From Theionarchaea archaeon (GTDB lineage: Archaea; Methanobacteriota_B; Thermococci; Methanofastidiosales; SZ-28-30), in assembly GCA_018992685.1 (NCBI GenBank), contig JACVGT010000035.1:1-34985 (forward strand): DNA of 34,985 nt, in the 5' to 3' direction. Below the pieces are notes generated by a model. It saw only the letters and a program-made list of their open reading frames with translations, did no database searches and had not been told where the DNA came from. The stretch's first letter is position 1, and every line of letters begins with the position of its first letter. Both the position numbers and the translations under genes were made by a program. Positions 1 through 34,985 of the stretch are shown in pieces.

Positions 1-78
1 TACTACAATCACGAAAGGTCTCACATGGGCATCAACGGTGCAACGCCTCACGCGAGATATGAGGAGCGGTTGCCATGA
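1..78 (+). CDS. IS481-like transposase, C-terminal end (partial)
   Basis: The window opens inside a reading frame of 25 codons that ends at TGA 76-78. Its residues include YYNHERSHMGINGATP, which matches the C-terminal end of rve-type DDE integrase domains of the IS481 group (pattern YNxERPHxxxxxxTP). The catalytic D, D and E lie upstream, outside the window. The frame is followed after 12 nt by the tandem terminal repeats of the element, which supports an insertion sequence end. Whether the transposase is intact cannot be judged. The family call rests on a short tail, so IS3- or IS21-type relatives remain possible. Confidence 0.7.
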   Translation, partial: YYNHERSHMGINGATPHARYEERLP

Positions 79-90
79 GACTTATAAGAA

Positions 91-142
91 GTGTTACCTA
101 TGTGTGGTGTCAAAAGTGTCACCCATGTCTGGTGATATTACA
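91..142 (+). mobile_element. Right end of IS481-like element with tandem terminal repeats
   Basis: Two 20-bp direct repeats, at 91-110 and 116-135, match at 16 of 20 positions with a 25-bp period; both contain the pattern GTGTNACCNATGTNTGGTG. Tandem motifs of this kind, resembling TGTTACCCATGTCT, are typical of IS481-type terminal regions and probably bind the transposase. They lie just after the transposase stop codon. The outer boundary is inferred near 142, where TATTACA would give a terminus beginning TGT on the other strand. The target duplication cannot be seen because the left end is outside the window. Confidence 0.6.
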
Positions 143-250
143 TTGCCCTTCAAGAGCTGACGTCCAGTAGAGAACACGAGCTCAAACGGTAGCTTTCATT
201 CACAGGTATGGGGGACATACGCGGGAAAGATATGAAGAATAGCTACCGCA

Positions 251-262
251 AATATTTATATA
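251..262 (+). promoter_or_regulatory. TATA box for the GT-C gene
   Basis: The AT-only stretch AATATTTATATA is centred about 26 nt before the ATG at 282, which predicts a leaderless transcript. Confidence 0.6.
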
Positions 263-281
263 TGAGGTAAAATGTTCATTC

Positions 282-1793
282 ATGTCGATCTTTGTGACTG
301 CGCAAAGCGCATTAGAGAAAAGCCTCCAGACCCTGTTTTCAATCTTTGAAAAATATTTTTATGAAAAACCTCTCAATCTTGTCATGCTCTCGATATGTAT
401 ACTTCTTTCCATCAATATATACTTTTCTGTATGTCAATTCCTAGGAGATGGATTCATTGAGACAGATATGTGGTTTTTTGCGTATAGGATAGAAGAAATT
501 GCTGAAAAGGGAGCAGGAAGTCTCTTCGTCACTCCTTATGGGTCCATAGATGTACACCCCCCGCTCTACTATGCAATTACCGTACCCTTGAAGAAGATTG
601 GTCTCCCTGTGCTGTGGATAGCCGCTCTCCTGCGAATCATCACTCCTCTGACTGTCATTTATTTCTTGTACAAGACAACAGATCTCCTCTTCGACAAGAC
701 ATCAGCTGCAGTCGCCTGTTTTCTAATGGCGTTGATGCCTTTGAGCGGATCGTACCACGGACTGTGGACGTCCACACCTTCAGCAGTGAGTCTCATACCT
801 TTTTCTGCGGGGTTGTTTGCAACAGTAAAGTTTTCAACCCTGCAGACGAAGAAATGGTTCTTTTCAGCAATAACCTTCCTTCTCCTGGCATCCTTGATTC
901 ACATGCTTACAGCGTTTGCTTCCTTTGTATTTCTGGGATGTGCGCTGTTCATTTTTAGAAAGAAGGTTCCAAGGCTCTTTACATTCTCTTTCATAATTGT
1001 CTTCATAATTCTTTCGGTGTACGGTTTGCGATACTTTTCCTCTATTGCAGACTCGGAATCTCTGTTGGATATTCTGCGGAAAGCTTTTGGTCCTCCATCA
1101 GCCCGGAAGATATCTGTCTTGAGACAGCTCTTCTTCATTGCATACTGGCCAAGGCACTTCACGCTCCTGGCTTCTGTGAGCTTCTGCATAGCAGTCTCCT
1201 ATTTCTGTAGCAAGAAAATTGTTCTGCGAGCCGTGGACAAGGTATTCTTTGCCTGGGCAATCATACTTGTCGTGTACAGCCAGCTTTTCCTGGTGGGAAT
1301 TTTCCTGTCTAACCAACGGTTCCTCCTGTACTTGCTGTTCCCAGTATGTATATATGGTGGTTACGGGTTCGTAAGGGGAGTCATGCCTGTATTGAAGAAG
1401 AATACCTTCTGGAAATTCTCGTATCTCATATCCATCCTTCTTTTCTCCATGTATCCGATTGGTGTGGCACTGGTCCACTTCCCTGCCGCCATACGATCTG
1501 ACGATGTACATTCCCTCGAAGAATTGAGCACAGTCCTTCCAGAGGGCACAGTATACGTGCAGAACTGGTTTCACAATGGACGTTACCTGTTTTCTTATAC
1601 TACCGGTCACAGGGATATGGCGTGGGATATCACACTGGCAACGGATCTGCATTCTGTGCTGGCATCAGCAGGAGTAGACTACATCGTAACAGCTTCGAGA
1701 GCGGAGGCGAATAGCTACATGAATGCACCAGGAGGCGACATCTCCCTCATGTGGACTGATAAGAGGTTCTATCTTCTGAAAGTCAGGACCTGA
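282..1793 (+). CDS. GT-C-type membrane glycosyltransferase
   Basis: This 503-residue protein has about ten hydrophobic segments. The first outer loop, after the first membrane helix, carries acidic residues in FIETDMW (about 59-65), the usual place of the metal-binding acidic motif of GT-C enzymes. HPPLYY (about 92-97) recalls PMT/ArnT-like GT39 proteins, which transfer sugars from polyprenyl phosphate donors on the outer membrane face. A short soluble C-terminal segment follows the last helix. The ATG at 282 sits about 26 nt after a TATA box, so the mRNA is probably leaderless. The flippase gene next in line on the same strand suggests a role in surface glycan assembly. The substrate is unknown. 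Confidence 0.65.
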   Translation: MSIFVTAQSALEKSLQTLFSIFEKYFYEKPLNLVMLSICILLSINIYFSVCQFLGDGFIETDMWFFAYRIEEIAEKGAGSLFVTPYGSIDVHPPLYYAITVPLKKIGLPVLWIAALLRIITPLTVIYFLYKTTDLLFDKTSAAVACFLMALMPLSGSYHGLWTSTPSAVSLIPFSAGLFATVKFSTLQTKKWFFSAITFLLLASLIHMLTAFASFVFLGCALFIFRKKVPRLFTFSFIIVFIILSVYGLRYFSSIADSESLLDILRKAFGPPSARKISVLRQLFFIAYWPRHFTLLASVSFCIAVSYFCSKKIVLRAVDKVFFAWAIILVVYSQLFLVGIFLSNQRFLLYLLFPVCIYGGYGFVRGVMPVLKKNTFWKFSYLISILLFSMYPIGVALVHFPAAIRSDDVHSLEELSTVLPEGTVYVQNWFHNGRYLFSYTTGHRDMAWDITLATDLHSVLASAGVDYIVTASRAEANSYMNAPGGDISLMWTDKRFYLLKVRT

Positions 1794-1903
1794 TTCAGAA
1801 TCTGCAGAACCTTCCAAGAGGCAGTCTATCATGTGGCAAATGTTTAAGAAGAAAGGAATGAGGACTTCTAAAAGAAGAGCATGAATTCAGGAGAGGATCT
1901 ACC

Positions 1904-3439
1904 ATGAGCGAAGTGACAAAATCCCTGGGAAGCATAGCGAAAGGAACGCTGTTTTCTTCACTGGGCATTTTCCTGGCTCTTTTCTTGTCTTTCCTTCAGC
2001 GCTGGATCATAATACGGGTGACCACTCCAGAAGAGTACGGATTATACTCTTTGTCTCTTGCAGTCATTGCAGTCTTTCTTTCTATTGGTAGCCTGGGTCT
2101 TCTTGATGGCATTGCTCGTGTCATCTCAGCACATTCATCAGTAGATTCAGATGTCTCTAGGAAGAATATCTTTTCTTCATTGATCTTCCTTTCGTCAGTG
2201 TCGGGTGGTGTGTGTCTCCTCATCCTCGTATTTGGCTCTCCCTACCTCTCTTCTTTCTTCGGAAAAGATATCACTTGGATTGTACGTGTAGTATCTATAT
2301 CATTGCCTTTCACTCTTTTACTTGATTTTTTGGTATCTTTTTTTAGAGGAATTGAGAAAGCTGAAGTAAAAGCCTTGTTTAACGATTTTCTCAGGAATTT
2401 TCTCTTTCTTTCAATACTGGTAGCCATATTTCTAAGAAAAATGACCTTTCACTCAATTATAATCGGGTACGTCATCTCATTTGTGATATCTGCAATATTG
2501 ATCTTCTTGTATACGTTCTGGAAAGTGGGATCTCCCCGGGTGCAGAGAGTGCTTCCGATTACAGAAGAGATGATCCTTTTCTCTCTTCCTCTGCTGGGGG
2601 GCTCACTCTTCCAATCGATTACGGCGTGGGTTGACACCTTGCTCCTAGGTGTTTTCAGGTCATCAGGCGAGATAGCGCTTTATAATGCAGCACTTCCCAC
2701 ATCCAAGCTGATTCAGGCATTTCTGGGAGCCCTCCTCTTCATCTATATGCCTGTGGCCACTTCTCTCTTCTCACGGGGATTGCTCGCGGAAATGAAAAAG
2801 GTATATATCACCGTGTCCAAGTGGGTCTTGTTCTTGACAGTTCCCCTTTTTGTGGTTCTCTTCTCCAATGCTGAGGTGTTCTTTCAGTTTCTGTACGGAC
2901 ATAGATATCTGGAGGCAGTACTGTCCTTCAGGATAATTGCTGCAGGATATCTCCTCCATCTGGCCTTCGGACCAAATGGAGGTGCACTGATAGCTATGGG
3001 AAAGACAAGAGTCATGATGATGACTATAATAGTCACCTCCCTCACTAACCTAGCTGCAAACCTGTTCTTGATACCCCGGCTGGGCATGGAAGGTGCGGCC
3101 ATTTCAATGTTGTTAACACTCATCGTGGCATCTCTGGCCAGGGGGATTGCCCTTTATCGGTTGTCGGGTATTCACCCTCTGGAAAAGAACTATACGAAAC
3201 CCCTACTCCTCTCCTTTCCTGTTATCCTGGGTTGCCAAATGGTGCTAGAAAGGGTTGTAGCTCTTGAAGTGTGGACATTTCCCTTCCTCCTGGCAATGTA
3301 CACTTTTCTTTATGGCTTCTGCATGATCCTGACCAGGAGTGTGGATCAGGAAGATATCTGGATGCTCGTGACAATCGAGAAAAAGCTCGGAGTGGAATTC
3401 GTGTTTCTCAAGAAGATATTGAGGAAGTTCTTGAAATGA
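1904..3439 (+). CDS. Polysaccharide/oligosaccharide flippase (Wzx/RfbX-like)
   Basis: A 511-residue integral membrane protein with about 12-14 helices, the usual size for the MOP-superfamily polysaccharide flippases that move lipid-linked glycans across the membrane. The N-terminal region contains TTPEEYGLYSLSLAV, a pattern typical of the family, and the second half has a conserved-looking loop, GPNGGALIAMGKTR. An SD, AGGAGAGGATC, ends a few bases before the ATG at 1904. It is followed on the same strand by a GT4 glycosyltransferase. A second flippase at 29166 has the same LGPKEYGVYSLAF-type signature, so the genome carries at least two. Confidence 0.85.
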   Translation: MSEVTKSLGSIAKGTLFSSLGIFLALFLSFLQRWIIIRVTTPEEYGLYSLSLAVIAVFLSIGSLGLLDGIARVISAHSSVDSDVSRKNIFSSLIFLSSVSGGVCLLILVFGSPYLSSFFGKDITWIVRVVSISLPFTLLLDFLVSFFRGIEKAEVKALFNDFLRNFLFLSILVAIFLRKMTFHSIIIGYVISFVISAILIFLYTFWKVGSPRVQRVLPITEEMILFSLPLLGGSLFQSITAWVDTLLLGVFRSSGEIALYNAALPTSKLIQAFLGALLFIYMPVATSLFSRGLLAEMKKVYITVSKWVLFLTVPLFVVLFSNAEVFFQFLYGHRYLEAVLSFRIIAAGYLLHLAFGPNGGALIAMGKTRVMMMTIIVTSLTNLAANLFLIPRLGMEGAAISMLLTLIVASLARGIALYRLSGIHPLEKNYTKPLLLSFPVILGCQMVLERVVALEVWTFPFLLAMYTFLYGFCMILTRSVDQEDIWMLVTIEKKLGVEFVFLKKILRKFLK

Positions 3440-3508
3440 AAGCGCGACAATTCAGAATGACAAGACCGCAGGGGAAAGCCTTATCTTCTGTACGTTGAGG
3501 ATGATCAC

Positions 3509-4543
3509 ATGGCAAAGATTCTCATCCATACGAGCAAAAGAGGTCCGAGAATTGAAGAGCCGCTTACGTATGCAGGATACTCTGTAGTTGGGATTCCAGG
3601 ACGAATGATGAAGAAAAACAAGATACTGAAGCTGGTGAATCTCACAAAGACTGTTGCTAGAGAAGACCCGGATCTGATATTTGTAGATTCTGCAGGTCTT
3701 ATGCTGGTAACATCCTATGTCTTGAGCAGACTGTTTCGAATTCCCCTTCTCCTGCGAGTGAGGGCAGACATATGGTCCATATATGATGAACAGAGGGAAT
3801 ACCTTGGACTTCTGAAAAGGCTGTATGAGTACATCCTCCTGAGAATATGTGAGCGACTCTACAGGAGATCCGAGAGACTCTTCTGTGTTTCCGAATATCT
3901 GAAGAGAGTTCTCGAAGAGAAGAAGATAGAAAAGGAAAGAATCAGAGTTTTGCGGTTTTCAGTAGACACGGAGAGGTTTCATCCTGTAGAAAAGGACTTC
4001 AAAAGAGTTACTTTCCTTTCTGTGACGAATTTTTCATACAAGAGGAAAATGGAAGGGCTGATTGAAATCCTGCCTGTTGTGGATGAGATAATGTCACAGT
4101 ATAAGGACACACAATACCTGATAGCGGGAAAAGGAAAATTCCTGCCGTTTCTTAAAGAAAAAATAGAAACCATGGTGAACAAGGACAGAATCTTCTACGT
4201 CGGCTACCAGAAGGCTGTGGAAACTCTTTATGCCAGAGCTGACATACTCATTCACTACTCATTCCTGGATACATCCCCTGCTGTGGTCTTGGAGGCGATG
4301 GCCTGCAGCACACCAGTGATCGCCAACAGGTATGATGGCATGATAGAACAGGTGCAAGATGGGGGTTCAGGGTTCTTGGCAGACGATGCATCTTCCTTCA
4401 GGGATAGACTTGAAACACTGACCAAAGAAAAGAAGATGAGAGAGGAAATGGGAAAAAGAGGAAGAGCATTTGTACTGAAAAACCACAATATTTCATATAT
4501 TTCGGCCTGTTTTAAGAGAGAGATAGATGAAGTCCTCTTGTAG
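3509..4543 (+). CDS. Glycosyltransferase, GT4 family
   Basis: A 344-residue cytoplasmic GT-B enzyme that should transfer a sugar from a nucleotide-sugar donor to the growing glycan. The C-terminal donor domain carries VGYQ, then the family motif SPAVVLEAMACSTPVIA with the conserved EX7E-type glutamate, and GFLADD. The N-terminal domain includes ADIWSIYDEQ and lacks membrane helices. The start at ATG 3509 has an SD, GAGGATGATC, at 3497-3506. It lies 69 bp after the flippase gene and probably belongs to the same transcript. Donor and acceptor cannot be predicted. Confidence 0.85.
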   Translation: MAKILIHTSKRGPRIEEPLTYAGYSVVGIPGRMMKKNKILKLVNLTKTVAREDPDLIFVDSAGLMLVTSYVLSRLFRIPLLLRVRADIWSIYDEQREYLGLLKRLYEYILLRICERLYRRSERLFCVSEYLKRVLEEKKIEKERIRVLRFSVDTERFHPVEKDFKRVTFLSVTNFSYKRKMEGLIEILPVVDEIMSQYKDTQYLIAGKGKFLPFLKEKIETMVNKDRIFYVGYQKAVETLYARADILIHYSFLDTSPAVVLEAMACSTPVIANRYDGMIEQVQDGGSGFLADDASSFRDRLETLTKEKKMREEMGKRGRAFVLKNHNISYISACFKREIDEVLL

Positions 4544-4569
4544 GATAACTAACACATTCTATACTGGAT

Positions 4570-5271
4570 TCAATCTTTTTTCACCATTTCTGTCCATATC
4601 ATCCAGCCAACTCTATTTAGTACAGGGTTTTCGTGATATATCTTCCTGAATCTTGGTATTGGAAACACGAAGGGTTCCACTCTAATATCTGTGACATCGA
4701 ACCTTTCAAGAATGTTTCTGAATTCCCTTGTGGAATATCTTTTTCCAAAAGATGCAGGTCTATCTGAGAAGGTCCCTCTCTTTACATGCATCAGCATCCA
4801 ATAAATGGTATAGGGGGAAAAGATATGTGGAACAGTGATGATGATCTTTCCTCCAGGTCTTGTGACTCTCATATGTTCTGCCACAGCAACCTCCGTGCCT
4901 TCAAAATGCTCCACAACGCCAAAGGAGAATGTCAGGTCAAACGTATCATCCTTAAATGGAAGGGATCTTGCGTCTGCTATAACGGGAGAAAATCCTTCTT
5001 TTCCGAGTTTTAAGGCTGCATTCTCCATAATATCAATGCCAAAGGCCCTTATGCCCTGACTTTCTAGAAGTTTTATCCATCTCCCATCACCAAATCCTAT
5101 TTCGAGTGATATTTCTACACCCTCTAGCCTCTTCAGCATTCTTTCTCGATAAATTCTGTACCCAAAGTTGTCCTCATGTTCTGATTTCTCCCACTCCTTT
5201 CTTCTGCTTTCCCAGTATTCTTTTAGTTGTCTACTCTCTTTCTCTGGATATTCCAATCCTTTCTCCTTCAT
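4570..5271 (-). CDS. SAM-dependent methyltransferase (class I, Methyltransf_11-like)
   Basis: A 233-residue protein with a class I Rossmann methyltransferase core. Motif I is SLEIGFGDGRW (about residue 55-65), followed by the acidic FGIDI, then IADARSLPFKDDTFDLTFS and the post-motif RPGGKIIITVPH. The start at 5271 has a near-perfect archaeal SD, GAGGTGATAC, just upstream. It lies 57 bp after the acetyltransferase gene on the same strand, probably as an operon. In a glycan locus it may methylate a sugar or a lipid-linked intermediate; that is inference. It is convergent with the GT4 gene ending at 4543. Confidence 0.8.
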   Translation of the reverse strand: MKEKGLEYPEKESRQLKEYWESRRKEWEKSEHEDNFGYRIYRERMLKRLEGVEISLEIGFGDGRWIKLLESQGIRAFGIDIMENAALKLGKEGFSPVIADARSLPFKDDTFDLTFSFGVVEHFEGTEVAVAEHMRVTRPGGKIIITVPHIFSPYTIYWMLMHVKRGTFSDRPASFGKRYSTREFRNILERFDVTDIRVEPFVFPIPRFRKIYHENPVLNRVGWMIWTEMVKKD

Positions 5272-5328
5272 CGTATCACCTCTTGGTCAGTATTGGGTAT
5301 TTCGGAGCTTCTCTCCCCGGAGGTGGTA

Positions 5329-5772
5329 TTACTTTCTATTCTCAATCTTCTTGAGAAACTCTTCGAGGGTGCACAACCTCCGTGCAGGAACGCCTACAGC
5401 AACAGTCCCTGGAGGCACGTCATTGGAGACTACTGATCCCGCTCCTACAATACAGTTATCTCCTATCGTAACACCAGGGAGAATGATACTCCCATATCCG
5501 ATGAAACAGTTCATTCCGATTTTTACCGGGCCAGTTACAACCTTTCCGGTGAAGATTCGTGCGCTTGCGTCATGAGTTAATATTGTTGCAAAGGATATTG
5601 TGGTATTATCTCCTATCTCCACCATATCTCTTCTTCGTCCTTCAGGTCCCAGGTCAATAAGGGAACGGTAGATATGTACATTTTTTCCGCATTGCAGCCC
5701 TCTCAACGTATGGAACGTCACCTCACTGAGAATACCCAGGTTCCTCAGGATGTGGAGTATCCTATCTCTCAT
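5329..5772 (-). CDS. Hexapeptide-repeat (LbH) O-acetyltransferase
   Basis: A 147-residue protein whose middle and C-terminal parts show left-handed beta-helix hexapeptide repeats: IGDNTTISFATI, IGMNCFIGYGSIILPGVTIG and DNCIVGAGSVVSNDVPPG, ending with the usual GVPARRL. The histidine in ILTHDAS is the likely catalytic base. Such enzymes transfer acetyl groups from acetyl-CoA to sugars. The ATG at 5772 is preferred over the in-frame TTG at 5781 because a TATA-like element lies about 25 nt upstream of it and no SD is visible. It is the first gene of a two-gene unit with the methyltransferase. The acceptor is probably a surface sugar. Confidence 0.82.
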   Translation of the reverse strand: MRDRILHILRNLGILSEVTFHTLRGLQCGKNVHIYRSLIDLGPEGRRRDMVEIGDNTTISFATILTHDASARIFTGKVVTGPVKIGMNCFIGYGSIILPGVTIGDNCIVGAGSVVSNDVPPGTVAVGVPARRLCTLEEFLKKIENRK

Positions 5773-5790
5773 GGAGGGCAATCAGGGATA

Positions 5791-5803
5791 GAGAATTTAA
5801 GCG
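5791..5803 (-). promoter_or_regulatory. TATA box for the acetyltransferase gene
   Basis: On the minus strand CGCTTAAATTCTC is centred about 25 nt before the ATG at 5772, consistent with leaderless transcription. Confidence 0.5.
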
Positions 5804-6152
5804 TATCGGTAACGCAGGAAGCGCATCCAGGCAGAAAATACTCCAGGTCTCCTGTTGCTGCAGCAAATGTCATGCTTTATGTTGTACCTTTCTATCCTCT
5901 TCTCCAATTCCATCGGTGAGTCTCCGGAGAGGCTAGAATAGGTCGTGACACATGAGTAAGAAAGGAGTCATCAACTACCCAGAGCGAAGAGATTGCATCC
6001 CATCCCCTGGGTTCTGTACTACGGAGCTTCCGAAAGCAAACAGGGTTCGCCATGAAATCAGCTGTTCTGGAGTGGTAACCCAAAGACGTCCTGCATCTCC
6101 CTTTCACTGTGACTGAAGACACGGTAAGACTCACTTGGCAGCCGAGCAGCAA
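5801..6152 (-). pseudogene. Probable remnant of a radical SAM (B12-binding type) gene
   Basis: No intact gene lies here, but two adjacent minus-strand frames read like consecutive parts of one protein. The first (about 5892-6060) contains FRKLRSTEPRG and SSLWVVDDSFLTHVSR, resembling the FRSPENVxDEI...VDDSF region of radical SAM barrels. It hits a stop near 5892. The second frame (5804-5917) contains ELEKRIERYNIKHD and ICCSNR, resembling the strand that follows (W-x-C-x-x-R), and then stops. A frameshift between them and the missing CxxxCxxC cluster suggest decay. The call rests on eye-matching short motifs and is tentative. Confidence 0.38.
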
Positions 6153-6164
6153 ACTTATTTAAAC
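6152..6164 (+). promoter_or_regulatory. TATA box for the second GT4 gene
   Basis: AACTTATTTAAAC is centred about 26 nt before the ATG at 6185. This favours that ATG over the in-frame TTG at 6170 and predicts a leaderless mRNA. Confidence 0.6.
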
Positions 6165-6184
6165 AGTAATTGAAAGCAGAACCC

Positions 6185-7306
6185 ATGAAGACATGCCACA
6201 TAGGATTCTCGTGGTATCCTGGTATTGGCAGTGTAGCCATGTATGAACATTCTCAAAACTTGGCGAAATTGGGAGTAGATGTCCAGGTCATAGCTGCAGG
6301 AAGAAAGAGGAAGGAGGAGGAAATGAATGGACTCCACGTTTTTTTGGTTGAATCCCCTTCAGTTACAAACTTGTCTTTGTATCCTCTTCTTTTCGTTCAG
6401 AAAGTGAGTCAGTTCTTGAGGAGAGTTCCAGACCACGAATTTGACATTGTCCATGTTTACCATTTTCCCGGAGCTTGTATTTTCCCTCTATTTTTTCGCA
6501 AAAAGGGAAGAAAATGGATTTTTTTTACTACCTCGGGTCCCGTAAAGGGAGGAATTATCTCAAGGCTTGGATGGGCCATACAAACACATGAATCAAGGTT
6601 ATTTGATCATCTCATCTTAAGGGATCCCAGCCATGTACCCCAGTTCTCGTACCGAGACCCGCACGAAATTACCATTGTCCCCATTGGAGCTGATCTCGAT
6701 CTTTTCAGGCCAGGAGATTCCGCAGCGCGAAAGGAATTGGGAATTGATGAAGATACCTTTCTCTTTGCATATGCTGGGAATCTGAACCGTGTGCGGAAGA
6801 TAGAGACGCTGATAGACGCTCTCAGACTCTTGGGAACCAAGAAGGTAGCCCTGCTTCTGGTGGGCGATGGAGGTACTGAGAGAGTGAGACTGTATGCCAG
6901 GGCCACAGGAATGGAACAACAAGTCATCTTGACGGGAGGCGTCCCCTATGAAAAGGTCGCTGAGTACATGCGGTGTGGAGATGTATTCTTGAGCTATGTT
7001 CCTCTTACACCCGAATTCGACACTCAGCCCCCGCTGAAAACAGTGGAAGCATTGGCATGTGGACTTCCTGTGATTGCGTCAGACACCAGAGGAAACAGGC
7101 GATTTGTGACCCACAATGAAAATGGGTTTCTAGTTCAAGATGACGCACATTCAGTGTATAAAGCAATGGATCGTCTCATGAAAGATGAGAATTTGAGAGA
7201 TATGTTTGCTCATGCTGCTCGTCCTTCTGTTTCTAACTGCGGGTGGAGAGATATTGTTAAGAACAGCCTTCTTCCCGCATATGAAAGGATACTGACAGAG
7301 GGCTGA
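6185..7306 (+). CDS. Glycosyltransferase, GT4 family
   Basis: A 373-residue GT-B enzyme. The N-terminal half shows FSWYPGIGSVAMYEHSQNLA, a glycine-rich acceptor-side loop followed by the typical helix. The C-terminal half shows FAYAGNLNRVRKIETLIDAL, LLLVGDGG and KTVEALACGLPVIASD with the conserved EX7E-type region. A membrane segment is not evident. The start is set at ATG 6185 from TATA spacing. It stands alone on the plus strand, convergent with the epimerase, and should add one sugar of the surface glycan. Donor unknown. Confidence 0.85.
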   Translation: MKTCHIGFSWYPGIGSVAMYEHSQNLAKLGVDVQVIAAGRKRKEEEMNGLHVFLVESPSVTNLSLYPLLFVQKVSQFLRRVPDHEFDIVHVYHFPGACIFPLFFRKKGRKWIFFTTSGPVKGGIISRLGWAIQTHESRLFDHLILRDPSHVPQFSYRDPHEITIVPIGADLDLFRPGDSAARKELGIDEDTFLFAYAGNLNRVRKIETLIDALRLLGTKKVALLLVGDGGTERVRLYARATGMEQQVILTGGVPYEKVAEYMRCGDVFLSYVPLTPEFDTQPPLKTVEALACGLPVIASDTRGNRRFVTHNENGFLVQDDAHSVYKAMDRLMKDENLRDMFAHAARPSVSNCGWRDIVKNSLLPAYERILTEG

Positions 7307-7448
7307 AAAGAACAATTCTAAGGTTTTGCTTTTTCATCTCAACCCAGATATCATGGGGCTCGCTTTCCTTTGATTCTGTTCCGAATCTTGGCTCATGGGG
7401 GGGCATGTCAACTAACTAGATCGGGTGTTCTAGCATACTCCGGAGTCC

Positions 7449-8399
7449 TCATACACTGCCTTTGCCGGCGCTGGACTTCTCAAACATCTCCTGTACTGCC
7501 CTCTCAATAGTGTACTGAGGGGCAAATCCAAGGACTCTTTGTGCCTTTGAGATGTTTATTGAGAAATCCTCTACCAAAGTCTCCTTCCGTGGGTTGTCCC
7601 TCATCTCTATTTCAGGATGAAAGCCATATTCTTCAGCAATAGTCTGTACCTTCCTGGCAAGTTCTGCAATGGATAATGCTTCAGCAGTAGCTATACAGAA
7701 CGGCTCTGCACCCGGTTTCGCCTTCAATATGTGAGAAACAGCAAGTCTGTAGGATGTTGCTGCATCCGTGACATGCAGGAAGTTCCTGGCCTGACTTCCC
7801 GGTTTGTATAAGAAGATTTTTTCCCCCTCTCTTACAGTGTCAACAAATCTGTTTACAACCGTCGGCTTGGACACCGCATTTCCATTGATTACATGAACGC
7901 CATACACATTTGACTTCATAATAAGATAACAGGGAAACCGATCATGAGATGCCTCCGTGACAATCCTTTCCCCATGGTACTTTGTCTGACCATACCAATG
8001 TATAGGGTTTCGAGGATGGGTTTCATCAATGGGAAAGTACTGAGGGTTGCCTATGGTGCCAAATGACGTGGCAAAGATCAGTGGGATAGACTGTTCCTTG
8101 CAGATGGCTGCCACAACTCTGGTTCCGTTAACATTAACATCATACGATAACTCCTTCAGGATGTTACACGGCTCAACTCCGGGGATTGCAGCCAGGTGGA
8201 CAACGCAATCCACGTCCAGAATCTTCTCCAACGCTTTTTTGTCCCGGATATCTGCCTTGACTACTTCTTTCCCAACGATTTCACGGATTGTCCCCTTGAA
8301 GAAATTATCCACAGGCACAATATCATATGCTCCCATGAGCTCATGGCATACTCGTGATCCAATGTATCCCGCAGCACCTGTAATTCCTATCGATTTCAT
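7449..8399 (-). CDS. NAD-dependent epimerase/dehydratase (GalE-like extended SDR)
   Basis: A 316-residue extended short-chain dehydrogenase. The N-terminal GITGAAGYIG gives the GxxGxxG NAD-binding motif (8-14). The active-site residues appear as S112 in ATSFGTIGN and Y136/K140 in WYGQTKY. The length is typical of UDP-glucose/UDP-glucuronate 4-epimerases and related dehydratases. It probably makes a nucleotide sugar for the neighbouring glycosyltransferases; the exact substrate cannot be read. The ATG at 8399 lies about 26 nt after a TATA element at 8421-8430 and no SD is seen. Confidence 0.85.
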   Translation of the reverse strand: MKSIGITGAAGYIGSRVCHELMGAYDIVPVDNFFKGTIREIVGKEVVKADIRDKKALEKILDVDCVVHLAAIPGVEPCNILKELSYDVNVNGTRVVAAICKEQSIPLIFATSFGTIGNPQYFPIDETHPRNPIHWYGQTKYHGERIVTEASHDRFPCYLIMKSNVYGVHVINGNAVSKPTVVNRFVDTVREGEKIFLYKPGSQARNFLHVTDAATSYRLAVSHILKAKPGAEPFCIATAEALSIAELARKVQTIAEEYGFHPEIEMRDNPRKETLVEDFSINISKAQRVLGFAPQYTIERAVQEMFEKSSAGKGSV

Positions 8400-8420
8400 G
8401 GGTTGGTTTCTCCGAGAAGT

Positions 8421-8430
8421 ATTAAAAGTT
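8421..8430 (-). promoter_or_regulatory. TATA box for the epimerase gene
   Basis: AACTTTTAAT on the minus strand is centred about 26 nt before the epimerase ATG, consistent with leaderless transcription. Confidence 0.55.
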
Positions 8431-8755
8431 ACCCCTACTGTGGCAAAGATAGAACAATAAAGACAGGGTCACATGCCCAGTCTCACAACTTCCACATGGC
8501 GTCATCCTATGATTACACTGCTTCTTCTCTCACCTGCAGCATGGAGGTTTCCAGCCTGTAACACTCAGGTCTTTCTTGTTGCCGCATCCTGAATTACCCC
8601 CCGTGAATCGAGTAAGTATCGGGTGCTGGAACCTCTGTGGAAAACAAAGGGTTTCATCTACCGCAGTAGTTCAGAACTGGAGAATCACGAGGAATCATGA
8701 GCATCCTTCTGGCTCAGGAGATCATCAGATATTCTAGACTTTGGCTGCGCAGATA
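8431..8755. other. Intergenic stretch without recognisable genes
   Basis: About 325 bases lie between the epimerase promoter and the Roadblock promoter. No reading frame with a family resemblance, no tRNA-like fold and no clear repeat were seen, only a weak 5-bp inverted repeat (TGAGC/GCTCA) near 8698-8715. Confidence 0.4.
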
Positions 8756-8757
8756 GC

Positions 8758-8766
8758 TTTTTATAG
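8758..8766 (+). promoter_or_regulatory. TATA box for the first Roadblock-V4R pair
   Basis: TTTTTATAG predicts a start of transcription near 8788, which leaves a leader of about 35 nt containing the SD GAGGAG at 8812-8817. Confidence 0.55.
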
Positions 8767-8822
8767 ATGATAATCCTACCTGGACCCGAGGATTGAGAAG
8801 AAATTCTCACCAGAGGAGAAGA

Positions 8823-9227
8823 ATGTCTCTCAGAAGGAAGGTGGAAAGAATGGTCGAAAGATCTAAAGCCGAAGAACTGAAAATCCTTTTAGAAGCCCTG
8901 GAAGCTACCACACCTGATATTGAGGCATCTGCTGTGGTATCTGTGGATGGGTTGATGATTGCTTCAGCTTTACCTCGCGATGTAGAGGAAGATAGGGTGG
9001 CTGCCATGTCAGCTGCCATGCTGTCCCTAGGTGAGAGGACAGCGAAGGAGCTGGCAAGAGGAAGTTTGTCTGAAATCTATGTAAAAGGAGAGAACGGATA
9101 CGTTGTTCTGATGGCATCAGGGGAGAACGCAGTTCTCACAGCCCTGGCTCGTAAAGATGCGAAATTGGGACTGGTGTTTCTCGACATGAAAAGGACAGCT
9201 GAAGATGTTACACGACTTGTGGGGTGA
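8823..9227 (+). CDS. Roadblock/LC7 domain protein
   Basis: A Roadblock/LC7 (MglB-like) protein of 134 residues, almost all of it one domain. It shows the family pattern of a central strand VVSVDGLMIASALP, a helix with AAMLSLGERTAKEL, then VYVKGENGYVVLM-type strands and LVFLDM. Roadblock proteins dimerise and act on or scaffold small Ras-like GTPases. No GTPase is encoded nearby. The start is set at ATG 8823, after SD GAGGAG; TTG 8793 and ATG 8850 are alternatives, and 8850 aligns with the start of the 28552 paralogue. Outside the ends it is nearly identical to that paralogue. It is coupled to the V4R-like gene 4 bp downstream. Confidence 0.9.
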   Translation: MSLRRKVERMVERSKAEELKILLEALEATTPDIEASAVVSVDGLMIASALPRDVEEDRVAAMSAAMLSLGERTAKELARGSLSEIYVKGENGYVVLMASGENAVLTALARKDAKLGLVFLDMKRTAEDVTRLVG

Positions 9228-9231
9228 TATT

Positions 9232-9867
9232 GTGCCGGAAGAAATAATGGCAGACAACCTCATTATGAGAGTTTTTCTAGAAACAATTGATAACATCATT
9301 GGGCCAAATGGACTCAAATCGATACTGAACTATGCTCATCTGGAGAAGTACATCGGTCAGCTACCTCCAGACAATGATGAGAAAGAGATTCCCATTCAAG
9401 ACCTTCGGAAACTATATCTCTCGCTTCATGAAATGTTCGGGAACAAAGGTGCCCGCAGTCTTCAGCTCCGGGTGGGGAGAGAGAACGTGTACCGGGGTCT
9501 TGAGAAGCGTCCAGGAATAGCCCGAGCCATGCAGGTCGCCTCTCATCTCGTCCCCGAGACAACAAAAATGCGTCTTGGTCTAGAGAGACTGGTAAAGTAC
9601 ATGAAGGAGTCATCTAATAGATCCAGTGAAAACCTCGTTGAGATTCACGAGGAAGAAGATTGGTTCGTGCTCATCCAGAGAGAGAGTATAGAAAGTATGG
9701 GAATCACATCACGGACACCCACCTGCGGTGTTACCCTTGGCATCATTGAAGCTCTCATAGAATGGATGACTGGACATCCCCATGACGTGCAGGAAATCGA
9801 GTGCAGGGCAATGGGGGATCAGGCTGACATTTTCAGGGTTTCAAAAAAGCCAAAAAAGAAGGACTGA
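9232..9867 (+). CDS. V4R-like ligand-binding protein, partner of Roadblock
   Basis: A 211-residue protein with a C-terminal region like the V4R (4-vinyl reductase/heme NO-binding-like) domain: CGVTLGIIEALIEWMTG, then EIECRAMGDQADIF. The single cysteine in E-x-E-C-R-A-M-G is kept in its paralogue at 19478, while the last cysteine common in V4R proteins is absent. The N-terminal half is helical. GTG 9232 is chosen because VPEEI aligns with MPQEI at the start of the paralogue, and because the SD GGGGTGAT at 9221-9228 overlaps the upstream stop codon. Translation is therefore likely coupled to the Roadblock gene. It probably senses a small molecule; the ligand is unknown. Confidence 0.72.
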   Translation: MPEEIMADNLIMRVFLETIDNIIGPNGLKSILNYAHLEKYIGQLPPDNDEKEIPIQDLRKLYLSLHEMFGNKGARSLQLRVGRENVYRGLEKRPGIARAMQVASHLVPETTKMRLGLERLVKYMKESSNRSSENLVEIHEEEDWFVLIQRESIESMGITSRTPTCGVTLGIIEALIEWMTGHPHDVQEIECRAMGDQADIFRVSKKPKKKD

Positions 9868-10005
9868 CTCAGCAGTAGGATGGTCCTCTCCATTAGAGGG
9901 AGTAGGAGCTCTCAAGCTATGTAGACCTGAAAATCATTCTTTTCATTGTAGTTCTATGCCGTGCTCATGAACTCTGTCCAGACATATCTCGACTGAGAGC
10001 TCGAC

Positions 10006-11058
10006 TTACAGGGGGAGAATTCTCAACTGTTCATTCACTCCTTTTCCGTTGGTCAATTCCACAGAGTCTCCATTGGTGTACGTGAACGTTCCTTCCATGT
10101 TGATGGGTGCATCCAAGAACAAGACACTCCATCCCGTTGTGTTGTGCATGGTCAGAGGTTCCATTCTCATGGCCTGTGCAATCTTGGGGTAAATTGACAA
10201 TCCAATTTGCATGTCCAGAGTTCCCTTGTCTGTCTGGACAGTGACCTTCTGCCGTGAGGGTATGAATCGGCGGTATGGGGTTAAGTACACCCAGGTTTCA
10301 GGCATGAATCGGATCTCTTTGGTGACGAAGCATTCCTCACCATCAGGCAGACAGATCACACCATCCTCAAAATGGTATGGGGTCCCATCATCTGAAATTG
10401 ATTCACAATGGCATAAGAAAGCGTACAATTGATCAAAGTTTAGGTAGGTCCAGTCCATGGTCCTGATCTTCAAGAATTCCAGTGATCTGATCCAGACATG
10501 TTCAAATACACCTCTCCCCGTGACGTCTATGTCTTTTCCATTGACGGTAATTGTTCCATGAACATCAGACAGTGATTCGATGCCGCTGACAGAAGTTCCT
10601 TCAGTGACGGGGCACTGTCCATCCTTTTTGTTGCCCCACCGGAGTACTGGACCGCGAGGACTAAAGGTCAGATGGGTTCTGAACGTTTCGTCCTCCGAGA
10701 TGATCTTCTGTTCGTCTACACTGCAGACAGCTGCAAGCTTTTCCATTTTTGCAGTAACAGTACCTTTCTCTTCAGTGAAATTAAACGCGCTCTGAGGGAG
10801 GAGTTTTCCAATGCTGATGTGATTCTCAGGTTCCCCAACAGCCTGTGCATCGCCTTCCTGCACGGGAGAAAAGGAATCCTGGCAAAACCCTATGCTGTAA
10901 CCGCTCCCTCCCATGAAGGTTCCTTCAGTGATGGCCATCACCAAGAAGTTGTCTTTCCCTTCACAAGGAAAAGTCACGGCAAAATACCAGTCATTCCAGT
11001 GCATTGGCTGATCCATATGTTTCGGCCTCAGATCGTCCAATTCAATGTGTGTACTCAT
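10006..11058 (-). CDS. AttH/CrtC-like lipocalin-fold protein
   Basis: A 350-residue, beta-rich soluble protein with no signal peptide or membrane segment. Its general plan resembles the AttH/CrtC (carotenoid 1,2-hydratase-like) lipocalin-type family: an N-terminal HWNDWYFAVTFPCEG, a middle VTGRGVFEHVWI followed by MDWTYLNFDQLYAFL, and a C-terminal sheet ending GTFTYTNGDSVEL. No carotenoid genes are nearby, so a hydratase role is not supported; a lipid-binding or unknown role is as likely. ATG 11058 is chosen because it has a perfect SD, AGGAGGTGA. The homology call is tentative. Confidence 0.5.
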   Translation of the reverse strand: MSTHIELDDLRPKHMDQPMHWNDWYFAVTFPCEGKDNFLVMAITEGTFMGGSGYSIGFCQDSFSPVQEGDAQAVGEPENHISIGKLLPQSAFNFTEEKGTVTAKMEKLAAVCSVDEQKIISEDETFRTHLTFSPRGPVLRWGNKKDGQCPVTEGTSVSGIESLSDVHGTITVNGKDIDVTGRGVFEHVWIRSLEFLKIRTMDWTYLNFDQLYAFLCHCESISDDGTPYHFEDGVICLPDGEECFVTKEIRFMPETWVYLTPYRRFIPSRQKVTVQTDKGTLDMQIGLSIYPKIAQAMRMEPLTMHNTTGWSVLFLDAPINMEGTFTYTNGDSVELTNGKGVNEQLRILPL

Positions 11059-11102
11059 TTTTTCACCTCCTTTCTGCAACGCCGGCACTGGTACGCTTCT
11101 CC

Positions 11103-11114
11103 TACCTTAAGGTA
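11103..11114. promoter_or_regulatory. 12-bp palindrome upstream of the AttH-like gene
   Basis: TACCTTAAGGTA is a perfect palindrome whose CTTAAG centre lies about 50 nt before the ATG at 11058. It could be the TATA region itself or an operator overlapping it. Confidence 0.35.
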
Positions 11115-11395
11115 CCTCCACAGGAGGCTGAGCAATCTCTGGCAAAAAAGTCAGGGACAGTAGTTGCAGCTCACGGCATCTGGATACCGCAACTCAATCT
11201 ACACCTCCTTCTGAAGGTTCCATCCTTCATTACCAGTACCTTCGTGTATTCACCAATACAGGAGGAGTTTTAAGTCTTTGCTTTGGAGACGTGGAGTGGC
11301 CTCCAGCAATCGGATTTCAAAGTACGGTACATGCTGCTCGCAGCAGCTCTACCTTCTTTTCAATCCCCCCGTGGGTGACCAGTGACTGCTCGTTC
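11115..11395. other. Intergenic stretch without recognisable genes
   Basis: About 280 bases between the palindrome and the end of the DUF835 gene, part of a gap of more than 300 bases. It holds a small hairpin, GCTGCT/AGCAGC, at 11333-11347 and a minus-strand TATA-like AACTCC-flanked TTAAAA near 11260-11270. The only frames are short (about 20 codons) and resemble nothing known. Confidence 0.4.
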
Positions 11396-14008
11396 TTATC
11401 TTTCACCAATTACAATTAGCTCTCTTTCCAAGAGCCCCACTTCTTTTGCAGAAAGAGTGTCTGCATGCAGAGGGACGATCAGCCGGGAATTATTCAGCAC
11501 AATCGTGTCCTTCAAGTCCCTGAGAAACTTCAGTGCTACCTCGAACCCATTTTGAGTCATCAAGTATTCCATCCCATCCAGTAAGACCACAGACTGTTCG
11601 CTCCTCCTGGTGAAGTTCCTGATAATAAAGATCAATTTGGATAAGTCATTGGGGTCCACCCCTTGTTCCACCTGGGAGCGAGTCAGCCAGACCATGGGAG
11701 TCTTCACTAAGCTGTACTTCCTCTTGATTCTCTCAGGATGAGTTCGCGATATGACAAATCCAGGAATTTCATGGGTAACCAGGTCTACAAAGATTTCAAG
11801 TGATTTCTCTGGTTTCTTCTCCAGGACGACATAGCCTTCTCCCAATTCCAGGCTATACGTGAGATCTGTAGAAAAACTGTCTTCTGCCACTGGTTCTACC
11901 ATCAATCGAGTTCTGTCCACAAAAGCGGCACACATTCCTGCCAGAAGCTCTAAATCTTTCACATCTTCCTCACTCACAATCCTGCGCGTTCTGGGGTTAT
12001 CTGCTGCAATTGCTGCGAACGCTTCATCCCGAACGATAATGGGAACCCATACGAAGGAAGCTGCGTCTGAAGTAACTTGCTTCCCCTGAACCTCGTATGC
12101 ATCTTGAACGTAGACTGTCCTTTTCTCCAGAACGCATTGAACACCAAAGTACTCTGTGCTCATCAAAGAGAGAGACATGTCTCTCGGAGGGGCATCAGTC
12201 CCAGCGCCGTAGTAAAACTTGAGCATCTTTCTAACGGGATCCACCATGAAAATTCCACATCTATCAAATCCCAATCCGCAAATGCTGTCCACCATGGTGA
12301 TAAGCCCTCTCTCCCAGCTTGTCTCTCGCTGCAGCACCTGTTTTGCATTGAGGATAACCTCTGTCCTGTGTGCCTTGTCTGCAATCCTCTTCTCCAAATC
12401 TTTGTTCAAGTTCTGCACTTCCTCATACAGGCGGGAATTCCAGATGGCAGCGGAGACCACCTCGCTCAAAGGTTTCAGTATGTCTATGTCATGTTGGGTG
12501 TACTCCGGCTCCCTCCGAGCTAGATATGCTGCTCCAACACACTGGTCTTCAATAACCAGGGGGAGCAGGATCTCTGATATCGCCCCTTCCTCGTCGAAAG
12601 GCAGACTATCTGTGCTGTGGAAGAGAATACTCTCTCTCGTACTTATGCATTGATTCAAAATTTGCTGGTTGTACAGCAAAGCCATCACTTCAACATTCTC
12701 TTTCAAATTGGTTGAACTGAAGGCAGGATACACCAGGCTCCCATCCTGGGACACAAAGAAAATGATAAATCGATCTGCTCCCACCAGATCCCTGATTGAT
12801 TCTGAAATGTACTCAAAGCGTTTTTCCATATCCATGGTTGAATTAATCCGTTTTGTGGCTTCAAATAGATTTTTGAGCTGAGTTTCACTCCGTTTCCTGT
12901 CAGTGATATCCCTGATGATACTCTGGATTGCGTGAGGAACTTCGTGCCGGTAGAGGAGGAATGCTTCTGCTTCCACCCACACCTGATCGCCGTTCTTCTT
13001 TCTCAGCCTGTATTCGGTAGGAGCGGATTGATACCCCATCTCTTTAATTTCCTGGATGATATTACGGGCCTTGTAAAGATATTCTCGGTCTAGGAGAGCA
13101 GAAAGGGTCAATGACGGGATTTCGTCACAACTATACCCCAGGAGAGACAACATTGTCTGGTTTGCGTCCAGCAGCTGACCTTCAAAGTCATGGACCAACA
13201 CTCCCACCAGACTGCGTTCAAATAGGGAGGTGTATCGAGCTTCGGATTCTCTGAGCGCTTCAGTGGTGTGGTGTTCTTCAGTAACATCTCTGAATGCCAC
13301 TACTGCTCCTGCAGGGCCTGCACTATCGTAATACAGAGGAGCTGCGGTTATTTCCAGATATAGCGTAGTGTCCTCTCTTCTCTGGAGTTCAAGAGATGTG
13401 CAACAGGTGGAAGAACTCTGTGAAAGGGCTTGATGAAGCAAGGGTTCAATGCTGGGATTGCTCTCCACGTGAAGAATGTCTGAGATAGGGGAACCTACTG
13501 CTCGTCCGGATGACCAGCCAGTGAGATGAGAAGCCAGAGCGTTCAGGAAGGTTACGATCCCTGCTGTATCAGTTGTAATGACAGCATAGTTCATGGCAGA
13601 CAGGGTGTTAACCAACCACTGCCTACTCTCCTCAGTCCCTTCCTCACCTTCATGACGTCGTATTGCCCCTTCTATGACGGATTGCAGGTGCTTCTTTTTG
13701 AAAGGAGTCAAGAGGACCGGCTCTGGAAAGAACTTCTGTTCGCATGTCAGGAATACAACAGGAACACCGTATCGAGTACGAAGGGTGGACCCAATGCTTC
13801 TTCCATCTGGTGGCCCTGGAAAGTCAATGTTCACCAGAGCAGCATCACACGAGCCTTTCTTTGCATAGACAAGAGCCTCGCTCCCCGAAGGGGGAATGAG
13901 ACAGGTGTAGCCCAGATCATGCAGAGTCTTTCCGATTTCTGCTGAAGTTTTTTCACATGACTCTACTACGAGTATGGTTTTGCCCGTGAGATCACCCTTC
14001 TTGTTCAA
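11396..14008 (-). CDS. Multi-sensor protein: pseudo-receiver, 2 PAS, 2 GAF, DUF835
   Basis: An 870-residue cytoplasmic signalling protein. Domains in order: receiver-like (about 10-120), PAS (about 125-240), PAS with a PAC-type end DITDRK (about 255-370), GAF (about 378-535), a coiled stretch, GAF (about 565-705) and a C-terminal DUF835 domain (about 725-865). No histidine kinase, cyclase or output enzyme is present. The receiver has Asn60 where the phosphorylated Asp should be, and Thr101 in LLTPFK where the conserved Lys should be, so it is probably not phosphorylated. DUF835 is an archaeal domain of unknown role often found at the end of such proteins. The start is TTG 14008, with a TATA-like CATAATTTGAA about 22 nt upstream and no SD; the start is uncertain. 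Confidence 0.85.
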   Translation of the reverse strand: MNKKGDLTGKTILVVESCEKTSAEIGKTLHDLGYTCLIPPSGSEALVYAKKGSCDAALVNIDFPGPPDGRSIGSTLRTRYGVPVVFLTCEQKFFPEPVLLTPFKKKHLQSVIEGAIRRHEGEEGTEESRQWLVNTLSAMNYAVITTDTAGIVTFLNALASHLTGWSSGRAVGSPISDILHVESNPSIEPLLHQALSQSSSTCCTSLELQRREDTTLYLEITAAPLYYDSAGPAGAVVAFRDVTEEHHTTEALRESEARYTSLFERSLVGVLVHDFEGQLLDANQTMLSLLGYSCDEIPSLTLSALLDREYLYKARNIIQEIKEMGYQSAPTEYRLRKKNGDQVWVEAEAFLLYRHEVPHAIQSIIRDITDRKRSETQLKNLFEATKRINSTMDMEKRFEYISESIRDLVGADRFIIFFVSQDGSLVYPAFSSTNLKENVEVMALLYNQQILNQCISTRESILFHSTDSLPFDEEGAISEILLPLVIEDQCVGAAYLARREPEYTQHDIDILKPLSEVVSAAIWNSRLYEEVQNLNKDLEKRIADKAHRTEVILNAKQVLQRETSWERGLITMVDSICGLGFDRCGIFMVDPVRKMLKFYYGAGTDAPPRDMSLSLMSTEYFGVQCVLEKRTVYVQDAYEVQGKQVTSDAASFVWVPIIVRDEAFAAIAADNPRTRRIVSEEDVKDLELLAGMCAAFVDRTRLMVEPVAEDSFSTDLTYSLELGEGYVVLEKKPEKSLEIFVDLVTHEIPGFVISRTHPERIKRKYSLVKTPMVWLTRSQVEQGVDPNDLSKLIFIIRNFTRRSEQSVVLLDGMEYLMTQNGFEVALKFLRDLKDTIVLNNSRLIVPLHADTLSAKEVGLLERELIVIGER

Positions 14009-14018
14009 AGCTGGAACG

Positions 14019-14228
14019 CTATTTCAAATTATGTTGCCTTGTCCTGTGGGGCTTCTGAAGAGACAGCAGTAAAAAATCAGGTAATTCTGGAAGAAAACAG
14101 GTACCACGTAATATCGTAAGCCTGAAGAACTCACTAAGTGTTGCGCCCATGATATCTCTCGTCCCTTGTTTCCGCATTCTCTCTTGAAGTGTTTGATTGG
14201 AGTCTCTTCTTGTCATTTTTACAGACAC
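14019..14228 (-). CDS. Possible small protein, unknown
   Basis: A frame of 69 codons from GTG 14228 (ATG at 14216) that resembles no known family. It is listed only because a strong minus-strand TATA element, AATATTTATA at 14251-14260, lies 27 nt before the GTG, the spacing used by the leaderless genes here. It ends 10 bp before the start of the DUF835 gene. The alternative is that this promoter simply drives the DUF835 gene through a long leader. Confidence 0.25.
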   Translation of the reverse strand: MSVKMTRRDSNQTLQERMRKQGTRDIMGATLSEFFRLTILRGTCFLPELPDFLLLSLQKPHRTRQHNLK

Positions 14229-14250
14229 CCAGTATTTATTCGTTTCCTTC

Positions 14251-14260
14251 TATAAATATT
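14251..14260 (-). promoter_or_regulatory. Strong TATA box, minus strand
   Basis: AATATTTATA lies just after the end of the ATPase gene and points toward the DUF835 gene. Transcription should start near 14229. Confidence 0.5.
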
Positions 14261-14308
14261 TTTCCAATGAAAAGCAACCGACAACAGGAGAGTGATCAAA
14301 ATGATCCT

Positions 14309-16999
14309 CTACGCAGAGAGAGGTGTGACTCCTCTACGAACGAGCCACTTTCTCACTTCCTCAACACCCAGTATGACAAGAGGCGCAGTCATGATTACCG
14401 GCCACATTTTCCAGTCAACAGGTGCTGTTGTGAAGAACACGTAGAAGATGGGCACATAAACAATTGAAAAAATGAAGGCAGTTTCTACGAGGATTCCTGC
14501 TGTTATCCAGGAGTTGAACCGGGCAATATGACGTAGAGCACTCTGCCTGTTCGTTCTACAGGCATTGACATTCCCAATCTGGCTGAAAACAATGGTGGCC
14601 AGAAATGCTCCCGCTGCTTGACGGTAGAGGGCGTCAGTCTCAGGGAGACGTTGTCCCCATGCCCATCCTCCTCCATACAAGATTATGAAAAACACCATGA
14701 AGGACAAGGCAGCCTCAACAGGACCGATGATGCCATAACTCCTGAAGAATGTTCTCAAGCTCACGAGCCGTTCCTCCCGTCTGCGCGGGGGACGTACCAT
14801 AATGTCATCTTCCGGCGGCTCATTTCCCAGTCCGATGGCAGGCAAAATATCAGTTATCAAATCTATGGACAAAATTTGAATAACTGTTATTGGCAGAGGG
14901 ATGGGGAACAGAACGTACGCAATGAAAGGGACAATTTCGGGTATATTGCTGGTGAGAATATAGGTAATGAACTTTTTGATGTTATCATACACTGCACGTC
15001 CTTCTTGTATAGCTTTCACAATGGTGGCAAAATTGTCGTCCAGCAAAATAATATCTGAAGCCTCCTTGGCCACATCTGTCCCACTCAGCCCCATGGAAAC
15101 GCCAATGTCTGCCCGTTTCAAAGCAGGAGCATCGTTAACTCCGTCACCTGTCACTGCCACCACTTCATCCATGTCCTTTAAAGCATCGACTATCTTCAAT
15201 TTCTGTTCGGGCGCAGTCCGGGCAAAAATGATTTCCTCTTTTTGCAGTTCCTGTATGAGTTGTTCTTTTGTCATTTCAGCTAATTCTTCTCCCTGAATTA
15301 TCCTGGGATCCTTCACGATGCCGAGCTCCCTGGCGATATTTCTTACTGTCTCTGCCTTGTCCCCACTGATTACAATGATCTTGATGCCTGCAGTCTTACA
15401 GGCACTCACAGCATCGGGCACCTCAGGCCTGGGGGGATCAATCATGGCCACAAATCCCACAAAAATCAGGTCCTCAGCCTTATCTGGCAGCTCATCAGCA
15501 AGACTGTAAGCCAGGGCCAGAACCCGGAGACCGTCATCTGCATACCGTTCTGCCGTCTCTGTGAGCTGTCTCTTCTCGGTGGGAGATAGAACTGTCACGG
15601 CTTCATTTTCCTGTACTCGGGTACAGCGTTCAATGATGACCTCGGGAGCTCCCTTGACAGTCATATAAAAGGAGGAATTCTTCTTGTACGTCGTATACAT
15701 GTACTTCTCTTCAGGTGTGAAGGGCTTTCCCCCCACCAGTTCATACAGCCCGCTGAGTTTGTCATACCCGGTGAACTCATCGGCAAACTCTGCCATGGCC
15801 ACCTCAGTGGGGTCTCCTTTGAAGATTTTGTTCCCTCGTTCATCCTGTGCAGTCACGACCTCGTTACACAGTGCCATGACTTCTTCCATGGTATCTGCCG
15901 TGGGGGCTTTCTTGAAGTCCCAGGGTGCTGCAGCAAAGATCTCTTTGAAATCCAGGTACACCCTGTCGACGTGCAGCTTATTCTGGGTCAGGGTTCCTGT
16001 CTTGTCAGTGCAGATAACAGTTGTGGAACCCAGAGTTTCGACAGATAAAATGGTCTTTATGATGGCATTTCTCCGGCCCATCCTGTAGGATGCCTGGGTC
16101 AAAGCCAGGGTGACAGTAGGGAGGAGTCCTTCGGGCACGTTGGCCACGATAATTCCGATGGCAAAAATGAGGTTGGTCCAGAATGTGTTTCCAATGACAA
16201 ATCCTAAAACAAAGAATATGAATCCAATGGCCAGAGCCAAATATGTTATTTTCTTCACAAAGAGCTTCAATTCCTTCTGCATGGGGGTTAAATCACGTTC
16301 AACTGTCTGAGACAATTCACTGATTGAACCAATGTGGGTAGACCTCCCCGTCTTGATCACGAGGATGGTGGCATTTCCTCTCATGACTGTTGAACCAGAA
16401 AAGACTTCGCATGAGAAATCATCATGATTACCAAAAGCAACTTTTTCCACTGGTTCTGACTCCCCTGTTAGTATGGACTCATCCACAAGGAGCTGATTTG
16501 ACGCAATGAGAATCCCATCTGCTGAGATCTTGTCCCCTTCCTGGACCAGCAAAATGTCTCCAGGAACTGTCTCTTTGGCATCCATGAGCTTGCGGTCTCC
16601 GTTCCTGAGTAGTGCCACCTCTTTGGGAATATAGTCCAGAAACGACTGCATAAGCTGTTCCACCTTGTACCGCTGGATGAAAGAAACCGCGGCATTGAGG
16701 ATGACGACACCCAAGAGGGCAGCCCCGATTAGGTTGTATCCTTCCCCTGGCTTGAGGATGTGAGCGAAAAAGGAGAGTATTGAAGAGATGAGAAGAAGGA
16801 TGGGGAACATTCCCTTGAATTCCTCCAATAACATCACGTATGGGGACTTCTTTCGGTGGAAAACCAATTGATTGACGCCATATTTCTTCTTTCTTTCCTG
16901 TGCTTCTGCTGTCGTTAACCCTTTTTCTGAGGAATCAAGCGTTTTGAACAATTCTTCTCTGCTCATTCCCTCATATTCACCAAACTCCATCCCCTCCAT
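14309..16999 (-). CDS. P-type cation ATPase, type IIC-like (Na+/K+-ATPase-like)
   Basis: An 896-residue P2-type ATPase with all core motifs: TGES (178-181) in the actuator, VPEGLLP (288-294) in M4, DKTGTLT with the phosphorylated D332, KGAPE in the nucleotide domain, and TGDGVNDAP in the hinge. The ion-binding segments resemble the animal Na+/K+-ATPase more than SERCA: TSNIPEIVPF in M5 and SIDLITDILPAI in M6 keep the Asn, Glu and both Asp ligands. It should pump Na+, K+, H+ or Ca2+ across the cell membrane; the ion cannot be fixed by eye. ATG 16999 has the SD AAGGAGG, but a TATA at 17011-17020 overlaps it and would suit a leaderless start at the in-frame ATG 16990. Confidence 0.93.
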   Translation of the reverse strand: MEGMEFGEYEGMSREELFKTLDSSEKGLTTAEAQERKKKYGVNQLVFHRKKSPYVMLLEEFKGMFPILLLISSILSFFAHILKPGEGYNLIGAALLGVVILNAAVSFIQRYKVEQLMQSFLDYIPKEVALLRNGDRKLMDAKETVPGDILLVQEGDKISADGILIASNQLLVDESILTGESEPVEKVAFGNHDDFSCEVFSGSTVMRGNATILVIKTGRSTHIGSISELSQTVERDLTPMQKELKLFVKKITYLALAIGFIFFVLGFVIGNTFWTNLIFAIGIIVANVPEGLLPTVTLALTQASYRMGRRNAIIKTILSVETLGSTTVICTDKTGTLTQNKLHVDRVYLDFKEIFAAAPWDFKKAPTADTMEEVMALCNEVVTAQDERGNKIFKGDPTEVAMAEFADEFTGYDKLSGLYELVGGKPFTPEEKYMYTTYKKNSSFYMTVKGAPEVIIERCTRVQENEAVTVLSPTEKRQLTETAERYADDGLRVLALAYSLADELPDKAEDLIFVGFVAMIDPPRPEVPDAVSACKTAGIKIIVISGDKAETVRNIARELGIVKDPRIIQGEELAEMTKEQLIQELQKEEIIFARTAPEQKLKIVDALKDMDEVVAVTGDGVNDAPALKRADIGVSMGLSGTDVAKEASDIILLDDNFATIVKAIQEGRAVYDNIKKFITYILTSNIPEIVPFIAYVLFPIPLPITVIQILSIDLITDILPAIGLGNEPPEDDIMVRPPRRREERLVSLRTFFRSYGIIGPVEAALSFMVFFIILYGGGWAWGQRLPETDALYRQAAGAFLATIVFSQIGNVNACRTNRQSALRHIARFNSWITAGILVETAFIFSIVYVPIFYVFFTTAPVDWKMWPVIMTAPLVILGVEEVRKWLVRRGVTPLSA

Positions 17000-17010
17000 T
17001 ACGGGTTCCT

Positions 17011-17020
17011 CCTTTTAAAT
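17011..17020 (-). promoter_or_regulatory. TATA-like element overlapping the ATPase SD
   Basis: ATTTAAAAGG on the minus strand overlaps the SD AAGGAGG. If both work, the transcript start near 16990 would remove the SD, so only one is likely to be functional. Confidence 0.35.
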
Positions 17021-17151
17021 GTGTGCTGTATGTTTCCCGGGAAGTCTAGCCAGCGTACAGAAGATGGGTTCACCATACAGGTCTGAAGCTCTGATGCAAC
17101 TGGGAGCTCTCAGATTGCCACCAGGAGGAATTTTGGAAGGTAGAAAAGTAA

Positions 17152-17163
17152 CCTTTATAATCC
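17152..17163 (+). promoter_or_regulatory. TATA box for the aldo/keto reductase gene
   Basis: CCTTTATAATCC predicts a transcript start near 17183, giving a leader of about 60 nt that includes the SD at 17230-17236. Confidence 0.6.
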
Positions 17164-17244
17164 TAATCCCCCTTGAGAGGGGAAGTAACTCCTGCGGGTA
17201 CGATCCGCTGAGACAGGACAGCCAGACAAGAGGTGAAAAGAGGT

Positions 17245-18390
17245 ATGGAAACTCGTATTCTCGGAAAGACCGGGCTCACGGTCGGTATCATCGGGTTGGG
17301 GACTGAATATCTGCGCAGAGCACCACGGGACAGAGTCATGCAGATGGTGGATACAGCGGCAGACCATGGGGTAACCTATGTGGACCTGGTGTTCAACTTT
17401 GCTGACTATCTGGATGCTTTTGCCACGGCACTGGAGGGGCGTAGAGATGAATTCGTGTTGGCTGTGCATCTGGGTTCTGCAGAACGAAAAGGACAGTACG
17501 AGAAAACTCGGAGTCTGAAAAAGTGTGAGAAGGGGTTCCATGAGTCTCTCGCTCGACTCCGCACTGACCACGCAGATATTGTCAATGTTCACTTTGTCAA
17601 GACTCAAAAAGAATATGAACGGGTCAAGAAGAAGGGGATTTTTTCCCTGGCTTCCAGCCTGAAAGAGGAAGGAATGGCTACGTCTGTGGGAATGAGCACG
17701 CATGATACTGCAGTGGCTGTAGACGCTGCAACCAGTGGCCTTGTAGATGTAATAATGATCCAGATAAACCTGGCCAATAATGCCATGCCTCATCGTAATG
17801 AAATGCTGGCATTGTGTGCGAAAGAGAAAGTAGGTGTTGTGGCTATGAAGCCTTTTGCTGGAGGAAAGCTCTTGCAGCAAAACAGGACAGTGAACCTAGC
17901 ACAGCATCAGACAGGTGGCAAAGCTTTGAAAAAGAAAATACCCAAGGTAATCACTCCCACTCACTGCCTGAGTTACATATTATCCCAGGTGGGTGTAACC
18001 ACAGTTGTTCCGGGGGTATCAAGCGCAGGAGAATTTGAGGGCGTTCTTCACTACCTGAAAGCAACAGAGGAAGAGAAGGACTTTTCAGGGCTTTTGGTCG
18101 ATTTTGAAGAGTACGTAACAGGTGATTGTGTCTACTGCAACCACTGTCTGCCCTGTCCTGCAGGAATTGATATTGGTGAGTGCAGCAGGCTCTTAGACAG
18201 AGCAAAGCAGGGCATGACCAGTGAGATGTGGAGAACGTATGAGATGTGTCCTGAGAAAGCATCAGCATGCACTGAATGTGGTTTGTGTGTTCAACGCTGT
18301 CCTTTTGGCGTCGATGTCGTCTCCAGAATGAAAGAGGCAGCCATCCTGTTTGAGGGTCAGAAATCTAACAGATCTAGCACAAATCTGTAG
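17245..18390 (+). CDS. Aldo/keto reductase with C-terminal 2[4Fe-4S] ferredoxin domain
   Basis: A 381-residue fusion of an aldo/keto reductase barrel and a ferredoxin-like tail. The barrel starts METRILGKTGLTVGIIGLGT. Of the usual D-Y-K-H catalytic set, D47, Y55 and H116 (DIVNVHFV) can be matched, but the Lys position appears as His75 in LAVHLG, so ordinary carbonyl reduction is doubtful. The tail holds two clusters: C295, C298, C301, C304 and C342, C345, C348, C352. Such Fe-S AKRs are common in anaerobes and their substrates are mostly unknown. ATG 17245 is chosen over GTG 17233 because the SD GAGGTGA (17230-17236) overlaps that GTG. Confidence 0.88.
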   Translation: METRILGKTGLTVGIIGLGTEYLRRAPRDRVMQMVDTAADHGVTYVDLVFNFADYLDAFATALEGRRDEFVLAVHLGSAERKGQYEKTRSLKKCEKGFHESLARLRTDHADIVNVHFVKTQKEYERVKKKGIFSLASSLKEEGMATSVGMSTHDTAVAVDAATSGLVDVIMIQINLANNAMPHRNEMLALCAKEKVGVVAMKPFAGGKLLQQNRTVNLAQHQTGGKALKKKIPKVITPTHCLSYILSQVGVTTVVPGVSSAGEFEGVLHYLKATEEEKDFSGLLVDFEEYVTGDCVYCNHCLPCPAGIDIGECSRLLDRAKQGMTSEMWRTYEMCPEKASACTECGLCVQRCPFGVDVVSRMKEAAILFEGQKSNRSSTNL

Positions 18391-18424
18391 ATTGTGACGA
18401 TTTGCCCACTTGAAAAAAAGAAAG

Positions 18425-18432
18425 TTATATAA
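18425..18432 (+). promoter_or_regulatory. TATA box for the possible ncRNA
   Basis: TTATATAA lies about 25 nt before 18453 and no long gene follows on this strand. Confidence 0.5.
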
Positions 18433-18452
18433 GCATGGAGAACAATTACATA

Positions 18453-18601
18453 ATGGGAAACACTACAAGTCTCTCATCTTTTGTCTCCCATAGGGACCGG
18501 TCTTCGGACCTGTCCCCCCCTTGGCGCAACGTTTGCTGGTTTCTGACATGTATTAAAAGAATAATCTCTTTTCTGAATGGCTATTACTGACCAGAAAAGA
18601 G
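18453..18601 (+). ncRNA. Possible structured RNA with UUCG hairpin
   Basis: Downstream of a good TATA box lie three inverted repeats in series. ATGGGA (18453-18458) pairs with TCCCAT (18486-18491). A 10-bp stem with one mismatch and a TTCG tetraloop spans 18493-18516. CTCTTTTCTG (18566-18575) pairs perfectly with CAGAAAAGAG (18592-18601). A UUCG loop closed by C-G is typical of stable RNA. It does not resemble SRP RNA, RNase P RNA or tRNA. The same region also holds a 45-codon frame from ATG 18453 to TGA near 18590, correctly placed for a leaderless message, so a small protein is the alternative. Confidence 0.4.
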
Positions 18602-18669
18602 TATATCTAGAATTCGGGCATAGATGATGCCTGGTCACGGCATTCTGGCTGGTTTCGGCCCTAAAACTT

Positions 18670-18912
18670 TTAGATTTTTTTCAGGAATTCCTTGACTTGG
18701 TAATCCCATTCACGAGTTTCAATTTCAATGTCACTGCCCTTCTTCTTGGTCGTAGCATCAATGTGCACATGACCTCCTCCACCTTCGAAGGTAATGCAAC
18801 ACTGACCTTCGTCCTTTATTTGCAGGCCCACACCACCTGGTCCGAAAAAAATCCTCGCTTTCTTGATTACGTCTTCAGCTCCATGGCTGCTTTCCTTCCC
18901 ATAACGGGGCAT
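18670..18912 (-). CDS. Small protein of unknown function, 80 residues
   Basis: The frame from ATG 18912 begins MPRYGKESSHGAEDVIKKAR and has a perfect SD, GAGGTGATG, just upstream, which decides the start over the in-frame site at 18948. The protein is a short helix followed by glycine-rich strands (FFGPGGVGLQI, FEGGGGHVHIDA) and a charged C-terminus, with no membrane segment. I do not recognise the family. A TATA-like element at 18973-18982 lies upstream. It is a stand-alone gene on the minus strand between the possible ncRNA and the decayed Roadblock pair. Confidence 0.65.
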   Translation of the reverse strand: MPRYGKESSHGAEDVIKKARIFFGPGGVGLQIKDEGQCCITFEGGGGHVHIDATTKKKGSDIEIETREWDYQVKEFLKKI

Positions 18913-18972
18913 TTCATCACCTCTTCCCTGCGGGTTCACTACGCACACAGGCGTTACATGTAGGTCAATGAG

Positions 18973-18982
18973 ATTAATAAAT
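18973..18982 (-). promoter_or_regulatory. TATA box for the 80-residue protein
   Basis: ATTTATTAAT on the minus strand predicts a transcript start near 18952 and a leader of about 40 nt with the SD. Confidence 0.45.
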
Positions 18983-19074
18983 GTTTTCCCTGGATTCTGG
19001 AAATGATTAAGCCTCCATAGTCCAATCTGGGAAGAAGGAAGCCGACTATTAGCCTATTTTCTGGGACAAAGCAT

Positions 19075-19084
19075 CTATAAATAA
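19075..19084 (+). promoter_or_regulatory. TATA box for the second Roadblock-V4R pair
   Basis: CTATAAATAA predicts a transcript start near 19105. It suggests the pair is still transcribed although its first gene is damaged. Confidence 0.5.
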
Positions 19085-19137
19085 TGAGCTTTTCATTCTT
19101 CCCACAATCTCATTCCTGAAAAGAAAGGATTGATAAA

Positions 19138-19473
19138 ATGGAAGAGATGATCATGCCAAAAAGAAGCAAGAAGCTACCTCATATATTAAAGGATTTAGAA
19201 GACGTCACTTGCTATATTGAGGCATCAGCTGCGGGTTCTTCCGTCAAATTGATGGTAGCATCTGGATTGCCTCGGGATATGGAACGTGATAGGGTGACAG
19301 CGAGGCCGAGGGTATTGTCCCTGCCAAGAAGGAGGTCTGTCAGAAGACGTCCTTGGGAGTGGCTGGATTACACGTTAACGAGAAGTAATCCAAGGTATAT
19401 ACCCCTCACGACTGTTGAAGAAGAACCCCAGAAGCTCGGTGAGACTAAAACCGAATTACTCTCCACGACGTGA
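19138..19473 (+). pseudogene. Decayed Roadblock/LC7 gene, frameshifted
   Basis: The first 60 or so residues still match the Roadblock paralogues at 8823 and 28552: IEASA, VASGLPRDMERDRV against IASALPRDVEEDRV, and VLSL. After LSL about 21-24 nt matching GERTAAEL are missing, and one extra base shifts the frame. The shifted frame reads GGLSEDV, matching GGLSEVYV of the 28552 copy, and soon meets a stop. The translated tail in the open frame is arginine-rich and meaningless as Roadblock. It ends at TGA 19471-19473, exactly 7 nt before the V4R start, as in the intact pair. A truncated or repurposed protein cannot be excluded. Confidence 0.7.
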
Positions 19474-19477
19474 TTCC

Positions 19478-20137
19478 ATGCCGCAGGAAATTGACAACTT
19501 CATATTCCGAAAATGGCTGGAAACGCTCCAACACATCATAGGGGAACGAGGACTCAAAACCATTCTGGAATACGCATTCCTCGATCAGTATATTGACAAT
19601 TTCCCTCCGGACGATGATATGGGCGTTATTCCAGTGGAGCACCTCACATCGCTGTATAGGGCAATCCAGGATTTGGTTGGACAAAAGGGGACAGGCAGTC
19701 TCCAACGCAACATAGGACGGAAGGTCATGGAAAGAATGGTGAGGAGCCGTCCTGCAGTGGCCCTACCCATCAAGGCCACAGCCAGAGATCTTCCTGAATC
19801 ACTGAGAATTCGCATGATTCTGAAAGAATTCATCAAGCAGTCGCTGGAACGGGCTCCTACTGTGCTGGGGAAGAACAGATATGAACTCAGAGAGAACGAT
19901 GACTACTTCCTCTTCATTGACTATGACTACGAGGGAAGCGAAGGAGTGATATCAGATAGCCCCGTGTGTGGGTTTCTGATGGGCATGGTAGATTACGCTG
20001 TTGAATGGATTACGGGCACTCCCCACAAGACGGAAGAAATTCAGTGCAGGGCCATGGGACATTCCAGTGATGTCATAAGGATCTGGAAAATGGCTGAGTC
20101 AGATGACCTTCCTTCGCGCTGTTCTATTCAAGATTGA
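19478..20137 (+). CDS. V4R-like ligand-binding protein, second copy
   Basis: A 219-residue paralogue of the 9232 protein, colinear throughout: MPQEIDNF at the start, RGLKTILEYAFLDQYI near residue 25, NFPPDDDMGVIPVEHL, and at the end VCGFLMGMVDYAVEWITG and EIQCRAMGHSSDVIRI. The cysteine of E-x-Q-C-R-A-M-G is conserved and the last V4R cysteine is again absent. Sequence identity to the first copy is clearly partial, so the duplication is old or the copies are diverging. The ATG at 19478 follows CGTGATT overlapping the upstream stop codon. It remains intact although its Roadblock partner is decayed. Confidence 0.72.
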   Translation: MPQEIDNFIFRKWLETLQHIIGERGLKTILEYAFLDQYIDNFPPDDDMGVIPVEHLTSLYRAIQDLVGQKGTGSLQRNIGRKVMERMVRSRPAVALPIKATARDLPESLRIRMILKEFIKQSLERAPTVLGKNRYELRENDDYFLFIDYDYEGSEGVISDSPVCGFLMGMVDYAVEWITGTPHKTEEIQCRAMGHSSDVIRIWKMAESDDLPSRCSIQD

Positions 20138-20226
20138 TCTGTAGCGTCTGAATTCGTTGAACTAAGGAGATAGATGTGGACTTAAAATATACCTGAATAG
20201 ACGTGAACTACATTTGAACAGAAAAG

Positions 20227-20234
20227 TTTATAAG
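20227..20234 (+). promoter_or_regulatory. TATA box for the MFS gene
   Basis: TTTATAAG is centred about 26 nt before position 20257, just ahead of the 6-codon frame at 20260. Confidence 0.55.
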
Positions 20235-20259
20235 TAGAAAGCACTCTAAGTTCACAAAA

Positions 20260-20280
20260 ATGTACAAAGTGAGATCATGA
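20260..20280 (+). promoter_or_regulatory. Possible 6-codon leader ORF overlapping the MFS start
   Basis: ATG at 20260, about 3 nt after the predicted transcript start, opens MYKVRS and stops at TGA 20278-20280. That stop overlaps the MFS ATG at 20277 as ATGA. The MFS gene has only a weak SD (GTGAGATC directly abutting its ATG), so coupled reinitiation is possible. Confidence 0.3.
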
Positions 20281-21563
20281 AGCATGCGCGGAATTTCTGG
20301 CTCTACTCCACAGGTAGGCTTGTGTCCCTTATTGGTACCGGTATCCAAGATGTGGCCCTGCCTTTGTTTATTCTGGATCTGACAGGCTCAGGTGCCGTGA
20401 TGGGCACCTTCATGATCATGACCGTCGCTCCCCGCCTTGTAATGGTGCCTCTTGCAGGAGTAATTGGGGACAGGGTGAATAGGAAGAAAATCATGGTGTG
20501 GACTGATTTCGGGAGGGGGGTACTCATTCTAGGGCTGGTTGGACTGGCCTATAATAACCTGATTACTATCCCTCTCCTGTTTGGAGCTCAGTTTCTGACT
20601 TCTATCTTGAATGCATCATTTGGGCCAGCCACCTCTGCCATGCTTCCTGACATCGTTGAGGATGAGGATCTAACCAGGGCTAACAGCATTCTGGGAGCTG
20701 TCAACAGTGTTTCTTTTATCATTGGACCTGCCATGGGAGGGATTATCTACGCAATAGGCGGGATTGAAGTTGCCTTTTTGATAAACAGTATTTCTTTCTT
20801 AGGGTCAGGAGTCAGCGAATTGTTCATCAGATACAATCAGAAGACCAGGAGCTTCACGGGGGTGCGTGAAGTGGTAAGCGATCTGAGAGAAGGGATCTCG
20901 TTCGTAGGAGCACATCACGGGCTAATGATTCTGTTGATGATAGCTCTGGTCCTTAACTTTTTCTTGTCGCCTCTATTCTCTGTGGTTGTTCCGTACGTGA
21001 TGAGAGTGGTCATAAAATTCTCTTCAGAGCAATTCGGAATGCTGGAAACATCGTTTATGGGTGGGACACTATGTGGAAATATCATCATTGGGGCTTTTCT
21101 GGCAAAAACAAAAATAAAGAAAATGCTGAATTGCGGACTTCTTGTAGAGTCCGGGATTTTGATTGGGTTTGCCTTGATCATTCTCCCTCAAGGGTTGTAC
21201 CTGCTGGGATATGCCAGTTGGCTGTGTTTTTCGGTGCTATCCTTTACGTTCGCATCCATGGGGTTATTCAATGCTTTTGTCAATACACCACTCATGGTGG
21301 AACTGCAGAGAATGACTCCCACTGCTTTCAGAGCCCGGGTTTTCTCAGTGGTGGAACTCGCCGCTCAGGCTGTGGTGCCCATTGGATTTGGGATCATGGG
21401 ATTCTTGCTGGATATGGTTCCTGCCCACTGGATTGTGATGGTTCTGTCAGTTGCTCAGATGGGAGTAGTAGTGTACTTCATTGTAGGCCTCTCTGGCAGG
21501 GTATATGAGGATTTAGAAACCAGTAACAGCAATGCGTCACCCAAGCTCGCATCTCCAGACTGA
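20277..21563 (+). CDS. MFS transporter, 12-helix efflux type
   Basis: A 428-residue major facilitator protein. The N-terminus NFWLYSTGRLVSLIGTGIQ and the loop GVIGDRVNRKKIM (the G-x-x-x-D-R-x-x-R/K loop 2-3 motif) place it with EntS/MFS_3-like exporters, and LGAVNSVSFIIGPAMGG is the typical helix 5 region. Substrates of this group include siderophores and macrolides, but none can be assigned here. It is convergent with the MATE gene, 28 bp apart. Transcription probably starts near 20257. Confidence 0.85.
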   Translation: MKHARNFWLYSTGRLVSLIGTGIQDVALPLFILDLTGSGAVMGTFMIMTVAPRLVMVPLAGVIGDRVNRKKIMVWTDFGRGVLILGLVGLAYNNLITIPLLFGAQFLTSILNASFGPATSAMLPDIVEDEDLTRANSILGAVNSVSFIIGPAMGGIIYAIGGIEVAFLINSISFLGSGVSELFIRYNQKTRSFTGVREVVSDLREGISFVGAHHGLMILLMIALVLNFFLSPLFSVVVPYVMRVVIKFSSEQFGMLETSFMGGTLCGNIIIGAFLAKTKIKKMLNCGLLVESGILIGFALIILPQGLYLLGYASWLCFSVLSFTFASMGLFNAFVNTPLMVELQRMTPTAFRARVFSVVELAAQAVVPIGFGIMGFLLDMVPAHWIVMVLSVAQMGVVVYFIVGLSGRVYEDLETSNSNASPKLASPD

Positions 21564-21591
21564 AAAGTGGCTGACAACCGCTCTCTCAACC

Positions 21592-22953
21592 TCAGAGTCC
21601 GGTGCTGAGCTCTCTCTCGACCTGCTGCAGAGTCTTTCTGAACCACATCATTGCAACGCCAAACCCAATGACCTCTGCAACAGGAAATGCGTACCAGATC
21701 AGTGGCAACCCACCGACTCTCCCAAACACAACTGCTAAAGGCAGGAGCAGGACAAGCTGCCTGAAAACAGTAATACCCAAGCTTCGAAATGCTTTCCCAA
21801 ATGCCTGGAACGTGACGGAAGCAATCAAGGTAAGGCCCACCACAGGATACAAGTAGCTTATCGTCTTCAGAGCCTGAGTCCCGGTGTTCACTAATTCTGG
21901 ATTGTCATTGAATAATCTGACCAGCTGAGAAGGAATAAACTGGAATATGCAGAACCCAAGAACAGTAAAAGAAAAAGCCACCATAATCCCGTATTTCACC
22001 GTCTTCTTGATCCGTTCAAAATTCCTATGGCCGTAATTATATCCTACTAAAGGAAGGTATCCTTGGTTTAGCCCAAATACTGGCATGAGTACAAATGACT
22101 GTAACCTGAAGTAGATACCCATAGCAGCAATGGCTGTTGCAGAAAATCCTCCCAGTATAATGTTCATGGATCCTGCCATGACAGAAGCCAAGAGCTGCAT
22201 GACCATTGACGGAAATCCCACGTTGAATATTCCCTTGACCACAGGAAAATCATAGGCAAAATGTCTGAAATCAAGAGAAATCAAGGTTTTCCCCCTGAAC
22301 AGTATATACAGGATGAAGGACCCGCTCACGACTCTGGATAGGACGGTGGCGAGAGCAGCACCTGCAACTTCCATCCGTGGAAAAGGCCCTATTCCAAAAA
22401 TGAACAGAGGGTCCAGCACCATGTTCATGACAGACCCAATGAGCATGGTAACCATGGGAATGAAGGTATTCCCTTCCCCCCGCAGAATGGCATTCGACAT
22501 CATGGGGATAAACAACGCCGTGGAACCAATGAGTATAATTCTGATATAGTCTGACCCGAATCCAGTTAAGACAGGATCATTTGAGAACAACGCGATAATT
22601 TCGGAAGAGAACACATATCCTGCTACGAACGCAAGACCTCCAAACAAGAGGGCAATGAGTATCCCATGCTCAGCAGCATTGGAAGCTTTCTGTACATTCC
22701 CCTGCCCAATGAGCCGGGACATCAATGAGGTTACCCCCACACCTGTTCCTACTGCCACAGCAATGAGAACCATCTGCACGGGAAATGCGAGAGACAGAGC
22801 AGCCAGAGCTTCTTTGTTGAGGTGTCCAACCCAGATGCTGTCAACCACGCTGTACAATGCCTGGATGAACATGCTGATAATCCCTGGCACTGATAACCTA
22901 ATGAGCAGTGTGAAAATCTCATCTGATTCAAGTCTGATTCTTTCTTCTGCCAT
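21592..22953 (-). CDS. MATE family efflux transporter
   Basis: A 453-residue, 12-helix MATE protein. The N-terminus shows LSVPGIISMFIQALYSVVD followed by SIWVGHL, the classic helix 1-2 signature, and the second half shows the internal repeat. MATE proteins export cationic compounds or drugs in exchange for Na+ or H+. A TATA element at 22981-22990 predicts a very short leader of about 5 nt before ATG 22953, and no SD is visible. The gene stands alone on the minus strand. Confidence 0.92.
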   Translation of the reverse strand: MAEERIRLESDEIFTLLIRLSVPGIISMFIQALYSVVDSIWVGHLNKEALAALSLAFPVQMVLIAVAVGTGVGVTSLMSRLIGQGNVQKASNAAEHGILIALLFGGLAFVAGYVFSSEIIALFSNDPVLTGFGSDYIRIILIGSTALFIPMMSNAILRGEGNTFIPMVTMLIGSVMNMVLDPLFIFGIGPFPRMEVAGAALATVLSRVVSGSFILYILFRGKTLISLDFRHFAYDFPVVKGIFNVGFPSMVMQLLASVMAGSMNIILGGFSATAIAAMGIYFRLQSFVLMPVFGLNQGYLPLVGYNYGHRNFERIKKTVKYGIMVAFSFTVLGFCIFQFIPSQLVRLFNDNPELVNTGTQALKTISYLYPVVGLTLIASVTFQAFGKAFRSLGITVFRQLVLLLPLAVVFGRVGGLPLIWYAFPVAEVIGFGVAMMWFRKTLQQVERELSTGL

Positions 22954-22980
22954 GATAACCTTTGTCTCAAAAGAACCCTA

Positions 22981-22990
22981 ATATTTAAAG
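22981..22990 (-). promoter_or_regulatory. TATA box for the MATE gene
   Basis: CTTTAAATAT on the minus strand, about 32 nt before the ATG at 22953. Confidence 0.55.
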
Positions 22991-23110
22991 GTTGGGAGAT
23001 GTTATCGATTTTTCGGAGGTGGAGCAATGACAATTGATTTGGACATGTCTTTTCACAGTTTCTGCTCTTTCCGCCATAATGACGAAATGAAGTCCTGAAG
23101 AAGAAAGTTT

Positions 23111-23118
23111 TTTAAATA
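23111..23118 (+). promoter_or_regulatory. TATA box for the DUF4097 lipoprotein gene
   Basis: TTTAAATA, centred about 24 nt before ATG 23138, predicts leaderless transcription. Confidence 0.6.
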
Positions 23119-23137
23119 TGGAATCTATTTAGTCTCC

Positions 23138-24016
23138 ATGAAAAAGATTGTCATCGTAGCTTTCCTCGTCTTGTCTCTGGGATGTGTGGGTCAAAGCGGA
23201 TTGGGTCCTTTCCTTCAGGAAGAAGTTGAACTGCTTTTCGAGAATGAAATATCGCCAGATGTCTTATCCATTGACTTTGAAACCCGTAATGGCCACATTG
23301 AGCTTTCTATCTGGGACAAATCGTCGTACAGAGTCGAAGTCACCAAGTGGGCCCAGGCTTTAACGTCAAGCGACGCCTTGGAGAAAGCTGAAGCCTTGAA
23401 CATAGATTTTTCAGAGACAGAACAATCTGGAGCGGTGACCCTGACACTCAGGACGGAGCTTGTGAGTAATACAGGTGCCCATCTCAGGGTGTATCTTCCT
23501 GCAGCGCCCTTGGACGAGGTTGGCCTTTCAACATCCAACGGTTACATCCAGGTGAACGAGGTCTCTGCGTCCAGAATTGTCTTGAGTACAAGCAATGCCC
23601 AGGTCAGAGGATCACTAACTGCAGACACCATTTCGGTGCGAACCAGTAATGGGGCAATAGAAGGGTTCTTCCAGGGAGAGGATGTGACTGTTGCAACCTC
23701 GAATGCCAGGATAGACATTGAATGTGGTGAGGGCGGAACATACAAGATAGAGACAAGCAATGGAAGAGTTGATTTGACCATTGGATCAAGGGGGACCATT
23801 GATGTTTATACGTCAAATGCGTCCATTGATCTCCTTGTCAGGGACGATTTCAACTTCGACTTATCCACCACCAATGCAAGCATCACTGTTGACGCGGGTC
23901 CTGTGGTCTACACTCTTGACACTGCCCGGAATAAGAAAGGGTTCACTGCTGAGAATCCTGAGGTCTCCATTACAGCATCGACATCCAATGGAAGCATCAC
24001 TGTGAGAAAATCCTGA
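23138..24016 (+). CDS. Lipoprotein with DUF4097-like beta-helix repeats
   Basis: A 292-residue secreted protein. The N-terminus is a lipoprotein signal peptide, MKKIVIVAFLVLSLGCVG, with the lipobox cysteine at 16. The rest is beta-strand repeats of the DUF4097 (putative adhesin) kind. The turn T-S-N-G/A followed by a hydrophobic strand occurs eight times: TSNGYI, TSNAQV, TSNGAI, TSNARI, TSNGRV, TSNASI, TTNASI, TSNGSI. It should be anchored to the outer face of the membrane as a stacked beta-helix. Its function is unknown. Start and TATA spacing suggest a leaderless mRNA. Confidence 0.85.
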   Translation: MKKIVIVAFLVLSLGCVGQSGLGPFLQEEVELLFENEISPDVLSIDFETRNGHIELSIWDKSSYRVEVTKWAQALTSSDALEKAEALNIDFSETEQSGAVTLTLRTELVSNTGAHLRVYLPAAPLDEVGLSTSNGYIQVNEVSASRIVLSTSNAQVRGSLTADTISVRTSNGAIEGFFQGEDVTVATSNARIDIECGEGGTYKIETSNGRVDLTIGSRGTIDVYTSNASIDLLVRDDFNFDLSTTNASITVDAGPVVYTLDTARNKKGFTAENPEVSITASTSNGSITVRKS

Positions 24017-24041
24017 TTCTTTGGGAAATTCTTTCCCTCTT

Positions 24042-24506
24042 TTACTTGAGGTCCCTTTCTTCCTTTTGGCAGTTATAAAGAGAAGCACCGCATTGAGAGC
24101 ACGTTTCATCGTACCAGCAAAATGACGTTCCACACTCAGGGCATTCCCACCTTGATTTCTGCTGGTTCAACCAGGATTCAACTCCCTGTTCTTCAATGGC
24201 TCTGAGGTTCTCAAAGATTACTGAGTGATGTGGACATTCATCTGCCTGAAACGCCACCAGAGCAGAGCACGGGTACCCGGGACATTGAAAGCAGAAATCC
24301 ACCTTCTTGCTTTCTGCACACATCTTCATGTCACATGTCCTGCAGTACACAGATTCCACGCTGGTCTTGCACCCGTGGCACACCAGGTCATCTGGATCCT
24401 CTCCCCAGGCCTGTGCTGTTTCCTGGAGAGTTCCTTGTTCATTGGCCTTGAGAACTGGACATGCGCCACAGCACAGCCCGCAGTATGAATCATATCGATA
24501 CGTCAT
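24042..24506 (-). CDS. DUF3795-like cysteine-rich protein with zinc ribbon
   Basis: A 154-residue protein with about 20 cysteines. The N-terminus YDSYCGLCCGACPVLKANE is the hallmark of DUF3795 proteins, followed by CHGCKT, CRTCDMKMCA and FCFQCPGYPC. The C-terminal WECPECGTSFCWYDETC...CSQCGA looks like a zinc ribbon. ATG 24506 is chosen because the SD AAGGAGTGGT lies just upstream; the open frame extends further but into the preceding gene. It follows the class V aminotransferase gene by 55 bp and probably shares its transcript. A metal- or Fe-S-binding role is inferred. Confidence 0.75.
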   Translation of the reverse strand: MTYRYDSYCGLCCGACPVLKANEQGTLQETAQAWGEDPDDLVCHGCKTSVESVYCRTCDMKMCAESKKVDFCFQCPGYPCSALVAFQADECPHHSVIFENLRAIEEQGVESWLNQQKSRWECPECGTSFCWYDETCSQCGASLYNCQKEERDLK

Positions 24507-24561
24507 AATACCACTCCTTTCTGGGTTGCAGATAACCGTCTTGGACTTGCTGCTCCCTGAA

Positions 24562-25689
24562 TCAGGATTCTCTACACGCTTTGATGCCATGCAACAGCTT
24601 ATCAATGTCTTCTCCAGTATTCCAGAAGTGGGTGGAAACTCTGATTCCATTCATTCTCGCTGAACAAATGATATTTTGCTTTCTCAGGACCTCAGCAACT
24701 TTCTCTGATCCTGGAAGTCTAATATTCACGATGCCAGCTCGTCTTTTTCTGTCAGAGGGAGTCTGGACATCGTCACAGCTGTCGATGATGTATTGCGATA
24801 GATCCAGAACCCTTTTTTCAATAGCTTTAGCCCCTATCTCAGACAGTATTTCCAGACTTTTCCTCAATCCACCTATGAGGGCAAAGCTCTTCCCTCCTGT
24901 TTCAAATTTCCTGGCTGTATCGGAGAGTTCAACCTCTCTGAGCCCGGGCCTGTTGAAATTCTCATAGTCTTTCAACGAAAACCAGCCGAGGTATGGAGGA
25001 TCCATCTCTTCCAAGTATTCTTTCTTAATAAAGAAGAGTCCCACTCCCAAGGGGCCCATCAGCCACTTGTAGCTTGCAGTGGCAAAAAAGTCAATCCCCA
25101 TCTCCTGTACATCAACAGGGACTGCACCTAACCCTTGAATGATGTCTGAACAGAGAAACGAATCATGCTCCTTGCACAGGCTGGACACTTCCTTCAGGTC
25201 GCATCTGAACCCATTTCCGAATTGGACAAATGAGAGTGATACGAGCCGGGTGGTATCGTCAATAGCTTTTTCAATATCCTCCATGAGAAGTTCACCTTTG
25301 ACATTTTGGACCTGCCTTACAACTACTCCTTTGTTCTGCAGGTTGAACCAGGGCAAGCTATTGGAAGGAAATTCAAGATCAGAAGTTACCACACTGTCAC
25401 CTTTTTTCCAGGGGATCATATGCGCCACAGTGTTTAACCCTTCGGTGGTATTGAGCATGAAGGCAATCTCGTCAGAGGATGCATTGACAAACCGAGCTAC
25501 CATGTCTCTGCTTTCTTCAAGCATTTCCAGCCATGAATTATAGTCAAAACACGCTTCTTCAGCTCTCTTGTGGAGGAAGGTTTCCATTTCGGTGATAGTG
25601 TCTTGAAAAAAGGGAGAAACTGCTGCACAGTCAAGGTGAGTGCAGGTTCTCAGGGCAGGTATCCTGTCTCGTATCTTGGATATATTCAT
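24562..25689 (-). CDS. Class V aminotransferase-fold PLP enzyme
   Basis: A 375-residue PLP-dependent enzyme of the cysteine desulfurase/isopenicillin N epimerase type. The PLP lysine is K208 in ATASYKWLMGPLGVG, preceded by D182 in LCSDIIQGLG, which should contact the pyridine nitrogen; N80-T82 (MLNTTEGLN) binds the phosphate. Substrate is not predictable and could be a cysteine-like or amino acid derivative. ATG 25689 with the SD GGTGATGAG is chosen over 25713. The cysteine-rich gene downstream makes sulfur or metal chemistry a possible shared theme, as inference only. Confidence 0.85.
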   Translation of the reverse strand: MNISKIRDRIPALRTCTHLDCAAVSPFFQDTITEMETFLHKRAEEACFDYNSWLEMLEESRDMVARFVNASSDEIAFMLNTTEGLNTVAHMIPWKKGDSVVTSDLEFPSNSLPWFNLQNKGVVVRQVQNVKGELLMEDIEKAIDDTTRLVSLSFVQFGNGFRCDLKEVSSLCKEHDSFLCSDIIQGLGAVPVDVQEMGIDFFATASYKWLMGPLGVGLFFIKKEYLEEMDPPYLGWFSLKDYENFNRPGLREVELSDTARKFETGGKSFALIGGLRKSLEILSEIGAKAIEKRVLDLSQYIIDSCDDVQTPSDRKRRAGIVNIRLPGSEKVAEVLRKQNIICSARMNGIRVSTHFWNTGEDIDKLLHGIKACRES

Positions 25690-25717
25690 CTCATCACCAC
25701 ACTGTCTTTCCACACGA

Positions 25718-25726
25718 GGTATAAAG
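25718..25726 (-). promoter_or_regulatory. TATA box for the aminotransferase gene
   Basis: CTTTATACC on the minus strand predicts a start near 25696, a leader of only about 7 nt before ATG 25689. Confidence 0.5.
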
Positions 25727-25779
25727 AGTTGCCTGTTAGACTATCCTGACTCTTGCATTTCAGTGAGCTGAAATATCTC

Positions 25780-25831
25780 TCGGCCTAAAGGCCGGGCATA
25801 ACCTATTTAAGGCTGCCAGTGCTTGGGCACT
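25780..25831. promoter_or_regulatory. Paired inverted repeats flanking the flavodoxin TATA box
   Basis: CGGCC-TAAA-GGCCG lies just upstream of the TATA element CTATTTAAGG (25803-25812), and AGTGC-TTGG-GCACT lies just downstream, at the expected transcript start. The arrangement suggests operators or a 5' hairpin controlling the flavodoxin gene. Confidence 0.4.
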
Positions 25832-25850
25832 AGAAAAATGAGGTGATACT

Positions 25851-26414
25851 ATATTCACGAAGGTACTGATTGCATATGGATCTCGATATGGAAGTACTGA
25901 GGAAATTGCCACAAAAATCGGCGAAGTCTTGGCAAAAGAAGGAATAGAACCCGAATATGTGAATCTCAGGAAAACACGAGAAGGTAAGTGGCCATCCCCC
26001 AATGATTTTGATGGGGTCCTTGTAGGATCAGGCATCAAGATTGCGAAATGGACAAAAGAAGCAGAATCTTTTCTGAAGATGAACAAGGATTGTTTCCAGG
26101 GAAAGAAACCTCTGGGATTATTTGTCTCTTGCGGAACTGCTGTGCAGGATAAAGAACAGGCCAGAAAGGACTATCTGGAGGCGATCATAGAGACCTTTGG
26201 TTTGACAGCTGCGATGTATGAAGCTTTTGGCCCTCTATATGACCTCTCTGGTTCTTCAAAGATGGGATTTCTGGACAAGAGGATGCTGAAAATGGCTTCC
26301 GAGAAGTCGTGGGAGGAAGCAGGGTTGCAAATCGATAAGAATGGAAGGAATGATTTCCGCGAATGGGAGCAGATTGAAGAATTCGGAAAGCAATTCGCCT
26401 CAATACTGGAATAA
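25851..26414 (+). CDS. Flavodoxin-like protein (HemG/FldA type), non-canonical start
   Basis: A flavodoxin-fold protein of about 187 residues. The FMN phosphate loop is clear at the N-terminus: KVLIAYGSRYGSTEEIATKI. GVLVGSGIKIAKW and LFVSCGTAVQ match the later FMN-binding loops of the HemG-like group, which carry electrons or oxidise protoporphyrinogen. No ATG, GTG or TTG lies in frame before the FMN motif. The SD GAGGTGAT at 25840-25847 points to a start close behind it, where ATA 25851 (then TTC ACG AAG GTA) is the best in-frame candidate; a base error at this site is the alternative. An ATG-only gene finder would start near 25929 and lose the FMN loop. Confidence 0.8.
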   Translation: MFTKVLIAYGSRYGSTEEIATKIGEVLAKEGIEPEYVNLRKTREGKWPSPNDFDGVLVGSGIKIAKWTKEAESFLKMNKDCFQGKKPLGLFVSCGTAVQDKEQARKDYLEAIIETFGLTAAMYEAFGPLYDLSGSSKMGFLDKRMLKMASEKSWEEAGLQIDKNGRNDFREWEQIEEFGKQFASILE

Positions 26415-26420
26415 AGTCAA

Positions 26421-27089
26421 TTACCGGGTCCATGATTGTATCAATTCACCCAGTTTCCCCACATTCCCTATAATCCCTGCAGGGGAATACCTCTTAAACC
26501 GCTCCTCCTCCGTCACTCCAGACAGGACAGCTACAAAGCACATTGAGGCTCTCCGGGCTGCTTCAGCATCGGTCACACTATCTCCCACGTAGAGAACTTC
26601 GTCCGGAGGGCACCTCAGTTGATGAGCAGCTTTCAGCAATGCCTCAGGATGAGGTTTATGGTACACAACGTCTTCCCCGCCAACGATTACGTCAAAAGCA
26701 GAAAGAATCTCCTCTCTCTTCAAAATGGTTTCAATCCTGTACCTGAACTTGGTAGACGCAATGCCCAGAAGGAATTGGCCCTTCAAGAAAAGAAGACTCT
26801 CATGGACTTCCTTATATACCGTGGTCAGGTCAGCCATGACTTCATCAGCCCGCTTCACAAAAAGCCTCTCAAACTCAGCACTCCTCTCGTCATCCACTGT
26901 ATCTGACACGTGCACAAACGTCTCTTGCAAGGACAGCCCAATAGTCTCTCTGGCCTTTTCATCAGACACTGCAGGCAATCCCATCTCTCCAAGAGCAGAA
27001 TTGATACACTCAATGACACCCCGGGAGGTATCTGCAAGAGTGTAGTCGAAATCAAACAGAATTGCCCGTATCATCCTTTGTTCCTTCAT
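26421..27089 (-). CDS. HAD-superfamily phosphatase (Gph/PpaX-like)
   Basis: A 222-residue haloacid dehalogenase hydrolase. Motif I is ILFDFDYTLADT (nucleophile D13, general acid D15), motif II is the region LGIASTKFR, motif III K in VYHKPHPEAL, and motif IV YVGDSVTDAEAAR. A helical cap lies between motifs I and II. Relatives act on phosphoglycolate or pyrophosphate; the substrate here is not decided. It starts 10 bp after the methyltransferase stop codon and is surely in the same transcript. ATG 27074 is a possible later start. Confidence 0.88.
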   Translation of the reverse strand: MKEQRMIRAILFDFDYTLADTSRGVIECINSALGEMGLPAVSDEKARETIGLSLQETFVHVSDTVDDERSAEFERLFVKRADEVMADLTTVYKEVHESLLFLKGQFLLGIASTKFRYRIETILKREEILSAFDVIVGGEDVVYHKPHPEALLKAAHQLRCPPDEVLYVGDSVTDAEAARRASMCFVAVLSGVTEEERFKRYSPAGIIGNVGKLGELIQSWTR

Positions 27090-27099
27090 CTCTTCTCAG

Positions 27100-27723
27100 T
27101 TATCTGGCATTGTTCCTGGGCTTTGACTGGTACTCTCCTGCTGTTACGCTGAACCAGAACGTCGTTTCATTGAACTTCCAGGGACGTAGCCTCGATATGG
27201 CCAGTATCTCTTTAGCTTCCTGTGCCGTGTATGCGGTCTTTAATGCCGGTATCATATAGCCTGCCCATGAACGTTTTCGATCGCCCAATCCGCAGACGCC
27301 GCCGGGCTTTAGAACCCGTTCAATCTCATTGAGCATCGCCACAGGATCACTTATGGCATGAAACACATTCATGCTGACTACCACATCAAACCAGTTGTCT
27401 TTGAAAGGCATATTCTGTATGTCCCCCTTTTCAATGCTCAAATTCGGGACATCTCTGGCTACCTCTTCAGCAATCTCCAACAGCGGGCCAGGCTCGTCCA
27501 GTCCGACCACCTCTGCCTTTGGCAGGATTTGAGCAAGTTGATACGTCATTTCACCCCCGCCACATCCTGCATCAAGAATTCTGCCATCTTTAAAATGGAT
27601 TTTCTTCAACTGTGTTGCCATTTCCAGTCCCATCCTCTTCTGCTGCTTTTCAACTGATTTAACTAACTTTTCAGCTTCCTTCTTTGTTCTGGGCAGTCTG
27701 GGACCGGGATTCTTTCTTTTCAT
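27100..27723 (-). CDS. SAM-dependent methyltransferase (class I)
   Basis: A 207-residue class I methyltransferase. Motif I is ILDAGCGGGEM, followed by VVGLDEPGP, then the NMPFKDNWFDVVVSMNVFH region and VLKPGGVCGLGD. The N-terminus is basic (MKRKNPGPRLPRTKKE). ATG 27723 with GTGTGAT nearby is chosen over the longer frame from 27789, since a TATA-like CTTTTTAT-type element at 27754-27760 lies between them. It leads a two-gene unit with the HAD phosphatase. The substrate is unknown. Confidence 0.82.
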   Translation of the reverse strand: MKRKNPGPRLPRTKKEAEKLVKSVEKQQKRMGLEMATQLKKIHFKDGRILDAGCGGGEMTYQLAQILPKAEVVGLDEPGPLLEIAEEVARDVPNLSIEKGDIQNMPFKDNWFDVVVSMNVFHAISDPVAMLNEIERVLKPGGVCGLGDRKRSWAGYMIPALKTAYTAQEAKEILAISRLRPWKFNETTFWFSVTAGEYQSKPRNNAR

Positions 27724-27874
27724 TTTATCACACGCTGTCAATGTTATGATCGCATAAAAATCTGACCCCAGGCTGCGAGTATCCACCATGAGGCTTCTTG
27801 TGTATCTGTATTTATCATTCCGTAGGACGCTCTCCTGTAATCTGTCTATCTATGCTGGCTCTCCTAACCGATAA

Positions 27875-27883
27875 TTTTAAATA
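27875..27883 (+). promoter_or_regulatory. TATA box for the divergent Roadblock-like gene
   Basis: TTTTAAATA predicts a start near 27905, about 10 nt before ATG 27915. Confidence 0.55.
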
Positions 27884-27914
27884 CTGCTCTCAAAAAAAGA
27901 AATAGGGAATATTT

Positions 27915-28289
27915 ATGCACAAGATAGATCTGCTCAAGGAAAATGTAAATGGTGTAAAAGGATCATTTCTCATTAAGAATGCGGGATTCACTGAGTGTGA
28001 TCTCCAGGAAGAGAAGGTTTCGTATCTGCCAAAGAGCATTAAATTCCTGACTGAATCTTTTGCAGAAGCCAACAGAAACCTGAGGAAGATATCTATTGTT
28101 GCTGAAGATCTCTGTTATATCTTCTTCCATGAACAATACATTCTTGGAACTGTCGTCTCCAGAACAACCAACATTCCACTCCTAGAAATGGTTTCACACA
28201 AACTTCTGTTCACTATTGAGGATACCCCTGAAAAGACACAAGAGGCTGTGGACGAGGTACTGCAGAGGATGGCTGTTTTCATTGGATAG
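27915..28289 (+). CDS. Divergent Roadblock/LC7-like protein
   Basis: A 124-residue protein with the strand-helix order of a Roadblock domain: GSFLIKNAGFTECDL as the first hairpin, a helix through SIKFLTESFAEANR, then KISIVAEDLCYIFFHEQ and ILGTVVSRTTNIPLLEM as strands, and a C-terminal helix EAVDEVLQRM. Identity to the other Roadblock proteins is low, so the call rests on pattern and on the neighbouring Roadblock gene at 28552. It may bind a GTPase or form a mixed dimer. Transcription should start close to the ATG, with no good SD. Confidence 0.55.
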   Translation: MHKIDLLKENVNGVKGSFLIKNAGFTECDLQEEKVSYLPKSIKFLTESFAEANRNLRKISIVAEDLCYIFFHEQYILGTVVSRTTNIPLLEMVSHKLLFTIEDTPEKTQEAVDEVLQRMAVFIG

Positions 28290-28379
28290 CCACAAGGCAC
28301 ATCCCTACTGTTCTTTCAAGAAGTAACTGTTCCTTTCATTTCAAGTGGTATTCGCACAAATCCCTTTCCTATTCGTAAT

Positions 28380-28389
28380 CTTTAAAAGC
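28380..28389 (+). promoter_or_regulatory. TATA box for the structured leader and Roadblock gene
   Basis: CTTTAAAAGC predicts a start near 28411, inside the palindrome at 28410-28421. Confidence 0.55.
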
Positions 28390-28409
28390 TTTCAGGAGAA
28401 TAGAAATAA

Positions 28410-28492
28410 CACTGTACAGTGATCGGGAGGTGCTGGCAGAGAACGTGTGCCAGCAGCAGTAACGATCCTCCTGATTTCCCCAGACGCGCGTC
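28410..28492 (+). ncRNA. Strongly structured leader or ncRNA before the Roadblock gene
   Basis: Three elements follow each other: a perfect 12-bp palindrome CACTGTACAGTG (28410-28421); a two-part hairpin with a lower stem ATCGGGAGG (28422-28430) against CCTCCTGAT (28467-28475, one G-U pair) and an upper stem TGCTGGCA (28431-28438) against TGCCAGCA (28448-28455) with a 9-nt loop; and a 10-bp palindrome GACGCGCGTC (28483-28492). The 11-nt bulge on the 3' side only is a plausible binding pocket. A second weak TATA-like TTTATC near 28504-28510 could separate the RNA from the gene. Family unknown. Confidence 0.45.
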
Positions 28493-28551
28493 GGATTGCA
28501 CAGGTTTATCCTCAAGGAATTGTCTTAGATTGAACAGAAGGAGGCACTATC

Positions 28552-28923
28552 GTGGCTATGTCAAAAACTGAAGAACTGACTGCTCTTTTGAAGGATCTGG
28601 AAGCCACCACACCCGATATTGAAGCATCTGCTGTGGTTTCTGTGGATGGATTGATGATTGCGTCTGCTTTGCCTCGTGATGTAGAAGAAGACAGAGTAGC
28701 TGCCATGTCAGCAGCCATGCTTTCGTTGGGTGAGAGAACAGCGGCCGAGCTGGCCAGAGGAGGTCTCTCGGAGGTCTATGTCAAAGGAGAGAACGGATAT
28801 GTTGTCCTAATGGCTTCTGGTGAGAATGCTGTTCTCACAGCCCTAGCCCGGAAAGATGCAAAACTAGGATTAGTCTTCCTGGACATGAAAAGAACAGCAG
28901 AAGAGGTGGGCAGGATCATCTGA
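28552..28923 (+). CDS. Roadblock/LC7 domain protein, stand-alone copy
   Basis: A 123-residue single-domain Roadblock protein, about 90% identical to the protein at 8823 over 115 residues, including an unbroken stretch from TTPDIEAS through LSLGERTA. The DNA differs at many third codon positions, so the protein is under strong constraint rather than freshly copied. GTG 28552 is chosen because the SD AAGGAGG (28538-28544) is 7 nt away; ATG 28558 is the alternative. Unlike the other copies it has no V4R-like gene after it. It should partner a Ras-like GTPase or other Roadblock proteins. Confidence 0.9.
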   Translation: MAMSKTEELTALLKDLEATTPDIEASAVVSVDGLMIASALPRDVEEDRVAAMSAAMLSLGERTAAELARGGLSEVYVKGENGYVVLMASGENAVLTALARKDAKLGLVFLDMKRTAEEVGRII

Positions 28924-29137
28924 ACTCCTCCCGCAGAAAGTAGTTCTGGTGTTGAAAGGACGGGTGGTGATTTCGCAAGGAGATGGTTCTGGATTTCCTT
29001 ACGTGAAGGTTCTTGTTTTGATCAAGCATTCCTGAATTTCCATTTATTCCGATTTCTCTGTGATTAACTCCGGCAACACCTGGGCACTTTGGGGTCTGAG
29101 ACATCTCCCCTGAAGCAGCTCCTCATCCACAACAACC

Positions 29138-29145
29138 TTTAAAAG
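29138..29145 (+). promoter_or_regulatory. TATA box for the second flippase gene
   Basis: TTTAAAAG is centred about 25 nt before ATG 29166 and favours that start over GTG 29145. Confidence 0.6.
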
Positions 29146-29165
29146 TGTACCAGGTATGGGCGAAC

Positions 29166-30698
29166 ATGGAAGAAGACTTCTCCAAGTTTGTCCATGGATT
29201 TTCTATTACCAGTGTAGGGATCTTTTACTCAGCAATCATGTTTTATGGAGGAGCCCTGGTAGCCGTTAACCTCTTAGGTCCAAAAGAGTACGGCGTGTAT
29301 TCCTTAGCCTTCATGATCCCCAATGTTCTCATCTTCTTTCTCTTGTTCGGATTAGACATTACAGCTGCTCGATACATTGCCCACCACTTGGGAAAGGATA
29401 GCAGAGAAAAAGCTTTAAAATGCGCTCAGACCATTTTTGTAGTGAGAATTCCCATTGCCTTCTTATCTATGATTGTGTTCTTCTTGCTGGCAGAACACCT
29501 GGCTCTAGTTCTCGGCCAGGATGTTGTTACCGGATTGAAACTGCTCTCAGCGTACATCTGTCTTTTTTTGATAGCACGATATCAGCTGGCAGTTCTCCAG
29601 GGATACTTTCTTCTGAAAGAACGCACGCTTGTGGAAGCTGTCACAAATACCCTGAACCTTGTGTTCTTAGTGCCTCTGGTATTTGCAGGATTTGGATATA
29701 TCTCTCCCATCTTATCGTTTCTGGGTGCATCTGCAGTGGGCATTGTACAGGCATGGTATTATCTCGAGCGGGCACATATTCCCGTCTTCAGAGTACAGTT
29801 TGAAGGTATCAAGGCTCTAAAGGAGTATCTGAAGTTCAGCTACTACGTGTACATATCTGATAGTTTTCATATATCATACGTATGGGTTGGAGCTGTGGTC
29901 ATTGCACTGTATGCTTTACCTGTGGAATTCGTGGGGTACTACAGGGCCATGTTTTCCGTCACAAGTACTGTGGTTCTGGTTTCATATGGGCTGACAATTG
30001 TCCTCTACCCCATGCTGAGTGAGCTCAATGCCAGAAAGGAATATGAGAGACTGGCTTTCAGTCTCAGAACAGTTATCAAGTATGCGTTGGGGATTTCTAT
30101 CCCTGCAGCCATGGGAATGCTTTTGCTTTCCAGGCCACTGGTGGCTTTTTTGTTTCCGCGGTATATTCCCGCTGTGAACTTACTGAGGATATTCTCGTTC
30201 CGAATGGTTTTTCTCCCCCTGTGGTCTATTCTGGCTACTGCTCTTCTGACTCTCGGAAGGGAGAAAAGGCAGTCCCAGTTCTCGGTGTTCCTGTGCAGTT
30301 CCAGTCTTGTGCTCAGTCTGATTCTGGGAGTTATCTCGTTAGAAGGAATAGCCCTGGCCAGCACGGTGGGACTGGCACTGGCAGTCTCTCTCCAGTACAG
30401 AGAACTCAAGAACCGGGTTGACAATCTCAATGCAGGCCCTGTCTGGAAAGTTGTCTTGTCCTCAGGAATCATGTGTGTGGTGATCTGTGGGATTCTCCAG
30501 CTGGATGTGCCGGATTATGTGAAAGTTTTTGCGTCATTATTCGGAGGAATTGTGGTATATGCTCTATGTATCCTAAGAATGAAAGCAGTAACTCCGGTAG
30601 ATATCCAGATAATGCACAGTGGAGTCTCTGTATTTGGCAGGGCGGGAAAGGTATTTGAAGTGTTCCTAAATCTTGCCGAGAGAATTCTCGGGATGTAG
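29166..30698 (+). CDS. Polysaccharide/oligosaccharide flippase (Wzx/RfbX-like), second
   Basis: A 510-residue membrane protein with about 12-14 helices. The family signature LGPKEYGVYSLAFMIPN follows the first helix, and LLSRPLVAFLFPRYIPAVNLL matches the typical loop in the second half. It moves lipid-linked glycans across the membrane. No glycosyltransferase gene lies beside it, in contrast to the flippase at 1904, so it may serve the same or a separate pathway. The start is set by TATA spacing and predicts a leaderless mRNA. Confidence 0.85.
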   Translation: MEEDFSKFVHGFSITSVGIFYSAIMFYGGALVAVNLLGPKEYGVYSLAFMIPNVLIFFLLFGLDITAARYIAHHLGKDSREKALKCAQTIFVVRIPIAFLSMIVFFLLAEHLALVLGQDVVTGLKLLSAYICLFLIARYQLAVLQGYFLLKERTLVEAVTNTLNLVFLVPLVFAGFGYISPILSFLGASAVGIVQAWYYLERAHIPVFRVQFEGIKALKEYLKFSYYVYISDSFHISYVWVGAVVIALYALPVEFVGYYRAMFSVTSTVVLVSYGLTIVLYPMLSELNARKEYERLAFSLRTVIKYALGISIPAAMGMLLLSRPLVAFLFPRYIPAVNLLRIFSFRMVFLPLWSILATALLTLGREKRQSQFSVFLCSSSLVLSLILGVISLEGIALASTVGLALAVSLQYRELKNRVDNLNAGPVWKVVLSSGIMCVVICGILQLDVPDYVKVFASLFGGIVVYALCILRMKAVTPVDIQIMHSGVSVFGRAGKVFEVFLNLAERILGM

Positions 30699-30930
30699 AT
30701 GAATAATCGTTACTGAGTGGACGGCGAAAAAAGGAAATTACTCCCTTTTGGCTGCAACACTGAGGAACCCTGTATGCACATGTTGTGGTTGGACGATCCT
30801 CTTGGTGAATGGGTTCTTTCTGGGAGGTTCTCAGAAGGGATTGTGATTTTTGTCCCGAGTATTACACCACAGGCGCAGTTCTTCATGCAAATGGTCCTCG
30901 GACATGAATCCACTGCTCCACTGCAAAAAA

Positions 30931-32076
30931 CTAGCTCGAGAAGTTCTCTACTATTCTGACATACCCCTCCCGCGCTTTTTCCAGTTGCTTTATGGGGATT
31001 GCTTCATTTGGCTGGTGCGCCGTTCTCCAGTTCCCCGGTCCAAACCCCACAGTGGGGATGCCAGCCATACTTGACGTATAAACTCCATCTGTGCTGAAAT
31101 CCCAGATCAGCGTTCGTGTGTTGTCTGGAAGTGCTTTTCGAACCGCTGTGCATTGCTCCTCCGGAGTAATCCAGGCGGGAAAGAAATCTTTAACCTCAAG
31201 TACATTTCCAGTCCAGCAGATATGGGTTTCCTCCAGTATGGAAACGTTTCCATCTCTAATTTTCCTGCCATCGATCATTTGCCTCACTATTTTCTGGAGA
31301 GGGACAATGACGTCACTCTCCTTTTCATCCAATACAAGCCTTCTATCAAAAATGAGTTCGCAATAATCGGGTAATTGAGGAAGTCTTCTGGGAGAACATT
31401 CAACAGAGATCGGAGTGATGGTGGCTCTTCTCAGTCGAGGATGATCTGGAAGGAGTGGTTTCAGCAACTCAACCTTGTGAATATATTCTCCTGCACGTTC
31501 CAGCGTGTTTATTCCCTTGTGGGGCATGCTGGCATGTGCACTTCTCCCCCACAATTCCACCCGAATGAGACTTCTCCCTCGGTGGCCCACAGCCAGATCC
31601 AGCTCGGTGGGCTCTCCCAGCACAACAAGATCGGGAAAGAAGTTCAACACTTCCAGAGCCTTGTGAACAGCAGCCCCCTCAACAGTCTCCTCATGGACTA
31701 CAAATGCCAAGAGGATAGTTGCTGATCTCTCCTTCGTTGTGATATCTGGAATTGAAGAAATCATAGAAGCTAATCCCCCTTTCATATCCACTGACCCCCT
31801 TCCGTACACGTTCCCGCCAATAATCTCCCCAGAATATGGAGGATGCTCCCACAAGCTCAGAGTCCCTGGGGGGACGTGATCCATGTGTCCCTCTAGAAGC
31901 AGACAGCCATCCCCACTGCCCCTGATCAGAGCCAGAACATTTCCATATGCATCAATGGAAGCTGAATCGACTCCTGCATCCTGTACCAAGTCTCGTATCT
32001 TCTGAGCCACGTCTTTCTCCTCTCCAGAGAGACTCGGTATTCTGACCAGTTCTTGGGCAATCTTGGTAACATTCAT
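30931..32076 (-). CDS. M20 family metallohydrolase, YgeY-like
   Basis: A 381-residue zinc hydrolase of the M20/ArgE/DapE superfamily. Metal ligands and catalytic residues are visible: H64 and D66 in LEGHMDHVPPG, D97 in GRGSVDMKGG, E129/E130 in VHEET, and E155 or D160 in GEPTELD. The lid domain starts GHRGRSLIRVEL. The C-terminal FSTDGVYTSSMAGIPTVGFG and AHQPNE resemble the YgeY group. It should cleave an N-acylated amino acid or a related amide; the substrate is open. ATG 32076 is chosen because it lies 26 nt after the TATA at 32098-32108, over 32097 and 32151. Confidence 0.85.
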   Translation of the reverse strand: MNVTKIAQELVRIPSLSGEEKDVAQKIRDLVQDAGVDSASIDAYGNVLALIRGSGDGCLLLEGHMDHVPPGTLSLWEHPPYSGEIIGGNVYGRGSVDMKGGLASMISSIPDITTKERSATILLAFVVHEETVEGAAVHKALEVLNFFPDLVVLGEPTELDLAVGHRGRSLIRVELWGRSAHASMPHKGINTLERAGEYIHKVELLKPLLPDHPRLRRATITPISVECSPRRLPQLPDYCELIFDRRLVLDEKESDVIVPLQKIVRQMIDGRKIRDGNVSILEETHICWTGNVLEVKDFFPAWITPEEQCTAVRKALPDNTRTLIWDFSTDGVYTSSMAGIPTVGFGPGNWRTAHQPNEAIPIKQLEKAREGYVRIVENFSS

Positions 32077-32097
32077 AACGTCTTCTTTTCTGGTCAT

Positions 32098-32108
32098 CTT
32101 TAAAAATC
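32098..32108 (-). promoter_or_regulatory. TATA box for the M20 hydrolase gene
   Basis: GATTTTTAAAG on the minus strand is centred about 26 nt before ATG 32076. Confidence 0.55.
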
Positions 32109-32169
32109 TCTGCCTAGACTTGAGGTCTGGAACAACATGAGCAGACGACACTCCCCAGCAGAACAGCCT

Positions 32170-33006
32170 CTATTGACCTTTAGAGAGAGGATGCGCATTC
32201 TCGTAGATTTCCTTTTTATATTCATCCGTGACGTGCGTGTATATCTGGGTGGTGGACAGGCTGGCGTGTCCCAATAGATCTTTGATAACCATGATATTTG
32301 CCTGGTTTTGCAGTAAATGAGTGGCAAAGGTGTGCCTCAGTGTGTGAGGAGTAACCTTTTTCTTGATCCCGGCCCGTTTGGCATGCCGTTTCACCAGAAT
32401 CTCGACATATCGATCAGTTAGCCGTGTTCCTCTCCTGTTAACAAAGAGGGCAGGGTTGTCATCTTTCCTTTCGTTGACATAGTCTTCCAGGAGGGCACGT
32501 GTCCCGTCATCAACATAGACTATTCTATCCTTTTTTCCTTTCCCCGATTTCACCTGTACCCGGTGTCCTTCAATGGCGTCCTTGTCCAGAGAAACCAGTT
32601 CTGAAACTCTCAGCCCCGAGGCATAGAGCAGCCTGACAATTGCCAGGTCTCTCTTATTGAATATGGAATTCAACAGCAGTTCAATTTCTCCGAGATTCAG
32701 GAACGTGGGAAGCGTCTTGTCCACCTTGGGAAGCTGTATCTTATCTGCAGTGTCCATCTCGAACAGACGATAGAATGTCCTCAAAGCATTGATGTGCCTG
32801 TGGATACTTCGCAGACTGCATTCTTTCTCTCTCTGCAGAAAAAGCAGGAACTGCTTCAAATCCTGAGTGGTAACTCTTTTGAAATGTTTTCCACAAAACT
32901 CCAAAGCGCCCACTGTCGTTATGCGGTAAGCTTTTATCGTGTGCTTTGAATATCCTCGTAAAGCCAGATCCGTCATAAAGGATTGCACTGCTTCGTTGTT
33001 ATCCAT
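32170..33006 (-). CDS. xerA: Tyrosine recombinase XerA
   Basis: A 278-residue tyrosine recombinase of the archaeal XerA type, which resolves chromosome dimers at a dif site. All catalytic residues are present: R133 (ASGLRVSEL), K156 (SGKGKKDR), H221 and R224 (TPHTLRHTF), H247 (LGHASLS) and the nucleophile Y256 (TTQIYTHV). The N-terminal SAM-like domain covers residues 1-90. ATG 33006 lies 27 nt after a TATA box and is probably leaderless. It is not inside an obvious mobile element, which supports the housekeeping role. A dif site was not identified by eye. Confidence 0.93.
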   Translation of the reverse strand: MDNNEAVQSFMTDLALRGYSKHTIKAYRITTVGALEFCGKHFKRVTTQDLKQFLLFLQREKECSLRSIHRHINALRTFYRLFEMDTADKIQLPKVDKTLPTFLNLGEIELLLNSIFNKRDLAIVRLLYASGLRVSELVSLDKDAIEGHRVQVKSGKGKKDRIVYVDDGTRALLEDYVNERKDDNPALFVNRRGTRLTDRYVEILVKRHAKRAGIKKKVTPHTLRHTFATHLLQNQANIMVIKDLLGHASLSTTQIYTHVTDEYKKEIYENAHPLSKGQ

Positions 33007-33030
33007 TGTCAGTTAATGGTGTTGCAGCGT

Positions 33031-33038
33031 TATAAAGG
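33031..33038 (-). promoter_or_regulatory. TATA box for xerA
   Basis: CCTTTATA on the minus strand, centred about 27 nt before ATG 33006. Confidence 0.6.
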
Positions 33039-33085
33039 TTTCGGTTGATACTTAGCGAGGGATAATTGGCAGCAACACGCTTCAG

Positions 33086-33179
33086 TGGGTGATTTCATGT
33101 TCCTGCGGATCACCCAACATTCAATTCCAACGGCTTAGCGCCACAGCGAAAAATCCTTGGAACCACACTCTAATTGAAT
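33086..33179. repeat. Two inverted repeats upstream of xerA
   Basis: TGGGTGAT (33086-33093) pairs perfectly with ATCACCCA (33109-33116). Just after it ATTCAATT (33119-33126) pairs with AATTGAAT (33172-33179), and CCAA inside pairs with TTGG (33127-33130, 33157-33160). The gap of about 360 bases between xerA and the DUF11 gene holds no coding frame. The elements could form an RNA, an operator or a recombination site; spacing does not match a dif site. Confidence 0.4.
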
Positions 33180-33292
33180 CATACTGCTTTGATATTTAAT
33201 AAGATCTGGTTATTCGCTTAAATATGATAATTGACCTTTGTAAAGTAATGAAAGGAAGATTCAAATAAGCTGAGGAATTCAAGAGCCAGAAA

Positions 33293-33302
33293 GCTTAAAA
33301 AG
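33293..33302 (+). promoter_or_regulatory. TATA box for the DUF11 surface protein gene
   Basis: GCTTAAAAAG predicts a start near 33323 and a leader of about 44 nt carrying the SD GGAGTGATC just before ATG 33367. Confidence 0.5.
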
Positions 33303-33366
33303 GGGTCCCCCTCTTGTGAACGAAAGGTACTTATTTACCCTTAGACAAAAAGAATGGAGTGATCAA

Positions 33367-34985
33367 ATGGAAAAGAGGAGAGAAATGTTGGCGGTTATAG
33401 CGGTAGCCTGTATGCTTCTACAACTGCTTCCTATTACAAATGCAGGTACTTTGCAGCTTGTCAAAGGTTCCTGGGACATCATGGGACTGGACCACAACAA
33501 TGTCAACGATGGACCGAATCAATATGTCATTCAGATTCATGTCACCAATTCAGCAGGATCAACAGCACACAGCGTGACTGGTTCCTTGACATGGACATCT
33601 TCAAACACATTCATTAACCTAGCGCCAAATGAATCAGCCACAAAGTCTCTTGGAGACATTGCGACAGGGGTAACTGTGGATCTTTTCTATCTCATTGAAA
33701 TAACCCGGAATGCTAGTGCCTACAATACCACAAGGGACTATAGCATTGCTGTCCAGGGAACAGACACGGGGACAGCTGACATCATTACTGGAACGCTAGT
33801 CGTAGAACGACTGAGGTCTCAGGCCAGGAACGAAGTGCTATCCATGGTAGCATCCACCACAACTCCGTCAGTAGGTGATACCTTTACTGTCACTGTCCAC
33901 AGCCAGACGGGTGCAAAGAATTACAATATAGTCAATCTGCCTGTTTCAACCTATAATCCCCTTATTATCGAACCAGTGAGCGTTTCAGTCACCTGGGAGG
34001 AGCCCCCCAACCCTCCCGTGACCTCGGATAACGTGAGATTGGATCTCCCCAATGACGATGATTTCACCTCAGTGTGGACCTTCAGAGCACTATCTCCCGG
34101 CACATCAGGTATCAATTCCTACATCACGGATCAGAGTGGGGGCAGCTATCACTACAATGCAGATTATCCAGATACTGTTACTATCACCGTGAGAGGTGCT
34201 GCAGATTTGCGACTGGAAAAAACAGTCAATGATTCAACACCCAATATCGGCGATAATGTCATTTTCACTATTACCGTGTACAACGATGGACCGAACGATG
34301 CAACAAGTGTGTCTGTAGAGGATCTTCTCCCTGCAGGACTGAATTATGTCTCTTCTACTCCAAGCCAGGGTAGCTATGATAATGTGACTGGCATCTGGAC
34401 TATTGGTACTATTCCCAATGGAGGAAGTGCAACCTTACAGATTACGACGCAGGTCACGACAAGCGGCTCCATTAAGAACGTTGCCCAGATATATTCCAGT
34501 TTCGAGAGTGATCCTGATTCAACGCCCAACAATGATGATGGAGACCAGAGTGAAGATGATGAAGACTTTGAGACGATTACGGTGCCACCTTCAGCAGATC
34601 TGAGAATAGATAAAACGGTTAGTGACTCCACACCCAATCCAGGAGATACCATTACCTTCACCATTACGGTCTACAATGATGGACCAGATGCTGCCACCAA
34701 TTTGACGTTAGAAGATGTGATACCCAGTGGATTTGTCTACTCTGCAGGGACGATAGCAGGTGGAGATTCGAGAGACGATTCAGGTGCTCCTACCTTGACA
34801 TGGACCATTAACAGTCTGTCGAGTGGTAACAACGTGAGTCTGACCTTCCAGGTGGTAGTACAGGCCTCAGGTACCTACAAGAATGTGGCTCAAGTGACTG
34901 CATCTGACCAGTATGATCCAGATTCAACGCCCGATAATGATGATGGAGACCAGAGTGAAGATGATGAAGACTCAGAGACAGCTTC
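33367..34985 (+). CDS. DUF11-repeat cell-surface protein (partial, runs off the window)
   Basis: The first 539 codons of a secreted protein. A signal peptide, MLAVIAVACMLLQLLPITNA, follows a charged MEKRRE start and is cut near residue 26. A beta-rich region (about 28-275) precedes two DUF11 (TIGR01451-like) repeats, each opening ADLRLEKTVNDSTPNIGD-like and each closing with an Asp/Glu-rich linker DPDSTPxNDDGDQSEDDED. The repeat period is 405 bp (135 residues). The linker DNA is nearly identical in both copies. It is probably an S-layer or surface-adhesion protein and a natural target for the glycan genes. ATG 33367 has the SD GGAGTGATC. The 3' end lies outside the window. Confidence 0.88.
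   Translation, partial: MEKRREMLAVIAVACMLLQLLPITNAGTLQLVKGSWDIMGLDHNNVNDGPNQYVIQIHVTNSAGSTAHSVTGSLTWTSSNTFINLAPNESATKSLGDIATGVTVDLFYLIEITRNASAYNTTRDYSIAVQGTDTGTADIITGTLVVERLRSQARNEVLSMVASTTTPSVGDTFTVTVHSQTGAKNYNIVNLPVSTYNPLIIEPVSVSVTWEEPPNPPVTSDNVRLDLPNDDDFTSVWTFRALSPGTSGINSYITDQSGGSYHYNADYPDTVTITVRGAADLRLEKTVNDSTPNIGDNVIFTITVYNDGPNDATSVSVEDLLPAGLNYVSSTPSQGSYDNVTGIWTIGTIPNGGSATLQITTQVTTSGSIKNVAQIYSSFESDPDSTPNNDDGDQSEDDEDFETITVPPSADLRIDKTVSDSTPNPGDTITFTITVYNDGPDAATNLTLEDVIPSGFVYSAGTIAGGDSRDDSGAPTLTWTINSLSSGNNVSLTFQVVVQASGTYKNVAQVTASDQYDPDSTPDNDDGDQSEDDEDSETA
34201..34985 (+). repeat. Tandem DUF11 repeats, 405-bp period
   Basis: Two direct repeat units within the surface protein gene. The segment from about 34510 and that from about 34915 agree at nearly every base over more than 60 nt, which suggests recent duplication or gene conversion between repeats. 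Confidence 0.8.

Follow-up and report, generated by a model that had tools for sequence, protein, structure and literature searches.

Recurrent Roadblock-V4R gene pairs in a Theionarchaea genome as candidate ligand-sensing regulators of Ras-like GTPases

Roadblock and V4R genes in the window

The window, by which we mean the whole 34,985-nt stretch of Theionarchaea contig JACVGT010000035.1 that was analyzed, carries the Roadblock and V4R genes listed in Table 1. An earlier note on this DNA had reported a Roadblock/LC7 gene followed directly by a V4R-like gene at two places, 8823-9867 (pair A) and 19138-20137 (pair B). For pair A this was borne out by a PF03259 match followed by a PF02830 match. 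The pair A Roadblock scored 63.9 bits, relative to the curated PF03259 cut-off of 23, and alignment with its paralogues indicated ATG 8850 as the likely start. It is 81-89% identical to eleven paralogues in the genome that, with it, make up a highly conserved family, referred to here as the frozen family. The pair A V4R scored 28.8 bits against PF02830 when searched alone (E 1.3e-6), under the 31-bit cut-off; in the search of the genome it passed that cut-off with 31.5 bits.

Table 1. Features of the Roadblock and V4R genes in the window.
Feature	Position	Strand	Evidence
Roadblock/LC7 gene, pair A	8823..9227	+	PF03259 E 1.1e-17; probable start ATG 8850
GGTGAT Shine-Dalgarno (SD) motif of pair A V4R	9223..9228	+	sequence; spacing usual for genome
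V4R gene, pair A, GTG start, predicted ligand-pocket sensor	9232..9867	+	PF02830 E 1.3e-6; AF2 model
Decayed Roadblock (pseudogene), pair B	19138..19473	+	Roadblock homology over residues 1-52 only
V4R gene, pair B, without neighbouring intact Roadblock	19478..20137	+	PF02830 E 1.5e-4
Third Roadblock, frozen family, no V4R partner	28552..28923	+	PF03259 E 2.1e-17

In pair B, the V4R gene was found to be intact and the Roadblock gene decayed. The 111-aa ORF upstream of the V4R gene had no Pfam or NCBIfam match (none to PF03259 at E 10) and was not assigned to the Roadblock family by profile. Residues 1-52 match the Roadblock consensus at 58% identity and homology is lost beyond them, whereas the intact paralogues are about 90% identical to the consensus over their full length; because the homology ends after residue 52, we interpret this ORF as a decayed Roadblock, and pair B is not an independent second intact copy. 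The match of the pair B V4R to PF02830 is weak (22.2-24.3 bits, below the cut-off), and the protein is a clear paralogue of the pair A V4R (37% identity). Profile and fold searches agreed with the earlier description of the second gene of the pair as V4R-like. Relative to its orthologue in the sister genome SZ_28-30, the pair B V4R has a dN/dS of 0.10, which indicates that it is still under purifying selection despite having no intact Roadblock neighbour. The orthologues of both window V4Rs are intact in SZ_28-30 (78 and 73%), and the Roadblocks beside them are reduced to relics.

A third window Roadblock, which the earlier note did not include, is identical in protein sequence to its SZ_28-30 orthologue over 120 aa; it is possibly a member of a shared Roadblock pool.

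Recurrence of the pair in this genome and in other archaea

The stop codon of the pair A Roadblock (TGA, 9225-9227) lies inside the SD motif of the V4R gene, with 7 nt from the start of the TGA to the V4R GTG. The earlier note took identical 7-nt coupling as an argument for a functional unit, and this argument did not hold: in a sample of SD-bearing ORFs from the genome, a TGA lay at -7 more often than at any other position (34/83), because the archaeal SD sequence GGTGAT itself contains TGA. The stop-to-start distance across the ten pairs was 7 to 50 nt.

The recurrence of the pair itself is another matter. It was found that the Theionarchaea MAG contains at least nine Roadblock-V4R pairs that are intact and on the same strand, as well as decayed ones, relative to about 0.04 intact pairs expected by chance; the pairs are paralogous and thus not independent, and the adjacency is far beyond chance. 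Five V4R paralogues in the genome have no Roadblock neighbour. Most of the pairs stand as isolated bicistrons among unrelated genes, with no GTPase beside them, and neighbour clustering within this genome found no recurrent third partner beside all pairs. The gene directly upstream of one pair (c3b) encodes a protein paralogous to the PAS/GAF-DUF835 protein of the window.

Beyond this genome, the pair occurs in several other archaeal families. Roadblock-V4R pairs were found in G009, G013, G229, G246 and G280, the gene order is reversed in one family (G003-G005), and in G312 a 490-aa protein is a natural fusion of the form V4R-V4R-Roadblock. In the Asgard-like genomes G311 and G362 the order is V4R-Roadblock-GTPase-Roadblock-Roadblock-Roadblock, with variants in G185 and G276, and the Asgard-like V4R groups with the Theionarchaea pair c3c at E values under 1e-83, well separated from other V4Rs. 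The nine pairs, the other families, the reversed order and the fusion support the earlier proposal that V4R and Roadblock work together as a unit. In most archaea that have both domains, V4R and Roadblock are not adjacent. The tandem V4R proteins of family f16 were rejected as general Roadblock neighbours, as, of the loci examined, G312 C31 alone has a Roadblock.

Divergence and predicted fold of the two partners

The Roadblock paralogues share 91% amino acid identity at a pS of 0.71, and their V4R partners share 48% at a pS of 0.78, values that point to a frozen common Roadblock platform with diversified V4R sensors. Recent gene conversion as the sole cause of the Roadblock identity was ruled out by pS near saturation; for some Roadblocks (c1a/c1b, pS 0.45) an exchange of sequence through gene conversion is possible. 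Co-divergence of paired Roadblock and V4R paralogues was weak (Mantel p 0.07-0.47, n=8), and the most variable part of the V4R is the middle helical segment, residues 83-135.

Between the sister genomes, dN/dS was 0.00-0.04 for the frozen Roadblock family and 0.05-0.12 for V4Rs without an intact cis-Roadblock, which indicates that V4Rs that lost the Roadblock neighbour remain under purifying selection. The persistence of V4Rs beside lost Roadblocks in SZ_28-30 and beside the dead pair B Roadblock in the window genome, together with the five V4R paralogues that have no Roadblock neighbour, is what would be expected if the adjacency were duplication baggage, with V4Rs acting alone as ligand carriers and Roadblock copies hitchhiking. 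We consider this very unlikely, given that the Roadblock is the more strongly conserved gene and that the two genes are linked in several archaeal families, with either gene first and also fused.

The AF2 model of the pair A V4R had a pLDDT of 88.3, and that of the Roadblock was poor (pLDDT 52). The best structural match of the V4R model was H-NOX/soluble guanylate cyclase (Z 15.5 over 172 residues), followed by Thor TRAPPC3 (Z 12.3), PoxR/DmpR (Z about 11) and Bet3-Trs33 (Z 10.8). The window V4R is therefore predicted to have the H-NOX/TRAPPC3/PoxR ligand-pocket fold, and as a PF02830 protein it would share the fold common to PoxR, MJ1460 and TRAPPC3. Known relatives of this fold bind haem, fatty acids or phenols in an internal pocket. 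Despite the likeness to the H-NOX sensor domain, an alignment of 14 V4R paralogues contained no invariant His at the expected haem position and the window V4R has no YxSxR motif, which rules out a canonical haem H-NOX. Two Cys residues, C165 and C191, are invariant among the V4R paralogues. A conserved Cys cluster (Zn site) was not found: in the window-type V4Rs the C-x-A-x-G-x-x-x-C motif (canonical V4R form C-x-x-G-x-x-x-C) is without its second Cys, a residue that is present in the c3c type. The phenol sensors PoxR, DmpR and MopR resemble the present proteins in that the XylR_N-V4R architecture occurs in c3c, f3 and the Asgard-like partners, and in the fold predicted for the window V4R, but in these bacterial proteins the sensor is joined to an AAA+/DNA-binding regulator within one chain, whereas the partner here is a Roadblock.

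Link to Ras-like GTPases and proposed function

The earlier statement that no GTPase is nearby stood for the window ORFs examined, the window Roadblock copies having no adjoining Ras-like GTPase gene, but not for the genome as a whole. Near-identical Roadblocks of the type found in the pairs are also present in MglA-like GTPase operons at two loci, with the gene orders Roadblock-V4R-92aa-225aa-GTPase (C1) and Roadblock-196aa-GTPase (C14); SZ_28-30 keeps the C14 operon but not the GTPase portion of C1. In 8 of the 9 pairs there is no GTPase in the same operon. In G008 and G014 a GTPase directly follows the Roadblock, so that the gene adjacency typical of MglA-MglB was found at C1, C14, G008, G014 and in the Asgard-like genomes. 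These common operons strengthen the connection to a GTPase, which the earlier note had offered as inference. The sole PDB match of the C14 GTPase at E <= 1e-6 was Thermus MglA, and the G3 motif of the GTPase, TPGQ, is without the usual Asp, a feature shared with MglA (PMC4316618). The 196- and 225-aa proteins that precede the GTPases have a weak profile match to Roadblock (P 7.5e-4) and are tentatively Roadblock/longin-like. A 162-aa protein encoded after the Roadblock at C2:95887, tried as a V4R, had no Pfam or PDB match; it weakly resembles the product of a 155-aa gene in the G276 locus.

The arrangement resembles the MglA-MglB polarity switch of Myxococcus and Thermus in the Roadblock gene beside a small Ras-like GTPase and in the G3 motif, and differs from it in the V4R gene that accompanies the Roadblock and in the many Roadblock copies relative to few GTPases; papers on that system describe RomR/RomX and MglC, not V4R, as partners of MglB. 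Streptomyces conservons (PMC13343842) are likewise operons present in many copies, in which a sensor is linked to the Roadblock CvnB and the Ras-like GTPase CvnD. Their sensor is the histidine-kinase-like CvnA, with CvnC in the operon, whereas here it would be the V4R, the GTPase lies mostly elsewhere in the genome, and neighbour clustering found no recurrent further partner beside the pairs that could stand for CvnA or CvnC.

The isolation of most pairs among unrelated neighbours without a GTPase would also fit a stable V4R-Roadblock complex with a non-GTPase output, in which the Roadblock serves as a dimerization or anchoring scaffold, for example toward a transcription factor, a PAS/GAF sensor (as the gene directly upstream of pair c3b could suggest) or a membrane protein; in the survey of Wuichet and Sogaard-Andersen, 328 of 749 MglB homologues were uncoupled from MglA (PMC4316618). 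We regard such an output as unlikely, because a near-identical Roadblock is present in the two GTPase operons and a GTPase adjoins in G008, G014 and the Asgard-like operons.

TRAPP is a eukaryotic vesicle-traffic complex whose core combines TRAPPC3-fold and longin subunits in a single exchange factor for Rab. A primitive TRAPP-like tether or exchange factor at the membrane, in which V4R dimers (TRAPPC3-like) and Roadblock dimers (longin-like) join in a single elongated complex to recruit and activate the GTPase and a lipid ligand is structural rather than a signal, would be consistent with the TRAPPC3 and Bet3-Trs33 matches of the V4R model, with the several Roadblocks around one GTPase in the Asgard-like operon, with V4R as the likely ancestor of Bet3 (PMC2253512), and with the TRAPP/Ragulator-like dimers made by Asgard Roadblock and TRAPPC3 proteins (PMC10933270). 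Tran et al. 2024 studied the Asgard Roadblock, longin and TRAPPC3 proteins, which belong to the same families as those considered here, singly; they did not describe V4R-Roadblock operons or fusions, and GTPase genes of MK-D1 are generally outside operons with Roadblock, longin or TRAPPC3 genes (PMC10933270). A TRAPP-like role appears distinctly unlikely to us, as the closest fold match is H-NOX rather than TRAPPC3, the partner is a Roadblock and no true longin, and ten divergent V4Rs with one invariant Roadblock fit a sensor array better than a single tether.

We consider it somewhat probable that the V4R-Roadblock pair senses a ligand and in response regulates a Ras-like GTPase, although complex formation, ligand binding, the direction of signaling, a GAP or GEF effect and a shared Roadblock pool are all parts of this proposal that we infer. 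The V4R would be a sensor with an internal pocket, feeding a ligand signal into the GTPase regulator, and the Roadblock would form a dimer like that of MglB and bind a small GTPase of the MglA type. Once loaded with ligand, the V4R would bind the Roadblock dimer, the product of the same bicistron, and thereby change the action of the dimer on the GTPase. Because the Roadblock is almost invariant while the V4R has diversified, a common Roadblock platform probably accepts many different V4R sensors, whose signals would be funnelled to one or two GTPases, those of loci C14 and C1. If the Roadblocks are interchangeable, a V4R could for that reason lose its cis-Roadblock and be served in trans, of which pair B may be a case.

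To our knowledge, Roadblock-regulated GTPases are widespread in archaea and their input signals are largely unknown; the conserved operon and the natural fusion with V4R offer a concrete, testable input. A frozen Roadblock with diversified V4Rs predicts a common output with swappable sensors. The pairs and the Asgard-like GTPase-adjoining units suggest a little-noticed signaling module that uses fold types also found in TRAPP. A possible but doubtful extension is that they represent an undescribed archaeal receptor array, with V4Rs of different ligand specificity, an invariant Roadblock and a single Ras-like GTPase, and that the operon shared by Theionarchaea and Asgard-like genomes is a surviving relative of the arrangement that gave rise to TRAPP. 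The occurrence of a V4R/TRAPPC3 fold and a Roadblock/longin-type fold beside a small GTPase, in Asgard-like genomes included, bears on the origin of GTPase regulation in vesicle traffic.

Roadblock-V4R pairs in the window and its genome

Searching the window's genome at E < 1e-3 gave 14 Roadblock and 17 V4R domains, and in nine cases a V4R gene comes immediately after the Roadblock gene in the same orientation, against a chance expectation of about 0.04, with paralogous pairs being non-independent events. Because the genes flanking the pairs vary from pair to pair, the bicistron is taken as the unit.

Pair A of the window was confirmed: its first gene is a Roadblock (PF03259, E 1.1e-17) and its second a V4R (PF02830, E 1.3e-6). 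The earlier note had described pair B as a second copy, which held for its V4R (E 1.5e-4) but not for its Roadblock, as profile searches found no family match for the preceding ORF. In tblastn with the Roadblock consensus, this ORF matched at 58% identity over residues 1-52, with no homology past that point; intact copies had about 90% identity over the full length. The ORF is a decaying Roadblock. Another decaying copy is the remnant behind pair c3a (on contig C3), which shows the birth and death of Roadblock-V4R units. In Theionarchaea archaeon SZ_28-30, a sister genome of the same genus, the orthologues of window V4Rs A and B are both intact (78% and 73%), and at both loci the Roadblock has shrunk to a short relic.

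It had also been proposed that an identical 7-nt geometry in the two pairs was evidence of a module. In pair A, the V4R GTG start lies 7 nt after the beginning of the Roadblock TGA. However, the archaeal SD GGTGAT includes TGA, and in 34 of 83 ORFs with an SD-like motif drawn from this genome a TGA begins exactly 7 nt ahead of the start codon, much more often than at any other position; therefore, the shared 7 is uninformative. The pairs are mostly tightly spaced, and the stop-to-start distance over all ten was 7 to 50 nt.

The Roadblock paralogues have 91% protein identity with synonymous sites near saturation (mean pS 0.71), and their V4R partners 48% identity (pS 0.78), the middle, helical segment 83-135 being the most variable part; the partner in pair c3c is of another V4R subtype with a XylR_N region. 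Between the sister genomes, dN/dS was 0.00-0.04 for Roadblocks of this near-invariant ("frozen") family and 0.05-0.19 for V4Rs. V4Rs with a dead or missing adjoining Roadblock remain constrained in this comparison (0.10 for window V4R B). We infer a common pool that provides Roadblock in trans. The window's third frozen-family Roadblock is identical over 120 aa to its sister-genome orthologue, despite a pS of 0.42.

Paralogues of a window sensor protein recur close to Roadblock-type genes, as listed in the table.

Coordinates and gene orders of the features
Feature	Location	Description
Pair A	window 8823-9227, 9232-9867	Roadblock, V4R
Pair B	window 19138-19473, 19478-20137	ORF, V4R
Third Roadblock	window 28552-28923	frozen family; no V4R partner
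REC/PAS/GAF-DUF835 type sensor	window 11396-14008 (minus)	
Sensor paralogues	C3:101930-104635, C19:12555-14780	one 127 nt upstream of pair c3b; another immediately behind a Roadblock/longin-like gene on C19
Remnant	C3:73845-74180 (L039:10845-11180)	decayed Roadblock-V4R pair directly behind c3a
C1 operon	C1:136966-134388	frozen-family Roadblock, V4R, 92-aa gene, 225-aa gene, 176-aa GTPase
C14 operon	C14	frozen-family Roadblock, 196-aa gene, 169-aa GTPase
225-aa and 196-aa proteins	L036:8920-9597, L044:10449-11036	no Pfam match; each directly precedes an MglA-like GTPase
162-aa protein	L045:9314-9802 (G000 C2)	no Pfam match; 12 nt behind frozen Roadblock
155-aa protein	L092:3579-4046	no Pfam match; in the G276 locus
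f42 loci, G311 and G362		V4R-Roadblock-GTPase-Roadblock-Roadblock-Roadblock
f42 locus, G185		V4R-GTPase-Roadblock-Roadblock-Roadblock
f42 locus, G276		V4R, 155-aa gene, Roadblock, GTPase
Fusion ORF, G312 (f16)	L124:1138-2607 (C31)	490 aa; V4R-V4R-Roadblock
Roadblock genes adjoining ~400-aa proteins	L138, L140, L142 (G380, G243, G172)	C-terminal GTPase domain; another Roadblock-GTPase arrangement

GTPase linkage and other archaea

The statement that no GTPase is nearby was correct for the window ORFs examined but not genome-wide, as two operons combine a GTPase with a frozen Roadblock. The C14 operon is kept in SZ_28-30; at the C1 orthologue, Roadblock-V4R-92aa is kept, only a fragment of the 225-aa gene remains, and there is no GTPase downstream. 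These two are the genome's only GTPases of this MglA-like family. For the C14 GTPase, Thermus MglA was the sole PDB match at E <= 1e-6, and the G3 motif is TPGQ, without Asp. A GTPase of the same MglA-like family lies directly behind Roadblock in two other genomes (G008 and G014). The 225- and 196-aa proteins have weak profile similarity to the Roadblock C-terminal half and are possibly a Roadblock/longin-like second subunit. The 162- and 155-aa proteins are weakly alike (E 0.001) and may be divergent TRAPP/V4R-type partners.

The phylum-level comparison set comprised 115 genomes. Pair c3c is kept in G009 and G013 (V4R 72-74% identical), family f20 has Roadblock-V4R pairs in G229, G246, and G280, and three f2 genomes have the reversed order, V4R then Roadblock. 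Family f42 is considered Asgard-like because EAP30 genes are present; its V4Rs and that of c3c cluster tightly (E < 1e-83), and a wide gap sets this cluster apart from every other V4R in 396 archaeal genomes. In G311, two of the Roadblock-like genes further along the locus are weak, one being below the Pfam cut-off and one matched only by an HMM built here. The natural fusion (V4R domains E 2e-22, Roadblock domain E 1e-8) was found in one genome; the related f16 tandem-V4R proteins examined lack Roadblock. Among the matches listed, other genomes with both domains mostly have them non-adjacent.

V4R fold and proposed mechanism

The AF2 model of V4R A was good (pLDDT 88.3, pTM 0.86), and that of Roadblock alone was poor. 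The top structural matches of the V4R model were the soluble guanylate cyclase H-NOX domain (Z 15.5 over 172 residues), TRAPPC3 from Thorarchaeota (Z 12.3), the PoxR/DmpR/MopR phenol sensors (Z about 11), and Bet3-Trs33 (Z 10.8), all of them folds with a ligand-binding pocket. Inspection of V4R motifs revealed no haem signature, and one motif Cys is lost.

According to Podar et al., Bet3 probably descends from V4R (PMC2253512). Tran et al. determined structures of Roadblock and TRAPPC3 proteins from Asgard archaea and reported that MK-D1 GTPase genes are generally outside operons of RB, longin, or TRAPPC3 genes (PMC10933270). The open-access papers searched contained no account of V4R and Roadblock sharing an operon or being fused, subscription journals being mostly outside this scope. 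Roadblock-GTPase systems are known, and the V4R input is the part that those papers do not describe. With the linkage, fusion, conservation, and predicted V4R fold in hand, the best-supported reading is that V4R would bind and sense a small hydrophobic ligand and signal through a Roadblock dimer to the enzymatic activity of an MglA-like GTPase, with many V4Rs drawing on one Roadblock pool.
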